Of a stretch of DNA of 64,000 bases, positions 1-64,000 are shown one piece after another. The notes beneath the pieces are model-generated. The model did no database searches, was not told the DNA's origin, and was given only the letters and a program-made list of their open reading frames with translations. Each line of letters starts with the position of its first letter. Positions within the stretch are counted from its first letter, which is position 1. The position numbers and the translations under genes are program-made. The DNA is from an uncultured Ardenticatenia bacterium (lineage in GTDB: Bacteria; Chloroflexota; Anaerolineae; 4572-78; NAK82): the NCBI GenBank assembly GCA_937127125.1, contig CAKZLO010000034.1, positions 329,257-393,256 on the forward strand, given 5' to 3'.

Positions 1-276
1 CATAGTGTACATCACGAACAGTCGCGAGGGCAATCCAGAGTGAAGGATTTTCTTTCTCCCGTTCTGGCTAATCATCCCTTTCCGATACTCTGAAGGGTAT
101 CACATAACCAGCTAGGCCGCTATTGTGGGCTTGTTCCCCTGTGGAAAACTAAGGAAGGGAGGTTTTTCAGTCCCTAAGAATGTTGAGGAGATTCTGTGTC
201 ACGGAGATTTTTGCAGGAAGATGGGCTCATAAAGCGGGTAAATTAGACGTTTTTCAACCCCCTCAACACCTGTAGG
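1..276. other. Non-coding left edge
   Basis: No open reading frame on either strand looks like a gene here, and no RNA gene is recognised. The stretch could hold the 3' flank of a gene beyond the left edge. It ends at the tRNA-Ser promoter. Confidence 0.5.
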
Positions 277-304
277 TTGTCTTCTCACACAGATGTGCTA
301 TAAT
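277..304 (+). promoter_or_regulatory. Sigma-70-type promoter of tRNA-Ser
   Basis: TTGTCT at 277-282 and a perfect TATAAT at 299-304 are separated by 16 bases. The expected start of transcription falls at about 311, immediately before the tRNA 5' end at 312, so the tRNA would need almost no leader. Confidence 0.7.
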
Positions 305-311
305 ATGTACC

Positions 312-400
312 GGGAAGGTGCCAGAGTGGACGATTGGGGCGGTCTCGAAAACCGCTGCGGGGCTTGGTCTCCGCCGTGGGTTCGAATCCCACCCTTCCCG
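312..400 (+). tRNA. tRNA-Ser (anticodon CGA)
   Basis: The 7-bp acceptor stem pairs GGGAAGG (312-318) with CCTTCCC (393-399), followed by discriminator G400. The anticodon loop CTCGAAA is flanked by GCGGT/ACCGC and gives anticodon CGA, which reads UCG. The T arm has GTTCGAATC. A long variable arm, 89-base length and the anticodon all identify tRNA-Ser. No CCA is encoded. Confidence 0.95.
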
Positions 401-514
401 CTGCCCGTTGTCGATGTGGATGCTGGAACGTTACGGACGGATCATCGAAGAAATTGGGTCGGTGCCAAGTGTCCTCGCACCACGCAAGGCGGGCAGGATA
501 TAACTAATAATTTT

Positions 515-601
515 GGAGAGGTCGCATAGTCTGGTCTAGTGCGCACGATTGGAAATCGTGTAGGCGTAACAGCCTCGCGGGTTCAAATCCCGCCCTCTCC
601 G
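515..601 (+). tRNA. tRNA-Ser (anticodon GGA)
   Basis: The acceptor stem pairs GGAGAGG (515-521) with CCTCTCC (594-600), discriminator G601. The anticodon stem CACGA/TCGTG encloses loop TTGGAAA, giving anticodon GGA for UCC/UCU codons. A long variable arm and T-arm GTTCAAATC support serine identity. It lies 114 bases behind the first tRNA-Ser and may share its transcript. Confidence 0.95.
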
Positions 602-710
602 CCTGGTCGTGCTAGATGGGGCAGTGGCGGCGCCCTGTACCCGCAGTCCGCCATAGCGGGATCGAATTCCCTCTCGAGGGCTTGCGGCTGTCTACACTGC
701 TGACATCGTG

Positions 711-826
711 CAGCGTTGAAGGTTGGGTCCTGCGCGGCGAGAGCCTGCGAACCTGGTCAGGTCCGGAAGGAAGCAGCCATAAGCAGTCCCTCTCGGGTGA
801 CGCAGGGGAGCCTGGCCGGAGCTGTT
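711..826 (+). ncRNA. ffs: Signal recognition particle RNA (4.5S, small bacterial type)
   Basis: The conserved SRP domain IV core is plain at 749-785: the GGTCAGGTCCGGAAGGAAGC segment with the GGAA tetraloop and the asymmetric internal loop that bind Ffh. Flanking arms CCTGCG (729-734) and CGCAGG (801-806) pair, and weaker terminal pairing CAGC/GCTG extends to 711 and 824. The ends are estimated from pairing. It acts in co-translational targeting of membrane proteins. An open reading frame runs through it in the same direction, but that is a chance extension of the next gene. Confidence 0.93.
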
Positions 827-903
827 CCTTGTCAGTAAGCAGGCAAGTGCAGTTCGACAGAGGGTGCACGACCTTTTTCATTGATGCGCCCGGAGCAGTG
901 ACA

Positions 904-2454
904 ATGAGAGCAAGGGCTTCTCTGGACCAGTATGATGCGCTTGCAGATCTCCTCAGTCGACTGCGCCGGTATTTTCCACATATGGGGCTGAACCTCTGGA
1001 CAATGCCACTATGGTTGTCACCGTTGGTGGCTCTCCTGCTGCTTGGTTATTCCAGCACTGCTATGTCAGTCACCCTGATCATTGAGCATAATGGACGTGA
1101 GTTAATCTATTACACCCATCAAACGAGTGTGCGCGCAGTGCTACGCGAAATCGGGCTCGTGTTGCAGCCGGAGGATGATGTCTTTCCCCATATCGATGCG
1201 ACGTTGCACAACAATGGCGTGGTGCGGATAAGTCTGGCACGACCAGTGATTATCGAGGTAGATGGTCGGATTATCCAGACATTTACCCGCCGGCAACGTG
1301 TGGATGAGATATTGAAAGGCGCAGGGGTTGAGTGCAAAGCGCAAGATGCAGTGCATTGGAACGAGATGGATCCTGAGATGTCAAGCGGGGCAACCCAAGC
1401 ACAACACTCGTCATCCCCAACGGCTGCGTCGCCTTTACAGCAATCGATTGTGCGTCCTCCAAGTTTTCATATCGTGGTACGCCGTGCGGTGCCGATCACG
1501 TTGCATGACGACACTACGACTGTCACGTTTTACGCGGCGGGTCCTAGCGTCGGCGAGGCGCTACGCGCGGCCGGCGTCGTTATCCGCCCAGGTGATTTAG
1601 TGGTGCCTGCACTTGACACTCCTGTATCATCCGGGTTGCACGTCTTTATCCGTCGGTCCCTCCCTGTTACTATCCGCGTGGATGGCCATCTGTTGGCGAT
1701 GCACACCCGCAGCCGTTCTGTAAGGGATCTGCTCGCCGAACAGAAAATCGTTTTAATGGGCAGCGACTACACCCTGCCTCCGCTGGATACTCCCCTTCAT
1801 CCAGGTGCTGTCGTTCAGGTTGTGCGACGGGAGGAACGCATCCGCTTCGAGCAAGAGATTATCCCCTATGAGACGGAGTGGATAGCGGATTCTGCAATGT
1901 TGCTTGACACGCAGCAGGTGGTGCAGCCTGGAACGGAAGGGGTTACCATGCGTCGTTACCGTTCAATCTACGAGGATGGCGTCGAGGTAGCAACAGTACT
2001 GGAACGTGAATGGGTGGCAAGCACACCTGCGACACGTATCATCGCGTATGGCACTCGCATCGTTGTGCAGCAGCTGTCGACGCCTGATGGTCCTATTGAA
2101 TACTGGCGACGCATCCGCGTGTTGGCCACTTCCTACAGTCCAGCCAGCTCTGGCAAGCCAAAGGATCACCCGCGCTATGGGGTCACACGTACCGGCCTCA
2201 AGGCAGGTTTTGGCGTGATTGCTGTTGATCCAAAGGTGATTCCCCTTGGTAGCTATGTATACATTCCAGGTTATGGGAGGGCCATAGCTGGTGACACAGG
2301 TGCTTCGATCTTGGGTCGCCACATCGACCTTGGGTTCGACGATGACAAGCCACTGCCTCACTGGTATCGTTGGGTTGATGTATATCTTCTTACTCCGGTG
2401 CCGCCACATCGAGATATTCGCTATGTCCTTCCTAGCTGGCCACAGGAACGTTGA
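904..2454 (+). CDS. G5/3D-domain cell-wall protein (YabE/RpfB-like)
   Basis: 516 residues. One membrane anchor at about residues 33-52 is followed by ubiquitin-like DUF348 repeats (from about 57, and again from about 185), a G5 domain at about 320-395 and a C-terminal 3D domain at about 410-505. The 3D domain keeps its three aspartates in the contexts AVDP, AGDTG and HIDLGFDD; this fold is shared with MltA-type lytic transglycosylases. The family remodels peptidoglycan at the cell surface. No lysozyme-like Rpf domain is present, so it is closer to YabE than RpfB. The frame stays open upstream across the SRP RNA; I chose ATG 904, with GGAG about 9 bases before it, because the upstream residues have no protein-like features. 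Its stop nearly overlaps the possible TTG start of rsmA. Exact substrate unknown. Confidence 0.82.
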   Translation: MRARASLDQYDALADLLSRLRRYFPHMGLNLWTMPLWLSPLVALLLLGYSSTAMSVTLIIEHNGRELIYYTHQTSVRAVLREIGLVLQPEDDVFPHIDATLHNNGVVRISLARPVIIEVDGRIIQTFTRRQRVDEILKGAGVECKAQDAVHWNEMDPEMSSGATQAQHSSSPTAASPLQQSIVRPPSFHIVVRRAVPITLHDDTTTVTFYAAGPSVGEALRAAGVVIRPGDLVVPALDTPVSSGLHVFIRRSLPVTIRVDGHLLAMHTRSRSVRDLLAEQKIVLMGSDYTLPPLDTPLHPGAVVQVVRREERIRFEQEIIPYETEWIADSAMLLDTQQVVQPGTEGVTMRRYRSIYEDGVEVATVLEREWVASTPATRIIAYGTRIVVQQLSTPDGPIEYWRRIRVLATSYSPASSGKPKDHPRYGVTRTGLKAGFGVIAVDPKVIPLGSYVYIPGYGRAIAGDTGASILGRHIDLGFDDDKPLPHWYRWVDVYLLTPVPPHRDIRYVLPSWPQER

Positions 2455-2459
2455 GGTTT

Positions 2460-3347
2460 ATGGTAGAGGGCTTGTCACCTGAGCAGTCGACTCCTCTTGG
2501 TCGCAGCATGACAGGAGAGTCGTTGAGTGCATTGTTACATCGTTATGGGTTACACGCGCGCAAAGCACTGGGACAACATTTCCTGTGTGATCCCCATTTG
2601 CTGCAAAAGATTGTAGCAGCTGCCGAGCTGCCGCCTGAAGCCGCCGTGCTTGAGATAGGCCCAGGACCAGGCATGCTGACACGCCGGCTGGCAGCTGTGG
2701 CACGTCACGTAGTGGCAGTTGAGCTGGACGAGAGATTAGTAGAGCTGTTACGTCACGAGCTGGTGCAACTGGCGAATGTTACCATTGTGCACGGTGACAT
2801 ACTCAAGGTGCACATTCCTTCTCTGATTGAAGCGCCTTATGCTGTCGTTGCTAACTTGCCCTACTATATCACCTCGGCAGTATTGCGGCAGCTGTTGCAG
2901 GCTATACCACCACCTTTTCGTCTGGTTCTAACTGTACAACGCGAAGTTGCACAACGGATTGTGGCACCGCCGGGCCAGCTGAGCTTGCTGGCAGTGAGTG
3001 TGCAGTTCTACGGACGCCCCCGTATCGTGATGCGTATACCGGCTGGAGCATTTGTACCGCCTCCTCAGGTCGATTCGGCAGTGTTGCGCATTGATACCTA
3101 TGATCACCCGCCAGTGGAAGTACCCACGCAGGAAGATTTCTTCCAGGTGGTGCGAGCTGGCTTCAGTCAGAGACGCAAACAGCTACACAATGCTTTGCGT
3201 GTCGGACTGAATCTGTCCGCTGGAGAGGTGGTCAGTCTGTTGTCGATGGCTGGCATTGCGCCCTCCCGGCGTGCTGAGACGCTCAGCTTGTCGGAGTGGG
3301 CTGCTCTGGCACGTGCACTGGTAGCATTGCGAATACAAAGTCTCTGA
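2460..3347 (+). CDS. rsmA: 16S rRNA (adenine1518-N6/adenine1519-N6)-dimethyltransferase
   Basis: 295 residues from this start, usual for RsmA/KsgA. It dimethylates two adjacent adenines near the 3' end of 16S rRNA late in 30S assembly, using S-adenosylmethionine. Seen: the family signature KALGQHFLCD near the N-terminus, SAM motif I LEIGPGPGMLTRRL, and catalytic motif IV NLPYYITSAVL. The C-terminal region contains FSQRRKQLHNAL, typical of the family. Start choice is uncertain: TTG 2451 overlaps the previous stop, ATG 2460 has AGGAA about 12 bases upstream, and ATG 2508 gives the most usual N-terminus but has no clear Shine-Dalgarno. It follows the 3D-domain gene directly and is probably co-transcribed, as in the Bacillus yabE-ksgA neighbourhood. 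Confidence 0.95.
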   Translation: MVEGLSPEQSTPLGRSMTGESLSALLHRYGLHARKALGQHFLCDPHLLQKIVAAAELPPEAAVLEIGPGPGMLTRRLAAVARHVVAVELDERLVELLRHELVQLANVTIVHGDILKVHIPSLIEAPYAVVANLPYYITSAVLRQLLQAIPPPFRLVLTVQREVAQRIVAPPGQLSLLAVSVQFYGRPRIVMRIPAGAFVPPPQVDSAVLRIDTYDHPPVEVPTQEDFFQVVRAGFSQRRKQLHNALRVGLNLSAGEVVSLLSMAGIAPSRRAETLSLSEWAALARALVALRIQSL

Positions 3348-3420
3348 GAGTGGTCGCATAGGCAACTGATCACTCCAGGGTGACCCGTTCTTGCACACCT
3401 ACATTCCAGGTCGCAACTGA

Positions 3421-3449
3421 TTGACATACCCCTACTACTTTGATATCAT
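3421..3449 (+). promoter_or_regulatory. Strong promoter of the ABC transporter operon
   Basis: Consensus TTGACA (3421-3426), a spacer of exactly 17 bases, and TATCAT (3444-3449) preceded by TG in extended -10 position (3441-3442). This is among the best promoter matches in the window and predicts an untranslated leader of about 260 bases. Confidence 0.75.
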
Positions 3450-3455
3450 GGGCGC

Positions 3456-3718
3456 GTCTGGTGGGGCAACTGTTCGTAGGGATGCCTTGTATAGCATCCT
3501 TGGGGTGCAGGCTTACCATCTGTTGGCCATTACCGTGGCTTGGCTTTGAGACGCATTGAGGCTTGATTACTTGATGATCACAGCCGTTTCGACGGGCGCC
3601 AGTAAGAAGCACCTGCCCCGGATTCAGAGTCTTTGCTACATGCTCGACGTCATTCCCACACTCAGAGAAGCTACAAAAGTGAGCCCCTCAGGGGCACTTC
3701 CTGGAGGATAACCCACTT
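3456..3718 (+). other. Long 5' leader of the ABC operon
   Basis: About 260 bases between the predicted transcription start and the first codon. It contains a hairpin GGATGC (3480-3485)/GCATCC (3494-3499) and, near the ribosome site, a GCCCC-TCA-GGGGC hairpin at about 3683-3695. GGAGG at 3703-3707 stands 11 bases before ATG 3719. I do not recognise a known riboswitch class; in particular the purine riboswitch core is absent. Confidence 0.4.
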
Positions 3719-5239
3719 ATGACCTTTGCTCTGGAAATGCGGGGCATCACAAAACGTTTTCCAGGGGTCTTGGCTAACGACCACATTGACTTTGCGCTTG
3801 AAACAGGCGAGATTCATTGTCTGTTGGGCGAGAACGGCGCTGGGAAATCCACCTTAATGAACATCTTGTACGGTCTCTACCGACCCGATGAAGGGCATAT
3901 CTTCCTGGACGGCCGCGAGGTGCACATCAGCAGCCCTACTGACGCGATACGGCTGGGCATCGGCATGGTGCACCAACACTTCATGCTCATTCCGGTGATG
4001 ACAGTGGCGGAGAACATTATGTTGGGCACAGAGATCGTGAAAAATGGTTTCGTTCTCGATCAGGATACCGCTGCACAACGCATTCGCGAGATATCGCATC
4101 AATATGGGTTGGAGGTTGATCCTAGCGCCTACATCAAGGATCTGCCCGTAGGCCTGCAACAACGTGTTGAAATTGTCAAAGCACTCTATCGCCAGGCGAG
4201 CATTCTTATCCTCGATGAGCCGACCGCTGTGTTGATACCCCAGGAAGCAGATGATTTGTTTACCATTATGCGTGAATTGGCCAAGCAGGGTAAGAGTATT
4301 ATCTTCATTACCCACAAGCTGGGTGAAGTATTTGCGGTGGCGGACCGTATTACTGTGCTGCGTAACGGTCGCGTAGTAGGCACGACCCGCCCATCAGATG
4401 CCACTCAAAGCTCACTGGCTGCCATGATGGTGGGGCGTGAAGTGATCCTCACAGTTGACAGGCGTCCAGCTCAGCCTGGAGACATAGTGCTTGAGGTACG
4501 CGATCTGAAGGTTTTGGACGATCGAGGCTCTATGGCAGTTAACGGTGCCTCGTTTGAGGTAAGAGCGGGTGAAGTGTTGGGTATTGCTGGCGTACAGGGC
4601 AACGGTCAGACCGAGCTGGTAGAAGCGCTCACTGGCTTGCGACCGACCATCGCAGGTCGCGTATCGATAGATGGAGTTGATGTTACCAATGCTTCTCCAC
4701 GGCGAATTTCTGAGCAGGGTGTCGCGCATATCCCTGAGGATCGCCATGAACATGGAATGGTGGGCAGCTACCCTGTCGCCGACAACTTGGTTCTGAATAC
4801 ATACTATCGACAGCCGTTCGCCCGAGGCGCAATTCTCGACCATCGCGCCATCGAGGAGCACGCATGGCGATTGGTGCACGAGTTTGACATCCGCACTCCA
4901 AGTGTCTATATGCCGGCCAGCAACCTCTCGGGGGGCAATCAGCAGAAAATGATCGTAGCACGTGAGTTCTCGCGTCCAATCAAATTGCTGATTGCTGCTC
5001 AGCCTACGCGCGGGTTGGATGTTGGCTCAATCGAATTCATTCACAAACGATTGGTGCAGGCTCGCGATCAAGGTGTCGCCGTGCTATTGGTCTCGGCAGA
5101 GCTGGACGAGATCATGTCGCTGGCCGACCGTATCGCGGTTATGTACAAGGGCCAGATTATCGCCACTCTGGATGCGACGCAAGCAGAGCGGGCTACGCTG
5201 GGGTTGCTGATGGCGGGTGTCACATCCCACGGAGCGTAA
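3719..5239 (+). CDS. Nucleoside/simple-sugar ABC transporter, ATP-binding protein (YufO/NupO, RbsA-like)
   Basis: 506 residues with two ABC domains in tandem, as in transporters of ribose or nucleoside type. Domain 1: Walker A GENGAGKST at 37-45, signature LPVGLQQRVEIVKAL, Walker B ILILDEPTAVL. Domain 2 is degenerate at Walker A (GVQGNGQTELVE) but has a full LSGGNQQK signature; its Walker B region reads LLIAAQPTRGLD, with Gln in place of the usual catalytic Glu, so hydrolysis is expected mainly at one site. This asymmetry is usual in the family. It energises uptake together with the two membrane proteins that follow. With a BMP-type binding domain next door, nucleosides are the best guess for substrate, but sugars cannot be excluded. 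Confidence 0.93.
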   Translation: MTFALEMRGITKRFPGVLANDHIDFALETGEIHCLLGENGAGKSTLMNILYGLYRPDEGHIFLDGREVHISSPTDAIRLGIGMVHQHFMLIPVMTVAENIMLGTEIVKNGFVLDQDTAAQRIREISHQYGLEVDPSAYIKDLPVGLQQRVEIVKALYRQASILILDEPTAVLIPQEADDLFTIMRELAKQGKSIIFITHKLGEVFAVADRITVLRNGRVVGTTRPSDATQSSLAAMMVGREVILTVDRRPAQPGDIVLEVRDLKVLDDRGSMAVNGASFEVRAGEVLGIAGVQGNGQTELVEALTGLRPTIAGRVSIDGVDVTNASPRRISEQGVAHIPEDRHEHGMVGSYPVADNLVLNTYYRQPFARGAILDHRAIEEHAWRLVHEFDIRTPSVYMPASNLSGGNQQKMIVAREFSRPIKLLIAAQPTRGLDVGSIEFIHKRLVQARDQGVAVLLVSAELDEIMSLADRIAVMYKGQIIATLDATQAERATLGLLMAGVTSHGA

Positions 5240-5378
5240 TATGTTGATGGGGGTTCTCTCCTAAAGAGATATTGTGCGGAGACCTCGAGACTTGATACAA
5301 GATGTGCAAAGGTCCCCAGGACCATCGTCAGGCAGGCAGAACCCCTCTCGCGAGTTTGTCCTGCCCGGGAGGAAGAGT

Positions 5379-7523
5379 GTGCAAAATCTCAGTCACAACA
5401 CTGGTTCACCGGAAGATGAGAGGCGCGTACGTGTCGGTTTAGTCACCGATGTCGGCCACATCGATGATGGTACATTTAACCAGTATGCCTACGAAGGCTT
5501 GCGTCGCGCCGCTACAGAGCTTGGGCTGGAATACACCTATATTGAGACAGTGCGTCCCGAGGACCACGAGGTCAATCTGCTGATCCTGATTGAAGAGCAA
5601 TGTGGCTTGATCATCACAGTTGGGAATGGGCTGGGCAAAGTGGTGGAACGGGTAGCGAAAGAGCACCCGGATGTGGATTTTGTCACGGTGGATTTTGTAG
5701 TTCAGCCCCCCTTGTCGAATGTGCTGAGCTTGGTGTTTGCGGAAGATCAAGCGGGATTCCTGGCTGGTGCTCTGGCAGGGTGCATCACCAGGAGTAACAT
5801 CGTCGGCGTTGTTGCCGGTGAGACGGTTCCGCCTGTCTTACGATTCCGCAAGGGGTTCGCTCGTGGTGCCCGCTACGTCAATCCAAAAGTGCGCGTGCTG
5901 AGTGAACATGTGGAATCTTTTAACGACCCAGACAAGGGACGTTCCATCGCGCTCTCTTTTGTTGAACGTGGTGCGGACGTGATATTTGGTGCCGGCGGAC
6001 GCACGGGGAGTGGTGCCATAAGGGGGGCGGCAGAAGCGGGCGCCTGGGTCATTGGTGTGGATCAGGACGAATGGTTCACCACATTTGAGAGAGGTCGCGC
6101 TCCTGGAAGTGACCGATTAGTCTCCAGCGCCATCAAGCGAGTCGACATTGCTGTTGAAAATGCTGTGCGCGACTGGGCGGCGGGTCGTTTCAAGGGTAAG
6201 AGCAATTGGCTAGGTAGCTTGCGCAATGGGGGAGTTGGCTTGGCGCCATTCCACGCTGCAGAGAATGTGGTCTCGCAGGAGATACGTGCGCGTCTCAATG
6301 AGGTGACGATTCGGCTGCGCGATGGGGCGCTGCAGACACGGATTGGTCCGGCAGGTGAGGACCAATTGGAGACACTTTGGGATCGGCTGCGTGTATGGGA
6401 TTGGGGTGAGCTGGCAGTGCTGGTGCTTGCTGTGTGTACTGCGTTGTTGATCGGTGCAGTTGTTATCTGGGTCACGCGAGCGGCAGATTTGCGAGGTGCT
6501 GGACTCCCATGGAGTCAGGTAATCCAAGAGGCCAATGCTCTGGTCGTCTCCGCCTATGGAGGGTTGTATGAAGGGGCTATTGGCTCTCCACGAGCTTTGG
6601 CGGGCAGCCTGATCTACTGCACGCCATACGTCATGGCTGGACTGGCGGTAGCTCTGGGATTTCAATGTGGCCTGTTCAATATCGGTGTGGAGGGCCAGCT
6701 CTATATGGGTGCGCTCTGTGCCACCGTTGTGGGCTTTTCTATCACTGGCCTGCCAATCTATGTGCATCTTCCGCTGGCGGTGGCGGCTGGCGCACTGGGT
6801 GGTGCTGTCTGGGGAGCTATACCCGGCGCGCTCAAAGCAATTACGGGAGCGCATGAAGTCATCAACACGATCATGATGAATTATATTGCTGTCAAGACGG
6901 TGGACTATCTGGTCAAGAATCCTCTCAAGGATGTTACAGCGACACTGGATCGCACACCTTTTGTTGCTGAGTCGGCGCGCTTCCCGCTGCTGGTGCCCCA
7001 GTTGAACATCCATTCAGCTGTGTTGCTTGCGTTCGCTGCCATAGGACTAGTGTGGTATTTCTTGTTTAAGACTACTTGGGGTTTTGAGATACGCACAGTG
7101 GGTGCGAATCCCAGTGCTGCACGCTATGCAGGGATTAGCGTGAAGCGTAGCTTTGTGCTGGCAATGGCTCTATCCGGTATGTTAGCCGGGATGGGAGGAC
7201 TTGATGTGGTTTTGGGTCGCCCAAGCGAGTATGCCTTGAAAGCAGCTTTTTCCACAGGATTTGGGTTTGACGGCATCGCGGTTGCTATGCTTGCTAAGAG
7301 TCATCCGCTTGGTGTTTTTCCTGCTGCTTTCTTGTGGGGTGCTTTGCGCAATGGTGCAGGCCTTATGCAGGTACGCGCGCAAGCTATCTCGATCGATCTG
7401 GTCAACATTATTCAAGGGTTGGTGATCATGTTCATCGCTGCTGATCAGATCATCCGTTGGCTCTATCGACTCCGGGCGCGCGGGGAGAAAGCAGTGGTCT
7501 TCACACGTGGATGGGGAAGATAA
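5379..7523 (+). CDS. BMP-family binding domain fused to ABC permease
   Basis: 714 residues. Residues about 16-330 are a BMP/Med-type binding fold (GLVTDVGHIDDGTFNQ near the start, GADVIFGAGGRTG later), normally a separate exported lipoprotein. A first membrane helix at about 342-365 leads into a permease of the YufP/BPD_transp_2 type (NIGVEGQLYMGA, GAHEVINTIMMNY, then EIRTVGANPSAARYAGI). I chose GTG 5379 because GGGAGG at 5367-5372 sits 6 bases before it; the alternative GTG 5274 adds 35 residues without a signal peptide. No signal sequence or lipobox is visible with either start, and the upstream frame is closed by TAA at 5262. The membrane side of the binding domain is therefore unclear. 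Either it is exported in an unusual way or it senses ligand in the cytoplasm. Confidence 0.88.
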   Translation: MQNLSHNTGSPEDERRVRVGLVTDVGHIDDGTFNQYAYEGLRRAATELGLEYTYIETVRPEDHEVNLLILIEEQCGLIITVGNGLGKVVERVAKEHPDVDFVTVDFVVQPPLSNVLSLVFAEDQAGFLAGALAGCITRSNIVGVVAGETVPPVLRFRKGFARGARYVNPKVRVLSEHVESFNDPDKGRSIALSFVERGADVIFGAGGRTGSGAIRGAAEAGAWVIGVDQDEWFTTFERGRAPGSDRLVSSAIKRVDIAVENAVRDWAAGRFKGKSNWLGSLRNGGVGLAPFHAAENVVSQEIRARLNEVTIRLRDGALQTRIGPAGEDQLETLWDRLRVWDWGELAVLVLAVCTALLIGAVVIWVTRAADLRGAGLPWSQVIQEANALVVSAYGGLYEGAIGSPRALAGSLIYCTPYVMAGLAVALGFQCGLFNIGVEGQLYMGALCATVVGFSITGLPIYVHLPLAVAAGALGGAVWGAIPGALKAITGAHEVINTIMMNYIAVKTVDYLVKNPLKDVTATLDRTPFVAESARFPLLVPQLNIHSAVLLAFAAIGLVWYFLFKTTWGFEIRTVGANPSAARYAGISVKRSFVLAMALSGMLAGMGGLDVVLGRPSEYALKAAFSTGFGFDGIAVAMLAKSHPLGVFPAAFLWGALRNGAGLMQVRAQAISIDLVNIIQGLVIMFIAADQIIRWLYRLRARGEKAVVFTRGWGR

Positions 7524-7541
7524 CACGCAGAAGGTAGTGCT

Positions 7542-8813
7542 GTGAACGCGGAGACAATACATAATAACCCCACTGGACGAAAACGCTTTGTGACCCGCGC
7601 ACGAGGCCTGGGCTTGTTTTATCTGATTTTGGCTATTATTGTGCTGGTCTGGACGCTTAGCAGTGGATCGCCACAAGCTCTTTCCCGTCTGGGGCTGGGG
7701 ATCATTTTGCAACCGCCACCAGTGCGCCTGACCATACCGACACAACCCAGCTTGATCGCAATCGGCCTGTTGCTGGGGGTGATTGGTTTATATGCCTTGC
7801 TTCGTTCTCCCTCGGAACGTACCACCAACGTATTGCTGGGCTCGGGTGCACTATTCGTTGTGCTGGGAGCCATTATTGCCGCGGCTGCCGACAAGAGTAT
7901 CGATCTGGTTGGGCTCGTCAAGGACAGTGTGAGGTTGGCCACGCCGATTATGTTGGGAATGTTGGCCGGTGTCATGTGCGAACGTTGTGCTGTCATCAAC
8001 ATCGGCATAGAGGGCATGATGCTCACAGCAGCAGCCGTTGGGTATATGGTGTCTCTGTACACGCAGAACATGTGGCTAGGGCTGCTGGCCGCGGTGCTGT
8101 CAGGTGGTGTTATGGCTACATTGCACGCTTTGCTGACTATTCAGTTCTTGGTGGACCACATTATTAGTGGTACCTGCATCAACATCTTGGCAGTCGGGAT
8201 TAGCGGGTACATCCGGGCCGCTTTTCTGCTTAAGAACCCTTTTGGCGCGCCTGGCCTCTTCCCCTACGTCTTTCAAGGCACACCGTTATGGGACATCCCT
8301 ATTATTGGCACTATCCTTTTCCAATACCAACCTATGGTATATGCTGCGCTGGTATTGGTGCCACTGGTATGGTTTGTGCTCTTTCGTACCCCATGGGGGC
8401 TGCGTACACGGGCGGTGGGAGAGCATCCGCGGGCTGCGGATACAGTGGGCATTAATGTGTTCAAGATTCGCTATGTGAATGTCATCCTGGCCGGCTGTGT
8501 TGCCGGGTTAGGTGGTGCTTGGTTCTCTCTGGAGACAGTGGGCCACTTTGACGACTTGATGACCAACAATCGTGGGTTCATTGCTTTGGCGGCTATGATT
8601 TTTGGCAACTGGAACCCACTTGGAGGAGCTGCCGGTGCCCTACTTTTTGGTTTTGCTGACGCACTCAACTTCAAATTCCAGATTCTAGAGGTGAACGTCC
8701 CTTACCAGTTCATCGGTATGTTGCCCTTCATTCTCACGATGGTCGCCGTCGCTGGTGTTATCGGCCGAACAACTCCACCAGCCGCTGATGGTCAACCATA
8801 TCGCAAGCAGTAG
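7542..8813 (+). CDS. Nucleoside/simple-sugar ABC transporter permease (YufQ/NupQ-like)
   Basis: 423 residues of highly hydrophobic sequence with about ten membrane segments. The conserved region CAVINIGIEGMMLTAAAVG parallels NIGVEGQLYMGA of the preceding permease, and RTRAVGEHPRAADTVGI parallels its VGANPSAARYAGI motif, so the two form the usual heterodimeric channel. An N-terminal extension with three extra hydrophobic stretches (residues about 25-115) precedes the core domain. GTG start with AGAAGG about 8 bases upstream, 18 bases behind the fused permease. The operon ATPase, binding-permease fusion, permease is thus complete with three genes. Confidence 0.92.
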   Translation: MNAETIHNNPTGRKRFVTRARGLGLFYLILAIIVLVWTLSSGSPQALSRLGLGIILQPPPVRLTIPTQPSLIAIGLLLGVIGLYALLRSPSERTTNVLLGSGALFVVLGAIIAAAADKSIDLVGLVKDSVRLATPIMLGMLAGVMCERCAVINIGIEGMMLTAAAVGYMVSLYTQNMWLGLLAAVLSGGVMATLHALLTIQFLVDHIISGTCINILAVGISGYIRAAFLLKNPFGAPGLFPYVFQGTPLWDIPIIGTILFQYQPMVYAALVLVPLVWFVLFRTPWGLRTRAVGEHPRAADTVGINVFKIRYVNVILAGCVAGLGGAWFSLETVGHFDDLMTNNRGFIALAAMIFGNWNPLGGAAGALLFGFADALNFKFQILEVNVPYQFIGMLPFILTMVAVAGVIGRTTPPAADGQPYRKQ

Positions 8814-9022
8814 ATGCCGGAGCGCAAATAAGGCGGGAACATACCCTCTAGTGCTGCGTGCCAGTGGATGAATGCGCAGGGATCAGGGGTGATTGCAATC
8901 TGTTTGCAAATTTGCCCTGGATCTCTTATGCAATGTTAGCGTTTCTATAACGCAACTCATATGTGACCAAGTGTATATTGGAGAGCTGGGTCACGATAAC
9001 TCTGGTGTAGGCGGGCAATATT

Positions 9023-9982
9023 ATGGCAGTGGAAAATCTCATTATCATTGGTTCCGGTCCGGCCGGAATGGCAGCGGCCATTTATGCAGGCCGTGCTAAT
9101 CTTAGTCCCTTGGTGCTGACTGGCACTATGGTTGGCGGTCAGCCATCTATTACAAATGAAATCGAGAATTTTCCCGGTTTTCCGGACGGTATCACAGGTG
9201 CCGAATTAGTGGAGCGTGTCCACCGCCAAGCTCAGCGCTTTGGTGCCCGTATGGAGTATGACGAGGCCGCCGAAGTAAACTTTCAGGTGCATCCCTTCTG
9301 GATCAAAACCTACAGCGCTGAGTATAAGGCCAAAGCAGTCATCGTAGCCAGCGGTGCCTCGCCACGCAAGCTGGGCGTGCCTGGAGAGATCGAGCTCATT
9401 GGGCACGGCGTGAGCTATTGTGGCACGTGCGACGGTTTCTTCTTCCGCGGCAAGGAAATAGTGGTGGTGGGCGGAGGGGACTCGGCCTTGGAGGAGGCGC
9501 TCTTCCTGACACGCTTTGCCACACGAGTACGGATCATCCATCGTCGCGACCAGTTGCGTGCGAGCTATATTCTGCAGGAACGCGCTCGCCAAAACGAGAA
9601 GATTGAGTTTATCTGGAATTCGGTTGTCACAGAAATTCACGGGCCGCACGAGGTAACGGCAGTCACGCTCAAGAATGTCGTCACCGGGGAGACCTCTATG
9701 CTGCCTACGGAGGGGGTGTTCATCTTTATTGGGCATATACCCAATAGCCAGATCTTTCGTGGGCAGCTGGATATGGATGAGAATGGCTACATTGTGACGG
9801 ACAAGCGTACCCGCACCAATATCCCTGGCGTATTCGCTGCCGGTGAGGTAGCTGATCCGATCTTCCGTCAAAATGTCACCTCGGCGGGCGAGGGGGCTCG
9901 GGCCGCTATTGAGGCGGTCAGATGGTTAGCCGAGCTGGAAGCTCGTGCTGATTCTTACGGAGTGGAGACCGCAGGTGCTTAG
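9023..9982 (+). CDS. trxB: Thioredoxin-disulfide reductase
   Basis: 319 residues, normal for the low-molecular-weight enzyme. It passes electrons from NADPH through FAD and a redox-active disulfide to thioredoxin in the cytoplasm. Seen: FAD-binding GSGPAG at 10-15, redox pair C133-G-T-C136 in YCGTCDG, NADPH-binding GGGDSA and HRRDQ, and a C-terminal FAD motif with AAGEVAD where Glu replaces the usual Asp of AAGDV. That conservative change is uncommon and might mark a ferredoxin-dependent or otherwise divergent member, but the rest is typical. It stands alone on the plus strand, facing dnaN. Confidence 0.92.
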
Positions 9983-10037
9983 GGACCGCATGCATAGAAT
10001 TTTTCGTTATTTGCCACAGTAGATTGGCAAAGAGAGT

Positions 10038-10067
10038 CAGAGCCGGGCATTCGATTGCCTGGCTCTG
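10038..10067. terminator. Bidirectional hairpin between trxB and dnaN
   Basis: A 12-bp stem with one G-T pair, CAGAGCCGGGCA/TGCCTGGCTCTG, closes a 6-base loop. It lies between two converging genes, which fits a shared terminator. No clear T-run follows on either strand, so termination strength is uncertain. Confidence 0.55.
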
Positions 10068-10090
10068 TGTGTTAATGGCGCCATGGTTGC

Positions 10091-11227
10091 TCAGCGAGGC
10101 AGATGCATAGGCATAATCACATGCACAAAGCGATCGTCGCCTGGTCTTCGTAACACACCCGGGCTGGAAGGCGAAATAGTATCCAAGGCGACCTGAGCAC
10201 TGCTGATTACTGATAGAACGTCGATCAGGTACTTGGCATTGAATGCAATCTGGATTGGTTCGCCGTCTACAGTAGCATCCAGCTGACCAACATTGTCTCC
10301 CAGCTGGTTGCTCGTTGCCATAAGCGTTACCCGTCCTGGCATTAGCTCATCGCCAGCATTGATGTCAAGTCTCACAATATTAGCGGAATCGCGAGCAAAG
10401 AGATGAGCTACTCGGGTCGCTTTCAGGAAGCTCTGCACGTCCAGAATTGCACGATTGGTGTAGCTGGTTGGAATAATCTGGCGGTAATCGGGAAAGCGCC
10501 CTTCAATGAGCTGCGAAACCAGATCTATGTCTTGCAAATGGAAAAGGATCTGATTGCGAGCTGGTGTAATGATTATCCCGATCGGTTCAGTTTGGTCGGC
10601 GGAAATGCGCGCCAGTTCGGCCAATGCCCGTGCCGGCACGATCACTTCTACCTTCTCCGGGACCGCCTTCTCAAGTGTAATGTGCTCCACCGACAATCGG
10701 TAGCCATCCGCTGCAGCCATAGTGAGCCGGTCGCCTTCGAATGCGGTCAACACCCCGGTCAAGATCGGGCGGCTTTCATCGGTGGCAGCAGCAAACACGA
10801 CTCGAGCGATCATCTGGCGCAGTTCATCGGGGTCGACCGTTACAAAAGGTGCACCTTCTTCCGCTGTAAGCACAATGGGGAATTCTTGTGCATCAATACC
10901 CTTGATATTGGCCTCGAAGCGTGCACAGCTCAGGTGCAGAGTCTGGGTGCGCACCGACAACTCCAGATCGATCTGTTCCGGGGGCAATGAACTGACAAAC
11001 TCGGTCAACAACCGAGCAGGCACTGTGATTGCCCCCTCTTCGGAAACTTTGGCACCTATCCAGCAGCTGATACCTATTTCTAAGTTGGTGGCCGACAGCT
11101 TTAAGCGACCGCCGTCGGTGGCCAGCATCACATTGGAAAGCACTGGTAGAGAGCTGCGGCTTGCCACCGCGCGTCCAACAATGCCCAGTCCACGGGCTAG
11201 ATTCTCTTGCAGACAGGAAATCTTCAC
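10091..11227 (-). CDS. dnaN: DNA polymerase III sliding clamp (beta subunit)
   Basis: 378 residues, the usual clamp length. The dimeric ring holds the replicative polymerase on DNA. The N-terminus MKISCLQENLARGLGIVGRA, the LPVLSNVML segment and the C-terminal end HVIMPMHLPR are typical of the family. GTG 11227 is chosen because AGGAGGA lies about 7 bases before it; a longer frame to 11287 adds 20 residues without homology. The gene is not next to dnaA here, unlike the common arrangement at replication origins. Confidence 0.95.
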   Translation of the reverse strand: MKISCLQENLARGLGIVGRAVASRSSLPVLSNVMLATDGGRLKLSATNLEIGISCWIGAKVSEEGAITVPARLLTEFVSSLPPEQIDLELSVRTQTLHLSCARFEANIKGIDAQEFPIVLTAEEGAPFVTVDPDELRQMIARVVFAAATDESRPILTGVLTAFEGDRLTMAAADGYRLSVEHITLEKAVPEKVEVIVPARALAELARISADQTEPIGIIITPARNQILFHLQDIDLVSQLIEGRFPDYRQIIPTSYTNRAILDVQSFLKATRVAHLFARDSANIVRLDINAGDELMPGRVTLMATSNQLGDNVGQLDATVDGEPIQIAFNAKYLIDVLSVISSAQVALDTISPSSPGVLRRPGDDRFVHVIMPMHLPR

Positions 11228-11319
11228 GCCAGCTCCTCCTTGGCCAAATGCATAGAAAAAGTTAGAGCAGCAGGTTCCATCGAACAAGATTAGTGGAAGA
11301 GCACATCAGTTCAAGCAGT

Positions 11320-12351
11320 TCAAACACGCCGGTGCCTCGCCTGCCAGATGGCGCCCGCCACAAGTAGTGCCACTATCAGGATGCTAGCCAGCGTCAGCCC
11401 GTCCCTGCTGGCAACCGTGTCGCCTGTTTGAGGCATCTGGGGCATAGGGGCAGGCTGGGTTTCTTCCGGAGCGGGCAACTGCTGAGCTGGTGCTGCTTCT
11501 GCCTGGGCCACTACTAGGCTGATTCCATCCACGTTATAGTTGCCCTCTGCCATACCAACCCATTTCTTCCACCCACGGATGAAAAGCGTTAACGTCGGTT
11601 CCTGTGCCCGTATGGTTGTCGTGTATGTCCCGATGCGATATCCACCGGGTGGCGGAGCGGTGCGTGGTTGCTCGTCCCATGGCAATTCGATCCAATCGAT
11701 CTGGGGTGACCGCCAGTCGTTGGCACCTGTGTAGTCAATGCCATACTGCAACCGGTAACCGTAATCTGATGCGTCGACCGATCCCTCGTCAGAACGCACC
11801 AGTCCATGGAGAGTTAGGACATACTCCATATTTGGCACAACTGGCACCGTTTGAAAAATGCCCACATAACGGTCACGTTCGGTGGCGTCCTTGAGTGCTA
11901 GAAGTTGGGCGTGGGCACCATCGTACAGAACTGGTTGCCACATGTCATTGTGCCAGCTGGCTCGCACACCACCTGTCGCAAAATGTTGCCAGCCAACCGC
12001 AATGCCTTCAACAAACCCGTCTTCGAAGGATCCATTCACAATAAGGTTATACAGTTGGGTAGAAGACGCCTGGGGAAGGTATCTCTCCTCCGACGGTGGA
12101 GAGGGCTTGGATACGCGAGCTTGCACAGGCGACCCATCATTTACAATCGCAGGTTCAACAGCCATCGCACTGATCAGAGGCGATGTAGGGGTAGGTGCAA
12201 GTTGCGGTTGGTATGCTCTCAGAGGTGCTTCCTGTTCGAAAAGGTTTGCGGAAGAGACATAAGACGCTCTCCCAACTGCGATGAACAAGAGCGTGAGGAT
12301 AAACAAAGGCACCAGCCAGTGTCGCAAACACTTTATGAGCTGGCTATCCAT
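11320..12351 (-). CDS. Secreted surface protein with sortase-like C-terminus
   Basis: 343 residues. An N-terminal signal or anchor segment (about 12-30, VPLFILTLLFIAVG) is followed by a Pro/Ser/Thr-rich linker and a globular domain from about 105 (LIVNGSFEDGF), of the galactose-binding-like or carbohydrate-binding type often seen in cell-surface proteins. The C-terminus has all three parts of a cell-wall sorting signal: PQMPQTGDT, a hydrophobic span (ILIVALLVAGAIW) and a basic tail RHRRV. ATG 12351 has AGGAGG 6 bases upstream. Ligand and function are unknown. It is divergent from plsX and may share the dnaN transcript. Confidence 0.7.
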   Translation of the reverse strand: MDSQLIKCLRHWLVPLFILTLLFIAVGRASYVSSANLFEQEAPLRAYQPQLAPTPTSPLISAMAVEPAIVNDGSPVQARVSKPSPPSEERYLPQASSTQLYNLIVNGSFEDGFVEGIAVGWQHFATGGVRASWHNDMWQPVLYDGAHAQLLALKDATERDRYVGIFQTVPVVPNMEYVLTLHGLVRSDEGSVDASDYGYRLQYGIDYTGANDWRSPQIDWIELPWDEQPRTAPPPGGYRIGTYTTTIRAQEPTLTLFIRGWKKWVGMAEGNYNVDGISLVVAQAEAAPAQQLPAPEETQPAPMPQMPQTGDTVASRDGLTLASILIVALLVAGAIWQARHRRV

Positions 12352-12478
12352 GGGAATCCTCCTTTGAGATCGCAGCACGGCAAACCTATAGGGGGTATAT
12401 TGTTACTTTATCAATCATAACATGGTTCTCTGGATTTGACAAACACAGTTTTGGACACGCGAGGCAGCTCTGTACTGA

Positions 12479-12507
12479 TTGTCTAAACCTGTTGCTAATG
12501 CTATAAT
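12479..12507 (+). promoter_or_regulatory. Promoter of plsX
   Basis: TTGTCT (12479-12484), 17-base spacer, perfect TATAAT (12502-12507). The start codon of plsX follows about 45 bases downstream. Confidence 0.7.
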
Positions 12508-12551
12508 CTTCCTCCTAACTTGAACCCAATCCAGTTGGTCAAAGGGAATCT

Positions 12552-13595
12552 ATGCGCATCGTTCTTGACGCTATGGGGGGCGATCACGCTCCCCAGGTAA
12601 CAGTGCATGGTGCTGTCTGGGCTGCTCGGGACTTTGGGTTGGAAGTGCAGTTGGTAGGACGGCCAGACGTGATCGAGCGCGAGCTGGAAAAACATGACTG
12701 GCGTGGTCTCTCCCTTTCAATCACACCTGCCGGTCAAGTGATTGAGATGGCTGAGCGTCCGGCCGCGGCAGCGCGTGCCAGAGCGAACTCCTCAATGGCG
12801 GTGGGGATGCAAATGTTGCGTCGCGGCGAGACAGATGCCTTTGTTACCGTGGGGCATACTGGTGGCGGACTGGCTGCAGCGTTACTCTACTTAGGGCGCA
12901 TTCCGGGGATCAAGCGGCCAGCAGTGGGGACATTGTATCCCACTACAACCGAGAACGGTTATTGTTATGTGATTGACATTGGAGCCAATGCCGATTGCCG
13001 TCCGGAATATCTATACCAGTTTGCCTTGATGGGCAGTGTTTACGTGGAGCGTATGATAGGTGTGAAATATCCTCGCGTGGGCATCCTTTCCAATGGGGAG
13101 GAGGAAGGTAAGGGCAATCGACTGGTCATTGACGCGCTGCCATTGCTCAAACGTGGCCCCTTCCGCTTCATTGGCAATGTAGAAGGCAAGGACGTGCCCT
13201 CCGGGATAGCAGATGTCGTGGTCACTGATGGTTTCTCAGGCAACGTTTTTATCAAGACTTCAGAGGGAACCGCCCGTTTGTTCATTGATTCCATCAAGGA
13301 GGGTATACGCCGTTATCCACTGGCGCGTCTGGGGGCATTGCTCATGAGGCCAGCGCTTGAAGCAGCAGCACGGAAGCTGGACTATCGTGAGTTCGGTGGT
13401 GCTGCGCTGTTGGGTGTGGACGGAGTGGTAGTGATCGGCCACGGCCGCTCCGATGCCTATGCAGTGCGCAACGCGATTCGCCGCGCTGCCCAAACAGTGG
13501 AATATGATGTAGTAGGCGCTATCAAGCGTGAATTGGGTCTCATCACTAGAAATAACGAGCAGAGAGAGCAGAGAGATGAAAATAACCACCAATGA
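12552..13595 (+). CDS. plsX: Phosphate acyltransferase PlsX
   Basis: 347 residues. PlsX converts acyl-ACP and phosphate to acyl-phosphate, the acyl donor for PlsY in phospholipid synthesis, at the membrane surface. The start RIVLDAMGGDHAP is the family signature; GHTGGGLAAAL, IDIGANADCRP and VVVTDGFSGNVFIKT are also characteristic. AGGG lies 7 bases before ATG. The usual neighbours rpmF and fabH are missing; the next gene overlaps its 3' end by 20 bases. The C-terminal tail (NNEQREQRDENNHQ) is unusually polar and is produced by that overlap. Confidence 0.95.
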   Translation: MRIVLDAMGGDHAPQVTVHGAVWAARDFGLEVQLVGRPDVIERELEKHDWRGLSLSITPAGQVIEMAERPAAAARARANSSMAVGMQMLRRGETDAFVTVGHTGGGLAAALLYLGRIPGIKRPAVGTLYPTTTENGYCYVIDIGANADCRPEYLYQFALMGSVYVERMIGVKYPRVGILSNGEEEGKGNRLVIDALPLLKRGPFRFIGNVEGKDVPSGIADVVVTDGFSGNVFIKTSEGTARLFIDSIKEGIRRYPLARLGALLMRPALEAAARKLDYREFGGAALLGVDGVVVIGHGRSDAYAVRNAIRRAAQTVEYDVVGAIKRELGLITRNNEQREQRDENNHQ

Positions 13596-14283
13596 GAAGC
13601 TCTTGCGACAACGTAGCCAGCTGGTCCGCTGGACAAGTATGGCTGGCCTAATGGTACTGGGAGGTGGTCTGCTTGCCTCTTTTAATGAAGCTTACTACTT
13701 TTGGTCATTACCGGCTCTGTTGATTGGTTTCGTTCTTGCTAACATTAGTGCGTACAACGCCAATCGTTACGTGCGTGAGCCGCGTGCCGATCACGTGTTG
13801 GAGAAAGCGTTACGCGGTTTTGACAACAACTACCACCTGTTTAACTATACCGCCGCAGCGCCTCACGTGCTGCTCACCCCGTCGCGTCTGTATGTCATTA
13901 CTGCCAAGAACCAGGATGGCGTCATTCGCAAACAGGGCACACGCTGGAAGCGCAATTTCAGCGTTAAACGCCTTTTCCTGTTTTTCAATGAGGAAGCCTT
14001 GGGCAATCCCACCCATGAGGCGTTGTCCAATGCAGAAAAGCTGCGTACCCAGCTAAGCCGTGCTCTTTCAGGCGATCTCCCTGCCATCGAACCGTTGGTG
14101 GTCTTCACCCATCCGAATGCTACCTTGCAGCTGGATGATCCATCTGGACGCGACCGTGACGAGGTGCCGGCTATGTTGGCTAAAGATCTCAAGAAACACT
14201 TGCGTAGCCAACCTAAGGGCACACTAATTGCTCCCGAAGTGCGCCGTCAGCTGACAGAGGTATTGCAAGGGGACGCAGCGTAA
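13576..14283 (+). CDS. NERD-like membrane protein
   Basis: 235 residues. Two membrane segments at about 20-38 and 42-60 are followed by a cytoplasmic domain that resembles the NERD (nuclease-related) fold: FDNNYHLFNYTAAAPHVLL, then LYVITAKNQDGVIRK. The catalytic pattern expected of an active nuclease is incomplete as far as I can see, so activity is doubtful. ATG 13576 overlaps the end of plsX and has a purine-rich GAGAGCAGAGAG upstream; a longer frame from 13528 lies wholly inside plsX. Function unknown. Confidence 0.7.
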   Translation: MKITTNEKLLRQRSQLVRWTSMAGLMVLGGGLLASFNEAYYFWSLPALLIGFVLANISAYNANRYVREPRADHVLEKALRGFDNNYHLFNYTAAAPHVLLTPSRLYVITAKNQDGVIRKQGTRWKRNFSVKRLFLFFNEEALGNPTHEALSNAEKLRTQLSRALSGDLPAIEPLVVFTHPNATLQLDDPSGRDRDEVPAMLAKDLKKHLRSQPKGTLIAPEVRRQLTEVLQGDAA

Positions 14284-14296
14284 TTTGTTGCCTGAT

Positions 14297-16669
14297 ATGG
14301 ACGCCTCCGCGTCAGAAACGCTGCAGCATCGAGTGTCCAGTCGATTGCTAGATGGGGCTATGCTGGGCGTCCTCGCCATGGCAACTGCAGTGTTTTTTTG
14401 GCGTGTCCTCTTCGCCGGCGAATGGATGCCAGCTGGTGGGGGCGATCTGGCCTCTTTCCTGTACCCTGTACATCACTTCGCTGCCCGTGCGCTGAAAAGT
14501 GAGCAATTCCCACTGTGGAACCCCTATCTGTATGGTGGTATGCCATTTGCTGCGGACATTCAGACAGCACTGTATTACCCCATTAACTTGATTGTCTGGC
14601 TGGCTGTGCCGCAGATCACCTATCGGGTGATGATGGAGTTGGCGATTTTTCACTTTTGGCTTGCTGGAGCGACAGCCTATCTCTGTTTCCGCACTTTGTT
14701 GCGCCACAGCGATGAGCCATTCGCAACCAATGGCTGGTTATCTCGCCTGCCGGCCTTAGCTAGTGCCTTGGCTTATATGTTCTCAGACTTTTTCATTATC
14801 CACTTTGGTAATCTTAATCTCATCGCACAAGCGGCCTGGTTGCCATTGATTTTTCTGTTTCACCATCGTGCCCTGAGCGAACGGCGGCCACTTATGGCAA
14901 TCTGGGCAGGACTTTGCCTGGGGATCGCGGCGACGGCGGGACATACACAGCCACTGTTGTTCATCGTTGTCGCCTTGTTGCTGGATACGCTCTACTGGAT
15001 GATAGTACCATATGGCCCCAGAGAGCCAGCAGAGTCCCAGATTCCGCTGTTCCGTGGGAAGCAACTGGTATTGCCCATCGTGTTGTTGCTGCTCACCTTG
15101 GCAATCGGGATAGGGTTGGCTGCTGTGGCTTTGGTGCCTGCTTATGAGCTCAGCGCATGGACTCCGCGCGCGGCGTACGACTATCAACATGCCAGTCAGT
15201 ACTCATTGCCTCCTGCTGGACTGATTGGGCTGTTCGTGCCGTCCTTCTTCGGTCGGGATCCGGCGACACATTGGGGCCCTTGGGACCGTGTTGAAGTTGG
15301 ATATGTGGGTATCTTGCCGCTCGTGCTGGCTGCGCTGGCGCTGGCAGCTGGTATACGGCGCGAACGTACGCTTGGTATGTTAGCGCTTCTGGCTGCCTTC
15401 AGCTTGCTGGCGGCGTTGGGTGCCTACAGCGTAGTGCATAGTTATCTGTACCAGCTGTTGCCGGGATTTGCTGGCATGCGCGCACCGGCACGTTTCGTTT
15501 TCATTCTTGACTTTGCGCTAGCCGGCTTAGCAGCATATGGCCTGCAAATGCTGATTGAGGGAACGTCTGCGGCACGGCAGGTGCTCGCCATGTTTACGCG
15601 TAGCGCTCCGTGGGTGCTGGGAGGGTTGGTGTTGATTGCCCTGCCACTAAGTTATCATGCGCTCATCACCAGTCAGGACAAAGATCCGATCATCTTTGCG
15701 CGTACCGCTGCGGCGACCAATGGTCTGGTGTTTTTTATTGGTGTGTTGACAGCAGCTCTGGCACTACTGTATGCCTTCTGGCGAGGATGGTTGCATCCTA
15801 TGATGCTTGGCCTCTTTGCTGCTGCTCTGATCTTTTTTGATTTGGCCAGCCTGGGCAGCAATCTGGATGTGGCTGCAGAGGATCCGACAATCACCTTCAA
15901 CCATCCAGACGTTATCGCATTCCTCAAATCGGATGAATCACTTTATCGGATCGATACACGCACGAATATCTGGCACCTATGGCAGCCGGACACATCGCTG
16001 TTGCACAACCTGTATGATGTGTCCGGAGTGGTCAACCCGCTGATTCTGGCGGACTATGAGCGCTTTCTGGAGGGTATTCCGAGCCGTTCATCGCGCCTGT
16101 ACGATTTCCTCAACGCCAAGTATGTGATTGCTGCGCGGGATGTGGTGTTGGATTGGCAGAAGTTTGCACCCGTATTCGAGAGTGCCTCTCAGCTTGCTGT
16201 CTTTCTAAACCGTGAAGCACTACCGCGTGCCCTCGTGGTGCATCGTGCACGTAGTGTCCCTGACCATACGGCAGCTTGGCAAGCAGTGCATGCACAGGGG
16301 TTCAACCCGGCGGAGGAGGTGATCCTAGAGGGCGGCAAGGATCTAAACGTTATCGCTCCCAGACCTGCTATCATTCACTTCGATGTGTATACGTTCAACG
16401 AGTTGCGTCTGCGGGTCGATACTGCGGCAGAGGGGTACTTGGTGTTTGCCGAGACGTGGTATCCTGGTTGGCAAGCGTACGTGGATGGCAAGGAGCAACC
16501 GCTGCTGCGTGCCAACTATACCTTTCGGGCGCTGTACCTGACCGCTGGTCATCACCACGTGGAAATGCGATTTGCGCCACGCTCATGGACACTCGGTTTA
16601 GTGATTACTCTCCTCACCGCGGCTGGTGTCCTGACAGCCAGTCTGTTGCGGTTGCACCGAGCAACTTGA
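14297..16669 (+). CDS. YfhO-family multi-pass membrane protein
   Basis: 790 residues. About a dozen membrane helices occupy residues 20-540, followed by a C-terminal extracytoplasmic domain ending in a last helix. The family signatures WNPYLYGGMPFAADIQ and VGYVGILPLVLAALAL are present, as is ETWYPGWQAYVDGK near the C-terminus. YfhO proteins are thought to be GT-C-type glycosyltransferases acting on lipid-linked sugars of wall polymers. ATG 14297 is chosen; TTG 14285 is four codons upstream and equally possible, with no clear Shine-Dalgarno for either. The 1-base to 13-base gap from the NERD-like gene suggests translational coupling. Confidence 0.85.
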   Translation: MDASASETLQHRVSSRLLDGAMLGVLAMATAVFFWRVLFAGEWMPAGGGDLASFLYPVHHFAARALKSEQFPLWNPYLYGGMPFAADIQTALYYPINLIVWLAVPQITYRVMMELAIFHFWLAGATAYLCFRTLLRHSDEPFATNGWLSRLPALASALAYMFSDFFIIHFGNLNLIAQAAWLPLIFLFHHRALSERRPLMAIWAGLCLGIAATAGHTQPLLFIVVALLLDTLYWMIVPYGPREPAESQIPLFRGKQLVLPIVLLLLTLAIGIGLAAVALVPAYELSAWTPRAAYDYQHASQYSLPPAGLIGLFVPSFFGRDPATHWGPWDRVEVGYVGILPLVLAALALAAGIRRERTLGMLALLAAFSLLAALGAYSVVHSYLYQLLPGFAGMRAPARFVFILDFALAGLAAYGLQMLIEGTSAARQVLAMFTRSAPWVLGGLVLIALPLSYHALITSQDKDPIIFARTAAATNGLVFFIGVLTAALALLYAFWRGWLHPMMLGLFAAALIFFDLASLGSNLDVAAEDPTITFNHPDVIAFLKSDESLYRIDTRTNIWHLWQPDTSLLHNLYDVSGVVNPLILADYERFLEGIPSRSSRLYDFLNAKYVIAARDVVLDWQKFAPVFESASQLAVFLNREALPRALVVHRARSVPDHTAAWQAVHAQGFNPAEEVILEGGKDLNVIAPRPAIIHFDVYTFNELRLRVDTAAEGYLVFAETWYPGWQAYVDGKEQPLLRANYTFRALYLTAGHHHVEMRFAPRSWTLGLVITLLTAAGVLTASLLRLHRAT

Positions 16670-16682
16670 ACTTTCCTAACAC

Positions 16683-16711
16683 TTGCTGTCCTGTAGAGCC
16701 AGAGCTATAAT
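16683..16711 (+). promoter_or_regulatory. Promoter of the HisKA_2 sensor kinase gene
   Basis: TTGCTG (16683-16688), 17-base spacer, perfect TATAAT (16706-16711). A leader of about 120 bases separates it from the gene. Confidence 0.6.
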
Positions 16712-16840
16712 AATTTCACAGATCGGAGAATTGGGGAGCAGAAACGGCTATCAGCCACGCTATGTGTAGCCGTGATGCTTTTTGAGGGAGCTCACTTCAT
16801 CTCTTCATCGCTGGTTTCCACGTGCGGGTGAACGCAGCTG

Positions 16841-19438
16841 ATGGAAGGCTATCATGTAACGGTAATCGTCGCTGATATTGTGGCAGCATGCATTACTTCG
16901 AGCTTAGGCCTCTATGCCTGGAAGCGACGTGACGCTCGTGGCGCTATACCCTTCATTTTCATCATGTTCTTTGCAGCGTGGTGGACACTAGCCAACGCGC
17001 TCTACCTGGCCAGCAATGATGTGCCTGCTCAGCTGTTCTGGCGACGGGTGATGTTCATTGCTGTGGACGCGGAGCCGGTAGCTTGGCTTTGCCTTGCACT
17101 TATGTATGCTGGGCACGAATCTTATTGCAGGCTGCGAAATGTGGCTTTGTTGGGAGTAGTGCCACTGGCAACCACCATTGTGCACTGGATACGCGACGCC
17201 GACCCGCGCTATGTTGCGTGGGTCGAGAGTCTAAACATTGGCCACGTGCCGCCCCCACTGTACATGCCCTACGACCTTTGGTTCGTCGTTCATGCGATCT
17301 ACTGTTACATTCTGATGGTGCTTGGCGCAGCAATTCTGATTCACACAGTGGTAGTGCGGCCCAGCAGGCTCCATCGAGGGCAAGCGGTGATGCTCATCGT
17401 CGGCGCGATTATCCCACTCATATTAGACTTGCCGATGACGTTGGGTTGGGTCTCCTTGCCCGGCTTCGAGACAGCTCCCTTTGCTTTGACGATCACAGGG
17501 CTATGTTGGACTTATGGGTTGTTTCACTACCATCTATTTGATATTGTACCGGCTGCGCATCATGTGGTACTTGCCAACCTACCGGATGGTCTGATCGTGT
17601 TGGATGCGCAGGATCGTATTGTGGAGCTGAATCCACCTGCCGAGCGCCTACTACATGTGCATGCAAATCGTGTAATCGGAGACGTTGTTTCCAATTATAT
17701 ACCTAATTGGCCTGAGCTAATGGCAATGGCACGCCTCGGACCTGAAGCAAATCTGACAGATGTTACGATTGTGTTGGGAAACGGTAAAGCGGAGCGACCC
17801 GGCAAGTATCTAGATGTGCGTGTGTCCCCTGTGTTTGACCGACGCGGCAACCTGAAAGGACGCGTGTTGCTGCTGCGCGATATAGATCGCCGTGTGCATC
17901 TGGAGCATGCTCTGCGGCGACGTACTGCTCAGCTGGGAGCGTTGAGCCGGCTTGTGTTGCAGCTCTCTACTGAGCTGGAGCTACCTTCTCTGCTGAGCTT
18001 TATTGCGGAACAAGCGATGCGGCTGCTGGAGGGTACAGGTGCCGGACTGGCCCTCTATCGCCCCGAGCACGATGCTTTGGAGTGGGTAACATCGGCCGGG
18101 ATGGAAGAATTCCTGCCTTCACTGGGCACCTTAATCCGACGTGGTGAGAACCTAGTAGGCACAGTGTGGGCGACCGGACAGCCCTTGGTTCTGGACAACT
18201 ATCTGGAGTGGCCCCATTGCCTGTTGGTACTACCGGACGATGCTCCATTTGGGGCAACAGTAGCTGTGCCGGTGAGTTGGGGTGGTGAGATGATGGATGT
18301 GTTGGTGGTTGTCTCCAGAGCGGTGGGCGTATACTCATCAGCCGATGCTGATGTGTTAGCTCTGTTTGCAGCTTATGCAGGGATCGCCATCCGCAATGCA
18401 CAACTAATTGAGTCACTGCGCAACAGCGAACGTCGCTTCAGAGAGCTGGCTGATGCATTACCGGATACGGTCTTTGAGACGGATCGGCTAGGAATGCTCA
18501 CTTTCTTGAACCGTTGTGGCTGTGAGACATTCGGCTACTCGCCTGCCGATCTAGCGCGCGGAGTCCATGTTCTCAAGCTGCTGGCGTGTGAGGAACGTCG
18601 ACGCGCCTGGCGTGAATTACAGGCAGCTGTTGCGGGCAATATGAACATTGAGCTTACGGGGATGCGCAAAGACGGTAGCACTTTTCCTGTGTTGGTGCAC
18701 TCAATCTCGGTAGTATCCAACGAGAGTGTGACCGGCTACCGCGGCATCGTGGTGGACATTACAAGTCGGAAAAAGATGGAGAGAGAACTGCAAGACTCAC
18801 TCCGTGAAAAGGAGATACTCCTGAAGGAAATTCATCACCGCGTTAAGAACAACCTGCAGATGATTTCAAGTTTGCTGTATCTTCAAGCAGAGACGGTCGG
18901 GAACGAACAAGTGCGTAATGCCTTAGAAGAGAGTCAGCAGCGCATCAGGTCGCTGGCATTGCTTCACGAGAAGATGTACCGTTCACAAGCGTTGGCTGCA
19001 GTGAATTTCGGCCAATACGTGGAGAGCCTTGTCTATCAGCTGCGCGACGTGTATCGCGTTCACGCTCACGCAGTGCGGGTTGTCTGCCAGATAGAGGACG
19101 TGCGTTTAAGCTTGGATGTGGCTATTCCATGCAGTTTGATTGTCAACGAACTCGTATCAAACGCTTTCAAGCACGCGTTTCCATCAGGTGATGGAGGTCG
19201 CCTCGCCTCAGGAGATCATCCAGAGGTGCGTGTTGAGCTGCGTTGTGTCAACAGGGGAGAATGCTCTGTGCTTGTAAGCGATAATGGTATAGGGCTGCCA
19301 GCAGATCTCAACCCGGAAACAGTTAATTCACTGGGGTTGCGTATTGTCACTCTATTGACGCGACAACTCCGTGGCACGCTGCGCATAGAACGTGACGGCG
19401 GCACGAAGTTCACCATTGTGTTCCCAATAAAACAATAA
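16841..19438 (+). CDS. Membrane sensor histidine kinase (7TM-PAS-GAF-PAS-HisKA_2)
   Basis: 865 residues. Order of parts: seven membrane helices (1-230, 7TMR-HisK-like), PAS (about 235-345, LPDGLIVLDAQDRIVELN), GAF (about 375-525), second PAS (about 530-645, LPDTVFETDRLG), HisKA_2 with the phospho-acceptor region EIHHRVKNNLQMISS (His at 665/666) and a HATPase domain (NELVSNAFKHAF, DNGIGLP) to the end. HisKA_2 kinases often signal to response regulators with RNA-binding or small output domains rather than to OmpR types. No regulator gene is adjacent, so its partner is elsewhere. Signal unknown; two PAS and one GAF domain could bind small ligands, heme or flavin, but no ligand residues can be assigned. 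Confidence 0.9.
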   Translation: MEGYHVTVIVADIVAACITSSLGLYAWKRRDARGAIPFIFIMFFAAWWTLANALYLASNDVPAQLFWRRVMFIAVDAEPVAWLCLALMYAGHESYCRLRNVALLGVVPLATTIVHWIRDADPRYVAWVESLNIGHVPPPLYMPYDLWFVVHAIYCYILMVLGAAILIHTVVVRPSRLHRGQAVMLIVGAIIPLILDLPMTLGWVSLPGFETAPFALTITGLCWTYGLFHYHLFDIVPAAHHVVLANLPDGLIVLDAQDRIVELNPPAERLLHVHANRVIGDVVSNYIPNWPELMAMARLGPEANLTDVTIVLGNGKAERPGKYLDVRVSPVFDRRGNLKGRVLLLRDIDRRVHLEHALRRRTAQLGALSRLVLQLSTELELPSLLSFIAEQAMRLLEGTGAGLALYRPEHDALEWVTSAGMEEFLPSLGTLIRRGENLVGTVWATGQPLVLDNYLEWPHCLLVLPDDAPFGATVAVPVSWGGEMMDVLVVVSRAVGVYSSADADVLALFAAYAGIAIRNAQLIESLRNSERRFRELADALPDTVFETDRLGMLTFLNRCGCETFGYSPADLARGVHVLKLLACEERRRAWRELQAAVAGNMNIELTGMRKDGSTFPVLVHSISVVSNESVTGYRGIVVDITSRKKMERELQDSLREKEILLKEIHHRVKNNLQMISSLLYLQAETVGNEQVRNALEESQQRIRSLALLHEKMYRSQALAAVNFGQYVESLVYQLRDVYRVHAHAVRVVCQIEDVRLSLDVAIPCSLIVNELVSNAFKHAFPSGDGGRLASGDHPEVRVELRCVNRGECSVLVSDNGIGLPADLNPETVNSLGLRIVTLLTRQLRGTLRIERDGGTKFTIVFPIKQ

Positions 19439-19471
19439 TTAGATCATCTAGAGTAGTGTGGAGGGATTACT

Positions 19472-20512
19472 TTGCGATTAGCAATCATCGGTTTTGGCAC
19501 TGTTGGACAGGGGTTGGTCGAGATCCTCAGAGATAAAGGAGAGGATCTTCGACGCCAGTACGCTTTGGATGCTCGAGTTGTTGCTGTGTGTGACACAGCA
19601 AGAGGCTCTGTCTATCATCACGAAGGGCTGAGCCTGGAACAGTTGTTGGAAGCTGTGCAACGTTCCGGCTCAGTGGATGGATACCCTAATGTGACCGGTT
19701 TGGTGCGTGGCCTGGACAGCCTGAGCACCATTCGCGAGACAAATGCCGAGGTAATCGTAGAAACAACTTGGACTGACCTCGAGTCCGGCGAGCCAGCTGC
19801 AACCCACATTCGTACTGCCTTTCAGTCTGGTAAGCACGTGGTAACCAGCAATAAGGGCCCGGTAGCGCTAGCTTACAAGGAGCTGAGAGCATTAGCAGAT
19901 GCTAACGGTCTCAAATGGGGTATTGAGGGGACCGTTATGTCGGGCACGCCGGCATTACGTCTGGGGACCACAGCGCTGGCCGGCTGCACCATCCGTGAAG
20001 TGCGGGGCATCCTGAACGGCACCACTAACTTTATCCTCACAAGGATGGAAAATGGTGCAACATATGGTGAGGCGCTTACCGAAGCGCAGCAGCTAGGTTA
20101 TGCTGAAGCAGATCCCACCGCAGATGTGGAAGGTTATGATGCGCTTGGCAAGCTACTCATCCTGGCAGCAGTCGTGTTTGATCACCCCATTTCCGCCCGA
20201 CAGGTCAGTCGACAGGGCATCACCCATTTGTGTCCTGAGGATATTCGGCGTGCCCGAGAACAGGGGAAGCGCTGGAAGCTAATTGCCCAACTGCAACGTT
20301 CGGATGATGGAGTGCTCGCTACTGTAGCGCCTCAGATGATTGAGCTATCCCATCCACTAGCCGGGGTGAGTGGGGCGACCAACGCCATTACCTATGTCAC
20401 CGACTTGCTTGGTGAGGTTACCATAGTGGGCCCAGGAGCAGGTCGGCGCGAGACCGGCTTTGCGTTGCTGTCCGATCTGCTGGAGATTCGTCGCTCTGGC
20501 AGAAATAACTGA
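19472..20512 (+). CDS. hom: Homoserine dehydrogenase (short form)
   Basis: 346 residues. It reduces aspartate semialdehyde to homoserine with NAD(P)H, the branch step to threonine and methionine. Seen: nucleotide-binding IIGFGTVGQGL at 5-15, the GKHVVTSNKGPVALAYKEL segment, and the catalytic region ILNGTTNFILTRME followed by EAQQLGYAEADPTADVEGYD. The regulatory ACT domain of many homologues is missing, so direct threonine feedback is unlikely. TTG start with GGAGG 7 bases upstream. Confidence 0.93.
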   Translation: MRLAIIGFGTVGQGLVEILRDKGEDLRRQYALDARVVAVCDTARGSVYHHEGLSLEQLLEAVQRSGSVDGYPNVTGLVRGLDSLSTIRETNAEVIVETTWTDLESGEPAATHIRTAFQSGKHVVTSNKGPVALAYKELRALADANGLKWGIEGTVMSGTPALRLGTTALAGCTIREVRGILNGTTNFILTRMENGATYGEALTEAQQLGYAEADPTADVEGYDALGKLLILAAVVFDHPISARQVSRQGITHLCPEDIRRAREQGKRWKLIAQLQRSDDGVLATVAPQMIELSHPLAGVSGATNAITYVTDLLGEVTIVGPGAGRRETGFALLSDLLEIRRSGRNN

Positions 20513-20568
20513 CGCTGGGGCCATTATCCAACCTTGTTTTCCAATTGGGATGTTTTGTGCACCGATCC

Positions 20569-21753
20569 TTACTTCAGTTCTCCGCACACAAAGCGTCGTG
20601 CTGTCTCGGCCAGCACAGCCGTGCCCACAGGTAGGGCATCTTCATCGAGATCAAATGTGGCGGAGTGAATGTGGCGTGGTGGCCCTCCTGGGGTGCGAAT
20701 GCCAAGTCGCATGATCGCTCCCATGGTCACCTGAGACATATAGCCGAAGTCCTCGGCACCCATCGACTTCTGCTCCGATCCCACATTTTCAGGCCCTAAA
20801 AGATCGCGCGCTACTTGGCGCAGCCAGCCGACTACCTGCGGATGATTGTAGGTGGGTGCATATCCACGCTGAACGGTTAGCTGATAGTTACCACCCAGAC
20901 TGCGTACGATGTTTAGAGCTGTCTCCACTTCTTGGGTGAGCTGTCCGCGCACGTGTTCGTCAAAACTGCGCAGGGTGCCCTCCAGGTAGACTTCCTCGGG
21001 GATAACGTTGTTTGCCGTGCCCCCGCGTATGATGCCCAAGCTGACCACACAAGGTTGCAGTGGGGGGATTCGGCGTGAAGGAATGGTATACAGCGCGTTG
21101 AGCACAAAGGAGGTCATCCAGATCGGATCACAGGTTTGCTGAGGGTATGCGCCGTGTCCGCCATGTCCGATCACGCGAGCCCTGAAGGTATCCACTGCCG
21201 CGTTTACATAGCCCTCTCCTATGTTGACAGTGCCTGCATATAACGCGCCGTCCACATGCTGAGCGATGACTGCTTGTACCCCTTCCAATGCGCCATCGGC
21301 GATCATCCGCTGTGCCCCACTTAGGCCCTCTTCATCCTCCTTCTCTTCAGAGGGTTGGAACAGAAGACGCACCTCGCCCGGCAGTTCCAATGGCTGCAGG
21401 AGCAGCGCCACCCCTAACACCATCGCCACGTGGGCGTCATGACCGCAGGCGTGCATACGCCCTGCTACCTTCGAGGCGTACTCCACGCGGTTCTCCTCCT
21501 GAATGGGCAATGCGTCCATATCGGCGCGTATGGCGATAACGGGTCCATTTCCCTTACCTAGGTAACCGACCACTCCCGTGCGACCTACCCCGGTGCGCAC
21601 CTGAACACCTATGTCCTTCAATACGCGTGTTACCAGAGCTGCTGTCTCGTGTTCCTCGAAACCTAGCTCCGGGTGCTGATGAATGGCACGACGCCATGCA
21701 ACAAGTTGTTGCTTCACGGCTTGTGCTTGTTGTAGCATAGAGGTTTTTATCAC
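20569..21753 (-). CDS. M20D-family amidohydrolase (IAA-amino acid hydrolase / hippurate hydrolase type)
   Basis: 394 residues. Metal-dependent cytoplasmic hydrolase of N-acyl amino acids or related amides. Seen: HQHPELGFEE, the metal-binding MHACGHDAHVAM, the catalytic FQPSEEKEDE, and the later MGAEDFGYM. All expected ligand residues look intact. GTG 21753 follows GGAG by about 7 bases and gives the normal family length; the frame continues to 21912 without homology. Last gene of the minus-strand series recG-coaD-SRPBCC-amidohydrolase. Substrate cannot be told from sequence. Confidence 0.9.
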   Translation of the reverse strand: MIKTSMLQQAQAVKQQLVAWRRAIHQHPELGFEEHETAALVTRVLKDIGVQVRTGVGRTGVVGYLGKGNGPVIAIRADMDALPIQEENRVEYASKVAGRMHACGHDAHVAMVLGVALLLQPLELPGEVRLLFQPSEEKEDEEGLSGAQRMIADGALEGVQAVIAQHVDGALYAGTVNIGEGYVNAAVDTFRARVIGHGGHGAYPQQTCDPIWMTSFVLNALYTIPSRRIPPLQPCVVSLGIIRGGTANNVIPEEVYLEGTLRSFDEHVRGQLTQEVETALNIVRSLGGNYQLTVQRGYAPTYNHPQVVGWLRQVARDLLGPENVGSEQKSMGAEDFGYMSQVTMGAIMRLGIRTPGGPPRHIHSATFDLDEDALPVGTAVLAETARRFVCGELK

Positions 21754-21818
21754 GCTAACATCTCCACGTCGGATGGGATGATAGTATTTGCACAGAATAT
21801 CTCGGGGGCAAGCTCGTT

Positions 21819-22487
21819 TCAGATTGCCGCGGATGCTTCGGCTCGCTGCAGGATGCCTATTAGCATGCGCCTTTCCATGACGAAGAAGATGGGGTCCATT
21901 ATCCCCTGCCAAATTATCCAGTTGAACACGCCCGGTTTGTAACGCATACGATAACGCACAACCAGGCGCGTGGTGCTTTCTGGCTGTTCAGCGAGGAAGA
22001 AGGTCCAGCTGGAGTGGATACCGGCGGTCGGCAGCGCCCCGCCTCCTTGCAATACTAAGGTTTGCTGCGGCTGTATGGCTGCCACTTGAAAATATGGCGC
22101 CCCACTCGTTTCAGGAGCGAGATGGATTTTGTCTTGCGGTTCCAAATGTTGGAACTCCCATACGATGCGATCAGCGTTATGCATGTTGCAGCCGACCAGA
22201 TTCTCTAGGCGAGTATAGCTATAGAAACCACCACGTCCTTGTCCTATCTGTACCAGCCACGGCCACACGTCTGAAGCTGGTGCCCGTATGGTCACACCGC
22301 GCGTGGTGGTGATCTGTGGACACAACACCAGCTCATCACCGGGGAGATCTTGGACCACTTCGGCGTCTGTGGCGCCCCATCGGCGGTACCACCGGCGAAG
22401 AAGTGGGCTGAGCAAAACGAGGATCCCGATTGCCAAGGCGGCCAATATCTCCGCGGGCAAGCCGGGATCGAAACGGGGCTCGCGCAT
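21819..22487 (-). CDS. Membrane-anchored SRPBCC-fold protein
   Basis: 222 residues. One N-terminal membrane helix (about 10-30, AEILAALAIGILVLLSPLL) precedes a START/SRPBCC-like domain: RGVTIRAPASDVWPWLVQIG is the typical first strand-helix, followed by TRLENLVGCNMHNADRIV and later TWTFFLAE-like strands (SSWTFFLAEQPESTTRLVVR). Such domains bind hydrophobic ligands; related short proteins are common in actinobacteria and Chloroflexota with no assigned role. It lies 40 bases downstream of coaD on the same strand. Confidence 0.75.
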   Translation of the reverse strand: MREPRFDPGLPAEILAALAIGILVLLSPLLRRWYRRWGATDAEVVQDLPGDELVLCPQITTTRGVTIRAPASDVWPWLVQIGQGRGGFYSYTRLENLVGCNMHNADRIVWEFQHLEPQDKIHLAPETSGAPYFQVAAIQPQQTLVLQGGGALPTAGIHSSWTFFLAEQPESTTRLVVRYRMRYKPGVFNWIIWQGIMDPIFFVMERRMLIGILQRAEASAAI

Positions 22488-22527
22488 TAGATTTCTTTTC
22501 CCTTTCTTTTCTCTTGGCAGGCTGCAT

Positions 22528-23055
22528 TTAGTCCCGCACCGAGATTGTTTTTACCTTGCCGCCGCCGTCGCCACCTAAGGCGCGAATCTTCTCAAGCAGT
22601 GGCTTCAACACAATCTCAGGCACCATATCGCTTACATCTCCACCAGCAAAAGCTACTTCCTTCACCACGCTGGAGCTGAGGAAGAGATACTTCTGACTGG
22701 CCATCAGACATACTGTGTCGATTTTAGGATTGAGGTTGCGGTTGGTGAGTGCTAGCTGGAGCTCCCATTCAAAGTCCGAGACAGCACGCAACCCGCGCAC
22801 AATTACCGTGGCGTTCTGCTGGCGAGCGAATTCGACTGTCAGACCCGTGTACCGTTCGACGCGCACGTTGGGCAAATCGACCAGCACGTCGCGTGTCATC
22901 TGGTAACGTTCTTCGGGCGAAAACAGCAGGTTCTTGAGCGGGCGGTCGTAGACTCCTACAATTAGCTCGCCAAAGAGACCTGCGGCACGGGTCGCAATAT
23001 CGACATGGCCCAAGGTGATCGGGTCAAACGTAGCAGGGTAAATAGCTCGTATCAT
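22528..23055 (-). CDS. coaD: Phosphopantetheine adenylyltransferase
   Basis: 175 residues. Fourth step of coenzyme A synthesis: 4'-phosphopantetheine plus ATP gives dephospho-CoA and pyrophosphate. The nucleotidyltransferase motif ATFDPITLGHVDIA is near the start, RGLRAVSDFEWELQ and FLSSSVVKEVA are the other family signatures. A glycine-rich C-terminal tail (GGDGGGK) is an addition of about 15 residues. Only 5 bases separate it from recG. Confidence 0.95.
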   Translation of the reverse strand: MIRAIYPATFDPITLGHVDIATRAAGLFGELIVGVYDRPLKNLLFSPEERYQMTRDVLVDLPNVRVERYTGLTVEFARQQNATVIVRGLRAVSDFEWELQLALTNRNLNPKIDTVCLMASQKYLFLSSSVVKEVAFAGGDVSDMVPEIVLKPLLEKIRALGGDGGGKVKTISVRD

Positions 23056-23060
23056 AACGC

Positions 23061-25511
23061 TCAGCTCAAGTCCGTTGGCTTGCGCCAGAATTGGTGGACT
23101 TTCTGAGCCAGCAATTGATGTTCCGGCTGGCTCAAATCCGGGTCTTGGTGAAAGATGTCCTGTGCTTCCTCACGCGCGAGATGTAACAATGGCATGTCGC
23201 TTAGCTGGGCGACACGGATGTCGGGCAATCCACTCTGGCGTGTCCCGAAGAATTCTCCTGGCCCACGTAATTTCAGGTCCTCTTCTGCGAGCCGGAACCC
23301 ATCGTTGGTTTCGCTCACGATGCGCAGACGCGCTTCTGCCTCCGGTGTCGTGGCATCGGCCAGGAGTAAACAATAGCTTGGGTGTTCGCCACGGCCCACC
23401 CGTCCACGGAACTGGTGCAGCTGTGCCAATCCAAAGCGGTTGGCACCCTCCACCAGCATCACCGTTGCGTTAGGGACATCAATACCAACCTCCACCACAG
23501 CTGTCGAGACCAGAATGTGCAATTCACCGTCGCGGAAGCGGGTCATAACGGCATCCTTTTCCTCGGCACTCATCCGGCCATGCAACAGCCCCAACTTCAA
23601 ATCGGGGAATACCTCATTAGACAGGCGGACGTATTCTTCAACGGCCGATTTTGCTTCGATCTTGTCTGACTCTTCCACCAGAGGGCATATGATAAAAGCT
23701 TGGCGTCCTTGTTCTACCTGTGAACGGATAAAGCCATATGCACGTTCGCGCTCCAGAGGGGAGAGCCAGCGCGTGCGGATTTGTTGCCGCCCGGGTGGCA
23801 TCTCGTCGATGACGGACAGATCGAGGTCACCATACAGCGTTAATGCCAGTGAACGAGGAATAGGCGTGGCACTCATCACCAACATATGAGGGTTGTACCC
23901 CTTATTACGCAGTGCGGTGCGTTGCTGAACACCAAAGCGGTGTTGTTCGTCGATTACCACAAGGCGCAGGTCATGGAAATCTACTGTCTCCTGGATCAAC
24001 GCGTGAGTGCCAACCACCAACTTGACGCGGCCATTGGCAATATCTGGGTAGATGATCTCACGCTCTGCGGCGGGGGTGCTGCCGGTCAGCAGGCAGACAG
24101 AAAGATCGAGATCATTGCGTTTAGCGGCAAACGGCTCCAATAAACGAGTAATAGTCCGATAATGTTGCTCTGCCAGGATTTCGGTGGGTGCCATAATAGC
24201 ACTCTGGCCTCCATTGGCGGCTGTTACCACCATGGCGGCCAACGCCACTACTGTCTTGCCTGAACCTACATCCCCTTGCAGCAGCCGATTCATCGGCACT
24301 GTCTGCTCCAAATCCGTAATAAGCTCCTGTAGCACCCGATGTTGCGCGGCGGTCAACCCGAAGGGCAACGAAGCAATAAACTCCTCCAGCAAGACCTGAT
24401 CCATGCGCACAGGCCGACCGGGCTGAGAACGCCAACGGTGTCGCTGGCGCAGAACACCTAGCTGGATGAAAAGCAACTCATCAAAGGCAAGCCGGCGACG
24501 CGCTCTCTCGAGTGTTTCGGGATTGTCGGGGAAATGGATCTGTCGCAGTGCTTCTCCTAGATCTGGCATACCCAGCCGCCCGCGCCGTGTGGCAGGCAGG
24601 TGATCGAGCAAGCTCGGAGTGGCACTCCTAACCACCCGATCGAGTATGTCGCGTATCCACTTCTGGGTAATCCCCTCTGTGAGTGGGTAAACTGGCACCA
24701 GCCGCCCAGTGTGAATTTGCCGCCGATCCACCTCCTCCCATTCGGGATGCTGGAAGACCAAACGCCCCAGATACTGATCAACTTTCCCGCTCACTACGAT
24801 GGGTGTGCCGGGAAGCAGCTTATCCACCAACCACGGTTGGTTGAACCATATGATTTCCACGACGCCAGTACGATCGGACATGACGCAGCTGACTACCTTC
24901 TTGCCACTACGCGTCTCACGGGTGCGGCAACTCTGGATCACACCCAGAATGGTGACCTCTTCCCCATACTGAAGCTGATTGATAGTTTTGAGAGTGCGAT
25001 AATCGATATAACGGCGTGGATAGTGAGTGAGCAAGTCCCCTACAGTGTAAATATTCAAACGCGCCAGCTTCTCGGACATTGCCTTTTTGATGCCTGGCAG
25101 ACGTTCTACGGGTTCGTCTAGTCCTCTGAAATCACCGCCCGATCGACGGACGCCGCGTACTCGGACTTGCTGGGAAAGCGAAGGTGATTGGCTTCTTGGG
25201 GGTTTTTCTGCCACCGATGCACCGGGAAACGTCGCAGCATCAGCGGATGCTCTCTGATGATTGGCGATTTTTGTCAAAATAGCGTCGAGAAAGGGTGCCC
25301 GTTCGTGCGCTTCCAGTGAAGGATAGCGTCGCAAGAGCTCGGCAATCTCTTCGATGAGCTGGCGCTCTTCCTCACTAACAACCTGCGCCATTGCCTGCGG
25401 CGCCCAGGTATCAGAGAGCTTCTCCAAACCGCCGATAACTAAGCGGTTGTCACAACCACGTTGTTTTTCCTGGCTGAGCATTTTGTATAGAGTCTCAAAG
25501 GGGAATGACAT
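23061..25511 (-). CDS. recG: ATP-dependent DNA helicase RecG
   Basis: 816 residues, longer than the 690 of E. coli because of an N-terminal extension of about 130 residues rich in charged and Ser/Pro residues. RecG reverses stalled replication forks and processes branched DNA. Seen: wedge domain around GIKKAMSEKLARLNIYTVGDLLTHYPRRY, Walker A LLQGDVGSGKTVVALAA, DEQHRFGV (DExH motif), SATPIPRSLALTLYGDLD, and the C-terminal QFRGRVGRGEHPSYC and GTRQSGLPD. The extension resembles that of Chloroflexota and cyanobacterial RecG. First gene of the minus-strand group. Confidence 0.95.
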   Translation of the reverse strand: MSFPFETLYKMLSQEKQRGCDNRLVIGGLEKLSDTWAPQAMAQVVSEEERQLIEEIAELLRRYPSLEAHERAPFLDAILTKIANHQRASADAATFPGASVAEKPPRSQSPSLSQQVRVRGVRRSGGDFRGLDEPVERLPGIKKAMSEKLARLNIYTVGDLLTHYPRRYIDYRTLKTINQLQYGEEVTILGVIQSCRTRETRSGKKVVSCVMSDRTGVVEIIWFNQPWLVDKLLPGTPIVVSGKVDQYLGRLVFQHPEWEEVDRRQIHTGRLVPVYPLTEGITQKWIRDILDRVVRSATPSLLDHLPATRRGRLGMPDLGEALRQIHFPDNPETLERARRRLAFDELLFIQLGVLRQRHRWRSQPGRPVRMDQVLLEEFIASLPFGLTAAQHRVLQELITDLEQTVPMNRLLQGDVGSGKTVVALAAMVVTAANGGQSAIMAPTEILAEQHYRTITRLLEPFAAKRNDLDLSVCLLTGSTPAAEREIIYPDIANGRVKLVVGTHALIQETVDFHDLRLVVIDEQHRFGVQQRTALRNKGYNPHMLVMSATPIPRSLALTLYGDLDLSVIDEMPPGRQQIRTRWLSPLERERAYGFIRSQVEQGRQAFIICPLVEESDKIEAKSAVEEYVRLSNEVFPDLKLGLLHGRMSAEEKDAVMTRFRDGELHILVSTAVVEVGIDVPNATVMLVEGANRFGLAQLHQFRGRVGRGEHPSYCLLLADATTPEAEARLRIVSETNDGFRLAEEDLKLRGPGEFFGTRQSGLPDIRVAQLSDMPLLHLAREEAQDIFHQDPDLSQPEHQLLAQKVHQFWRKPTDLS

Positions 25512-25955
25512 CGGCCTGCATACCTCGAACCAGCGATTGACTGGCTGGTATGCATCTTAACACGGTGCCACAGGTGTGTCAATCTGAGAGCACCGCGAGA
25601 ACCGCAAGACTGACCTTCGGCACCATACAAGAGGATGATGTTACCACGAGCAAATGCTAGAGGATGGAAAGCAGTAAACCAGATAGTTAAGGAATCTGTG
25701 CTGTTAGATAAACGCACTCGGTGGGTCGCACCAAGCTATATTGACATAAGTTAAATCGCTGGAGGAAACCTGATCTCGCCTTGAGGGTGGTATATCCCTT
25801 TCATAGGAGATTCGTAGCCCGAGAGAGGTGAGCTAATTTTGGAGAAGAAGAGTGCAGCAGTAGAATGTTAAGAGAGACATCAGTAGAGTATTTGGATCTC
25901 ATGTTGGGGCTAAATATGTTCCTTGGTGATATACCTATGTGGACCGGGAAGGTGT
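25512..25955. other. Divergent intergenic region between recG and the two-component operon
   Basis: About 440 bases without a convincing gene. It must hold promoters for recG (leftward) and the response regulator (rightward). A consensus TTGACA occurs at 25741-25746 on the plus strand, but no good -10 follows at the right distance. A 92-codon frame on the minus strand here has no protein-like features. Confidence 0.4.
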
Positions 25956-26639
25956 ATGCCCAGTCGAAAGATATTGGTAATTGACGACGAACAGAACATT
26001 GTGGACCTGGTAGCCACCTATTTGCGCAAAGAAGGGTATCAGGTCCATACGGCTACAGATGGTGTCTCCGGGCTGAAGGCGGCGCGCTCCATCAAACCAG
26101 ATCTGGTGGTGTTGGATATCATGTTGCCTGGCATGGACGGTCTGGACCTGCTAGCGCAGCTGCGTCGGGAGTCGGACGTCTACGTGATATTGCTGACCGC
26201 CAGGTCGGATGAAACCGACAAGATTGTTGGTCTGACGGTGGGTGCTGATGATTACATCACCAAGCCGTTCAGTCCAAGGGAATTGGTGGCCCGTATCAAG
26301 GCGGCATTGCGTCGACTCCATGCAGGAGCGGGTACAAGATCTGCCACGCTCGCCTTTCGCCATGTACGCATCGATCCCGGCAGCAGGCAGGTCTGGGTAA
26401 ATGAAAAGCCAGTGATGCTGACTGCTATTGAGTTTGATCTGTTGCATGCGTTAGCTGAGCGTCGTGGTGTGGTGTTGAGCCGCGAGCAACTGCTGGAACG
26501 GGTGTGGGGCTATGATTTTTATGGAGAAGAGCGGGTAGTAGATGTCCACATCGGTCATATTCGCTCGAAGCTCGGCAATGAGCGTTTTATCGTGACAGTG
26601 CGCGGGGTGGGTTATCGATTCGAGGATGAAGATGTCTAA
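25956..26639 (+). CDS. OmpR/PhoB-family response regulator
   Basis: 227 residues. Receiver domain at 5-120 with acidic pair VIDDEQ, phospho-acceptor D54 in VVLDIMLPGMDG, and the conserved Lys in YITKPFSPREL; winged-helix output domain at about 130-225 ending in RFIVTVRGVGYRFEDE. The start is ATG 25956, with GGGAAGG just upstream, rather than 25923. Its last codons overlap the kinase gene by 14 bases. Probable target: the 11-base CTT(C/T)AA repeats in front of the SHOCT genes, as explained in that entry. Confidence 0.93.
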   Translation: MPSRKILVIDDEQNIVDLVATYLRKEGYQVHTATDGVSGLKAARSIKPDLVVLDIMLPGMDGLDLLAQLRRESDVYVILLTARSDETDKIVGLTVGADDYITKPFSPRELVARIKAALRRLHAGAGTRSATLAFRHVRIDPGSRQVWVNEKPVMLTAIEFDLLHALAERRGVVLSREQLLERVWGYDFYGEERVVDVHIGHIRSKLGNERFIVTVRGVGYRFEDEDV

Positions 26640-27774
26640 TCTGATTCGCTATGTTCGTCGCCGCTTGGGGTGGAAACTGTTTGTTTCTCACTTCATTGTT
26701 GTTCTTGTTGGCATGGTTGTACTCGTTTCGGCTATGGAATACTCTATGCCTAACGCCTTTGAACACCATATGGCGGCAATGGCTGCAGCAATGCAAGCGG
26801 ACTCACCAGCTTTGGCAAAAGACCTTTTTACCAACTTTCATCGGGCCGTGAACGAATCGCTGGCATTTTCGCTCCCGGCTGCTTTCTTGGTTGCCATCGT
26901 GGTGAGCACACTGGTCAGTCGCCAAATTGTGAAGCCAGTGCGTTGTATCATGATCACCAGTCGGCGTATTGCTGAAGGCCACTACAGTGACCGGGTAGGA
27001 TTACCCCAGTTGCATAACCAGGACAATCTGGATGAACTGGGCCATTTGGCGATCAGCTTTAACCAGATGGCCGCCCGACTTGAGCAGATCGAGACCACCC
27101 GACGGCAGCTGATCGGTGATGTGGCTCATGAGCTGCGTACGCCTTTGACCACGATCAAAGGCTACCTAGAGGGACTGATGGACAATGTGGTGCCAGCTGA
27201 CGCCTCTACATTTGAGCGTATGTACCACGAAGCTGAGCGCCTACAACGACTGGTCCACGACCTACAGGAGCTCAGCCGTGTTGAGGGCGGTGCCATTGAA
27301 ATGCGTCCTCAGCCCATTACGGTGGCGCAGCTGGTTAACACAGCAGTTGCCCGCCTGAATTACCAATTCAAGGAAAAAGAGGTGGAATTGGCGACTGAGG
27401 TGTCGGAAAATCTGCCCGCTGTCCGGGCCGACGAAGGACGCATCGGCCAAGTATTGCTCAACCTGCTTGGCAATGCGTTGCAGTATACACCTTCCGGTGG
27501 CCGGGTATTGATTTCAGCCCGCCAGTGCGGGGCCGAAATACAAATCAAAGTATCTGATTCCGGTATTGGTATCAGTGCGGAGCACCTGCCGCTCATTTTC
27601 ACGCACTTTTACCGTGTTGACCGTTCCCGATCGCGCACTGGTGGCGGAACCGGCGTTGGTCTCACTATCGCTCGCCACTTAGTGGAGGCGCATGGGGGCC
27701 GCATCTGGGCAGAGAGCGCCGGACCGGGCATGGGAAGCACCTTCACCTTCACTCTGCCCGTTGCCTCGCTCTAG
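26626..27774 (+). CDS. Two-component sensor histidine kinase
   Basis: 382 residues. First membrane helix about 17-38, a short extracytoplasmic loop rich in Met and His (MPNAFEHHMAAMAAAMQ), second helix about 80-105, HAMP, HisKA with H168 in DVAHELRTPLTTIKG, HATPase with LLNLLGNALQYTP and GTGVGLTIARHL. Typical EnvZ-like layout. The Met/His-rich loop is compatible with sensing copper, silver or another soft metal, but this is only an inference. Translationally coupled to the regulator by overlap. Confidence 0.93.
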   Translation: MKMSNLIRYVRRRLGWKLFVSHFIVVLVGMVVLVSAMEYSMPNAFEHHMAAMAAAMQADSPALAKDLFTNFHRAVNESLAFSLPAAFLVAIVVSTLVSRQIVKPVRCIMITSRRIAEGHYSDRVGLPQLHNQDNLDELGHLAISFNQMAARLEQIETTRRQLIGDVAHELRTPLTTIKGYLEGLMDNVVPADASTFERMYHEAERLQRLVHDLQELSRVEGGAIEMRPQPITVAQLVNTAVARLNYQFKEKEVELATEVSENLPAVRADEGRIGQVLLNLLGNALQYTPSGGRVLISARQCGAEIQIKVSDSGIGISAEHLPLIFTHFYRVDRSRSRTGGGTGVGLTIARHLVEAHGGRIWAESAGPGMGSTFTFTLPVASL

Positions 27775-27849
27775 CTTGTTCGAGACAGCCACACTGCCTG
27801 AGGAGCTGATACTCACAAGACCTCAATCCCCCTCGGACTTTTACCGAAT

Positions 27850-27893
27850 CTTTAAATTCTCTTCAAGATACCTTCAACCCTAGCCCTTATAAT
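27850..27893 (+). promoter_or_regulatory. PhoB-type direct-repeat operator and -10 box before the SHOCT/selenoprotein genes
   Basis: CTTTAA (27850-27855), CTTCAA (27861-27866) and CTTCAA (27872-27877) recur at exactly 11-base steps, the spacing used by OmpR/PhoB-family regulators; a weaker fourth unit (TTTTA near 27839) precedes them. A perfect TATAAT stands at 27888-27893 and there is no -35 hexamer because the repeats occupy that place, as at class II activated promoters. The adjacent response regulator is the natural candidate to bind. Confidence 0.65.
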
Positions 27894-27961
27894 GTCTGTT
27901 GGATCTCGAAGCTGAGACAATTAGTTAATCGAGATCACCGGAAGGGGGTAGGCAGTACATC

Positions 27962-28249
27962 ATGATGGGTTTTTGGGGTGGCTTGTGCAATGGACTTGCG
28001 GCCTACAATCCGGTTGGGGTGATCATTGGCTGGCTTATTCCTGTCGGCTTGATAACCTGCCTGGTGCTGTTAGTAATCTGGTTGGTGCGCCGGGCGAGTG
28101 GCCCCGTAGCAACAGACACGACCGAAAAGAGCACAGCCGGGAAATCTCTCTTTACCAACAGGTCGGCCAAGGAAGTGCTCCAGCTGCGTTACGCCAGGGG
28201 TGAGATCACGCGTGAGCAGTACTTGCAGATGCGCGATGATCTGGCCTGA
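27962..28249 (+). CDS. Small SHOCT-domain membrane protein
   Basis: 95 residues. One membrane helix (about 18-42, GVIIGWLIPVGLITCLVLLV) and a C-terminal SHOCT domain, VLQLRYARGEITREQYLQM. SHOCT is a short helical motif at the ends of many small bacterial proteins, thought to mediate oligomer formation or binding. First gene after the operator. Its neighbour has the same plan, so the two may form a hetero-oligomer. Two adjacent Met codons (27962, 27965) could serve as start. Confidence 0.85.
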   Translation: MMGFWGGLCNGLAAYNPVGVIIGWLIPVGLITCLVLLVIWLVRRASGPVATDTTEKSTAGKSLFTNRSAKEVLQLRYARGEITREQYLQMRDDLA

Positions 28250-28263
28250 AAAGGAGGTCATCT

Positions 28264-28491
28264 ATGATGGGTTTCGGCGCAATTGGGTTGATACTTATGA
28301 TCCTGACGTGGGGGACGTTAATTGTGTTGGCACTCTGGATTATTGGCAGACTTTTTCCCCAAGCTGGTAGCTTCACTGCGCCCACCAATAGTCGCTTGAC
28401 AGCATTGCAGATCGTCGCGATGCGTTATGCAAGGGGCGAAATTACTCGCGAACAGTACGAGTTGATGAGTGAGGATCTAGGACGGGAATGA
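28264..28491 (+). CDS. Second small SHOCT-domain membrane protein
   Basis: 75 residues. One membrane helix (about 5-30, AIGLILMILTWGTLIVLALW) and SHOCT motif VAMRYARGEITREQYELM, clearly paralogous to the preceding gene. Strong AAGGAGG 7 bases upstream. The gap to the previous stop is 14 bases, so both are on one transcript. Confidence 0.85.
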   Translation: MMGFGAIGLILMILTWGTLIVLALWIIGRLFPQAGSFTAPTNSRLTALQIVAMRYARGEITREQYELMSEDLGRE

Positions 28492-28661
28492 TCGTGTGCC
28501 CGCGAATCTTTCCTAAACCCATCTTTCACAAACACTTTGTGGCAGTGTTTATGAGCTGCTGTAGACACAGACAATCCTGCATGAGCGATTTGCCTGGGAG
28601 ACCTGAGACATATAGGGCCCAGTAACACGAATCCTAATAACTGAGACGGGAGGAAATTGCA

Positions 28662-29816
28662 ATGTCTAGAAGGATCATCTTTGGTGGTGCACTGCTATTG
28701 GGCCTGGTCGCCATAGCAGCGTTGCTTGCAGGCGTGACCGTATTACCGGTCCGGGCCCAAATGCCCTGGGGCAGTGGCTGGATGGGCCAAGCCCATATGG
28801 GCAGCTGGGTACCATGGAGTGGTTGGAGAGCAGGAGACGGCTACCCCCGAGCTTACACAGACACCACCCCGTATGGCTTTGGTCCATTGGGTATGATGGG
28901 TGGCTGGGCGGGATGTCCTATGATGTCAGGTGGCTGGGCAGGGGTCGACCCTGAAGCCACGCCGCTCACACTGACACAGGCGCGTGAGAACGTCGAGGAA
29001 TTCCTGAAAGCGACAGGTAACAACGACCTCGAGCTGGCCGAAGTGATGGAATTCACGGGTAACTTCTACGCCGAAGTGCGCGAGAAGAGCACTGGCATTG
29101 GTGCGTTTGAGCTACTGGTGGATCGCTATACTGGTCAGGTTTACCCCGAGCCGGGCCCCAATATGATGTGGAATCTCAAATATGGGCACATGGGCGGCTG
29201 GGGCATGATGCGTTGGCGCGGAAGTACCGAGGTGACTATGCCGGTATCACCTGACCAAGCAGTCGAACAGGCACAGAAATACTTGGATCAGTTCAACGCT
29301 GGTCTGAAGGCCAACGACGCCGAGCCTTTCTATGGCTACTATACACTCCATGTCGAGAGAGGCGGCAAGGTAACTGGCATGCTCAGCGTCAACGGCTACA
29401 CTGGCGCTGTATGGTATCACCATTGGCACGGTGACTTCATTGCAATGGAGGAGTTGGAAGAGGAACCTTCTTCTGGTATCAGTGAACCGCGTCTGGTAGT
29501 CGATCGCGATCTGGTGGACTTGGGAACCTTGCCTTTTAACGAACGGGTCACAGCAGAGTTCCGGGTGCAGAACGTGGGTGGCAGTGACTTGATCATCCTG
29601 GACAAACCGATCATTGAGCTGGTTGAGGGCTGCTGACCGCCCAAAGAAGCGACCGTCAGTTCGACGGTGATAGCCCCTGGTCAGAGTGCGGTGGTCTCTT
29701 TACACTTTACTATGCCGCCAGGTATGGGTGGACCCCATCGGTTTGACATCCGTCTGCGCACCAACGACCCACGCCAACCCGAGAAAGTGCTGATCGTCAA
29801 GTCAGACTGGCGCTGA
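28662..29816 (+). CDS. Candidate selenoprotein: Met/His-rich PepSY-like protein with DUF1573-like Cys-Sec domain
   Basis: 384 residues when the in-frame UGA at 29634-29636 is read as selenocysteine (residue 325). Signal peptide or anchor at 1-33; Met/Gly/Trp/His-rich segment at about 34-95; two PepSY-like repeats, about 100-165 and 190-255; C-terminal immunoglobulin-like domain of DUF1573 type from about 275. Reading stops at EGC in a normal frame, yet the next 59 codons continue the domain without interruption: PPKEATVSST, PGMGGPHRFDIRLRTNDP, ending VLIVKSDWR and TGA 29814. The family motif known to me is Gly-Cys-Cys-Pro-Pro; here the second Cys is UGA. A hairpin sits 21 bases downstream. 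The Met/His-rich parts suggest binding of copper or another metal outside the membrane, perhaps with the Cys-Sec pair. Annotated naively it would end at 29636 (324 residues). Confidence 0.82.
29634..29668 (+). promoter_or_regulatory. UGA (Sec) codon and SECIS-like hairpin in the PepSY/DUF1573 gene
   Basis: UGA 29634-29636 is followed by a perfect 6-bp stem ACCGTC (29652-29657)/GACGGT (29663-29668) with a 5-base loop AGTTC that has G at its second position. The loop begins 21 bases after the UGA, within the range accepted for bacterial SECIS elements recognised by SelB. Lower pairing GC/GC (29649-29650 with 29672-29673) is weak. Confidence 0.72.
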
Positions 29817-29822
29817 GGCCGG

Positions 29823-30425
29823 TCACCTTCTTGAAGAACAATCTGCGGCCAGAGGAAGGATAGCTTGGGGCGTGTAAACAGCTCCACTCGGCCGCAGATC
29901 GCTTTTCATAAGGACAATGTGCTCAACGGGCACAGATTCAATGAGCCCAATGTCCTGTTTGGTTATCTGTTCTCCTGCCATACGAAGGTCGGCTGGTGTG
30001 GCATGGCGCGATGCACGGCCAATTGTGAGATGTGGGGTAAAAGAACGTTCTTCTGGTGGAAAGCCTAGAGGGGATAAGGCCTCTCCCACTTTGCGATGCA
30101 ATGTGACCAGCGTTCCCTGCGGTTCATAGACTCCGACCCACACGATGCGCGGCCGACGAGAGTCAGGGAACATCCCCAAGCCCACCAGATCGAAGGAAAA
30201 TCTAGGAATGTCAGCGCATATGTTGCGCAGCGCCTCGATGATAGCGGCAATCTTCTGGTGAGGCACGTCCCCAAGGAATTGCAGGGTGACGTGAAGCGAC
30301 TCTGGGGCGATCCAACGGATGCTTTGCTGTGGTAATTTCGCAGCCAGATCGCCCTGCAGCGCAGTCAACGCCTGGCGAGCAGGTTCGCTCAGCTCGATTG
30401 CCACAAAGCTGCGAACGTTTGGCAT
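29823..30425 (-). CDS. thpR: RNA 2',3'-cyclic phosphodiesterase (2'-5' RNA ligase family)
   Basis: 200 residues. 2H phosphoesterase fold with both His motifs: HVTLQFLG near residue 45 and HLTIGRA near 132. The family hydrolyses 2',3'-cyclic phosphates in RNA; ligase activity is seen in vitro. ATG 30425 gives the standard N-terminus MPNVRSFVAIEL. An upstream GTG at 30452 is preceded by GGAG, but both lie inside a perfect 14-bp inverted repeat that would hide them. Convergent with the selenoprotein gene, only 6 bases apart. Confidence 0.9.
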   Translation of the reverse strand: MPNVRSFVAIELSEPARQALTALQGDLAAKLPQQSIRWIAPESLHVTLQFLGDVPHQKIAAIIEALRNICADIPRFSFDLVGLGMFPDSRRPRIVWVGVYEPQGTLVTLHRKVGEALSPLGFPPEERSFTPHLTIGRASRHATPADLRMAGEQITKQDIGLIESVPVEHIVLMKSDLRPSGAVYTPQAILPLAADCSSRR

Positions 30426-30447
30426 GGACCAAAACACTTTCTTAAAG

Positions 30448-30480
30448 CTCACTCCCTCTCCGAACAGGAGAGGGAGTGAG
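30448..30480 (-). terminator. Perfect 14-bp hairpin behind hppA
   Basis: CTCACTCCCTCTCC (30448-30461) and its exact reverse complement (30467-30480) enclose a 5-base loop. It starts 17 bases beyond the hppA stop, fitting transcription termination or protection of the 3' end of the hppA message; the T-run after it is poor (CTTT). It also covers the alternative GTG start of thpR. Confidence 0.55.
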
Positions 30481-30497
30481 AGGAGGAGGGGAGTCCG

Positions 30498-32804
30498 TTA
30501 TTCGCGCGTTGCCGATGCTACCGGCGCATATTCACGCGCTGCCGCAGTCACTGGCACATGCCGCTTGCTTTGAGAAATAGCCCATACGATCACTGCTACC
30601 AGTACGAGCACAACAAGCCAACCAACGACGCCAAGTTCCTTATATTGCACCACAATTGGAGCAAAGATCACGGAGACTAGATTGACCACTTTGATCATAG
30701 GATTGAGGGCTGGCCCAGCTGTGTCCTTAAGAGGATCACCAACGGTGTCGCCCACCACTGATGCCTTATGACGCTCTGAATGCTTGCCCAAATTGTTAGC
30801 CGGATCCCGTGGCTCATCCTCGATTGTTTTCTTGGCGTTGTCCCACGCACCACCTGCATTGGCCATGAAAACGGCTAGCAGCTGGCCGGAGAGGATGATG
30901 CCCGCCAGAAAGCCACCCAGTGCCTCGACCTGAAGCACAAGACCAACGAGAATCGGAGATACCACAGCGATCACCGCCAGTGGCACCAGCTCCTTCTGAG
31001 CCGCTTCGGTCGAGATGGACACGGCGCGTGCATAGTCAGGCTTAACCTTTCCCTCCATAACTCCAGGAATGCGGAACTGACGGCGCACTTCTGTGACCAT
31101 CTGACCGGCAGCACGGCTAACCGCGCGAATGGCAAACGAAGAGAACAGCCACGGGATGGCACCGCCGATCAGCATCCCGATAAAGACTAGCGGCTTGGCG
31201 ACGCTGATCCCTTCAGCTAGAGCTTTTGGATCGACCACACTGACGTCGGTGATGAACGAACCAAAGAGGGAAACTGCTGCGATGACCGCCGAACCAATAG
31301 CGATACCCTTGGTAATCGCCTTGGTTGTATTGCCCACCACATCCAGGTCAGCCATGATCTGGCGCGCTTTTTGATCCAGTCCGGCCATCTCGCCGATGCC
31401 GTTGGCGTTGTCCGAAATGGGGCCAAAGGAGTCCATCGCAACATTGTTTCCGGTCAACGTCAACATACCGATACCGGAAAGGGCCACGCTGTACAAGATG
31501 AACGAAAACAACGCTGATCCTGAATAACCGGGCACGTTACCGTAGATCAACACAGCCAACCCAATGGTCGCTGCGATGACGAGGATCGCCCACACGCTGG
31601 ACTCGTAGCCGACAGAGAGCCCGGTCAGGATGGTGGTTGCTGGACCGCCATCAGTGCTTTCGCGAATCTCGCGCACTGGGGATCCCTCAGAACCGGTGAA
31701 GTAGTCTGTTACTCGATCGATAAGGATTGCCAACATCACACCGACTACTGTGGAGAGGAAGGGACGCCACCATCCGCCCGGCACGTCCTGCATATAGGTA
31801 AATGCTACGATGCCAAATAGCACAATGGAGATAGCTGCTGAAGTGAGAAAGCCGCGGAAGATGGCATGCATTGCGTCAGTCGGACCGCCTTCTGTGCCAC
31901 CTTTTACGAGGTACGTGCCAAAGATGGAGGACAGCACACCAATACCACGAACCAGCAAGGGGAACACGATCCAGTTGAGGTGCCCGGTGATGCGCACGAG
32001 TGCCAGGCCCAGAATCAGGGCGGAGACGATTGTGACCTCGTAGCTCTCGAAGATGTCTGCCGCCATACCAGCGCAGTCACCTACGTTGTCGCCAACTAGG
32101 TCGGCTATCACGGCTGCGTTACGAGGGTCGTCCTCCTCGAGGCCAGCTTCCACCTTGCCCACCAGATCGGCACCAACATCGGCCGCCTTAGTGTATATGC
32201 CACCGCCGACGCGCATAAAGAGTGCCACTAGGGTTCCACCGAATCCGAAGCCCAGCAGAGCGTCGGGTGCGGCTTTGCCAAAGATCAGGAAGATGACTGT
32301 ACCGCCAAACAGCCCCAGTCCATCGGTAAGCATACCGGTGATTGTCCCGGCCCGATAGGCAATGCGCAATGCATCACCGAAACTGTAACGTGCAGCACTC
32401 GCGACACGCACGTTGCCTTCCACCGCCATCCGCATGCCAATTTGCCCCACGGCAAGTGAAAAGCCAGCGCCCATCAGGAAGGCAATCGCACGACCAAGAG
32501 CGATAATGATCCGGGCATTTTCGCCGAACTCCTCGGTCGCTTCTGGTGTTGGATTTACAATCCACACGCTGAAGAACAACAGGACGGTGAGCACACCGAT
32601 GAAGGGCAAAATCGTGCGGAGCTGACGCACCAGGTAGGCATCTGCACCTTCTTTGATAGCGCTCCAAACCCTTTGCATCTCAGCTGTGCCCTTGTCCGCC
32701 TGGAGGGTTTGAAGCCGCAAGAAATAGGCGTAGACGAGGCCTAGGATTGCCACGCCTACAACACCGAATAATGCATATGTCTCAAATGGGGTCATGCCAT
32801 GCAT
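30498..32804 (-). CDS. hppA: Membrane proton-pumping pyrophosphatase, K+-independent type
   Basis: 768 residues with about 16 membrane helices. It couples pyrophosphate hydrolysis to proton transport and thus recovers energy from biosynthetic pyrophosphate. Catalytic loops are complete: DVGADLVGKVEAGLEEDDPR, VIADLVGDNVGDCAGMAAD and, near the C-terminus, DTVGDPLKDTAGPALNPM. The K+ determinant region reads GNTTKAITKGIAIG: Lys and Thr at the two diagnostic sites mark the K+-independent proton-pumping subfamily. An AAAGGAGG lies 12 bases before ATG. The promoter and an attenuator-like leader are described separately. Confidence 0.95.
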   Translation of the reverse strand: MHGMTPFETYALFGVVGVAILGLVYAYFLRLQTLQADKGTAEMQRVWSAIKEGADAYLVRQLRTILPFIGVLTVLLFFSVWIVNPTPEATEEFGENARIIIALGRAIAFLMGAGFSLAVGQIGMRMAVEGNVRVASAARYSFGDALRIAYRAGTITGMLTDGLGLFGGTVIFLIFGKAAPDALLGFGFGGTLVALFMRVGGGIYTKAADVGADLVGKVEAGLEEDDPRNAAVIADLVGDNVGDCAGMAADIFESYEVTIVSALILGLALVRITGHLNWIVFPLLVRGIGVLSSIFGTYLVKGGTEGGPTDAMHAIFRGFLTSAAISIVLFGIVAFTYMQDVPGGWWRPFLSTVVGVMLAILIDRVTDYFTGSEGSPVREIRESTDGGPATTILTGLSVGYESSVWAILVIAATIGLAVLIYGNVPGYSGSALFSFILYSVALSGIGMLTLTGNNVAMDSFGPISDNANGIGEMAGLDQKARQIMADLDVVGNTTKAITKGIAIGSAVIAAVSLFGSFITDVSVVDPKALAEGISVAKPLVFIGMLIGGAIPWLFSSFAIRAVSRAAGQMVTEVRRQFRIPGVMEGKVKPDYARAVSISTEAAQKELVPLAVIAVVSPILVGLVLQVEALGGFLAGIILSGQLLAVFMANAGGAWDNAKKTIEDEPRDPANNLGKHSERHKASVVGDTVGDPLKDTAGPALNPMIKVVNLVSVIFAPIVVQYKELGVVGWLVVLVLVAVIVWAISQSKRHVPVTAAAREYAPVASATRE

Positions 32805-32860
32805 TGAGATTTATAGCCTCCTTTTATGACTAGGTTAATCGTTTTCATTCAGCGATGCAC

Positions 32861-32898
32861 AAAAAAGCTCCTGTCTCTAAGTGACAAGAACAGGAGCC
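32861..32898 (-). terminator. Intrinsic terminator inside the hppA leader (attenuator)
   Basis: Read on the minus strand, GCTCCTGT and ACAGGAGC (plus positions 32890-32897 and 32867-32874) form an 8-bp stem followed directly by six U residues (plus A-run 32861-32866). It lies after the hppA promoter and before the gene, so it can only act as an attenuator. A competing stem AAGTGAC/GTCACTT (32899-32905 with 32879-32885) would trap one arm of the terminator in its loop. Confidence 0.7.
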
Positions 32899-32958
32899 GT
32901 CACTTCATTCCATTGAAGGTGCTGCGCTCCCTATGTTGAGTAGGGACACCAACATACC
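32899..32958 (-). ncRNA. Structured hppA leader, possible riboregulator
   Basis: On the minus strand two mutually exclusive helices are visible: ATGTTG/CAACAT (plus 32950-32955 with 32933-32938) and TCCCTA/TAGGGA (plus 32941-32946 with 32928-32933), plus an outer GGTG/CACC. This lies between promoter and terminator, the place of an aptamer. I do not recognise a known class: no fluoride, guanidine, manganese or T-box core is seen. Confidence 0.4.
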
Positions 32959-32987
32959 AATATATCACGCTCAGCGGTAAATGTCAA
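32959..32987 (-). promoter_or_regulatory. Promoter of hppA
   Basis: On the minus strand TTGACA (plus 32982-32987), 17-base spacer, TATATT (plus 32959-32964). Predicted leader length before the gene is about 145 bases. Confidence 0.75.
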
Positions 32988-33166
32988 AAAAACAATGACC
33001 AGAATTCAACCGCAGTGCTTACAATTTTGACAGGGTACCACCCACCCATAGGCTCCTAAATCCAGTCCAGCTGACCTCATAAGGGTCTATGGAACCCGAT
33101 TGTTGGCGGGGCAGGTATATCCATGTTAAACTGAGCTGGTGTCATGCTGGACGTTAGCGGGAGCTA
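32988..33166. other. Divergent intergenic remainder between hppA and the glycosyltransferase
   Basis: Nothing conserved is recognised. For the rightward gene a weak promoter TTGGCG/TAAACT (about 33102-33131, spacer 18) is possible. A TTGACA at about 33028 has no matching -10. Confidence 0.3.
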
Positions 33167-33169
33167 TTG

Positions 33170-35119
33170 ATGCTCAGACATGTTGCCACACGTTTTTGGC
33201 CTCTCTTGATCTTGTTGCTGGCCTTTCTCCTGCGTGTCTATCAGCTGGACTTCCAATCGTTGTGGTGGGATGAAGGCCATTCCATCGCTATGGCCTCCGT
33301 TCCTATCGCTTATATTGCTGTTCAGCCCGGCATGGATGTCCACCCACCTGGCTATTTCGTTCTGCTTCACTTGTGGATGGGCATAGTTGGTGTAAGCGAG
33401 TATGCGCTGCGCTTCCTCTCGGTGCTTTTCAGTGTGTTGACGGTCGCTTTGATGATACGCTTCGCGCGTACCCTTTCATATGCGGCTGCTGTGGGATGCG
33501 GGGTATTCGCTACGTTGCTTCCACTATATGTCGCCTATGCTCAAGAAGTGCGTATGTATTCTATGGTCACCTTCTTGGCATCGATCAGCGGATATGCCCA
33601 GTGGCGCATTCTCTTTCATGCCTCGTCTTGGCGCTGGTGGAGCGTGTACGTGGTGGCGACAGTGGCTGGTTTGTACACTCACTATTTCGGACTGTTCATT
33701 GCTATTTTCCAGGGTATTGTGTGGGTGATATGGATTGTAGCTTGCAAAGAGAACAAGCGTCAGCACCTGGCGCAAGTCTGGTTGGCTGGCTTAGGCATAT
33801 TAGTGCTCTTTGCACCGCAGCTACCTTTGGCCGTAGATCAGACCACGGCATATGCTAACCCCAATCTGCGACCTCCACCGTGGGACAACTTCCTGGTTCA
33901 TTCCTGGCGTGCATACACGTTGGGCCTTAGTATCTACCCAGCATGGAGCTGGTTGGAGGTACTTGCTGCACTACTCACACTGGCTGCAGTGATGCTATCG
34001 GCATCGTGTGGTGGGATAAGGAAGATCCAATGGGCTTATCTGGTAGGTTGGTTCTGCACCCCGCTAGCACTCTATTTTCTGATGTTGCAACGTCGTCCTT
34101 CCTTCGAGCCTCGATATTTGATTGCAATCACTCCTGCCCTGCTCCTGTTGTGGGCAGGTATGATGTCACCGACAAGGGAGAACGTGCGGCAGAAGGCATT
34201 CGTGGAGTGTCTTGTAGTGCCGGGACGGCTGCTGAAGTTTTTGCAAAAAGTAGGGTGTGGGGTCCGCTACGCGATTGCCAGCATACTAGCCATCGTGTTG
34301 GGACTAGGCCTCGTCAGCTACTTTACTAATGCGGCCGCCTTCAAGGATGACAGTGCAGGTGTCGTAGCCTGGCTGGCTGAGAAGACCACCACGCGCGACA
34401 TTGTTTACGTGGACGTGCCCCACCCTTTTCACTATTACGCAGAGCGTGTACCAGCACCGATGCGTTATCTATTTGTAGATGTACACACGGCGGCGGCCAC
34501 CTTAAATACTGAAGCGCGTGGCCGAGACAAGTTGTATTGGGTAACTTGGCACGGGAGTGACACCGATCCACGTGGAGTTATCCCGTTTCTGCTTGATAAG
34601 GCAGCGTCTCGTATCGGAGATAGGGATTTCCGAGGGTATCACGTCACTTGGTGGCAACTACCGCATAATGTTACGTTCAGCTTGCCTGAGGAGTTGACAC
34701 CTGTACGTGCCATATTTGGCGACAGCGTGCTGGTGGATGGTGTGGCGCACGGTGCCGACAGTCGTGTGGGTGAGGCAACGTGGGCGACATTGCACTTTGT
34801 GCTGCTGCGCCAGATGGGTGTAGACTATCGTGCATCGCTGCGTCTGCGCGGCCCGGATGGTAGAATGCTTCCTCCTGTTGACAGGGACATCTTGAACGAT
34901 CGGCATCTGCGCACAGCGGCCTGGCCCATCGAGGATGTGCGCCTCAACCAGGCGATTAATGTGTACACGTTGCCGCTATCTTCTGATGTGACCCCGGGAG
35001 AGTATCAACTAGAGCTGGTGGTCTACGAGGCGGCTACCCTAGTAGCACTGCCGGTCGCCGGTGTGCCCAGCGTGGATGGGATCTCAGCTCCGCTGGGGAT
35101 TGTCCATGTTATACGTTAG
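33170..35119 (+). CDS. GT-C-type membrane glycosyltransferase (ArnT/PMT-like)
   Basis: 649 residues. About 10-11 membrane helices to residue 400 and an extracytoplasmic C-terminal domain. LRVYQLDFQSLWWDEGHSI contains the Asp-Glu pair in the first extracytoplasmic loop that is typical of GT39/GT83-like enzymes, which transfer sugars from lipid carriers outside the membrane. VHPPGYFVLLHLWM is another family-like motif. ATG 33170 is preferred over TTG 33167; GCGGGAG lies about 6 bases upstream. Sugar and acceptor unknown. Confidence 0.8.
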   Translation: MLRHVATRFWPLLILLLAFLLRVYQLDFQSLWWDEGHSIAMASVPIAYIAVQPGMDVHPPGYFVLLHLWMGIVGVSEYALRFLSVLFSVLTVALMIRFARTLSYAAAVGCGVFATLLPLYVAYAQEVRMYSMVTFLASISGYAQWRILFHASSWRWWSVYVVATVAGLYTHYFGLFIAIFQGIVWVIWIVACKENKRQHLAQVWLAGLGILVLFAPQLPLAVDQTTAYANPNLRPPPWDNFLVHSWRAYTLGLSIYPAWSWLEVLAALLTLAAVMLSASCGGIRKIQWAYLVGWFCTPLALYFLMLQRRPSFEPRYLIAITPALLLLWAGMMSPTRENVRQKAFVECLVVPGRLLKFLQKVGCGVRYAIASILAIVLGLGLVSYFTNAAAFKDDSAGVVAWLAEKTTTRDIVYVDVPHPFHYYAERVPAPMRYLFVDVHTAAATLNTEARGRDKLYWVTWHGSDTDPRGVIPFLLDKAASRIGDRDFRGYHVTWWQLPHNVTFSLPEELTPVRAIFGDSVLVDGVAHGADSRVGEATWATLHFVLLRQMGVDYRASLRLRGPDGRMLPPVDRDILNDRHLRTAAWPIEDVRLNQAINVYTLPLSSDVTPGEYQLELVVYEAATLVALPVAGVPSVDGISAPLGIVHVIR

Positions 35120-35125
35120 TCCATG

Positions 35126-35183
35126 TCGTGACAAAATTCACAAATATGACCTACATGACGCCAATTTGTGACTTTTGTCACTA
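35126..35183 (+). promoter_or_regulatory. Paired Rex/CRP-like palindromes at the start of the redox island
   Basis: Site 1, 35126-35143, reads TCGTGACAAAATTCACAA and fits the Rex consensus TTGTGAAN4TTCACAA at 12 of 14 specified positions. Site 2, 35166-35183, reads TTGTGACTTTTGTCACTA and contains a perfect GTGAC/GTCAC palindrome. Their centres are 40 bases apart, four helical turns, and the two are near-exact inverted copies of each other. Both could also be read as TGTGA-N6-TCACA sites of a CRP/FNR protein. A -10-like TATGAT follows at 35200. Confidence 0.65.
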
Positions 35184-35238
35184 TCGGATCTGTGCGGAAT
35201 ATGATAAACTCAATCGTGAAAGGCAGTGATGGCCGGCA

Positions 35239-36261
35239 ATGACAGAGGGACGAGCAGGTGAGACCTTGCTACAGGTAGAACGGGGCATCACCGATGAGAC
35301 CGTCGGGCACATCACGCGTGTCGAGGAGCTCTTTTACGAGCTCAGAATCGAAGACACGATGACGCGTGATCCCAAGGTGGTGACGCCGGATGTACCAATG
35401 CGTGCTGTGCTTGAACTTTTTCGTCAGGCGCGCATTTCAGGGGCACCTGTGGTCGTTCAGGGAGAGCTGGTTGGTATCATCAGTATTGAAGATCTCATCC
35501 GTGCTCTGGTGAAGGGCGATCTGGACGTGCCGCTCAAGGAATATATGACTAGCAAAGTGATCACCGTACAGGCACAGAGTCCAGTGATTGAGGCGCTGAA
35601 GACCTTTGCCCAGACCCGGGTCGGTCGTCTGCCAGTGGTGGATGAAAACGGACGCTTAGTGGGCATTATTACCAAAGGAGATATCACGCGTGGCGTGCTG
35701 AAAGCGTTGCAGCGCGACATCCAGTTAGAAGAGCTTAAGCGCTATCGTGCCAGCCACTTGTTTGAGGACATCGTCTCGGATCGTACCAGCTTGGTGCTGC
35801 GCTATTACATCAAGCCGCGTGACTTTACTCACGGTGGACAGGCTTCTCACCACATCAAGCGCGCGTTGCTACGCCTGGGCGCTTCGCCCCAAGTCGCGCG
35901 TCGCTGTGGTATTGCGGCTTATGAAGCGGAGATGAACCTGATCATTCATACTACTAACGGTGGTGTGATACGGGTAGGTATCGAGCCCTCTGATATCTTG
36001 ATTGAAACGTTCGACGATGGGCCTGGCATCCCGGACATTCAATTGGCAATGACGCCTGGTTACTCCACTGCGCCCGAGGAGGTGCGGGAGATGGGCTTTG
36101 GCGCTGGCATGGGGTTGAAGAACATTGAGCGCTGCGCAGATAGCATGCAACTTGAATCAATCCCTGGTAAAGGCACCCATCTAACCGTGCGTATTTACCT
36201 GCACCCTCAAGATGGACAGGTACGGGAACACAAATCTGAAGGAGGGACGCGAATCGCATGA
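35239..36261 (+). CDS. CBS-domain pair fused to GHKL (anti-sigma-like) ATPase
   Basis: 340 residues. Two CBS motifs at about 36-155 (MTRDPKVVTPDVPMRAVLEL, then MTSKVITVQAQSPVIEALK), which usually bind adenine nucleotides, and an RsbW/SpoIIAB-like ATPase at about 200-330 with EAEMNLIIHT, DDGPGIPD and GFGAGMGLKNIERCAD. The same type of gene is known next to bifurcating hydrogenase operons of Clostridia. It may read energy state and control the activity of partner proteins. ATGA overlap with the next gene shows tight coupling. Confidence 0.85.
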   Translation: MTEGRAGETLLQVERGITDETVGHITRVEELFYELRIEDTMTRDPKVVTPDVPMRAVLELFRQARISGAPVVVQGELVGIISIEDLIRALVKGDLDVPLKEYMTSKVITVQAQSPVIEALKTFAQTRVGRLPVVDENGRLVGIITKGDITRGVLKALQRDIQLEELKRYRASHLFEDIVSDRTSLVLRYYIKPRDFTHGGQASHHIKRALLRLGASPQVARRCGIAAYEAEMNLIIHTTNGGVIRVGIEPSDILIETFDDGPGIPDIQLAMTPGYSTAPEEVREMGFGAGMGLKNIERCADSMQLESIPGKGTHLTVRIYLHPQDGQVREHKSEGGTRIA

Positions 36262-36602
36262 CGCTCCAGGAAATCGTCGCTGAGCTAAACCTGATGTGCC
36301 TGACCAATCCATGTGACTTCAGCGCTATTGAGGTCAAGAGTGGATATGCCTCAGATTTGCTGAGCTGCGTAATGGCAGGCGCGCGCCATCACGGTGTGTG
36401 GATCACCCTGCAATCTCATAGCAATGTTGTAGCAGTGGCAGCGTTACTTGAGCTGAGCGCCGTAATTATCACTGAAGGCGCTCGACCCAGTCAGGACGCG
36501 ATTGACAAGGCCAATGAAGAGCGGGTGAACCTATTCCTCACTGACAAGTCCACCTTCTGGGTGGTGGGCAAGCTATGGGAAATGGGGGTACGGGACAGCT
36601 GA
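36258..36602 (+). CDS. DRTGG-domain protein (first copy)
   Basis: 114 residues, a free-standing DRTGG-like domain as found beside CBS proteins and in phosphotransacetylase N-terminal regions: EVKSGYASDLLSCVMAGARH, then AVIITEGARPSQDAIDKA. Its role is not known; in hydrogenase clusters it always accompanies GHKL and PHP genes. Overlaps the previous gene by ATGA. A paralogue lies at 54607-54969. Confidence 0.8.
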   Translation: MTLQEIVAELNLMCLTNPCDFSAIEVKSGYASDLLSCVMAGARHHGVWITLQSHSNVVAVAALLELSAVIITEGARPSQDAIDKANEERVNLFLTDKSTFWVVGKLWEMGVRDS

Positions 36603-36603
36603 A

Positions 36604-37416
36604 GTGCAGATCTATATTGCTGAGCTGCACGTGCACACGGTGCTTTCACCTTGCGCGGAGGCGGAAATGATCCCACCGCTAATAGTGCGCACCGCGCTTG
36701 AGCGCGGGATCAATTTACTGGCTATCACGGATCACAATGCCAGCGCCAACGTAGAGGCAGTGAGCAAGGCAGCACGAGGAAGTGCACTGACCGTGCTACC
36801 TGGCATGGAGGTCCAAACGCGGGAGGAAATCCATATGCTGTGCCTGTTCGATACCCTAGAGCAGTTGAGCGCTTGGCAGCAGCAGGTAGACAAACATCTG
36901 CCCAAGATGGAGAATAACCCAGGATTATTTGGGGAGCAATTCGTGGTGGATGAAACGGGTGAATTCATACGGCGGGAGACCCAGTTGCTGCTTGCCTCTA
37001 CGCGCATGACATTGGAGGAGGCTGCTGCGTGGGTCGACGCTCTGGGAGGCTTGGCGATTCCAGCACATATTGACCGTAAGGCATTTAGCTTGATCGCCAA
37101 CCTGGGGTTGGTGCCCGAGGGTGCCCCTTTTGCTGCGCTGGAGATCACTCGACATACCACGCCGGCGCAAGTACGGCGGCAGTTTCCCCAGATTGGGGAT
37201 TGGCCGCTGGTGCAAAGCGGCGATGCACACCGGTTGGACGAGATTACAGGTCCCTTGGTGTTGACGATGGAGGCACCCACAGTGGCGGAGTTGCGCCTGG
37301 CGCTGCGCAATTGTGCGGGTCGTTCTGCCTGGCTGCGCCAGGATGTGATCTCGGATGAGTATCAAGAGGGCTCTTTTCCCTTTTCTCCCTTTCAACAAGG
37401 GGAGAGCAAAAGATGA
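36604..37416 (+). CDS. PHP-domain phosphoesterase-like protein
   Basis: 270 residues. PHP fold: metal ligands in ELHVHTVLSPC (H9, H11) and ITDHNASANVEAV, later AHIDRKAFS and SGDAHRLDEITG. Members hydrolyse phosphoesters with two or three metal ions; the substrate of this subgroup is unknown. The GTG start is one base after the previous stop. It ends the regulatory trio that opens the island. Confidence 0.85.
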   Translation: MQIYIAELHVHTVLSPCAEAEMIPPLIVRTALERGINLLAITDHNASANVEAVSKAARGSALTVLPGMEVQTREEIHMLCLFDTLEQLSAWQQQVDKHLPKMENNPGLFGEQFVVDETGEFIRRETQLLLASTRMTLEEAAAWVDALGGLAIPAHIDRKAFSLIANLGLVPEGAPFAALEITRHTTPAQVRRQFPQIGDWPLVQSGDAHRLDEITGPLVLTMEAPTVAELRLALRNCAGRSAWLRQDVISDEYQEGSFPFSPFQQGESKR

Positions 37417-37480
37417 AGATCGATCCAGCACTGTAGTAGCTGTCTTACAGGTATGATCTCTTATTTGACTTACAGGGATA

Positions 37481-37498
37481 ACGTGATAAAATTCACAG
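37481..37498 (+). promoter_or_regulatory. Rex/CRP-like palindrome before the first nuoE operon
   Basis: ACGTGATAAAATTCACAG, core GTGA-N6-TCAC. It covers the probable -10 (TAAAAT at 37487) of a promoter whose -35 would be TTGACT at 37465-37470, which suggests repression. Confidence 0.6.
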
Positions 37499-37535
37499 AT
37501 TAGTGCTCACACTTCCTTCTACGACGGAGGCCTTG

Positions 37536-38051
37536 ATGGCAGATACGCTTCAGAACATCCCGGCTAATGATCCGCTTGCAATCCCCGAGCAGAGAGCGCT
37601 CATTGACCAGATCTTAGAAGAGAATCGCCACGTGCCTGGTGCGGTTATGGTGGTCCTTAATGAACTCCAGAGCCAGATTGGCTATATTTCAGATGCTATG
37701 CAGGCATATGTGGCGCAAAGGCTGCGCATTCCGCTGACTCATGTGCGCGGTGTCGTGTCGTTTTATTCATTCTTCACCACCACTCCTCGTGGTCGCCATA
37801 CGATCAAGTTCTGCATGGGCACGGCGTGTTATGTTGGCGGTGCGCCAGCATTGATCAGCAAGGCACAGGAAGAGCTGGGCATTGAGGTTGGCCAGACTAC
37901 TCCGGATGGACAGATTACATTGGAGGTGTGCCGTTGCATTGGGGCATGTAGTCAGGCGCCTGCTGTGACGGTAGACAGAGATGTTTATGGGCGTGTGCAG
38001 CCTAACACACTGCCCACCATCTTGAACAAGTATCGTAAGAGCAACAAGTGA
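37536..38051 (+). CDS. NuoE/HydC-like [2Fe-2S] subunit (module 1)
   Basis: 171 residues with a helical N-terminal part and a thioredoxin-like ferredoxin domain with four Cys, FCMGTACY and CRCIGACS. It would relay electrons to or from the NuoF-type flavoprotein of its module. ATG 37536 has GGAGG 5 bases upstream; the GTG 37503 extension is unlikely. It is first in a series followed by a GHKL ATPase, a 2Fe-2S protein and the NuoF-GltD fusion. The motif GVVSFYSFFTTTPRGRH is typical of bifurcating-hydrogenase-type NuoE. Confidence 0.92.
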   Translation: MADTLQNIPANDPLAIPEQRALIDQILEENRHVPGAVMVVLNELQSQIGYISDAMQAYVAQRLRIPLTHVRGVVSFYSFFTTTPRGRHTIKFCMGTACYVGGAPALISKAQEELGIEVGQTTPDGQITLEVCRCIGACSQAPAVTVDRDVYGRVQPNTLPTILNKYRKSNK

Positions 38052-38111
38052 TCTCATGTAGGGGTAGGTGTATTCGGGAACGGGATCGTTGCGAGAAATT
38101 GGTGGGAGATT

Positions 38112-38669
38112 GTGAAGGAGCTCGCGTTGCACATACTGGACATCGTTGAGAATAGCGTGGCAGCGGGCGCGACGCACGTCGACATCACTGTGTGTGAGGA
38201 CAGCTTCAATGATGCACTCACCATCGTGGTGCAAGACAATGGCAGGGGAATGGATCAGGAGCTGCTGGCGCGTGTGACTGACCCTTTCGTCACCACACGC
38301 ACTACACGCAAGGTGGGATTGGGCATCCCTTTGCTCAAGGCAGCTGCTGAAGCCTGCAATGGATATCTGCGCATCGACTCGAGCCTTGGTCAGGGCACCC
38401 GCCTGGAGGTCAAGTTTCAGCGCAGCCACATTGATCGTATGCCGCTGGGCGATTTGGCGGGTACAGTTCTCACCCTGCTGGTCGCTTTCCCGGAGGTACG
38501 TTGGGTGTTCCGTCATGTCGTTGATGGACGTGAGTTCCACTTCGACAGCGAGCCTATTGTCAAGGAGCTGCAAGGTGTCCCGCTCACCGAACCCACTGTA
38601 CTCGGCTTCGTCAAACGGCTGTTGCACGAAGGAATTGCGGGTGTGCAGCGAAGCTCGGAACGGTTATAA
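38112..38669 (+). CDS. GHKL ATPase-domain protein
   Basis: 185 residues. A histidine-kinase-like ATPase domain with N box ILDIVENSVAAGATHV, DNGRGMD and KVGLGIPLLKAAAEACNG, but without any phospho-acceptor His domain. Short proteins of this kind are a regular companion of bifurcating hydrogenase gene sets in Clostridia and Thermotogae. Role unknown; a regulatory switch or an assembly ATPase is possible. GTG start with GGGAG four bases upstream. Confidence 0.85.
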   Translation: MKELALHILDIVENSVAAGATHVDITVCEDSFNDALTIVVQDNGRGMDQELLARVTDPFVTTRTTRKVGLGIPLLKAAAEACNGYLRIDSSLGQGTRLEVKFQRSHIDRMPLGDLAGTVLTLLVAFPEVRWVFRHVVDGREFHFDSEPIVKELQGVPLTEPTVLGFVKRLLHEGIAGVQRSSERL

Positions 38670-38680
38670 CTAGTTTGAGA

Positions 38681-38695
38681 TGTGCGGAATATAAT
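38681..38695 (+). promoter_or_regulatory. Repeated promoter element TGTGCGGAATATAAT
   Basis: The same 15-base block occurs with one change (TATGAT) at 35191-35205. Its end is a -10 box; no -35 is found at the usual distance in either case, so an activator or alternative sigma factor may recognise the upstream part. Confidence 0.4.
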
Positions 38696-38726
38696 TGCTG
38701 GAAAGTAACCTTAGGAGGAAACAACA

Positions 38727-39095
38727 ATGTCACAAATAAAGTCTTTGGAAGAGCTCAGGCGCCTTAGGGAAGAGGCGTTGCAAAAGCGCCAGGCGCGCAC
38801 AGTTGAAGGTCACGCCCGAATCGTGGTGGGTATGGGCACGTGTGGGATTGCCGCTGGCGCTCGTGACACGATGAAAGCAATCCTGGAGTTCATTGGGAAA
38901 GAAAATCTGAGCGGCGTGGTGGTAACTCAGACAGGCTGCATTGGTCTGTGCGAGTGGGAGCCCATCGTAGAGGTAACGGTAGGTGGCGGACCCAAGGTCA
39001 CCTACGGTAAGGTAGATGCGGAAAAAGCACGCCGTATTATGAAGGAACATGTGATGAACTCGCGCATCGTCGAGGAGTATGTCATACCAGCGTAA
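38727..39095 (+). CDS. Thioredoxin-like [2Fe-2S] ferredoxin
   Basis: 122 residues. After a charged N-terminal helix, a thioredoxin-fold ferredoxin: IVVGMGTCGIAAGARD and TQTGCIGLCEWEPIVEV. Three Cys of the usual four are in view (TC, GC, LC), with the first pair changed to C-G-I-A-A-G, as in related proteins of hydrogenase clusters. Strong AGGAGG upstream. Expected partner: the NuoF-GltD fusion behind it. Confidence 0.85.
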   Translation: MSQIKSLEELRRLREEALQKRQARTVEGHARIVVGMGTCGIAAGARDTMKAILEFIGKENLSGVVVTQTGCIGLCEWEPIVEVTVGGGPKVTYGKVDAEKARRIMKEHVMNSRIVEEYVIPA

Positions 39096-39129
39096 TAGTA
39101 ACATTGGGGTGAGGCTTGGACAGAGTCCT

Positions 39130-42100
39130 ATGAAATACTATCGCTCTCACGTCTTAGTGTGTATGGACCCCGACTGCCAGGCCAAGGGAGCACGCGAGCT
39201 AATCGAAGTGCTGTCCGAGGAACTGGCGCGTCGTGGATTGAGCGGCGAGGTGCGCATTCTGCAGACGCCGCGATTGGGTCGTTGCACTGACGGCCCGGAA
39301 CTTATGGTATATCCCGAGGCGGTGCATTATTGCGGCATCCGCATCGACGACATACCCCATCTGGTGGAGGAGCACTTCCTCAAGGGGCGCGTAGTGGGAC
39401 GCCTTTTGGCACCCGTGCGTGAGCAGATGGACGAGGAACTGGCGCCTCCCAAGCCCAAGGAAGTGCGTGTGGTACTGCGCAACTGCGGTGTGATCGATCC
39501 GGAAAACATCGAGGACTATCTAGCCGAAGACGGCTATCAGGCACTGGGCAAGGTATTGTCCGAGATGACCCCGGAGCAGGTGATCGACGTGATTGCGCGC
39601 TCCGGGTTGCGCGGACGTGGTGGTGCTGGTTTTCCAACTGCCAAGAAGTGGGAGTTCGCCCGTAAGGCCCCGGGTGATAAGAAATACGTGGTATGTAACG
39701 CAGATGAAGGGGACCCCGGTGCCTTCATGAACCGGCGTGTTCTAGAAGGCGACCCTCATGCTGTGTTGGAAGGCATGATCATTGCCGCCTACGCAATCGG
39801 TGCAAGTCAGGGGTACATTTATTGTCGCGCTGAATATCCGGTAGCTGTGCGCACACTGAACATTGCCATTAGGCAGGCCCGTGAGTTAGGACTACTTGGG
39901 GAGAATATCCTGGGCAGTGGATTCTCTTTCGATTTGGAAGTGCGGATGGGGGCTGGTGCTTTCGTGTGCGGTGAGGAAACGGCGTTGATGGCCTCCATTG
40001 AGGGTAAGCGGGGTGAGCCGCGTCCACGTCCTCCGTTTCCGGCTGTCAAGGGACTTTGGGGTTGCCCTACAAACATTAACAATGTGGAGACCTATGCCAA
40101 CGTGCCTCAAATCATTCTGCGCGGGCCCGAGTGGTTCGCCAGCATGGGCACTGAGCGCAGCAAAGGTACCAAGACCTTTGCCATTGCGGGTGATGTCAAA
40201 AACACTGGACTGATTGAGGTGCCGCTAGGCATCACGCTGCGCGAGGTCATCTACGAAGTAGGTGGTGGCATCAAGGACGGCAAGCGCTTCAAGGCGGTAC
40301 AGACTGGCGGTCCGATGGGTGGCTGTCTGCCAGCAGAGTACCTTGACATGGAAGTGGACTACGAGTCTTTGGCCGCGGCGGGCTCAATTATGGGCTCGGG
40401 CGGCATGATCGTGATGGACGAAGATACCTGTATGGTCGACATTGCACGCTTCTTCATGGAGTTCACCCAGGAAGAGAGCTGCGGCAAGTGTGTTCCCTGT
40501 CGTGCCGGAACGCGTCGCATTCTGGAGATCTTGCAGCGCATCTGCGCGGGCAAGGGCAGGGAGGATGATATCGATACACTGCGCATGCTATGCCGCCAGA
40601 TTAAGTCGACCAGCTTGTGTGGTCTCGGACAAGGCGCCCCGAATCCTGTCGAGAGTACGCTCAAGCACTTCTTGCATGAGTATGAAGCGCACATCTACGA
40701 CCGGCATTGTCCGGCAGGTGTCTGCCAGGACTTGGTGCGTGCTCCGTGTGTTAATGCCTGTCCGGCAGGAGTGGACAGCCCGGCATATTTAGCACTGGTT
40801 AGTCAAGGGCGTTATGCAGAAGGACTAGCCGTTCACCGTGACGCGAATCCGTTTGCCCTTATATGCGGTCGTGTCTGTCCAGCGTTCTGCGAGCGGAAGT
40901 GTCGCCGTGGAAAGCTGGATGAGCCGATTGCTATCCGATTGGTAAAGCGCTTTATGGCTGATCACGAGTATTCTGTGCCGTGGACGCCAGAGCGGTTGGC
41001 GCCTTCCAAAGAGCAAAGGGTGGCTGTCATAGGTGCTGGGCCGGCTGGTCTGACTGCGGCGTTGCGCCTGGCGCAGCAAGGTTACCAGGTTACCGTGTTC
41101 GAGAAGATGCCACGGCCGGGGGGCATGATGACCTATGGCATCCCAGCCTATCGGTTGCCACGCGAACCCCTGTTTGCCGAGATCGAACATATCAAGCGCG
41201 CTGGCGTGGAGATTCGCTGTAATCAGGAGCTGGGGAAAGACTTCACCATTGGTAGCCTGAAAGAGCAGGGGTACGATGCGATCATTCTGGCGTTGGGAGC
41301 GCACAAGAGCCGTCGTCTAGGTATCCCCGGCGACGATTTGCCAGGAGTGTATCCAGGTGTGCAGTTCCTGCGCGACATAGCCTGTGACAATCCACCTGAT
41401 ATGAAACAAAAGCGTGTGGTTATCGTCGGAGGCGGTGACGTTGCCATCGACTCGGCGCGTTCTGCTTGGCGGTTGGGTGCTGCGGAGGTGCACGTGCTTT
41501 ATCGGCGCGAGGAGAGCGACATGCCAGCTCACCGCGAGGAGATCGAGGCTGCCAAGGATGAGGGGATCCGCTTCCACTTCTTGGTGAATCCAGTGGCCGT
41601 CCTGGGACACGATCGAGTCGAGGGAGTGCGTGTACAACGTCAGCGCCAGGCGGAATACGACAATACTGGCCGGCGCATCGTGCGTCCTATCGTTGGTTCG
41701 GAGTTTGATCTGGCGTGCGATGTGGTGATTCCGGCAATCGGACAGACCACTGATTTCGATTGGTTGAAGGGCGACACAATTGAGACGGATCGGCTGAGTA
41801 CCATTAAGGTTGGTAGCGCGATGGAGACCTCGTGTGAAGGGGTCTTTGCGGCTGGTGATGCGGTGAGTGGTCCGCTGACCGTCATTCATGCAGTTGCGCA
41901 GGGGAACAAGGTGGCGCTGGCTGTGGACAATTGGCTGCGCACAGGTAAATTGGAGCGTGTGGTATACGAGCCCAAGCGACACGACTATCCACGGTACGTC
42001 AGAGTGGAGGACTATGCCCATGCGCGACGACCGGTTCCACGGGTGCTGCCTCCCGAGCGGCGTATTGGTCGTGGGTTCGCCGAGGTAGAACTAGGTTTGG

Positions 42101-42219
42101 ACGAGTTCATGGCACAGGAGGAAGCTAAGCGTTGTCTACGTTGCGATCTGGAATGGATGCAGCGCGTGGGGTTGCCTATCCCTGAGTCTGAGGCAGAGTT
42201 AGAGCCTCAGCCGGCATAA
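39130..42219 (+). CDS. NuoF-GltD fusion flavoprotein (transhydrogenase-like)
   Basis: 1029 residues. Part 1 (1-95): thioredoxin-like ferredoxin fold with irregular Cys (C11, C16 and two later ones), so its cluster is doubtful. Part 2 (about 105-540): NuoF with NADH site RGRGGAGFPTAKKWEF, FMN site NADEGDPGAFMNRRVLEGDP, GAGAFVCGEETALMAS and the N3-type [4Fe-4S] motif ESCGKCVPCRAGTRR with SLCGLGQ. Part 3 (about 545-1000): GltD/NfnB-like module with CPAGVDSPAYL and CGRVCPAFCERKCRRG clusters, FAD site VAVIGAGPAGLTAAL and NADPH site VVIVGGGDVAIDSAR with RREESDMP. The protein thus has one NAD(H)-type and one NADP(H)-type site in a chain. It resembles Sporomusa-type Nfn, with two subunits merged. ATG 39130 fits the fold; ATG 39079 overlaps the previous gene. 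Confidence 0.9.
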   Translation: MKYYRSHVLVCMDPDCQAKGARELIEVLSEELARRGLSGEVRILQTPRLGRCTDGPELMVYPEAVHYCGIRIDDIPHLVEEHFLKGRVVGRLLAPVREQMDEELAPPKPKEVRVVLRNCGVIDPENIEDYLAEDGYQALGKVLSEMTPEQVIDVIARSGLRGRGGAGFPTAKKWEFARKAPGDKKYVVCNADEGDPGAFMNRRVLEGDPHAVLEGMIIAAYAIGASQGYIYCRAEYPVAVRTLNIAIRQARELGLLGENILGSGFSFDLEVRMGAGAFVCGEETALMASIEGKRGEPRPRPPFPAVKGLWGCPTNINNVETYANVPQIILRGPEWFASMGTERSKGTKTFAIAGDVKNTGLIEVPLGITLREVIYEVGGGIKDGKRFKAVQTGGPMGGCLPAEYLDMEVDYESLAAAGSIMGSGGMIVMDEDTCMVDIARFFMEFTQEESCGKCVPCRAGTRRILEILQRICAGKGREDDIDTLRMLCRQIKSTSLCGLGQGAPNPVESTLKHFLHEYEAHIYDRHCPAGVCQDLVRAPCVNACPAGVDSPAYLALVSQGRYAEGLAVHRDANPFALICGRVCPAFCERKCRRGKLDEPIAIRLVKRFMADHEYSVPWTPERLAPSKEQRVAVIGAGPAGLTAALRLAQQGYQVTVFEKMPRPGGMMTYGIPAYRLPREPLFAEIEHIKRAGVEIRCNQELGKDFTIGSLKEQGYDAIILALGAHKSRRLGIPGDDLPGVYPGVQFLRDIACDNPPDMKQKRVVIVGGGDVAIDSARSAWRLGAAEVHVLYRREESDMPAHREEIEAAKDEGIRFHFLVNPVAVLGHDRVEGVRVQRQRQAEYDNTGRRIVRPIVGSEFDLACDVVIPAIGQTTDFDWLKGDTIETDRLSTIKVGSAMETSCEGVFAAGDAVSGPLTVIHAVAQGNKVALAVDNWLRTGKLERVVYEPKRHDYPRYVRVEDYAHARRPVPRVLPPERRIGRGFAEVELGLDEFMAQEEAKRCLRCDLEWMQRVGLPIPESEAELEPQPA

Positions 42220-42292
42220 GGGAAGTAGCGCTTGAGAAATCTATGTGTAGAATCTGGACCGACTTCCAAGGATTCCATCGGGGAGGATAAGC

Positions 42293-42772
42293 ATGAGCAG
42301 TACGGCTCGTCTGGATGAAAAGGTGTACACCGCAGTGCAGCAAGCAATTCAACGACATGGTAGGGAGCGTGAGGGGCTGATCCCGATTTTGTCTGAGGTG
42401 AATCGCGCGCTGGGCTACCTTTCACCCGAGGCACTTTCGGAGATCAGCCGTCAGATGCGTGTACCTAAAAGCCAGGTATTCTCGGTGGCCAGCTTCTACC
42501 GCATGCTCTCCACCAAGCCACGTGGGCGCCATGTGATCCAGTTCTGCGAGAGTGCACCATGCCATGTGGTGGGTGGCCGTGAGGTATGGCAGGCATTGCA
42601 GGATGAGTTGGGCCTTCAGTCCGGTGAGACCAGCGCTGATGGACGCTGGACGTTAGTGACAACCAGTTGCCTGGGTGTATGCGCGGTGGGTCCAGTGGTG
42701 ATCGTGGATAACGACATCTACGGTAATGTTAATAGAGCGCAGCTGCCCCAGATCTTGGCACGTTACGAGTAG
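42293..42772 (+). CDS. hoxE: NuoE/HoxE-like [2Fe-2S] subunit of NAD-dependent [NiFe] hydrogenase
   Basis: 159 residues; thioredoxin-like ferredoxin with FCESAPCHV and SCLGVCAVG, all four Cys in place. First gene of module 2 and spaced 15 bases from the NuoF-like gene. GGGGAGG seven bases before ATG. HoxE symbol is given by position and fold; HydC of [NiFe] HydABCSL complexes is the alternative name. Confidence 0.88.
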   Translation: MSSTARLDEKVYTAVQQAIQRHGREREGLIPILSEVNRALGYLSPEALSEISRQMRVPKSQVFSVASFYRMLSTKPRGRHVIQFCESAPCHVVGGREVWQALQDELGLQSGETSADGRWTLVTTSCLGVCAVGPVVIVDNDIYGNVNRAQLPQILARYE

Positions 42773-42787
42773 GGGAGAGGGATAACG

Positions 42788-44431
42788 ATGCAAGCGACGC
42801 GCGCTTTAGTGCTTGTTTCCAGTGACTGCGAGAGTATGGAGCGCGGTGCGCAGCTGGTATACGAACGGCTGCAGCAGGAGATTCGCGCTGCTGGCCTTCA
42901 AGATGAAGTGGTGGTCTCCTTACTGGGTGATGTAGGACGTCATGATGCTCTGCCTATGGTGATCGTCTATCCGGAAGCCGTGATCTATGGACCGGTGCGT
43001 CCTGACGATGTGCCCTTCTTGGTGGAGGAACACTTGCTCAAGGGTCGGATCGCAGCAGGTCTACAGGCTTCCACAAGAGAGCTATCAGGTAGAATCGCCT
43101 GGCTTTCTGCGCGTCAGGGCACTTTGCCGGCCGAACGTCGCATTGTGCTCGAGCGCGCTGGCCTCATTGATCCCGAGGACATTGAGGACTACATCTTACA
43201 TGATGGATATGAAGCACTGGGTAAAGCGCTCACCACAATGACGCCAGCCCAGGTGATTGACGAGATCAGTCGCTCGGGTTTGCGTGGTCGCGGGGGCGCC
43301 GGCTTCCCGACCGGTACTAAATGGCGGTTTGTTGCCAGTGCCAAGGGTAATCACAAGTATGTGATCTGCAACGCCGATGAAAGTGAGCCGGGTACCTTCA
43401 AGGATCGTCTCGTGCTGGAGGGGGATCCTCACAGCATCGTCGAGGCTATGGCTATCGCCGGTTATGCGGTCGGCGCCAATGAGGGCTACGTTTACGTGCG
43501 CGGCGAGTACGGGTTGGCGTTGGAGCGACTTTCGCGCGCGATTGATCAAGCCAGACAAATGGGTTTTCTGGGACGTGGAATCTTTGGCAGTGATTTTGAC
43601 TTTGACATCCACATCCACGTGGGTGCGGGTGCTTACATCTGTGGTGAGGAGACAGCGCTAATTGAGTCGATCGAGGGTAAGCGTGGGGAGCCACGTTCGC
43701 GACCTCCCTATCCCACCACGCATGGGTTGTGGGGCAAGCCTACTCTGGTGAACAATGTGGAGACGCTTGCCAACGTTCCGCCCATCATTCGCAACGGGGC
43801 CGCCTGGTATCGTCAGTTTGGCACTAAGAGCAGCCCTGGTACCAAGGTGTACACCATATTGGGTGCCGTGAATGTCACGGGTCTGATTGAGGTGCCAATG
43901 GGTATCACGCTGCGTGAGGTGATCGCTATTTACGGTAAGGGTATGAGAAACGGTGCAGCGTTTAAGCTGGCCCAAACAGGTGGCTCAAGTGGCTCCATTA
44001 TTCCGGCGAGCCTGCAAGACACGCCTATGGATTTCGACTCCTATGCGCGCGCGGGGGTCTCGCTGGGGTCGGGAGCGCTGCTTATTTGTGATGAGGACAC
44101 GTGCGTAGTGGACCTGGCGAAAGTGTTGCTCAACTTCTTCCGGGTGGAAAGTTGCGGCAAATGCACGCCATGTCGTATTGGCACGCAACGTGCTCATCAG
44201 ATTTTAAGCACTGTTGCAGAAGGTACAGCGGAAATGGATGATCTCAAGCATCTGCTGGCGCTGGCGGATGGTATGGCCGATTATTCTAACTGCGGTCTCG
44301 GCCAGACGGCGGCGGTGCCCATTCGTGACATTATGAAACACTTCCGTGCGGAAGTGGAAGCGCACATTTCATTGCGCCTCTGCCCCACTGGCGTGTGTCC
44401 GATGAGTGGACGCCAAGTGATGGCGGCATAG
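42788..44431 (+). CDS. hoxF: NuoF/HoxF-like NADH-binding flavoprotein of the hydrogenase
   Basis: 547 residues. N-terminal thioredoxin-like fold that has lost its cluster Cys (only one remains in SSDCESME), then the NuoF core: RGRGGAGFPTGTKW, NADESEPGTFKDR, GAGAYICGEETALIES, and ESCGKCTPCRIGTQR with NCGLGQ for the N3 [4Fe-4S] cluster. It stops soon after (CPTGVCPMSG) without the two extra [4Fe-4S] clusters that bifurcating HydB subunits carry. It passes electrons between NAD(H) and the NuoG-like subunit. FKDR in place of FMNR/FMDR is as in complex I NuoF. Confidence 0.9.
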   Translation: MQATRALVLVSSDCESMERGAQLVYERLQQEIRAAGLQDEVVVSLLGDVGRHDALPMVIVYPEAVIYGPVRPDDVPFLVEEHLLKGRIAAGLQASTRELSGRIAWLSARQGTLPAERRIVLERAGLIDPEDIEDYILHDGYEALGKALTTMTPAQVIDEISRSGLRGRGGAGFPTGTKWRFVASAKGNHKYVICNADESEPGTFKDRLVLEGDPHSIVEAMAIAGYAVGANEGYVYVRGEYGLALERLSRAIDQARQMGFLGRGIFGSDFDFDIHIHVGAGAYICGEETALIESIEGKRGEPRSRPPYPTTHGLWGKPTLVNNVETLANVPPIIRNGAAWYRQFGTKSSPGTKVYTILGAVNVTGLIEVPMGITLREVIAIYGKGMRNGAAFKLAQTGGSSGSIIPASLQDTPMDFDSYARAGVSLGSGALLICDEDTCVVDLAKVLLNFFRVESCGKCTPCRIGTQRAHQILSTVAEGTAEMDDLKHLLALADGMADYSNCGLGQTAAVPIRDIMKHFRAEVEAHISLRLCPTGVCPMSGRQVMAA

Positions 44432-44472
44432 GCGTAGCTAGCTACGAAGATTCAAAGTGGAGAGGTTGGATA

Positions 44473-46482
44473 ATGATCACACTAACAATTGACGGTAAGG
44501 AAGTCCAGGTACCTGAAGGAACCACTGTACTGCGTGCTGCGGAACAGGCAGGTATTCATATTCCCACCTTATGTGACCACAAGCACCTGACGCCTTATGG
44601 GGGCTGTCGTATGTGTCTGGTGGAGGTAGAGGGTGCCCGCACGCTGCAGCCATCCTGTACCCTGCCCGCGGCCAATGGTATGGTCGTGTATACCAACACC
44701 CCAGCCGTGCAGGAAGCGCGCACCTTTGTGTTGACTCTGATCTTCAGTGAGCGCAACCATTTCTGCATGTACTGTCCGGTGAGCGGTGGTGACTGCGAGC
44801 TGCAGAACGCAGCGTATGGGCAGGGTATGACGGAATGGCCATTGCAGCCTAACTGGCAGCCTTATCCGGTAGATGCATCGCACGAATTCATTGTGTTGGA
44901 TCACAACCGCTGCATTTTGTGTCGTCGTTGCGTGCGTGCCTGCGCCGAGCTGGTGGGTAACTTCACCTTGGGTATCCAGGAACGCGGTGCCAACAGCCGT
45001 ATCATAGCCGATCTGGATGTGCCTTTGGGTGAGAGTACGTGCATTTCATGCGGCACCTGTTTGCAGGTGTGCCCGACCGGTTCGCTCATTGATCGTAAGA
45101 GTGCCTATCAAGGCCGTCTCAAGGATGTAACGCGTGTCAAGTCCACCTGCGTTGGATGCAGTGTTGGGTGCGGCATCGAGATGATTGTGCGTGACAATCG
45201 CCTGCTCCGTATTGAAGGAGACTGGGATGCGCCGGTAAATCAGGGTGTTTTGTGCAAGATCGGTCGCTTCGAACCTTTGGTCGAGCAAAGCGAGCGCATC
45301 CTTACTCCGCTTGTGCGCAAGGATGGTGTGCTCAAAGCTGCTACCTGGGACGAGGCATTACAAGTTGTGGCCTCTCGCATGAACGAAGTAAAAGGGCACA
45401 ATGGTGCTGGTATTGCTGCACTAGCTTCTACACGTTTATCAGTTGAAGCGCTGTATAGCTTTAAGCAGCTCTTTGCCGACAAGCTGGACAGCAACGTGGT
45501 GACCAGCATCGAGGAAGGCGTTACCACTGCATTGCCTGGCTGGGTGGCGCGCAAACTTGGCAAACCTTTTGAGGGCAGCCTTGATGAAATCTCCAAAGCA
45601 GACGTAGTCCTGTCAATTGGGGTTGATCTGGTCGAAAACCATCAGGTAGCTGGTTTCTTTGTGAAGCGCATCCTGCCGCAGGGATGCAAGCTGGTAGTGA
45701 TCGATCCGTATGATAATGGCTTGCACGCCTTGGCTCACTTCTCTTTGCGTCCCAAGAAAGGGAGCGACTACGATCTGTTGGTGGGTCTTATGCAAGTGAT
45801 TGCCAGTCTGGGTATGGTGCGTATGCATCCCATTGGCACACATGACCTGACCAGGCACACACCTGACAATGTCAGCCGCACGACCGGGGTGCCGGCGGAA
45901 CTCATTCGTGAGATAGGTCATCTGCTCGCCGAGGCGGAGCACCCAGTGTTTATTTACGGCAAGGGCCTCACACAGGCCAGCTTCCCGACCGCTTTGGAAG
46001 CACTGCTCGACTTGGCCCGAATGGCGGGTGCGCTGTCGGATACACGCAGTGCAGTCATCGGTACCAAAGGGCAAGCTAACAGCACGGCGGCTTATCTGTT
46101 GGAGCTCGACAAGGCCTTTGATCTTAAGGGACATCAGGTGGCCTATCTGGCACTGGGGGATGATCACCCAAGTACACGCCTCCTCGAACACGTGGAAAAC
46201 GTTCCTTTCCTGGTGGTACAGGCGAGCTATGCTTCTCCTCTAACCGAGCGCGCGAACGTTGTTCTGCCGGCAGCTATCTGGGCAGAACAGTCCGGGCACT
46301 ATATAAATCTGGAAGGACGCCTTCAGGAGGCACGGCAAGGGCTTACGCCACCGCACGATGTGCGCAATAATGTGGCTATCTTCCAAGCGCTGGCTGGGAT
46401 GTTGGGTATCACATTAGATGAGAATTGGCGTGATGCCTTGCAGCAGCGCGTTTGGATAAGCCAACCGGATGTCTGCCGGTAG
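44473..46482 (+). CDS. hoxU: NuoG/HoxU-like iron-sulfur subunit with vestigial molybdopterin domain
   Basis: 669 residues, about 430 more than a minimal HoxU. N-terminal [2Fe-2S] with C34, C45, C48, C62; His/Cys cluster HFCMYCPVSGGDCELQ; two [4Fe-4S] clusters CILCRRCVRACAE and CISCGTCLQVCPTG; a further CVGCSVGCGIEM cluster; then a molybdopterin-oxidoreductase-like domain (about 290-660) in which no Cys, Sec or Ser ligand to Mo is found at the usual place. This is the architecture of NuoG, so the domain is structural. ATG 44473 with GGAGAGG upstream is chosen over the overlapping 44395. It bridges HoxF and HoxY. Confidence 0.9.
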   Translation: MITLTIDGKEVQVPEGTTVLRAAEQAGIHIPTLCDHKHLTPYGGCRMCLVEVEGARTLQPSCTLPAANGMVVYTNTPAVQEARTFVLTLIFSERNHFCMYCPVSGGDCELQNAAYGQGMTEWPLQPNWQPYPVDASHEFIVLDHNRCILCRRCVRACAELVGNFTLGIQERGANSRIIADLDVPLGESTCISCGTCLQVCPTGSLIDRKSAYQGRLKDVTRVKSTCVGCSVGCGIEMIVRDNRLLRIEGDWDAPVNQGVLCKIGRFEPLVEQSERILTPLVRKDGVLKAATWDEALQVVASRMNEVKGHNGAGIAALASTRLSVEALYSFKQLFADKLDSNVVTSIEEGVTTALPGWVARKLGKPFEGSLDEISKADVVLSIGVDLVENHQVAGFFVKRILPQGCKLVVIDPYDNGLHALAHFSLRPKKGSDYDLLVGLMQVIASLGMVRMHPIGTHDLTRHTPDNVSRTTGVPAELIREIGHLLAEAEHPVFIYGKGLTQASFPTALEALLDLARMAGALSDTRSAVIGTKGQANSTAAYLLELDKAFDLKGHQVAYLALGDDHPSTRLLEHVENVPFLVVQASYASPLTERANVVLPAAIWAEQSGHYINLEGRLQEARQGLTPPHDVRNNVAIFQALAGMLGITLDENWRDALQQRVWISQPDVCR

Positions 46483-46551
46483 CTATTGGTGGGTAGTGTG
46501 GGATGAGATACGAATAGGAAACAGGGATATTGACCTAGAAGGAGAATAGGA

Positions 46552-47094
46552 ATGCCAAAGCCAAAAGTTGCAACTGACTGGTTGGCCGGATGTGCCGGAT
46601 GCCATATGTCATTCCTTGATATTGACGAGCGCATCGCCAAGCTGGTGGAACTTGTGGATCTGCGTGCCACTCCTATCACCGACCTGAAGGAGCCAGATGA
46701 GAATGGCTGTGATGTTGGCATTCTCGAAGGTGCCATCAACAACACTGCCAATGAAGAGGTGGCTAAGCGTATGCGTGAACGTTGCAAGATCCTGGTTGCG
46801 TTGGGTGATTGCGCCGTCTTTGGGGGTGTGCTAGCGATGCGCAACTTCGGAAAGCTCGAGGATGCGCTTAAGCGTGCCTATGTAGAAACAGAAAGCACCG
46901 ACGCCGAAGGCAAAATACCCGGCGATCCCGAGATCGCACGACCAACACGTGTACGCGCGGTCAAAGAGGTGGTGAAAGTAGACGTGGCTGTACCTGGTTG
47001 TCCGCCCGATGCTGATGTCATTTACTATGTGCTCTCCGAACTGGCGCAGGGCCGGATACCCAAACTGAAGGACGACCTGCTGCACTGGCACTAG
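46552..47094 (+). CDS. hoxY: [NiFe] hydrogenase small subunit (HoxY-like)
   Basis: 180 residues, the short form of group 3 with one proximal [4Fe-4S] cluster: C14 and C17 in LAGCAGCHMSF, GDCAVFGG and VPGCPPDADVI. No Tat signal, so cytoplasmic. It takes electrons between the Ni-Fe site in HoxH and the NuoG-like protein. AAGGAG upstream of ATG. Confidence 0.95.
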   Translation: MPKPKVATDWLAGCAGCHMSFLDIDERIAKLVELVDLRATPITDLKEPDENGCDVGILEGAINNTANEEVAKRMRERCKILVALGDCAVFGGVLAMRNFGKLEDALKRAYVETESTDAEGKIPGDPEIARPTRVRAVKEVVKVDVAVPGCPPDADVIYYVLSELAQGRIPKLKDDLLHWH

Positions 47095-47213
47095 TGCGAG
47101 GGAGATAAGCCCTCTTCGCACTGCAACAGGGTGTGGTGAGGCTAGCCTGATTGCTGAGTTGGAAAATATATGAGTCTGGCAAGGTCTAGTGTTTATTGAA
47201 AGTGGGGAGGAAT

Positions 47214-48644
47214 ATGGAAATGCAGAAGATCACAATCGAGCCTGTAACTCGAATCGAGGGGCATGCTAAGGTGACAATTCACCTGGATGGTAACGGAAAC
47301 GTGCAGCGTGCGCTTTTCCATGTTAACGAGTTCCGCGGCTTCGAGAAGTTTTGCGAGGGCCGCATGTACTTTGAAATGCCTGCCATCACGCCACGCATCT
47401 GTGGTATTTGTCCCGTTAGTCACCATCTGGCTGCTGCCAAGGCGGGCGATGCGTTGGCTGGATCTCCGCCTCCGCGCCCCGCTTCTCTGCTGCGCGAGTT
47501 GATGCACATGGGGCAGATTATCCAGAGCCACGGAATGCACTTCTTTGAGCTGGCAGGGCCCGATCTATTGCTGGGATTTGACGCGGATCCAGCAGTTCGC
47601 AATGTGGTAGGGCTGATTCAGACGGATGCACAGCTAGCACTAAGGGCGGTCAACCTGCGCAAGTACGGTCAGGAGATTATCAAGACGCTGGGTGGTCGCA
47701 AGGTGCACCCCAATTTCGCCGTACCAGGTGGCGTGAACAAGGCACTACATCCTGCAGAGCGTGATCAAATTCTAGCCGGCTACGACGAGTCACTGCAGAC
47801 CGTCCAGCTTGGCCTGAAGATCTTCAAGGACTGGGCAGAGAAAAACATCGAGGACATCAATAAGTTCGCTGTCTTCTCCACTGGCTATTTTGGCTTAGTC
47901 ACACCGGAGGATGGGCTTGAGCTGTATGAAGGTGAATGCAAGCTAATTGACGCTAATGGTCGGCCGTTGGAACGCTTCCCGGGCCATCGCTACTTGGACT
48001 ACATTGCCGAGCACGTCGAGGACTGGTCCTACCTCAAGTTCCCCTATTACAAGAAGATGGGATGGCCAGCGGGTGTCTATCGCGTAGGACCATTGGGGCG
48101 CCTGAACGTCGCGCAGAAGATCGATACTCCCTTGGCTAACACAGAGCTACAAGAGTTTAAGAAGCTCAATGGTGGCTGGCCGGTCGAGAACACTCTATTC
48201 TATCACTATGCGCGCCTGATCGAATGTCTGTTTGCCGTAGAGAAGGTGCACGTCTTGTTGGATGACCCTGACATCTTGAGCACAGATATTTTGAACACAC
48301 GTCAGGAGTGGGTGGGCGAAGGTGTAGGAGTCATTGAGGCACCGCGCGGTACCCTGTTTCATCATTACTGGTGCAACCGGAATGGCCAGCTGCAGCGCGT
48401 CAACCTGATTGTAGCAACTGGCCATAATAACTGGGCCATGAGCAAGGCGGTGGACAGTGTAGCGAAGACCTATATCAGTGGCCAGCCGATCCGAGAAGGG
48501 TTGTTGAATCGTGTCGAGGCAGCAATCCGAGCTTATGATCCCTGCCTGTCTTGTTCCACCCATGCCATTGGCCAGATGCCCATCGTGGTTGATATTCTGG
48601 ATGAGAACGGCAATGTGCTTCAAACCTTGCGACGTGACGGTTAA
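47214..48644 (+). CDS. hoxH: [NiFe] hydrogenase large subunit (HoxH-like, group 3)
   Basis: 476 residues. Nickel-iron ligands are complete: [11 protein letters not shown] in the N-terminal L1 motif and D442-P-C-L-S-C-S-T-H450 in L2. A 26-residue tail follows H450 and is expected to be cut off by the maturation protease encoded next door. Sequence around [16 protein letters not shown] is typical of group 3. ATG 47214 has GGGGAGG four bases upstream; TTG 47196 is the alternative. Cys, not Sec, is used at both L2 positions, so it is not a [NiFeSe] enzyme. Confidence 0.95.
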
Positions 48645-48773
48645 TGGACTGGCTTGATGATTTCCTCGGCAGCTAGCCTCCTGACGCTCCGCGGAGTTTT
48701 TCGACGGGGGAGAGGTGATAGATTGTTTCTTGGAGCGTGTAAGTTGGTGATCCATTCAAGGTAACTGCGCGAT

Positions 48774-49286
48774 ATGAAACCAGAAAAGCTCTCCCCTGAT
48801 AGAACATTGGTCATCGGCTTTGGCAATCCTGACCGTCAAGACGACGGGGTGGCTTGGTACATTGTAGAAGAGCTGGCAAAGCAGCTGGGGCGTGCTGTTT
48901 TCGATAGCTTGGATGATGACCTGTGTCGTGTGGAACCATCGCCTGTGTTGGTGCTTATGCCTCAGCTGATCCCTGAAATCGTCGAACCACTTTCTTGCTT
49001 TGCGCGTGTCTGTTTCGTGGATGCTCACACTGGCAGTCACACAGAGGAAATTCACTTTGCAGTATTACGGCCGGAGCCACAGGTGTCGCCATTCACGCAT
49101 CACCTGACGCCGCAGAGCTGCTTGCAGCTGACTTTGACCCTGTATGGTCGTGTACCGCAGGCAGTGCTTTGCTCAGTGCGCGGTTACGAATTCGGATTTG
49201 GGCGTTCTCTGTCCGAGAGGACAGCGAAGTTGGCACAGGAAGCATTGCAACGTGTTCGAACCTGGCTGGAGGAGGACAAGCAATGA
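48774..49286 (+). CDS. hoxW: Hydrogenase maturation protease (HoxW/HycI type)
   Basis: 170 residues. Start of the fold IGFGNPDRQDDGVAWYIVEE (the nickel-sensing Asp is in the D-D-G), then FVDAHTG and THHLTPQSCLQL, the usual second metal site. It removes the C-terminal tail of HoxH after nickel insertion. ATGA overlap with the next gene joins the hydrogenase and formate dehydrogenase modules on one transcript. Confidence 0.9.
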   Translation: MKPEKLSPDRTLVIGFGNPDRQDDGVAWYIVEELAKQLGRAVFDSLDDDLCRVEPSPVLVLMPQLIPEIVEPLSCFARVCFVDAHTGSHTEEIHFAVLRPEPQVSPFTHHLTPQSCLQLTLTLYGRVPQAVLCSVRGYEFGFGRSLSERTAKLAQEALQRVRTWLEEDKQ

Positions 49287-49795
49287 CAGCATCCGATGGC
49301 GATGGTGGTGCCTCTGCAGTGGATCTGTCCCTGATGGAACCAGTATTTCAGAAATACAGTGGTCAACCTGGTGCTTTGATCCCTATCCTGCAAAAAGCTC
49401 AGGATATTTACAACTACCTACCCGCTGAAGTGTTGCAACTGATTGCCGAACGGCTGGGCATTGCGCTGAGCAAAGTCTATGGCGTGGCCACGTTCTACGC
49501 GCAGTTTTATCTGGAGCGACGGGGTAAACATGTCTTGAAGATTTGCGATGGGACAGCTTGTCATGTGAAAGGAACACCGGCTTTGATAACGGCTGTGGAA
49601 GAAGAGTTCAATGTACGCCCGGGGGAGACAACGTTGGATGGTGAGCTGACCTTGGAGGTCGTGTACTGTATCGGATCGTGCGCATTGGCGCCTGCAACTG
49701 TGCTGGATGGACGTGTAATGGGACGCATGCGTCCTACACAATTGTTGCAGCATTTGAGGAGACACGTAAGCAAAACATCAGTACAAGAAACGTAA
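49283..49795 (+). CDS. NuoE/HylC-like [2Fe-2S] subunit of the formate dehydrogenase module
   Basis: 170 residues. Thioredoxin-like ferredoxin with CDGTACHV and YCIGSCALA, all Cys present. ATG 49283 overlaps the protease stop (ATGA) with GGAGGA about 8 bases upstream. By sequence closest in style to HydC/HylC partners of bifurcating enzymes. Confidence 0.9.
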   Translation: MTASDGDGGASAVDLSLMEPVFQKYSGQPGALIPILQKAQDIYNYLPAEVLQLIAERLGIALSKVYGVATFYAQFYLERRGKHVLKICDGTACHVKGTPALITAVEEEFNVRPGETTLDGELTLEVVYCIGSCALAPATVLDGRVMGRMRPTQLLQHLRRHVSKTSVQET

Positions 49796-49826
49796 TAACT
49801 AACTAATAGGAGGCAGCCCGTCCGAT

Positions 49827-51674
49827 ATGGGTGAACAAACAAATGTGAGGATAGTAGAAGACGCTGCTCTTACAAGTACTAAAGATCTCCCTTCCCAATG
49901 GATTGCTGTGTGTATGGGAACAGGTTGTGTGTCCTCCGCGAGCGCTGAGGTGCGTCAGGCCCTCATACAAGAGCTGGAGCGGCATGGCCTGAGCAGTCAA
50001 GTTGAGGTGCGACGAACAGGATGTTTTGGTTTTTGTGCAGCAGGCCCTATTGTAGTAATCCATCCGGATGAAACGTTCTATACTCGCGTGACACCTGCTG
50101 ATGTCAAGGATATCGTTGAGCAACACATTCTGGCTAATCGTAGAGTGGAGCGGTTAATGTACCGCGATCCAGTAACCAAGGTTCCCATCGAAAAATGGTA
50201 TGAGATAGGCTTTTACAGTAAACAGCAACGAATCGTCCTTCACAACTGTGGCATTATCGACCCTGAGAATATCGACCATTATCTAGCTCGTGAGGGCTAT
50301 CAAGCGTTGCATAAGGTTCTCAGTGAAATGACACCTGATCAGGTGATTGATGAGGTGATTCGATCCGGATTGCGTGGCCGTGGCGGTGGGGGTTTCCCTA
50401 CAGGTTTGAAGTGGAAGATAACGCGTCAAACGCCCCGCTGGCCCAAATATGTCATCTGTAATGCTGACGAAGGCGACCCGGGTGCTTTTATGGATCGCTC
50501 TACTTTGGAAGGCGATCCACATTCAGTTATCGAGGGGATGATCATTGCAGCATATGCTATCGGTGCTCGTTATGGCTATATTTACTGCCGTGCCGAGTAT
50601 CCGTTGGCCATCCATCGCCTGCAAGTCGCATTGGATCAGGCGCGTCAGCGAGGCTTCTTGGGCGGTAACATTCGTGGCTTTGATTTCAGCTTTGATCTCT
50701 ACATCAAAGAAGGGGCGGGGGCTTTTGTGTGCGGAGAGGAGACTGCCCTTATGGCCTCGATCCAGGGTGACCGCGGGAATCCGTGGCCACGCCCACCCTA
50801 CCCAGCTGTCTCTGGTCTGTGGGGGCAGCCCAGCAACGTCAACAATGTAAAGAGCTACGCCTATGTGCCACACATTATCCGCCTGGGTGCCGACTGGTTC
50901 AAACAGCTAGGTGCTCCTGATAATCCTGGTACGGCTATTTTCGCCTTGACTGGTATGGTCAACAACACTGGGCTTATTGAGGTGCCGATGGGCATTACGC
51001 TGCGTGAAATTATTTACGACATTGGCGGTGGCATTCCCGATGGGCGCAAGTTCAAGGCAGTACAAACAGGTGGGCCACTAGGTGGATGCCTTCCCGAGGC
51101 CTATCTTGACACCCCGGTTGACTTCGACTCACTCTGTGCTGCAGGTGCAGTGATGGGCTCAGGTGGCATGATCGTCGCCGACGAAACGACATGCATGGTG
51201 GAGTTCGCGAAGTACTTTATGCGTTTTGCCTGTGATGAGAGCTGCGGTAAGTGCCCCCCATGTCGCATCGGCAGCACGCGCATGTTGGAGACTTTGGAAT
51301 GTATCACGGCTGGCTTGGGCACACTGGAAGACCTTGACTACTTGCGTTACCTTGCCAATGGTATGCAAAAAGGCTCGCTGTGTGCGCTGGGGCAGCTGGC
51401 GCCGTCGCCGGTGATGTCGGCGCTGCGCCATTTCGAGGATGAGTTTCGCGCTCATATCGAGGAGCGACGTTGCCCGGCTGGAAAATGTCACGCTCTCATT
51501 ACCTATGAGATTATCGCAGATCTGTGTACTGGTTGCATGGTATGTGCTCGCAACTGTCCTACCAATGCGATCCGCGGTGAGAAGCGACAGCCCCATGTCA
51601 TCGATCCGGCACTGTGCGAGCGTTGTGGGCTGTGCAAAGAGCTCTGCAAATTCGACGCGATCGTAGTGCGATGA
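49827..51674 (+). CDS. NuoF/HydB-like flavoprotein with two extra [4Fe-4S] clusters
   Basis: 615 residues. N-terminal thioredoxin-like ferredoxin with all four Cys (CMGTGC, TGCFGFC), NuoF core (RGRGGGGFPTGLKW, NADEGDPGAFMDRSTLEGDP, GAGAFVCGEETALMAS, ESCGKCPPCRIGSTR, SLCALGQ) and, unlike HoxF above, a C-terminal ferredoxin domain CTGCMVCARNCPTNAI and CERCGLCKELCKF. That set of clusters is the one present in HydB of electron-bifurcating hydrogenases and HylB of bifurcating formate dehydrogenases. It is expected to couple NAD(H), ferredoxin and the formate dehydrogenase next to it. AGGAGG 11 bases upstream. Confidence 0.92.
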   Translation: MGEQTNVRIVEDAALTSTKDLPSQWIAVCMGTGCVSSASAEVRQALIQELERHGLSSQVEVRRTGCFGFCAAGPIVVIHPDETFYTRVTPADVKDIVEQHILANRRVERLMYRDPVTKVPIEKWYEIGFYSKQQRIVLHNCGIIDPENIDHYLAREGYQALHKVLSEMTPDQVIDEVIRSGLRGRGGGGFPTGLKWKITRQTPRWPKYVICNADEGDPGAFMDRSTLEGDPHSVIEGMIIAAYAIGARYGYIYCRAEYPLAIHRLQVALDQARQRGFLGGNIRGFDFSFDLYIKEGAGAFVCGEETALMASIQGDRGNPWPRPPYPAVSGLWGQPSNVNNVKSYAYVPHIIRLGADWFKQLGAPDNPGTAIFALTGMVNNTGLIEVPMGITLREIIYDIGGGIPDGRKFKAVQTGGPLGGCLPEAYLDTPVDFDSLCAAGAVMGSGGMIVADETTCMVEFAKYFMRFACDESCGKCPPCRIGSTRMLETLECITAGLGTLEDLDYLRYLANGMQKGSLCALGQLAPSPVMSALRHFEDEFRAHIEERRCPAGKCHALITYEIIADLCTGCMVCARNCPTNAIRGEKRQPHVIDPALCERCGLCKELCKFDAIVVR

Positions 51675-51684
51675 GGGTGCCAAT

Positions 51685-54546
51685 ATGACAGTGACGCTTA
51701 CGATCAACGGCCAGAAGGTGACAACAGCAGAAGGTTCTACGATACTGGAGGCAGCACGCAGCGCAGGTATTTACATTCCCACACTGTGCCACCACCCCGA
51801 TTTGAGCAATGTGGGAGCCTGTCGCATATGCGTCGTGGAGGTGGTTGGAGCACGCAATCTGCAGACGGCCTGCACGACTCCCATTGCAGAGGGCATGGTA
51901 GTGTACACCGATAGTGAGATTGTGCGCGCTACCCGCCGCTTTGTGTTGGAGATGCTACTGAGCGATCATCCAAACGATTGTATGACGTGTGAAGTGAGCG
52001 GTGACTGCGAGCTGCAGGATCTGGTCTATGATTACGGCGTGAAATGGCCAGAGCACAAGGGTAAACGCCACAATTGGGAGATCGATCCAGATCCTAACCC
52101 GTTCGTTTTCATCGATCGCAATAAGTGTATCCTGTGTGGCCGTTGTGTCCGTGCGTGCGCCGAGATACAGAATCGCGATGTATGGAACTTTGCACATCGC
52201 GGGTTCAGGACCAAGCTGGTAGCAGGCGCCGATCAGTTCATGCTGGATGCACGGTGTGAGAGCTGTGGCCAGTGTGTCGCCTATTGCCCGGTGGGTGCGC
52301 TGTATGACAAGATGAGCCTCGGCAAGGGGCGCGCTAACCAGGTTCAAAAGGTGCGTACGACCTGTTCATATTGTGGTGTGGGATGCAACTTTGACCTCAA
52401 CGTGCGTGATGGGCGAATCGTCCGGGTGACCAGCGCTCCCGATGCGCCAGTCAACGGGATGGCGCTATGCGTAAAGGGACGCTATGGCTATGACTATGTG
52501 CACCATCCCGATCGGCTCACGGCACCGTTAGTGCGGGCACGTTGGCTGCAGGGTGTAGAGGAGAAGCTGAAAGGCGGCGAATGGCAGGTTTTCGTGCCGC
52601 AGGGTAATGGCCGAGATGGGGGCGATGGATCGGATCACCTTACTGTCACCCCGGATACATTCATCCAAACAGACTGGGACACTGCGCTGGATGTGGTGGC
52701 GCGCAAGTTCGCCGAAGAGAAACGCCTTCACGGCTCGGGAGCTTTTGGCATGCTGGCCTCCGCCAAATGTACTAACGAGGAGAACTATCTGTTTAACAAG
52801 TTTGCGCGTCAGATATTAGGTACCAATACAATTGACCACTGCGCGCGGCTTTGACATAGCTCCACTGTCACCGGTCTGGTGACCAGCTTCGGGAGTGGGG
52901 CAATGACCAACACTATTGCGGATATCACGACGCAGAGCAAGTGTATCTTCATCATTGGCAGCAATACAACCGAGCAGCATCCTGTGATTGGTATTAAGGT
53001 GCGACGTGCCAAGCGCTATCTGGGTGCGAAGTTGGTCGTGGCGGATCCGCGCCGTATTGATATCGCCGACTATGCCGATCTGTACATCCGCCACAAGCCG
53101 GGCACCGATATAGCTCTACTCAACGGACTGATGCATATTATCATCCGAGAAAGTTGGCACGATCAGGAGTTCATCGCTACGCGTACCGAGGGCTTTGAGG
53201 AGCTGAAAGCAACGGTCGAAAAGTACACGCCTCAGATGGTCAGCGAGATCACAGGGGTGCCGGTCGAACAGCTGGAAGCAGCAGCACGTATGCTGGCAGA
53301 GAATCGGCCAGGTGCCTTGCTCTACGCTATGGGGATCACGCAGCATACGGTGGGTGTCCTGAATGTGATGAGCTGTGCCAACCTTCAAATGCTGCTGGGC
53401 AATATTGGCAAGCCGGGAAGTGGTCTCAATCCGCTGCGCGGTCAGAGCAATGTGCAGGGTGCATGCGATATGGGGGGTCTGCCCAACTACTATCCGGGAT
53501 ATCAGCGGGTGAACGATCCAGCCGTACGGCAGAAATTCGAACAAGCATGGGGGGTGTCGTTGTCCGATCAGGTTGGGCTGACGGTGACCGAGATGGTGGA
53601 CGCGGCAGGGCGTGGCGACATCCGTTGTCTATACATCATTGGCGAAGATCCAATGACTAGCGAGCCAGATCTCAACCACGTGCGTCATGCATTGGAAAAC
53701 ACCCATTTCCTGGTGGTTCAGGAGCTCTTTATGACTGGTGCAGCGGAGTGTGCCGATGTCATCCTACCAGCTGCGAGCTTCGCTGAGAAGGAGGGCACCT
53801 TTACCAACACCGAACGGCGCATCCAGCGTGTGCGTCAGGCGATCGAGCCCCCGGGTGAAGCGCGTCCAGATGCATGGATCATTGTGCAATTGGCCAAGCG
53901 TATGCTGGCGTTGGGTGCAGTGTCGCCACGTGACGATGCGCCATATGCCGGATGGGACTACTGGGGTGTCAGTGATGTGATGCGCGAGATTAATACGCTC
54001 ACACCTATTTACGCTGGAGTCACCTACCAGCGTCTCGAGGAAGGCGCGCAATTGCATTGGCCAGTGCCTGATGAACATTATCCTGGTACACCCATTTTGC
54101 ACGTCAACAAGTTTAGTCGGGGATTAGGCAAGTTTGCAGCGGTTGATCATATGCCCCCGGCCGAGCTCCCGGACGATGAGTATCCTTTCATCTTGACCAC
54201 TGGACGTGTCCTTTACCATTGGCATGGCGGTGCAATGACCCGTCGTGCGCGCAACTTGAAGACAATGTACCCTGAGGCTATGATAGAAATCCACCCTCAC
54301 GATGCGCGTAAAGTGGGTATTCGTGATCGCCAGCTGGTCAAGCTCGCTTCAAGGCGTGGGGAGATTGTCTCGCGCGCGCTGGTAACAGACCGTGCTGCGC
54401 CTGGACTAGTTTTTGCCACATTTCATTTCCCGGAGTCTGCAGCAAACTTCTTGACCAATCCGGCCTTGGATCCACTAGCGAAGATCCCTGAGTATAAAGT
54501 GTGTGCGGTTAAGGTTGTGCCGATGCCAGATGATCAGCGGCTGTGA
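51685..54546 (+). CDS. fdhA: Selenocysteine formate dehydrogenase, NuoG-like N-terminus (FdhA/FdhF2)
   Basis: 953 residues when UGA 52852-52854 is read as Sec390; otherwise it would be cut into 389 and about 555 residues. N-terminal [2Fe-2S] domain (1-80), His/Cys cluster (CMTCEVSGDCELQ), [4Fe-4S] pair CILCGRCVRACAE and CESCGQCVAYCPVG, MopB cluster CSYCGVGCNFDLNV, then the catalytic domain: Sec in DHCARL-U-HSSTVTGL, the position of Sec140 in E. coli FdhF, and the C-terminal molybdopterin-binding domain with RVLYHWHGGAMTRR and TFHFPESAANFLTNPA. It oxidises formate to CO2 or the reverse at Mo or W. A Gly/Asp-rich insert (about 300-315, NGRDGGDGSD) is unusual. Last structural gene of module 3. 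Confidence 0.97.
52852..52900 (+). promoter_or_regulatory. UGA (Sec) codon and SECIS element of fdhA
   Basis: UGA 52852-52854. Upper stem GTCACC (52867-52872)/GGTGAC (52878-52883), perfect 6 bp, with loop GGTCT; lower stem CTCCACT (52860-52866)/AGTGGGG (52894-52900), 7 bp with one G-T pair. The loop starts 18 bases after UGA and has the same GGUCU bases as E. coli fdhF, which contact SelB. Confidence 0.93.
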
Positions 54547-54606
54547 AAAGGGGAAGGGAGGAATTCCCCCCATTCAAACTTTGTCACCTTGGTCTAAGGG
54601 AAGAGG

Positions 54607-54969
54607 ATGCGCCTAAGAGAAATTATCGCTATTACTCAAGCGCGTACGTACACGCCCAACATCAATCCAGAACGCGAAGTGGCCCATGCTTTTGCTTCTG
54701 ATCTGATGAGCGATGTGCTGTGCTATGACGTGACGCATGGCCTGCTGATCACTGGTCTCACTAACCCTCAGATGTTGCGCACTGCAGATGTGGCTGATGT
54801 GAGCGCGGTTTTGGTCGTTCGTGATAAACAGCCGCCGCCGGAGACGATCAAGCTGGCACAGGAATTGGGTATTCCATTGCTTGGTACCCACTTCACCATG
54901 TTTGAAGCATGTGGACTGCTATTTCAAGCTGGCTTGCAGCCATGTCGGTGGCGTAATGGGGCGTGTTAG
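54607..54969 (+). CDS. DRTGG-domain protein (second copy)
   Basis: 120 residues, same fold as the gene at 36258: AFASDLMSDVLCYDVTHGLL, DVSAVLVVRDKQPPPETIKLA. It follows fdhA by 60 bases and ends the formate dehydrogenase operon. AAGAGG just before ATG. The two DRTGG genes bracket the NuoE/NuoF modules. Confidence 0.75.
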   Translation: MRLREIIAITQARTYTPNINPEREVAHAFASDLMSDVLCYDVTHGLLITGLTNPQMLRTADVADVSAVLVVRDKQPPPETIKLAQELGIPLLGTHFTMFEACGLLFQAGLQPCRWRNGAC

Positions 54970-55020
54970 ACTGGGCCCTTCCCTGTGATGTCCAGGATCA
55001 TCGGTTTTATTGTATGGAAT

Positions 55021-55038
55021 TTGTGATAAATATCACGG
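55021..55038 (+). promoter_or_regulatory. Rex/CRP-like palindrome before nfnA
   Basis: TTGTGATAAATATCACGG, with perfect GTGATA/TATCAC palindrome. It lies 55 bases before the start codon and probably overlaps the -10 of the nfnAB promoter. Fourth member of the set. Confidence 0.65.
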
Positions 55039-55092
55039 ACAGTCGCGTGGCAGAGCACGTATGTTGAGCTTAGCGTGATAGAGGAGACATTT

Positions 55093-55980
55093 ATGAACCG
55101 AATTCTGGAGAAGCAAGTTCTCAGCGATGTAACCAAGCTGATGGTAGTGGAAGCGCCACTTATTGCGCGCAAAGCTCAAGCGGGCCAGTTTGTCATCGTG
55201 CGCATCAGTGAGCGTAGTGAGCGCATTCCATTGACTATCGCTGACTTCGACCGTGAAGCAGGCACGATTACGTTGATCTTCCAGCAGGTGGGCAAGTCGA
55301 CTGAAGAGATGGCTACACTGGAGGTGGGAGATCATTTTGCCACGGTGGTGGGGCCATTGGGGCGTCCCACCGAAATCGAACGTTATGGCACGGTGGTATG
55401 TGTGGGCGGCGGTGTGGGTATTGCACCTATCTATCCTATCGCACGTGCACTAAAAGAGGCAGGCAATACCGTTATCTCAATCATTGGCGCGCGCACACGC
55501 GCTTACTTGTTCTGGGAAGATCGCATGCGTGCGGTTTCTGACGAGCTCATCATCTGTACCGACGATGGTTCCTATGGCCGTAAGGCACTGGTCACCGAAC
55601 CGCTCAAAGAGCTCTTGGAGACACGTGGCAACGAGATTGCACGTGTCTGGGCCATTGGTCCAACTATCATGATGAAATTCGTGTCGCTGACCACCAAGCC
55701 TTTCAATGTGCCCACAATTGTGAGTCTGAACACTATTATGGTGGATGGCACCGGGATGTGTGGTGGCTGCCGGGTGGAGCTGACCAGCGGGCAACGATTC
55801 GTGTGTGTGGACGGTCCAGAGTTCGATGGCCATCAGGTCAATTGGGACAACTTGCTGGCGCGCGTCCAATTCTATCGGGAACAAGAACGGCTGGCGCTTG
55901 AGCATTGGCGGCATAAATGTCGCTTGGAGGAAGTCGTCGCGCAGGAGGAAGCTCGCACATCTGTCGCAACTGGAAGGTAA
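55093..55980 (+). CDS. nfnA: NADH-dependent ferredoxin:NADP+ oxidoreductase, small subunit
   Basis: 295 residues. Ferredoxin-reductase fold with FAD part (RIPLTIADFDREAGTITLIF), NAD part (VCVGGGVGIAPIYPIARAL, WAIGPTIMMKF) and C-terminal [2Fe-2S] site in VDGTGMCGGCRV with a later Cys in RFVCVDGPEFDGH. Such subunits pair with NfnB and bifurcate electrons from NADPH to ferredoxin and NAD+, or the reverse. Sulfide dehydrogenase SudB has the same fold, so SudAB is an alternative name. ATG 55093 has GAGGAG six bases upstream. Confidence 0.92.
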   Translation: MNRILEKQVLSDVTKLMVVEAPLIARKAQAGQFVIVRISERSERIPLTIADFDREAGTITLIFQQVGKSTEEMATLEVGDHFATVVGPLGRPTEIERYGTVVCVGGGVGIAPIYPIARALKEAGNTVISIIGARTRAYLFWEDRMRAVSDELIICTDDGSYGRKALVTEPLKELLETRGNEIARVWAIGPTIMMKFVSLTTKPFNVPTIVSLNTIMVDGTGMCGGCRVELTSGQRFVCVDGPEFDGHQVNWDNLLARVQFYREQERLALEHWRHKCRLEEVVAQEEARTSVATGR

Positions 55981-55991
55981 CACTACGAGCT

Positions 55992-57395
55992 ATGCCCAAG
56001 AAAGAAATTGTTCCGAAAAAGACACCTATGGCGGAGCAACCGCCAGCAGAACGTATTCACAACTTTAACGAAGTGCCCTACGGATATACCCCTGAGGAAG
56101 CCATCGCTGAAGCGCGGCGTTGCCTGGAGTGCAAGAATCCGCGCTGTGTCGAGGGGTGTCCTGTGGGCATCGACATTCCTGGTTTCTTGAAGTTGATCGC
56201 CGAGGGCGATTTCCAGGGAGCAGCCAACTTGATTCACCAAGCAAATGCGCTGCCGGCTATCACTGGCCGTGTGTGCCCTCAGGAGACCCAGTGCGAAGTG
56301 GTGTGTGCACTCTGCAAGAAGTATGAACCGGTTGCAATTGGTCGTTTGGAGCGCTTTGTAGCCGATTGGGAGGCAGCACAAGGGGTATTGCCGGTGCCAC
56401 CGCTACCGCCCCCTACTGGTAAGAAGGTGGCGGTGGTAGGTTCCGGCCCAGCTGGTATTACTGTCGCCGCAGACCTTGCTAAGATGGGGCACGAAGTGAC
56501 CATCTTCGAAGCATTACACGAACCAGGGGGTGTGTTGATATATGGTATCCCTGAGTTTCGTCTGCCCAAGGAGATTGTGCGGCGTGAGGTGGATTATGTG
56601 CGCCGGCTGGGTGTTAAGATCGTCACCGACTTTGTGGTGGGTCGCACTGCTACGCTGGAGGAGCTGTTGCAGGAATTTGACGCTGTCTTCCTGGGTACGG
56701 GGGCCGGTTTGCCGTGGTTTCTCAACATTCCAGGCGAGAATCTCAGCGGTGTTTATTCTGCCAATGAGTACCTGACCCGAGTTAACTTGATGAAGGCATA
56801 TCTTTTTCCAGAGTATGACACTCCAGTGGCCCGAGGGCGGCGAGTCGTCACTATTGGAGGTGGTAATGTGGCGATGGACGCGGCACGTACAGCATTGCGC
56901 ATGGGTGCTGAAGAGTCGATCATCGTCTATCGACGTTCGCGCGAAGAAATGCCCGCCCGCTTGGAAGAGATCCATCACGCCGAGGAAGAGGGGGTGCAGT
57001 TTATGCTGTTGACTACTCCTATCGCTTTTCACGGCGATGAGCAAGGACGGGTCAAGGAGCTAGAGTGTCTGAGGAATGAGCTGGGCGAGCCGGATGAATC
57101 AGGGCGCCGCCGCCCAGTCGCGATCCCTGGCAGCAACTTCCGCATCCCTTGTGATCTTGCCATTATCGCTATCGGCCAGAGTCCCAATCCTCTCATTCCT
57201 ACTACTACACCGCAACTCAAGATTGGCAAGGGTGGGGTAGTGATTGTGGATGAGAAGACGATGAAAACCTCAATTAAAGGCGTCTTTGCAGGAGGCGACG
57301 TGGCGACTGGTGGCGCCACGGTGATCTTGGCGATGGGGCATGCGCGCATCGCTGCCAAAGCGATTGACGAGTATCTGAGAACTGGTGAATGGTGA
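55992..57395 (+). CDS. nfnB: NADH-dependent ferredoxin:NADP+ oxidoreductase, large subunit (GltD/SudA-like)
   Basis: 467 residues. N-terminal Fer4_20 region with two [4Fe-4S] clusters (CLECKNPRCVEGCPVG and CPQETQCEVVCALC), FAD site VAVVGSGPAGITVAADL with EPGGVLIYGIPEFRLPK, NADPH site TIGGGNVAMDAARTAL and YRRSREEMPA, then AGGDVATGGATVILAMGHAR. Bifurcating FAD is bound by this subunit in known NfnAB. ATG 55992 lies 12 bases after nfnA. It is a paralogue of the C-terminal half of the NuoF-GltD fusion at 39130. Confidence 0.93.
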   Translation: MPKKEIVPKKTPMAEQPPAERIHNFNEVPYGYTPEEAIAEARRCLECKNPRCVEGCPVGIDIPGFLKLIAEGDFQGAANLIHQANALPAITGRVCPQETQCEVVCALCKKYEPVAIGRLERFVADWEAAQGVLPVPPLPPPTGKKVAVVGSGPAGITVAADLAKMGHEVTIFEALHEPGGVLIYGIPEFRLPKEIVRREVDYVRRLGVKIVTDFVVGRTATLEELLQEFDAVFLGTGAGLPWFLNIPGENLSGVYSANEYLTRVNLMKAYLFPEYDTPVARGRRVVTIGGGNVAMDAARTALRMGAEESIIVYRRSREEMPARLEEIHHAEEEGVQFMLLTTPIAFHGDEQGRVKELECLRNELGEPDESGRRRPVAIPGSNFRIPCDLAIIAIGQSPNPLIPTTTPQLKIGKGGVVIVDEKTMKTSIKGVFAGGDVATGGATVILAMGHARIAAKAIDEYLRTGEW

Positions 57396-57949
57396 GCATC
57401 ACCCCCTATGCGAGGTGTCCACGTCATCTGTGCACTTCACGAATGAGCAAGGACGCGGAACGACAGGTTTGGTGCGCATGCTGTATGTGGTACAGGTGTT
57501 CATGTGTTACTGGGATAGAGTGACACCAGTATCCCCTATGAGCGCTGGCGCAGGTTCCCAGTATATATAAGTCTTGTTCGATGCGTTGGCGGATATCACG
57601 GGGTCTCCTCTGGCTGGAGGGTACACAGCGTGAGGTTACCTGCCCGTAGTTCGCTTATCTGGCACGTCGGGCTCACCGATCGTGTGTGGAGGACCTGTGC
57701 AATGGACGCCGAACAAACCTGCTCTTGACCCCAAGTTGAGTTCAGCTACCTTGGACACCCCTCTTCTTATGGCTCTGGGAGCGCGCGGACGGCTTGGGCA
57801 CACGACCTCACCGTATGTGTCCAGATGTTCCATGTCTTGTGGAACAGACGTGGTATAATCCCATTAGTGCGTTGCGCCTTCTTACTAGTCGAGGGCTAAG
57901 AAGTGGGATTAGGTAAGAGTACAGAACGGTTCTTGCAGAGGCAGTTATC
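57396..57949. other. Intergenic region after nfnB
   Basis: About 550 bases without a convincing gene. Inverted repeat TACTGGGA (about 57508)/TCCCAGTA (about 57555) and an inner GGGATA/TATCCC could form a hairpin behind nfnB, but without a T-run. An extended -10 TGGTATAAT ends at 57859 and probably serves the lipoprotein gene at 57950. Confidence 0.45.
57851..57859 (+). promoter_or_regulatory. Extended -10 promoter of the solute-binding protein gene
   Basis: TGGTATAAT at 57851-57859, an extended -10 with perfect TATAAT, about 90 bases before the start codon. No -35 hexamer at the usual place. Confidence 0.5.
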
Positions 57950-59329
57950 GTGGTCTTGCGTGTAAGGTGCTGGTTGGTTGGGGCAGCGATTTCTGTGGCT
58001 GTGCTCTCAACAGTCGGTTGTAGTGCGTCGCAGCCAGCTGTGCCGGTTAGCCCGACTGTGTCAGTCACACCAGTGGTGGACACCATCTTGCCGCACGATG
58101 TCTTTGCGGCGACAGCCATTGCCCCGCCCTCTCCTGTCCCTGCTAACTCAGTTCAGCCGACCGCTCAAGCGTTGAACGAGACGACACCCGGTACGAGCAT
58201 CACACTGACTCTATGGACAATAGGGCCCGTTTCTCCCGAAGCAACAGGTAAAGCAGGGGAGGCATTTGCCCAAGGCATTCGATCTTTCGAGAGGCGCTAT
58301 CCCAATGTGACTGTCGTGGTGAAACTGAAGAACGAAACAGGCAAGGGAAGCGTGCTGGACTATATGCGTACTGCTTCGCAGGTCGCTCCCAGTGTATTAC
58401 CGGATGTGGTTGTGATCAGTCTCGACGAGCTGGCAGCAGCTGGGCGCGCAGGTGTACTCACTCCTCTGGACACGCTAGTTGCGCCTGGCTTGATCAACGA
58501 CTTGCTCCCTGGAGCGCGCGCGGCCGGCAGCGTGAACGGACAGCTCATGGGCATGCCTTTTGAGGCAGACCTGGAACACATCGTTTTTAGTGCCGACAAG
58601 GTCACTGCGCCTCCTCTGACCTGGAAAGATGTGTTAAACACAGGGGTGATTTATCGCTTTCCGGCAAGGGGGGTCAATGGCTTGGTCAACGACTGCTTCC
58701 TGATCCAATATCTCAGCGCTGGGGGGCATTTGCTGGACGAGGATGGCAAGCCTGTGCTTGACGAGGCCATTCTGGCATCTGTGCTGGATTACTATCTGCG
58801 CGGTGTACGGGCCGGGGTAATCCCTTTGGACGTGCTTGAGGCTGCTACCACCGATGACCTGTGGCCCTGGTACGTAAGTAGTCGCTACGGGGTCGTTCAC
58901 GTGCGTGCGCAACGATATATGAGAGAACGCCTGCAGCTGGGGTGGAGCCAATTCGCTGCTATTCCTACCCGCGAAGGCAAGCCGTTAACACTTGTGCATG
59001 GCCGCGCCCTTGCTATTACGGCGCGAGATCCTTCCCAGCAGGCTATTGCAGCTCGTATGATCGAATGGTTGCTGCAACCGGACAACGCCGTCGTGTGGAA
59101 TCAGGTTACCTTTTCTGTGCCGACACGCTATGCTACTCTGCAGCGTCTGGGCAATGACACTTACTTGGATTTCCTGCGTCAACAGATGGAAGTCGCGTTA
59201 CCCACACCTTCCTTCCTCCAATATGACCAAATAGGGCGTGTGTTGCAACAGGCTGTAGTTGAAGTGTTAAGTGGCGATGCTACGCCGGAGGAAGCAGCAG
59301 CAAGGGCAGTGAACGCATTGACGCGGTAG
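57950..59329 (+). CDS. ABC transporter solute-binding lipoprotein (family 1)
   Basis: 459 residues. Signal peptide ending in a lipobox-like STVGC (Cys24), a Pro/Thr/Ser-rich linker to about 85, then a family-1 binding fold: SITLTLWTIGPVSPEATG, FERRYPNVTVVVKL, LPDVVVISLDELAAAGRAG and a C-terminal part with ALAITARDPSQQAIAARMIEWL. Similar proteins bind oligosaccharides. No permease or ATPase genes are adjacent, so its transporter is elsewhere or shared. GTG start, GAGG about 8 bases upstream. Confidence 0.85.
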   Translation: MVLRVRCWLVGAAISVAVLSTVGCSASQPAVPVSPTVSVTPVVDTILPHDVFAATAIAPPSPVPANSVQPTAQALNETTPGTSITLTLWTIGPVSPEATGKAGEAFAQGIRSFERRYPNVTVVVKLKNETGKGSVLDYMRTASQVAPSVLPDVVVISLDELAAAGRAGVLTPLDTLVAPGLINDLLPGARAAGSVNGQLMGMPFEADLEHIVFSADKVTAPPLTWKDVLNTGVIYRFPARGVNGLVNDCFLIQYLSAGGHLLDEDGKPVLDEAILASVLDYYLRGVRAGVIPLDVLEAATTDDLWPWYVSSRYGVVHVRAQRYMRERLQLGWSQFAAIPTREGKPLTLVHGRALAITARDPSQQAIAARMIEWLLQPDNAVVWNQVTFSVPTRYATLQRLGNDTYLDFLRQQMEVALPTPSFLQYDQIGRVLQQAVVEVLSGDATPEEAAARAVNALTR

Positions 59330-59339
59330 GTGACGTGCT

Positions 59340-60725
59340 ATGAATGAGGTAATACGCACGATGCGTCAGCATGCTTGGCACATCATCCGTGCTGCTCTTC
59401 GGGCAGTAGATCCCGCCATTGCTGTACAGCGTCATCTGTGCCTGGAGGGTGATAAGCTGCTCCTGCATGAGGCACCGGATGGAGAAGTTCACGTCTATGA
59501 CTTGAGACAGTTTGACCGGGTGATTGTAGTTGGTGGTGGGAAAGCTGCCACACCCATGGCCCAGGCAATTGCAGCAATCCTGGGCCGGAGATTGACCCAT
59601 GGACTGGTTATTGTAAAGCGTGGCTATCTGGAGCATAACATTGGCCCGAAGGCCATTGAGCTCGTCGAAGCTGGCCATCCAGTACCCGACCAAGCTGGTA
59701 TAGATGCAGCCCAGCGTATGGTGGAGCTATTGCAGCAAGCGACAGCGCGTGACCTGGTGATTTGTCTGATCTCTGGCGGTGCCTCCGCACTTATGACCAT
59801 GCCGGCACCGGGTATCTCGCTGAAGGATGTGCAGACGCTTACGCGCATATTGCTCGCCTGTGGCGCTACCATCCGCGAGATCAATGCTATCCGCAAGCAC
59901 ATTTCACAGCTCAAAGGTGGTCAATTGGTGCGATGGGCTGCTCCTGCCCCGGTGATCAGTCTCATTTTGTCGGATGTGGTCGGCGACCCATTGGATGTGA
60001 TCGCCTCTGGGCCTACGGTGCCTGACCACACCACCTTCACTGATGCTTGGTCTGTGTTGGAGCGCTATGGTATCGTAGACCAAGTCCCTCAATCGATTGT
60101 GGCACATATACGCGCCGGTATGCAGGGCGTGATCGCCGAAACACCCAAACCGGGTGATCCTATCTTTGCGCGAGTGCGCAACGTGATTGTCGGAAGCAAT
60201 CGCGCTGCTGCGCGTGCCGCTGTGGTGGCGGCTCGGGAGCTCGGTTATAACACATTGCTATTGAGCACCTTCCTAGAAGGTGAAGCACGTGAGGTTGGTA
60301 AGGTGCTGGCTGGTCTGGCAAAGGGGGTGGCATGCGGTGAAACCAGCTTCCCACCCGCTCTCGCATTGCAGTTACCCGCTTGCCTTGTCCTCGGCGGCGA
60401 GACGACTGTCACGCTGCGTGGAAATGGTTGTGGCGGTCGCAATCAAGAGATGGCTCTCGCTGCTGCTATTGCGTTGGATGGTTGGTCAAATGTGCTGGTG
60501 ACTTGCCTCGCCACTGATGGCAACGATGGACCAACCGACGCCGCAGGTGCCTTTGCGGATGGGGGAACAGTGCAGCGTGCTGCTGCGCTGGGTTTAGATG
60601 CAGCTGACTATCTCATGCGCAATGACGCCTATGCCTTCTTTGCACCACTAGGCGACTTGCTGATCACCGGTCCGACGCACACCAATGTGAATGATTTGAC
60701 AATTATCCTGGTGGGAAATCCTTGA
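59340..60725 (+). CDS. Glycerate 2-kinase (MOFRL/DUF4147 family)
   Basis: 461 residues. Phosphorylates D-glycerate to 2-phosphoglycerate with ATP. N-terminal DUF4147 domain with VIVVGGGKAATPMAQAI, ICLISGGASALM and INAIRKHISQLKGGQL; C-terminal MOFRL domain with GCGGRNQEMALAAAIAL and ATDGNDGPTDAAGAF. All family signatures are intact. Starts 10 bases after the lipoprotein gene, so probably co-transcribed. Confidence 0.93.
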   Translation: MNEVIRTMRQHAWHIIRAALRAVDPAIAVQRHLCLEGDKLLLHEAPDGEVHVYDLRQFDRVIVVGGGKAATPMAQAIAAILGRRLTHGLVIVKRGYLEHNIGPKAIELVEAGHPVPDQAGIDAAQRMVELLQQATARDLVICLISGGASALMTMPAPGISLKDVQTLTRILLACGATIREINAIRKHISQLKGGQLVRWAAPAPVISLILSDVVGDPLDVIASGPTVPDHTTFTDAWSVLERYGIVDQVPQSIVAHIRAGMQGVIAETPKPGDPIFARVRNVIVGSNRAAARAAVVAARELGYNTLLLSTFLEGEAREVGKVLAGLAKGVACGETSFPPALALQLPACLVLGGETTVTLRGNGCGGRNQEMALAAAIALDGWSNVLVTCLATDGNDGPTDAAGAFADGGTVQRAAALGLDAADYLMRNDAYAFFAPLGDLLITGPTHTNVNDLTIILVGNP

Positions 60726-60742
60726 GTAGAGGATCACTTCGC

Positions 60743-63700
60743 TTATGCACGACCTGAATCAGGTGAGCGTTTGATGCGCATACGTTCCAAGGGCAACCAA
60801 TTCCATATCACCTGCATGTCCGGTTGACGCAGTCCACCTATGATCAACAAAGTGACGCAATAAACAAGTGCTGCGACCATCAACCGGATGAATACGTTGG
60901 CATTTTGCACCAACCACAGGCATCCCCCCATTGCTGCTGCAGCCAGCACTGGCCGCCAAGCGATATCGACCCATGGCACTACGCAGAGGTACTTGCGCAC
61001 AGCGTAGTAAAAGGGAATGAGCAACGCCCACTCGCTAAGTATAGTGGTAACGGCTGCAGCGCGGTAACCATATTGTGGGATAAGCAGCAGGTTGGTCGTT
61101 GTGTTGAAGAGAACACCAATGATGAACGCGCGCGTCAAAAAACGCTGTTGGTCGATTGCGATCAACACATATTGTGTGATCTGGTTGATGAAGCTAAAGG
61201 GCAAAAACCATATCAGCAACTGCAACGCAATCATCGAGTCGGGCAAATACTGGCCACCTCCCAGGATGAGAATGAGCTCGCGAGCGACAAAAGGTGTACC
61301 AACTGCCAGTGGTAGCGCGATGATGAGCAGCAAGCGGAGCGATAAAATGTAAGCGCGCACCAGCGAGTCACGTGCCGTGTGGGCATAGCGACTCATAAGC
61401 GGGAAGATAGCCAGTGTGAAGTATGAAGGGATGAGGTTGATCCCGTCGATGTATTTGTAAGCGGCACCATAGAATCCTACTGCACGATCGCCCCACGTCG
61501 GTTGCAGGATAAGCACATCGATGCGGAAGAAGAGCGTCGCCAATAGGTGGTTGATCATTAATGGCAGCCCCTCTCGCAGCATATGGCGGCGCAATGCAGG
61601 ATCATTGTCAAAGTGCAGCTGTGTCACCGTGCGAGAGAGCGTCCACGCCAGCACGATTGCCGAAACGATGTTAGCGATTACTGACACCGCAGCTAGCCCG
61701 ATTACTCCGCCACCGAGTAGCAGCACCAGGGCACCCAAACCGACGCGCACCAGGGTAGTGATGGTGGAAATCCCTGCCGGATATTCCGCTTTTTCGTGTG
61801 CATAGAACAGAGCTGTCAGTCCGTCGGCAAGGTTGCTGAAGAACAGGCCGATGGCAAACAGGCCAACCGCGATAACAGTCTCTGAGGCCAGGCCACCAAG
61901 GATGACGTACAACCATAGTACGATACCCATTGCTGGCAGCGATCCGAGCCATAGGATAGCGCGCAGGATGGTGATATTGGAGAGGAAGCTTGTGCTCTGT
62001 GTGCGGTCGCGAGCTACCTCGCGTGTCAACAGTGTCCCCAGTCCGAAACGGGTGAGAATCTCAGCGTATCCGATGAAGACAACAGCGAACTGGTAGCGCC
62101 CTGCCCCCTCAGGGGCCAGGATGCGTAGCATCAACATAGCAAAGCCAAAGTCGATTATGCGGTTCAAAAGGGCCATGACCATAGGAGCCAAGCTGTTCTT
62201 GGCGACGCGCTTGATAGGTTGATCGTCCGCTGACTCGCGGTACAGGCGTCCCCAAGCCCACACGCCAAGCAGGAACAGTGTCACCACGGCGGCAATAAAG
62301 CTGCCATAAGCACCCAGTTTGACACTCAGGGGCGAGTAGACAAATCGCACTTCCCAATTGCCGGACTCTAGATATACCGCGCGAAAGTTACCATTAGCCA
62401 GATGGATGTTGAGCTCTTTCTCTTGAGGATTCTCAGCGGACGTTTCTGTCGTCGGTCGGTAATATGCCTTCCAGCCTGGGAAGTAGCTGTCGGCCAGCAC
62501 CAGCCAGCTCGGTGATGACAGTGTCACGCGTACTAGCACCTCGTTAGGTGTATAGCGAGTCACCTGAGCCGGCTGGAGCGGACAGTCTTCCGTCTGCGGC
62601 TGGAATGGCCCCCTGATCGCGTGCCCGGCGCCATCGTCCTCCAGAATCACCTTACAGCGCGGATTCAGGCTGCGCAGGGCGTAATCCATCTCCTCTGCTG
62701 CCACTTGGTGCGCCACAGGTACACTGAAAGCACGTGGTAATGCGTCCAAGTTCTCATAAACGCGCAGCTCACCATCGTACACGAGACGATAATTGGCGTT
62801 AGGAATATGTTCCGTGGTCAGAACGTAGCGGACCCCTAGCAGGTCCAGCAACGCTGAATCGAGCGCCTCGTAGCCAGGAGCGTAGATGGGTGCAATGCGA
62901 TTGTAGAGCAGGTCTCCCTGTGTCTGGATCAACCCCATATAATGCGCATATTGTTGCGGGATAATTGAATCGTAGCCGCGGACATCATAGAGATTCCAGA
63001 ACATAGGGGTATTGGCGATCAGGATGCGAGGTTCGCCAGGCACATCGAAGCTAGTAATTCGAAAAAGAGGGTCTTCGCGTTGGCGCTCCAACAACCATCT
63101 CACGACAGGTGGCTGAAACTCCAGCCAACGCGGATCAGCTGCCGGATTGAATCCCCAGTTGGCGGCCAGCAGGTCAGCTGCTACCACCAACACTGCCAGC
63201 GGCCACCAGATGGGTATTCCTCCCAGACGGCGTGGCAGACAAATTGAACAACGGCTGAGGCGTAGGACCACGCCAGCAGCCATCAGGAACAGGCAAAACT
63301 TGAGAAGATTAGGCCACTGATAGCCTAAAAGTTGCGCTCCATCGGCGAAAGCGTTCTGTGCCAGGCCGGACTGATTCAATGCCTGCTGTGCCAGCCGAAT
63401 AAACGGTGTCGGATAAAACGCCGCGGCACTCAGCAATACCATACCGGCTGCCCCACATCCGAACACGAGCCAGGCCAGACGTTGGCTGAGCATATGTACT
63501 GTCCATTTACCTGCCGATTCGCGCTGTGGCGTAGCAGAATTAGTGTGCTCGCTCTTGTCGCCGTTGTGGGCCAGCTGGGTCACTATCAGGCCAGCCAACA
63601 CAGCAACACTCAGCGTGAAGGGGAAGATCCAGCGGAACGGTGAGTGCAGCTGATTCCAATAGGGCAAGCCGTAATACAGTAACGCATACAGCGGTGTGCC

Positions 63701-64000
63701 GAAAGCAAAGGCAAGCGACAAAGCGGCCAGCAAGCAGAAGATGAGCTTGTGTCCCTCCCTTATACCTCCTTTCGCGCTTTCTGCAGGATCTGAATCAGAG
63801 ATCGGGTCATGTTCTCTGCGGACTGCTGTGGCTGCGGGGGTGCCCTTTCTCATTAACCATGTGGCTACAGAGGCGAGTACTGTCAATCCCGCCAGCGCTG
63901 CCAGCAAAGACGGCAACACACCAACATATGCGCCTGCCTCTACGCTGGTCTTAATGTCCCAGCCAGTGCAATAAGGGCATAATGGGTTGGGTTTGCCATG
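60743..64000 (-). CDS. YfhO-type membrane protein fused to polysaccharide flippase (partial)
   Basis: At least 1085 residues; the frame is open to the right edge, so the N-terminus is missing. The first visible part ends with VEAGAYVGVLP, the YfhO motif seen also at 14297-16669, followed by helices and an extracytoplasmic domain (LADSYFPGWKAYYRP matches YfhO C-terminal regions). From about residue 620 a second membrane part begins: a Wzx/MATE-like flippase of about 14 helices (LLTREVARDRTQSTSFLSN, GFYGAAYKYIDGINLIPSYF, LLIPQYGYRAAAVTTILSE). The chain thus combines a lipid-linked sugar transferase-like part and an exporter for lipid-linked sugars. GTG 63919 is an internal codon, not the start. 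Confidence 0.85.
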   Translation of the reverse strand, partial: HGKPNPLCPYCTGWDIKTSVEAGAYVGVLPSLLAALAGLTVLASVATWLMRKGTPAATAVRREHDPISDSDPAESAKGGIREGHKLIFCLLAALSLAFAFGTPLYALLYYGLPYWNQLHSPFRWIFPFTLSVAVLAGLIVTQLAHNGDKSEHTNSATPQRESAGKWTVHMLSQRLAWLVFGCGAAGMVLLSAAAFYPTPFIRLAQQALNQSGLAQNAFADGAQLLGYQWPNLLKFCLFLMAAGVVLRLSRCSICLPRRLGGIPIWWPLAVLVVAADLLAANWGFNPAADPRWLEFQPPVVRWLLERQREDPLFRITSFDVPGEPRILIANTPMFWNLYDVRGYDSIIPQQYAHYMGLIQTQGDLLYNRIAPIYAPGYEALDSALLDLLGVRYVLTTEHIPNANYRLVYDGELRVYENLDALPRAFSVPVAHQVAAEEMDYALRSLNPRCKVILEDDGAGHAIRGPFQPQTEDCPLQPAQVTRYTPNEVLVRVTLSSPSWLVLADSYFPGWKAYYRPTTETSAENPQEKELNIHLANGNFRAVYLESGNWEVRFVYSPLSVKLGAYGSFIAAVVTLFLLGVWAWGRLYRESADDQPIKRVAKNSLAPMVMALLNRIIDFGFAMLMLRILAPEGAGRYQFAVVFIGYAEILTRFGLGTLLTREVARDRTQSTSFLSNITILRAILWLGSLPAMGIVLWLYVILGGLASETVIAVGLFAIGLFFSNLADGLTALFYAHEKAEYPAGISTITTLVRVGLGALVLLLGGGVIGLAAVSVIANIVSAIVLAWTLSRTVTQLHFDNDPALRRHMLREGLPLMINHLLATLFFRIDVLILQPTWGDRAVGFYGAAYKYIDGINLIPSYFTLAIFPLMSRYAHTARDSLVRAYILSLRLLLIIALPLAVGTPFVARELILILGGGQYLPDSMIALQLLIWFLPFSFINQITQYVLIAIDQQRFLTRAFIIGVLFNTTTNLLLIPQYGYRAAAVTTILSEWALLIPFYYAVRKYLCVVPWVDIAWRPVLAAAAMGGCLWLVQNANVFIRLMVAALVYCVTLLIIGGLRQPDMQVIWNWLPLERMRIKRSPDSGRA

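Follow-up and report, generated by a model that had tools for sequence, protein, structure and literature searches.

A predicted selenoprotein family with a vicinal Cys-Sec pair in a DUF1573-type Ig-like domain, mostly from Chloroflexota

The 64,000-nucleotide stretch of DNA analysed here (the window; an uncultured Ardenticatenia bacterium, assembly GCA_937127125.1) holds a gene whose frame meets a UGA in the middle of a domain, which raises the question whether that codon ends a truncated protein or encodes selenocysteine (Sec), and what the longer protein would do. The frame reads ATG 28662 ... GGC TGC TGA CCG CCC ... TGA 29814. Its in-frame UGA at 29634, codon 325, stands between Cys and Pro-Pro, and 59 codons follow before the frame is closed by TGA at 29814-29816. 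All of this is exactly as described in an earlier note on the sequence, whereas calling ORFs with the standard code yields an ORF of 324 aa. The same note had placed the UGA inside a DUF1573-like domain that resumes after it, and this was borne out by two Pfam models that both score across the UGA above their cut-offs: PF22544 (39 bits, cut-off 25.5) and DUF1573 itself, PF07610 (31.4 bits, cut-off 26.1), although one tested member of the family falls under the latter cut-off with 19.3 bits. The features of the gene and its surroundings are collected in Table 1.

Table 1. Position, strand and basis of the features assigned in and around the window gene.
Feature	Position	Strand	Basis or remark
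OmpR-type response regulator	25923..26639	+	domain search
Histidine kinase (HAMP, HisKA, HATPase)	26626..27774	+	domain search
SHOCT-like small membrane protein	27962..28249	+	just below Pfam cut-off
Second SHOCT-like small membrane protein	28264..28491	+	just below Pfam cut-off
Predicted selenoprotein gene	28662..29816	+	384 residues, Sec at 325, stop TGA 29814-29816; homology across UGA
N-terminal hydrophobic helix, residues 3-27, signal/anchor	28668..28742	+	predicted helix 3-27 and sequence
Disordered Met/His/Gly/Trp-rich segment, residues 28-94	28743..28943	+	pLDDT <50 for 28-94
First PepSY-like repeat, residues ~100-162	28959..29147	+	helix and strands in model; weak YPEB_PepSY match, residues 100-133
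Second PepSY-like repeat, residues 194-250, then conserved HxWHG	29241..29411	+	18.6 bits vs cut-off 24; fold; conservation
DUF1573/ASH-type Ig-like domain, residues 276-377	29487..29792	+	PF22544 and PF07610 above cut-off; AlphaFold2 pLDDT 94.9; PDB matches
Cys324-Sec325 pair (TGC TGA)	29631..29636	+	among matches TGA 98, TGC/TGT 10
SECIS hairpin (predicted)	29652..29668	+	6-bp stem, loop AGUUC 29658-29662; covariation in 69 distinct Sec sequences; fits published bSECIS model
Met351-x3-Met355-x3-His359, candidate metal ligands with Cys-Sec	29712..29738	+	24/25 loci found without motif

With the read-through protein as query, a search of 400 genomes from the phylum found the domain in about 20 besides the window's, with one TGA interrupting the frame at the corresponding position; the alignment of these relatives keeps EGC[UGA]PP and a conserved C-terminal half. 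A wide scan that covered the genomes of 84,980 species gave 142 relatives, 80 of which were read, and a tblastn search of plasmids gave no match to the domain. Among the matches read, the codon after Gly-Cys is TGA in 98 and TGC or TGT in 10, and residues other than Sec or Cys occur there only in distant canonical SCGCT proteins. After removal of duplicates, 82 distinct Sec cores and 10 Cys cores remain (92 distinct loci); Cys at position 325 in ten loci is what would be expected of a Cys-Cys-Pro-Pro family. The nearest relative of the window gene, L079 from an Ardenticatenia MAG, differs from it at 7/2/24 sites in codon positions 1/2/3 downstream of the UGA and at 8/5/30 upstream, a much similar pattern; 51 of the 59 residues past the UGA are identical, and identity drops to 34% in the stretch just beyond the stop. 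The codon-position pattern and the loss of identity beyond the stop indicate, far beyond chance, that the region after the UGA is coding sequence under protein-level constraint. Homologues thus neither end at the UGA nor lose conservation after it, two of the outcomes that the earlier note had named as fatal to its proposal.

Bacterial SECIS elements are modelled as a stem of 4-16 bp with a loop of 3-9 nt that carries a G in loop positions 1-2 and lies 16-37 nt from the UGA (PMC13188914). The 6-bp hairpin with a 5-base loop proposed earlier fits this model: its stem (29652-29657 paired with 29663-29668) begins 15 nt downstream of UGA 29634, the loop is AGUUC, and 21 nt separate UGA and loop. 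This spacing is fixed at 18 nt in most Sec forms and is 21 nt in the window gene and L079, which have one extra residue. Across 69 distinct Sec sequences, 98.6% of the stem cells are paired, five of the six stem pairs show two-sided changes, and the covariation score is 0.558, compared with 0.268 for shuffled and at most 0.302 for slid alignments. Part of this pairing could come from codon conservation; the same stem positions, however, are only 40-60% paired in the ten Cys forms.

The machinery for Sec insertion is present in the window's genome (95% complete), which encodes tRNA-Sec (selC, 71.9 bits), selB (354 in all), selA (557) and selD (385), so that all four genes named for checking were found and the absence of selB and selC, a further outcome counted against the proposal, is not the case. 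The selD gene (G000:C25:17176-18111, L160) has an in-frame TGA within A-A-G-U-A-S-K-L, presumably at the place where SelD is known to have its catalytic Sec or Cys, and its product is likely a selenoprotein itself. Among carriers of the domain with completeness of 90% or more and contamination of 5% or less, all 13 have tRNA-Sec, and in one genome the tRNA-Sec gene (G177:C15, 13168-13262) lies on the same contig as the Sec-domain gene (17134-17466), about 4 kb away. The selB gene occurs in 18 of 21 carriers, yet also in 311 of the 400 genomes of the phylum sample, so its presence alone is weak evidence. Neither selB nor tRNA-Sec was found in two of the 21 carriers, both incomplete genomes (82-89%), nor at two of 12 further Sec loci. 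The expectation that a genome with a Cys form would be without the Sec machinery was rejected: selB or selC is still present in 7 of the 10 (L088, L094, L098 and L099 are among the Cys-form loci) and both are missing in only 3, so the Cys form is no simple tracker of machinery loss.

Two other readings of the codon have to be set against these data. If the UGA were a true stop, the product would be the truncated 324-residue protein that standard-code ORF calling returns, and the downstream sequence a pseudogene remnant or sequencing artefact; the same UGA in 82 distinct loci, the open and constrained frame behind it, the covarying hairpin and the Cys forms in ten loci speak so strongly against this very improbable reading that the comparative data rule it out. 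A genome-wide reassignment of UGA, for example to Trp or Gly, would explain one in-frame UGA that is read through, and is more improbable still: the window gene itself terminates in TGA, homologues carry Cys at the UGA codon, and selA, selB, selC and selD are in the genome, so that Cys exchange and the use of TGA as stop rule it out. Selenocysteine at UGA 29634, in a family that conserves Cys or Sec at this position, is therefore predicted with high confidence.

The domain around the Cys-Sec pair is modelled by AlphaFold2 as an all-beta fold (pLDDT 94.9, pTM 0.85). Its fold matches in the PDB are HYDIN, the ASH domain of OCRL and the P. gingivalis protein 2qsv, and a PDB sequence search matches only HYDIN/CFAP74-type repeats. 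In domain numbering, the model places Cys-Sec in the loop after strand 49-54, and Met83, Met87 and His91 at or near the turn that links strands 74-81 and 89-99; from Ig topology, both elements would lie on the same side or end of the sandwich, and we infer that they form one site. Because M[HPS]x[GD]M[GD]G[PM]H served as the pattern of the wide scan, Met/His conservation in those 80 loci is biased, and it was counted only from the 25 loci found without this pattern, 24 of which have M-x3-M-x3-H.

Canonical DUF1573 (PF07610) and HYDIN/ASH (PF22544) proteins share the fold of the window domain, but canonical DUF1573 members in the examined genomes carry SCGCT or TCGCT and have neither Cys-Sec or Cys-Cys-Pro-Pro nor M-x3-M-x3-H. 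A DUF1573 selenoprotein of Olavius symbionts is already listed, with the motif UGC (PMC9312934, PMC13188914), and is probably what the NCBIfam model NF041425 (OS_HP2_seleno) describes. It has in common with the window family the DUF1573 Ig-like superfamily and a Sec near the same loop; its Sec, however, would sit at the first Cys of canonical S-C-G-C-T, whereas that of the window family comes after the second Cys position, in G-C-U-P-P rather than UGC. The window protein scores 18.5 bits and the best family member about 37 bits against NF041425, far from its curated cut-off of 100 and below the 60-76 bits of canonical Cys DUF1573 proteins; none of the NCBIfam models passes its cut-off on the window family, and the deep-Sep paper has no mention of DUF1573. 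The claim that no described selenoprotein has this layout thus holds for the Cys-Sec site and the family, which appear to be new with some residual chance of a prior description, and fails for the fold, for which Sec has been listed before, at another site. A vicinal Cys-Sec (CU) motif with presumed soft-metal binding is also found in the metal-related selenoproteins SaoL (MerB-like), CopZ-like form 2 and MbdU (PMC13188914); these are other families by name and model, and the comparison was made via the review table only.

The N-terminal 270 residues of the window protein comprise the signal or anchor helix, the disordered Met/His-rich segment and the PepSY-like repeats. The helix predicts an extracytoplasmic protein. 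Two PepSY-like repeats and Met/His-rich segments had been claimed before; the predicted helix-sheet repeats do resemble PepSY in a model of moderate quality (pLDDT 68.9), but the Pfam scores stay under the cut-off (PF03413, 18.6 against 24 bits, and weaker still for the first repeat). For conservation, the PepSY part was aligned by itself. Among the loci read, a single gene holds both PepSY and the Sec domain only in the window and in L079, and in most relatives the Sec domain is a separate membrane-anchored protein. The PepSY half thus lies outside the Cys-Sec domain family. L080 has the two as distinct genes: its Sec-domain gene has a start and a membrane anchor of its own and lies about 240 bp past the end of a PepSY gene. 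Both genes lie within a few kb of each other at several other loci; since the two are neighbours elsewhere, the window gene seems to have arisen by fusion of a pair that was already linked.

Upstream of the window gene, the two-component pair and two SHOCT proteins noted before were recovered, the latter slightly short of the cut-off (26.1 and 24.5 against 27). Across the family, copper or electron-transfer genes lie within 5 kb at 70 of the 92 distinct loci and are absent at 22; these counts are approximate, as they come from simple ORF calling. The recurrent neighbours, mostly on the same strand as the Sec-domain gene, are a cupredoxin, either by itself or joined to cytochrome c, that has a CuA-like C-x3-C-x3-H-x2-M motif (55/92 loci), a PCYCGC lipoprotein within 5 kb (45/92), a Fer4_5 polyferredoxin (36/92), a P-type ATPase (22/92) and a multicopper oxidase (9/92). 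The row at L080 runs PepSY, Sec-domain selenoprotein, PCYCGC, cupredoxin, polyferredoxin. In the window's genome we found no match to the COX2 domain and none to PCYCGC, the latter a weaker absence since that search matched no control genome; the association with a copper operon is hence borrowed from relatives.

What the protein does can be proposed from conservation and neighbourhood, which support the suggested extracytoplasmic metal-binding or redox protein with a Cys-Sec pair as a predicted role. SelB and tRNA-Sec would decode UGA 29634 as selenocysteine, with the hairpin as SECIS on comparative evidence, to give a membrane-anchored or secreted selenoprotein. Outside the cytoplasm, its Cys-Sec/Met/His site would bind Cu(I) or keep CuA-type thiols reduced, and hand copper to, or protect, the neighbouring cupredoxins. 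Such extracytoplasmic soft-metal chemistry (Cu(I) binding or CuA-thiol protection) seems to us the likeliest role, at slightly less than an even chance. M-x3-M-x3-H in 24/25 loci and the copper and electron-transfer neighbours tentatively point to copper. The fuller picture, a widespread selenoprotein family with a Cys-Sec and Met/His copper site on an Ig scaffold that helps to metallate or protect CuA-type cupredoxin/cytochrome complexes in Chloroflexota and was recruited by PepSY fusion in the window lineage, is more doubtful. In the window organism, homeostasis of copper or another soft metal would be favoured over CuA assembly because no COX2 was found, the Met/His-rich PepSY part is fused, and a two-component system is present.

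A purely redox function competes with this proposal: the Cys-Sec pair could be an extracytoplasmic catalyst, a thiol/selenol oxidoreductase or a peroxide or sulfur scavenger without a metal role, with cupredoxin, cytochrome and polyferredoxin giving or taking electrons. A vicinal Cys-Sec pair is a plausible selenenylsulfide, cytochrome c and Fer4_5 membrane proteins are among the neighbours, and a redox function is ascribed to most selenoproteins (PMC9312934). The domain, however, is an all-beta ASH/PapD-type Ig domain rather than a thioredoxin-like fold, and a bare selenenylsulfide needs no conserved Met/His, so we hold this function to be a serious but lesser possibility. Binding or detoxification of another soft metal or metalloid (Hg, Ag, As) would put the protein beside the CU-motif metal selenoproteins above and suit the two-component system upstream of the window gene, but is unlikely, as the recurrent neighbour families identified are copper and electron-transfer families and not mer or ars. 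On balance, this is probably a selenoprotein family without an earlier name that handles copper or acts in redox chemistry.

Most members of the family come from Chloroflexota; others are in MAGs that carry the labels NC10/Methylomirabilota, Rokubacteria or Actinomycetota. With it, the selenoproteins gain a well-supported family, whose genes ordinary annotation probably cuts short. To find Sec in an Ig-like domain, as part of a vicinal Cys-Sec pair beside conserved Met and His, would be unusual. The genes around it allow a role of selenium in copper handling to be put directly to the test, and the natural Cys forms offer controls.

Some loci depart from the common pattern. The Sec domain of L068 (G015:C277) is divergent: it has S-C-U-P-Q, lacks the Met/His motif and may be a separate subfamily, while the same genome also has a typical copy. 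The domain copy at L072 (4950-5189; G005:C1:3108780) is partial and decayed, lacks the Cys-Sec site and is likely a pseudogene. A frameshifted second copy by a contig end (L069, 10001-10347; G112:C1 near 4125188) matches L059 near the contig start, a duplication that is probably the untrimmed overlap of a circular contig. Among the neighbours, PCYCGC (OS_HP4, PF13798) is an extracytoplasmic Cys-rich protein, unrelated in sequence to the window family, that sometimes has Sec itself. The PCYCGC proteins of L080 (just downstream of 5336), L084 and L093 show an in-frame UGA in place of the Cys of their relatives (HAFG-U-S/T-IC) and are likely, by their sequences, a second selenoprotein beside the first, in agreement with the listed OS_HP4 UxxC family.
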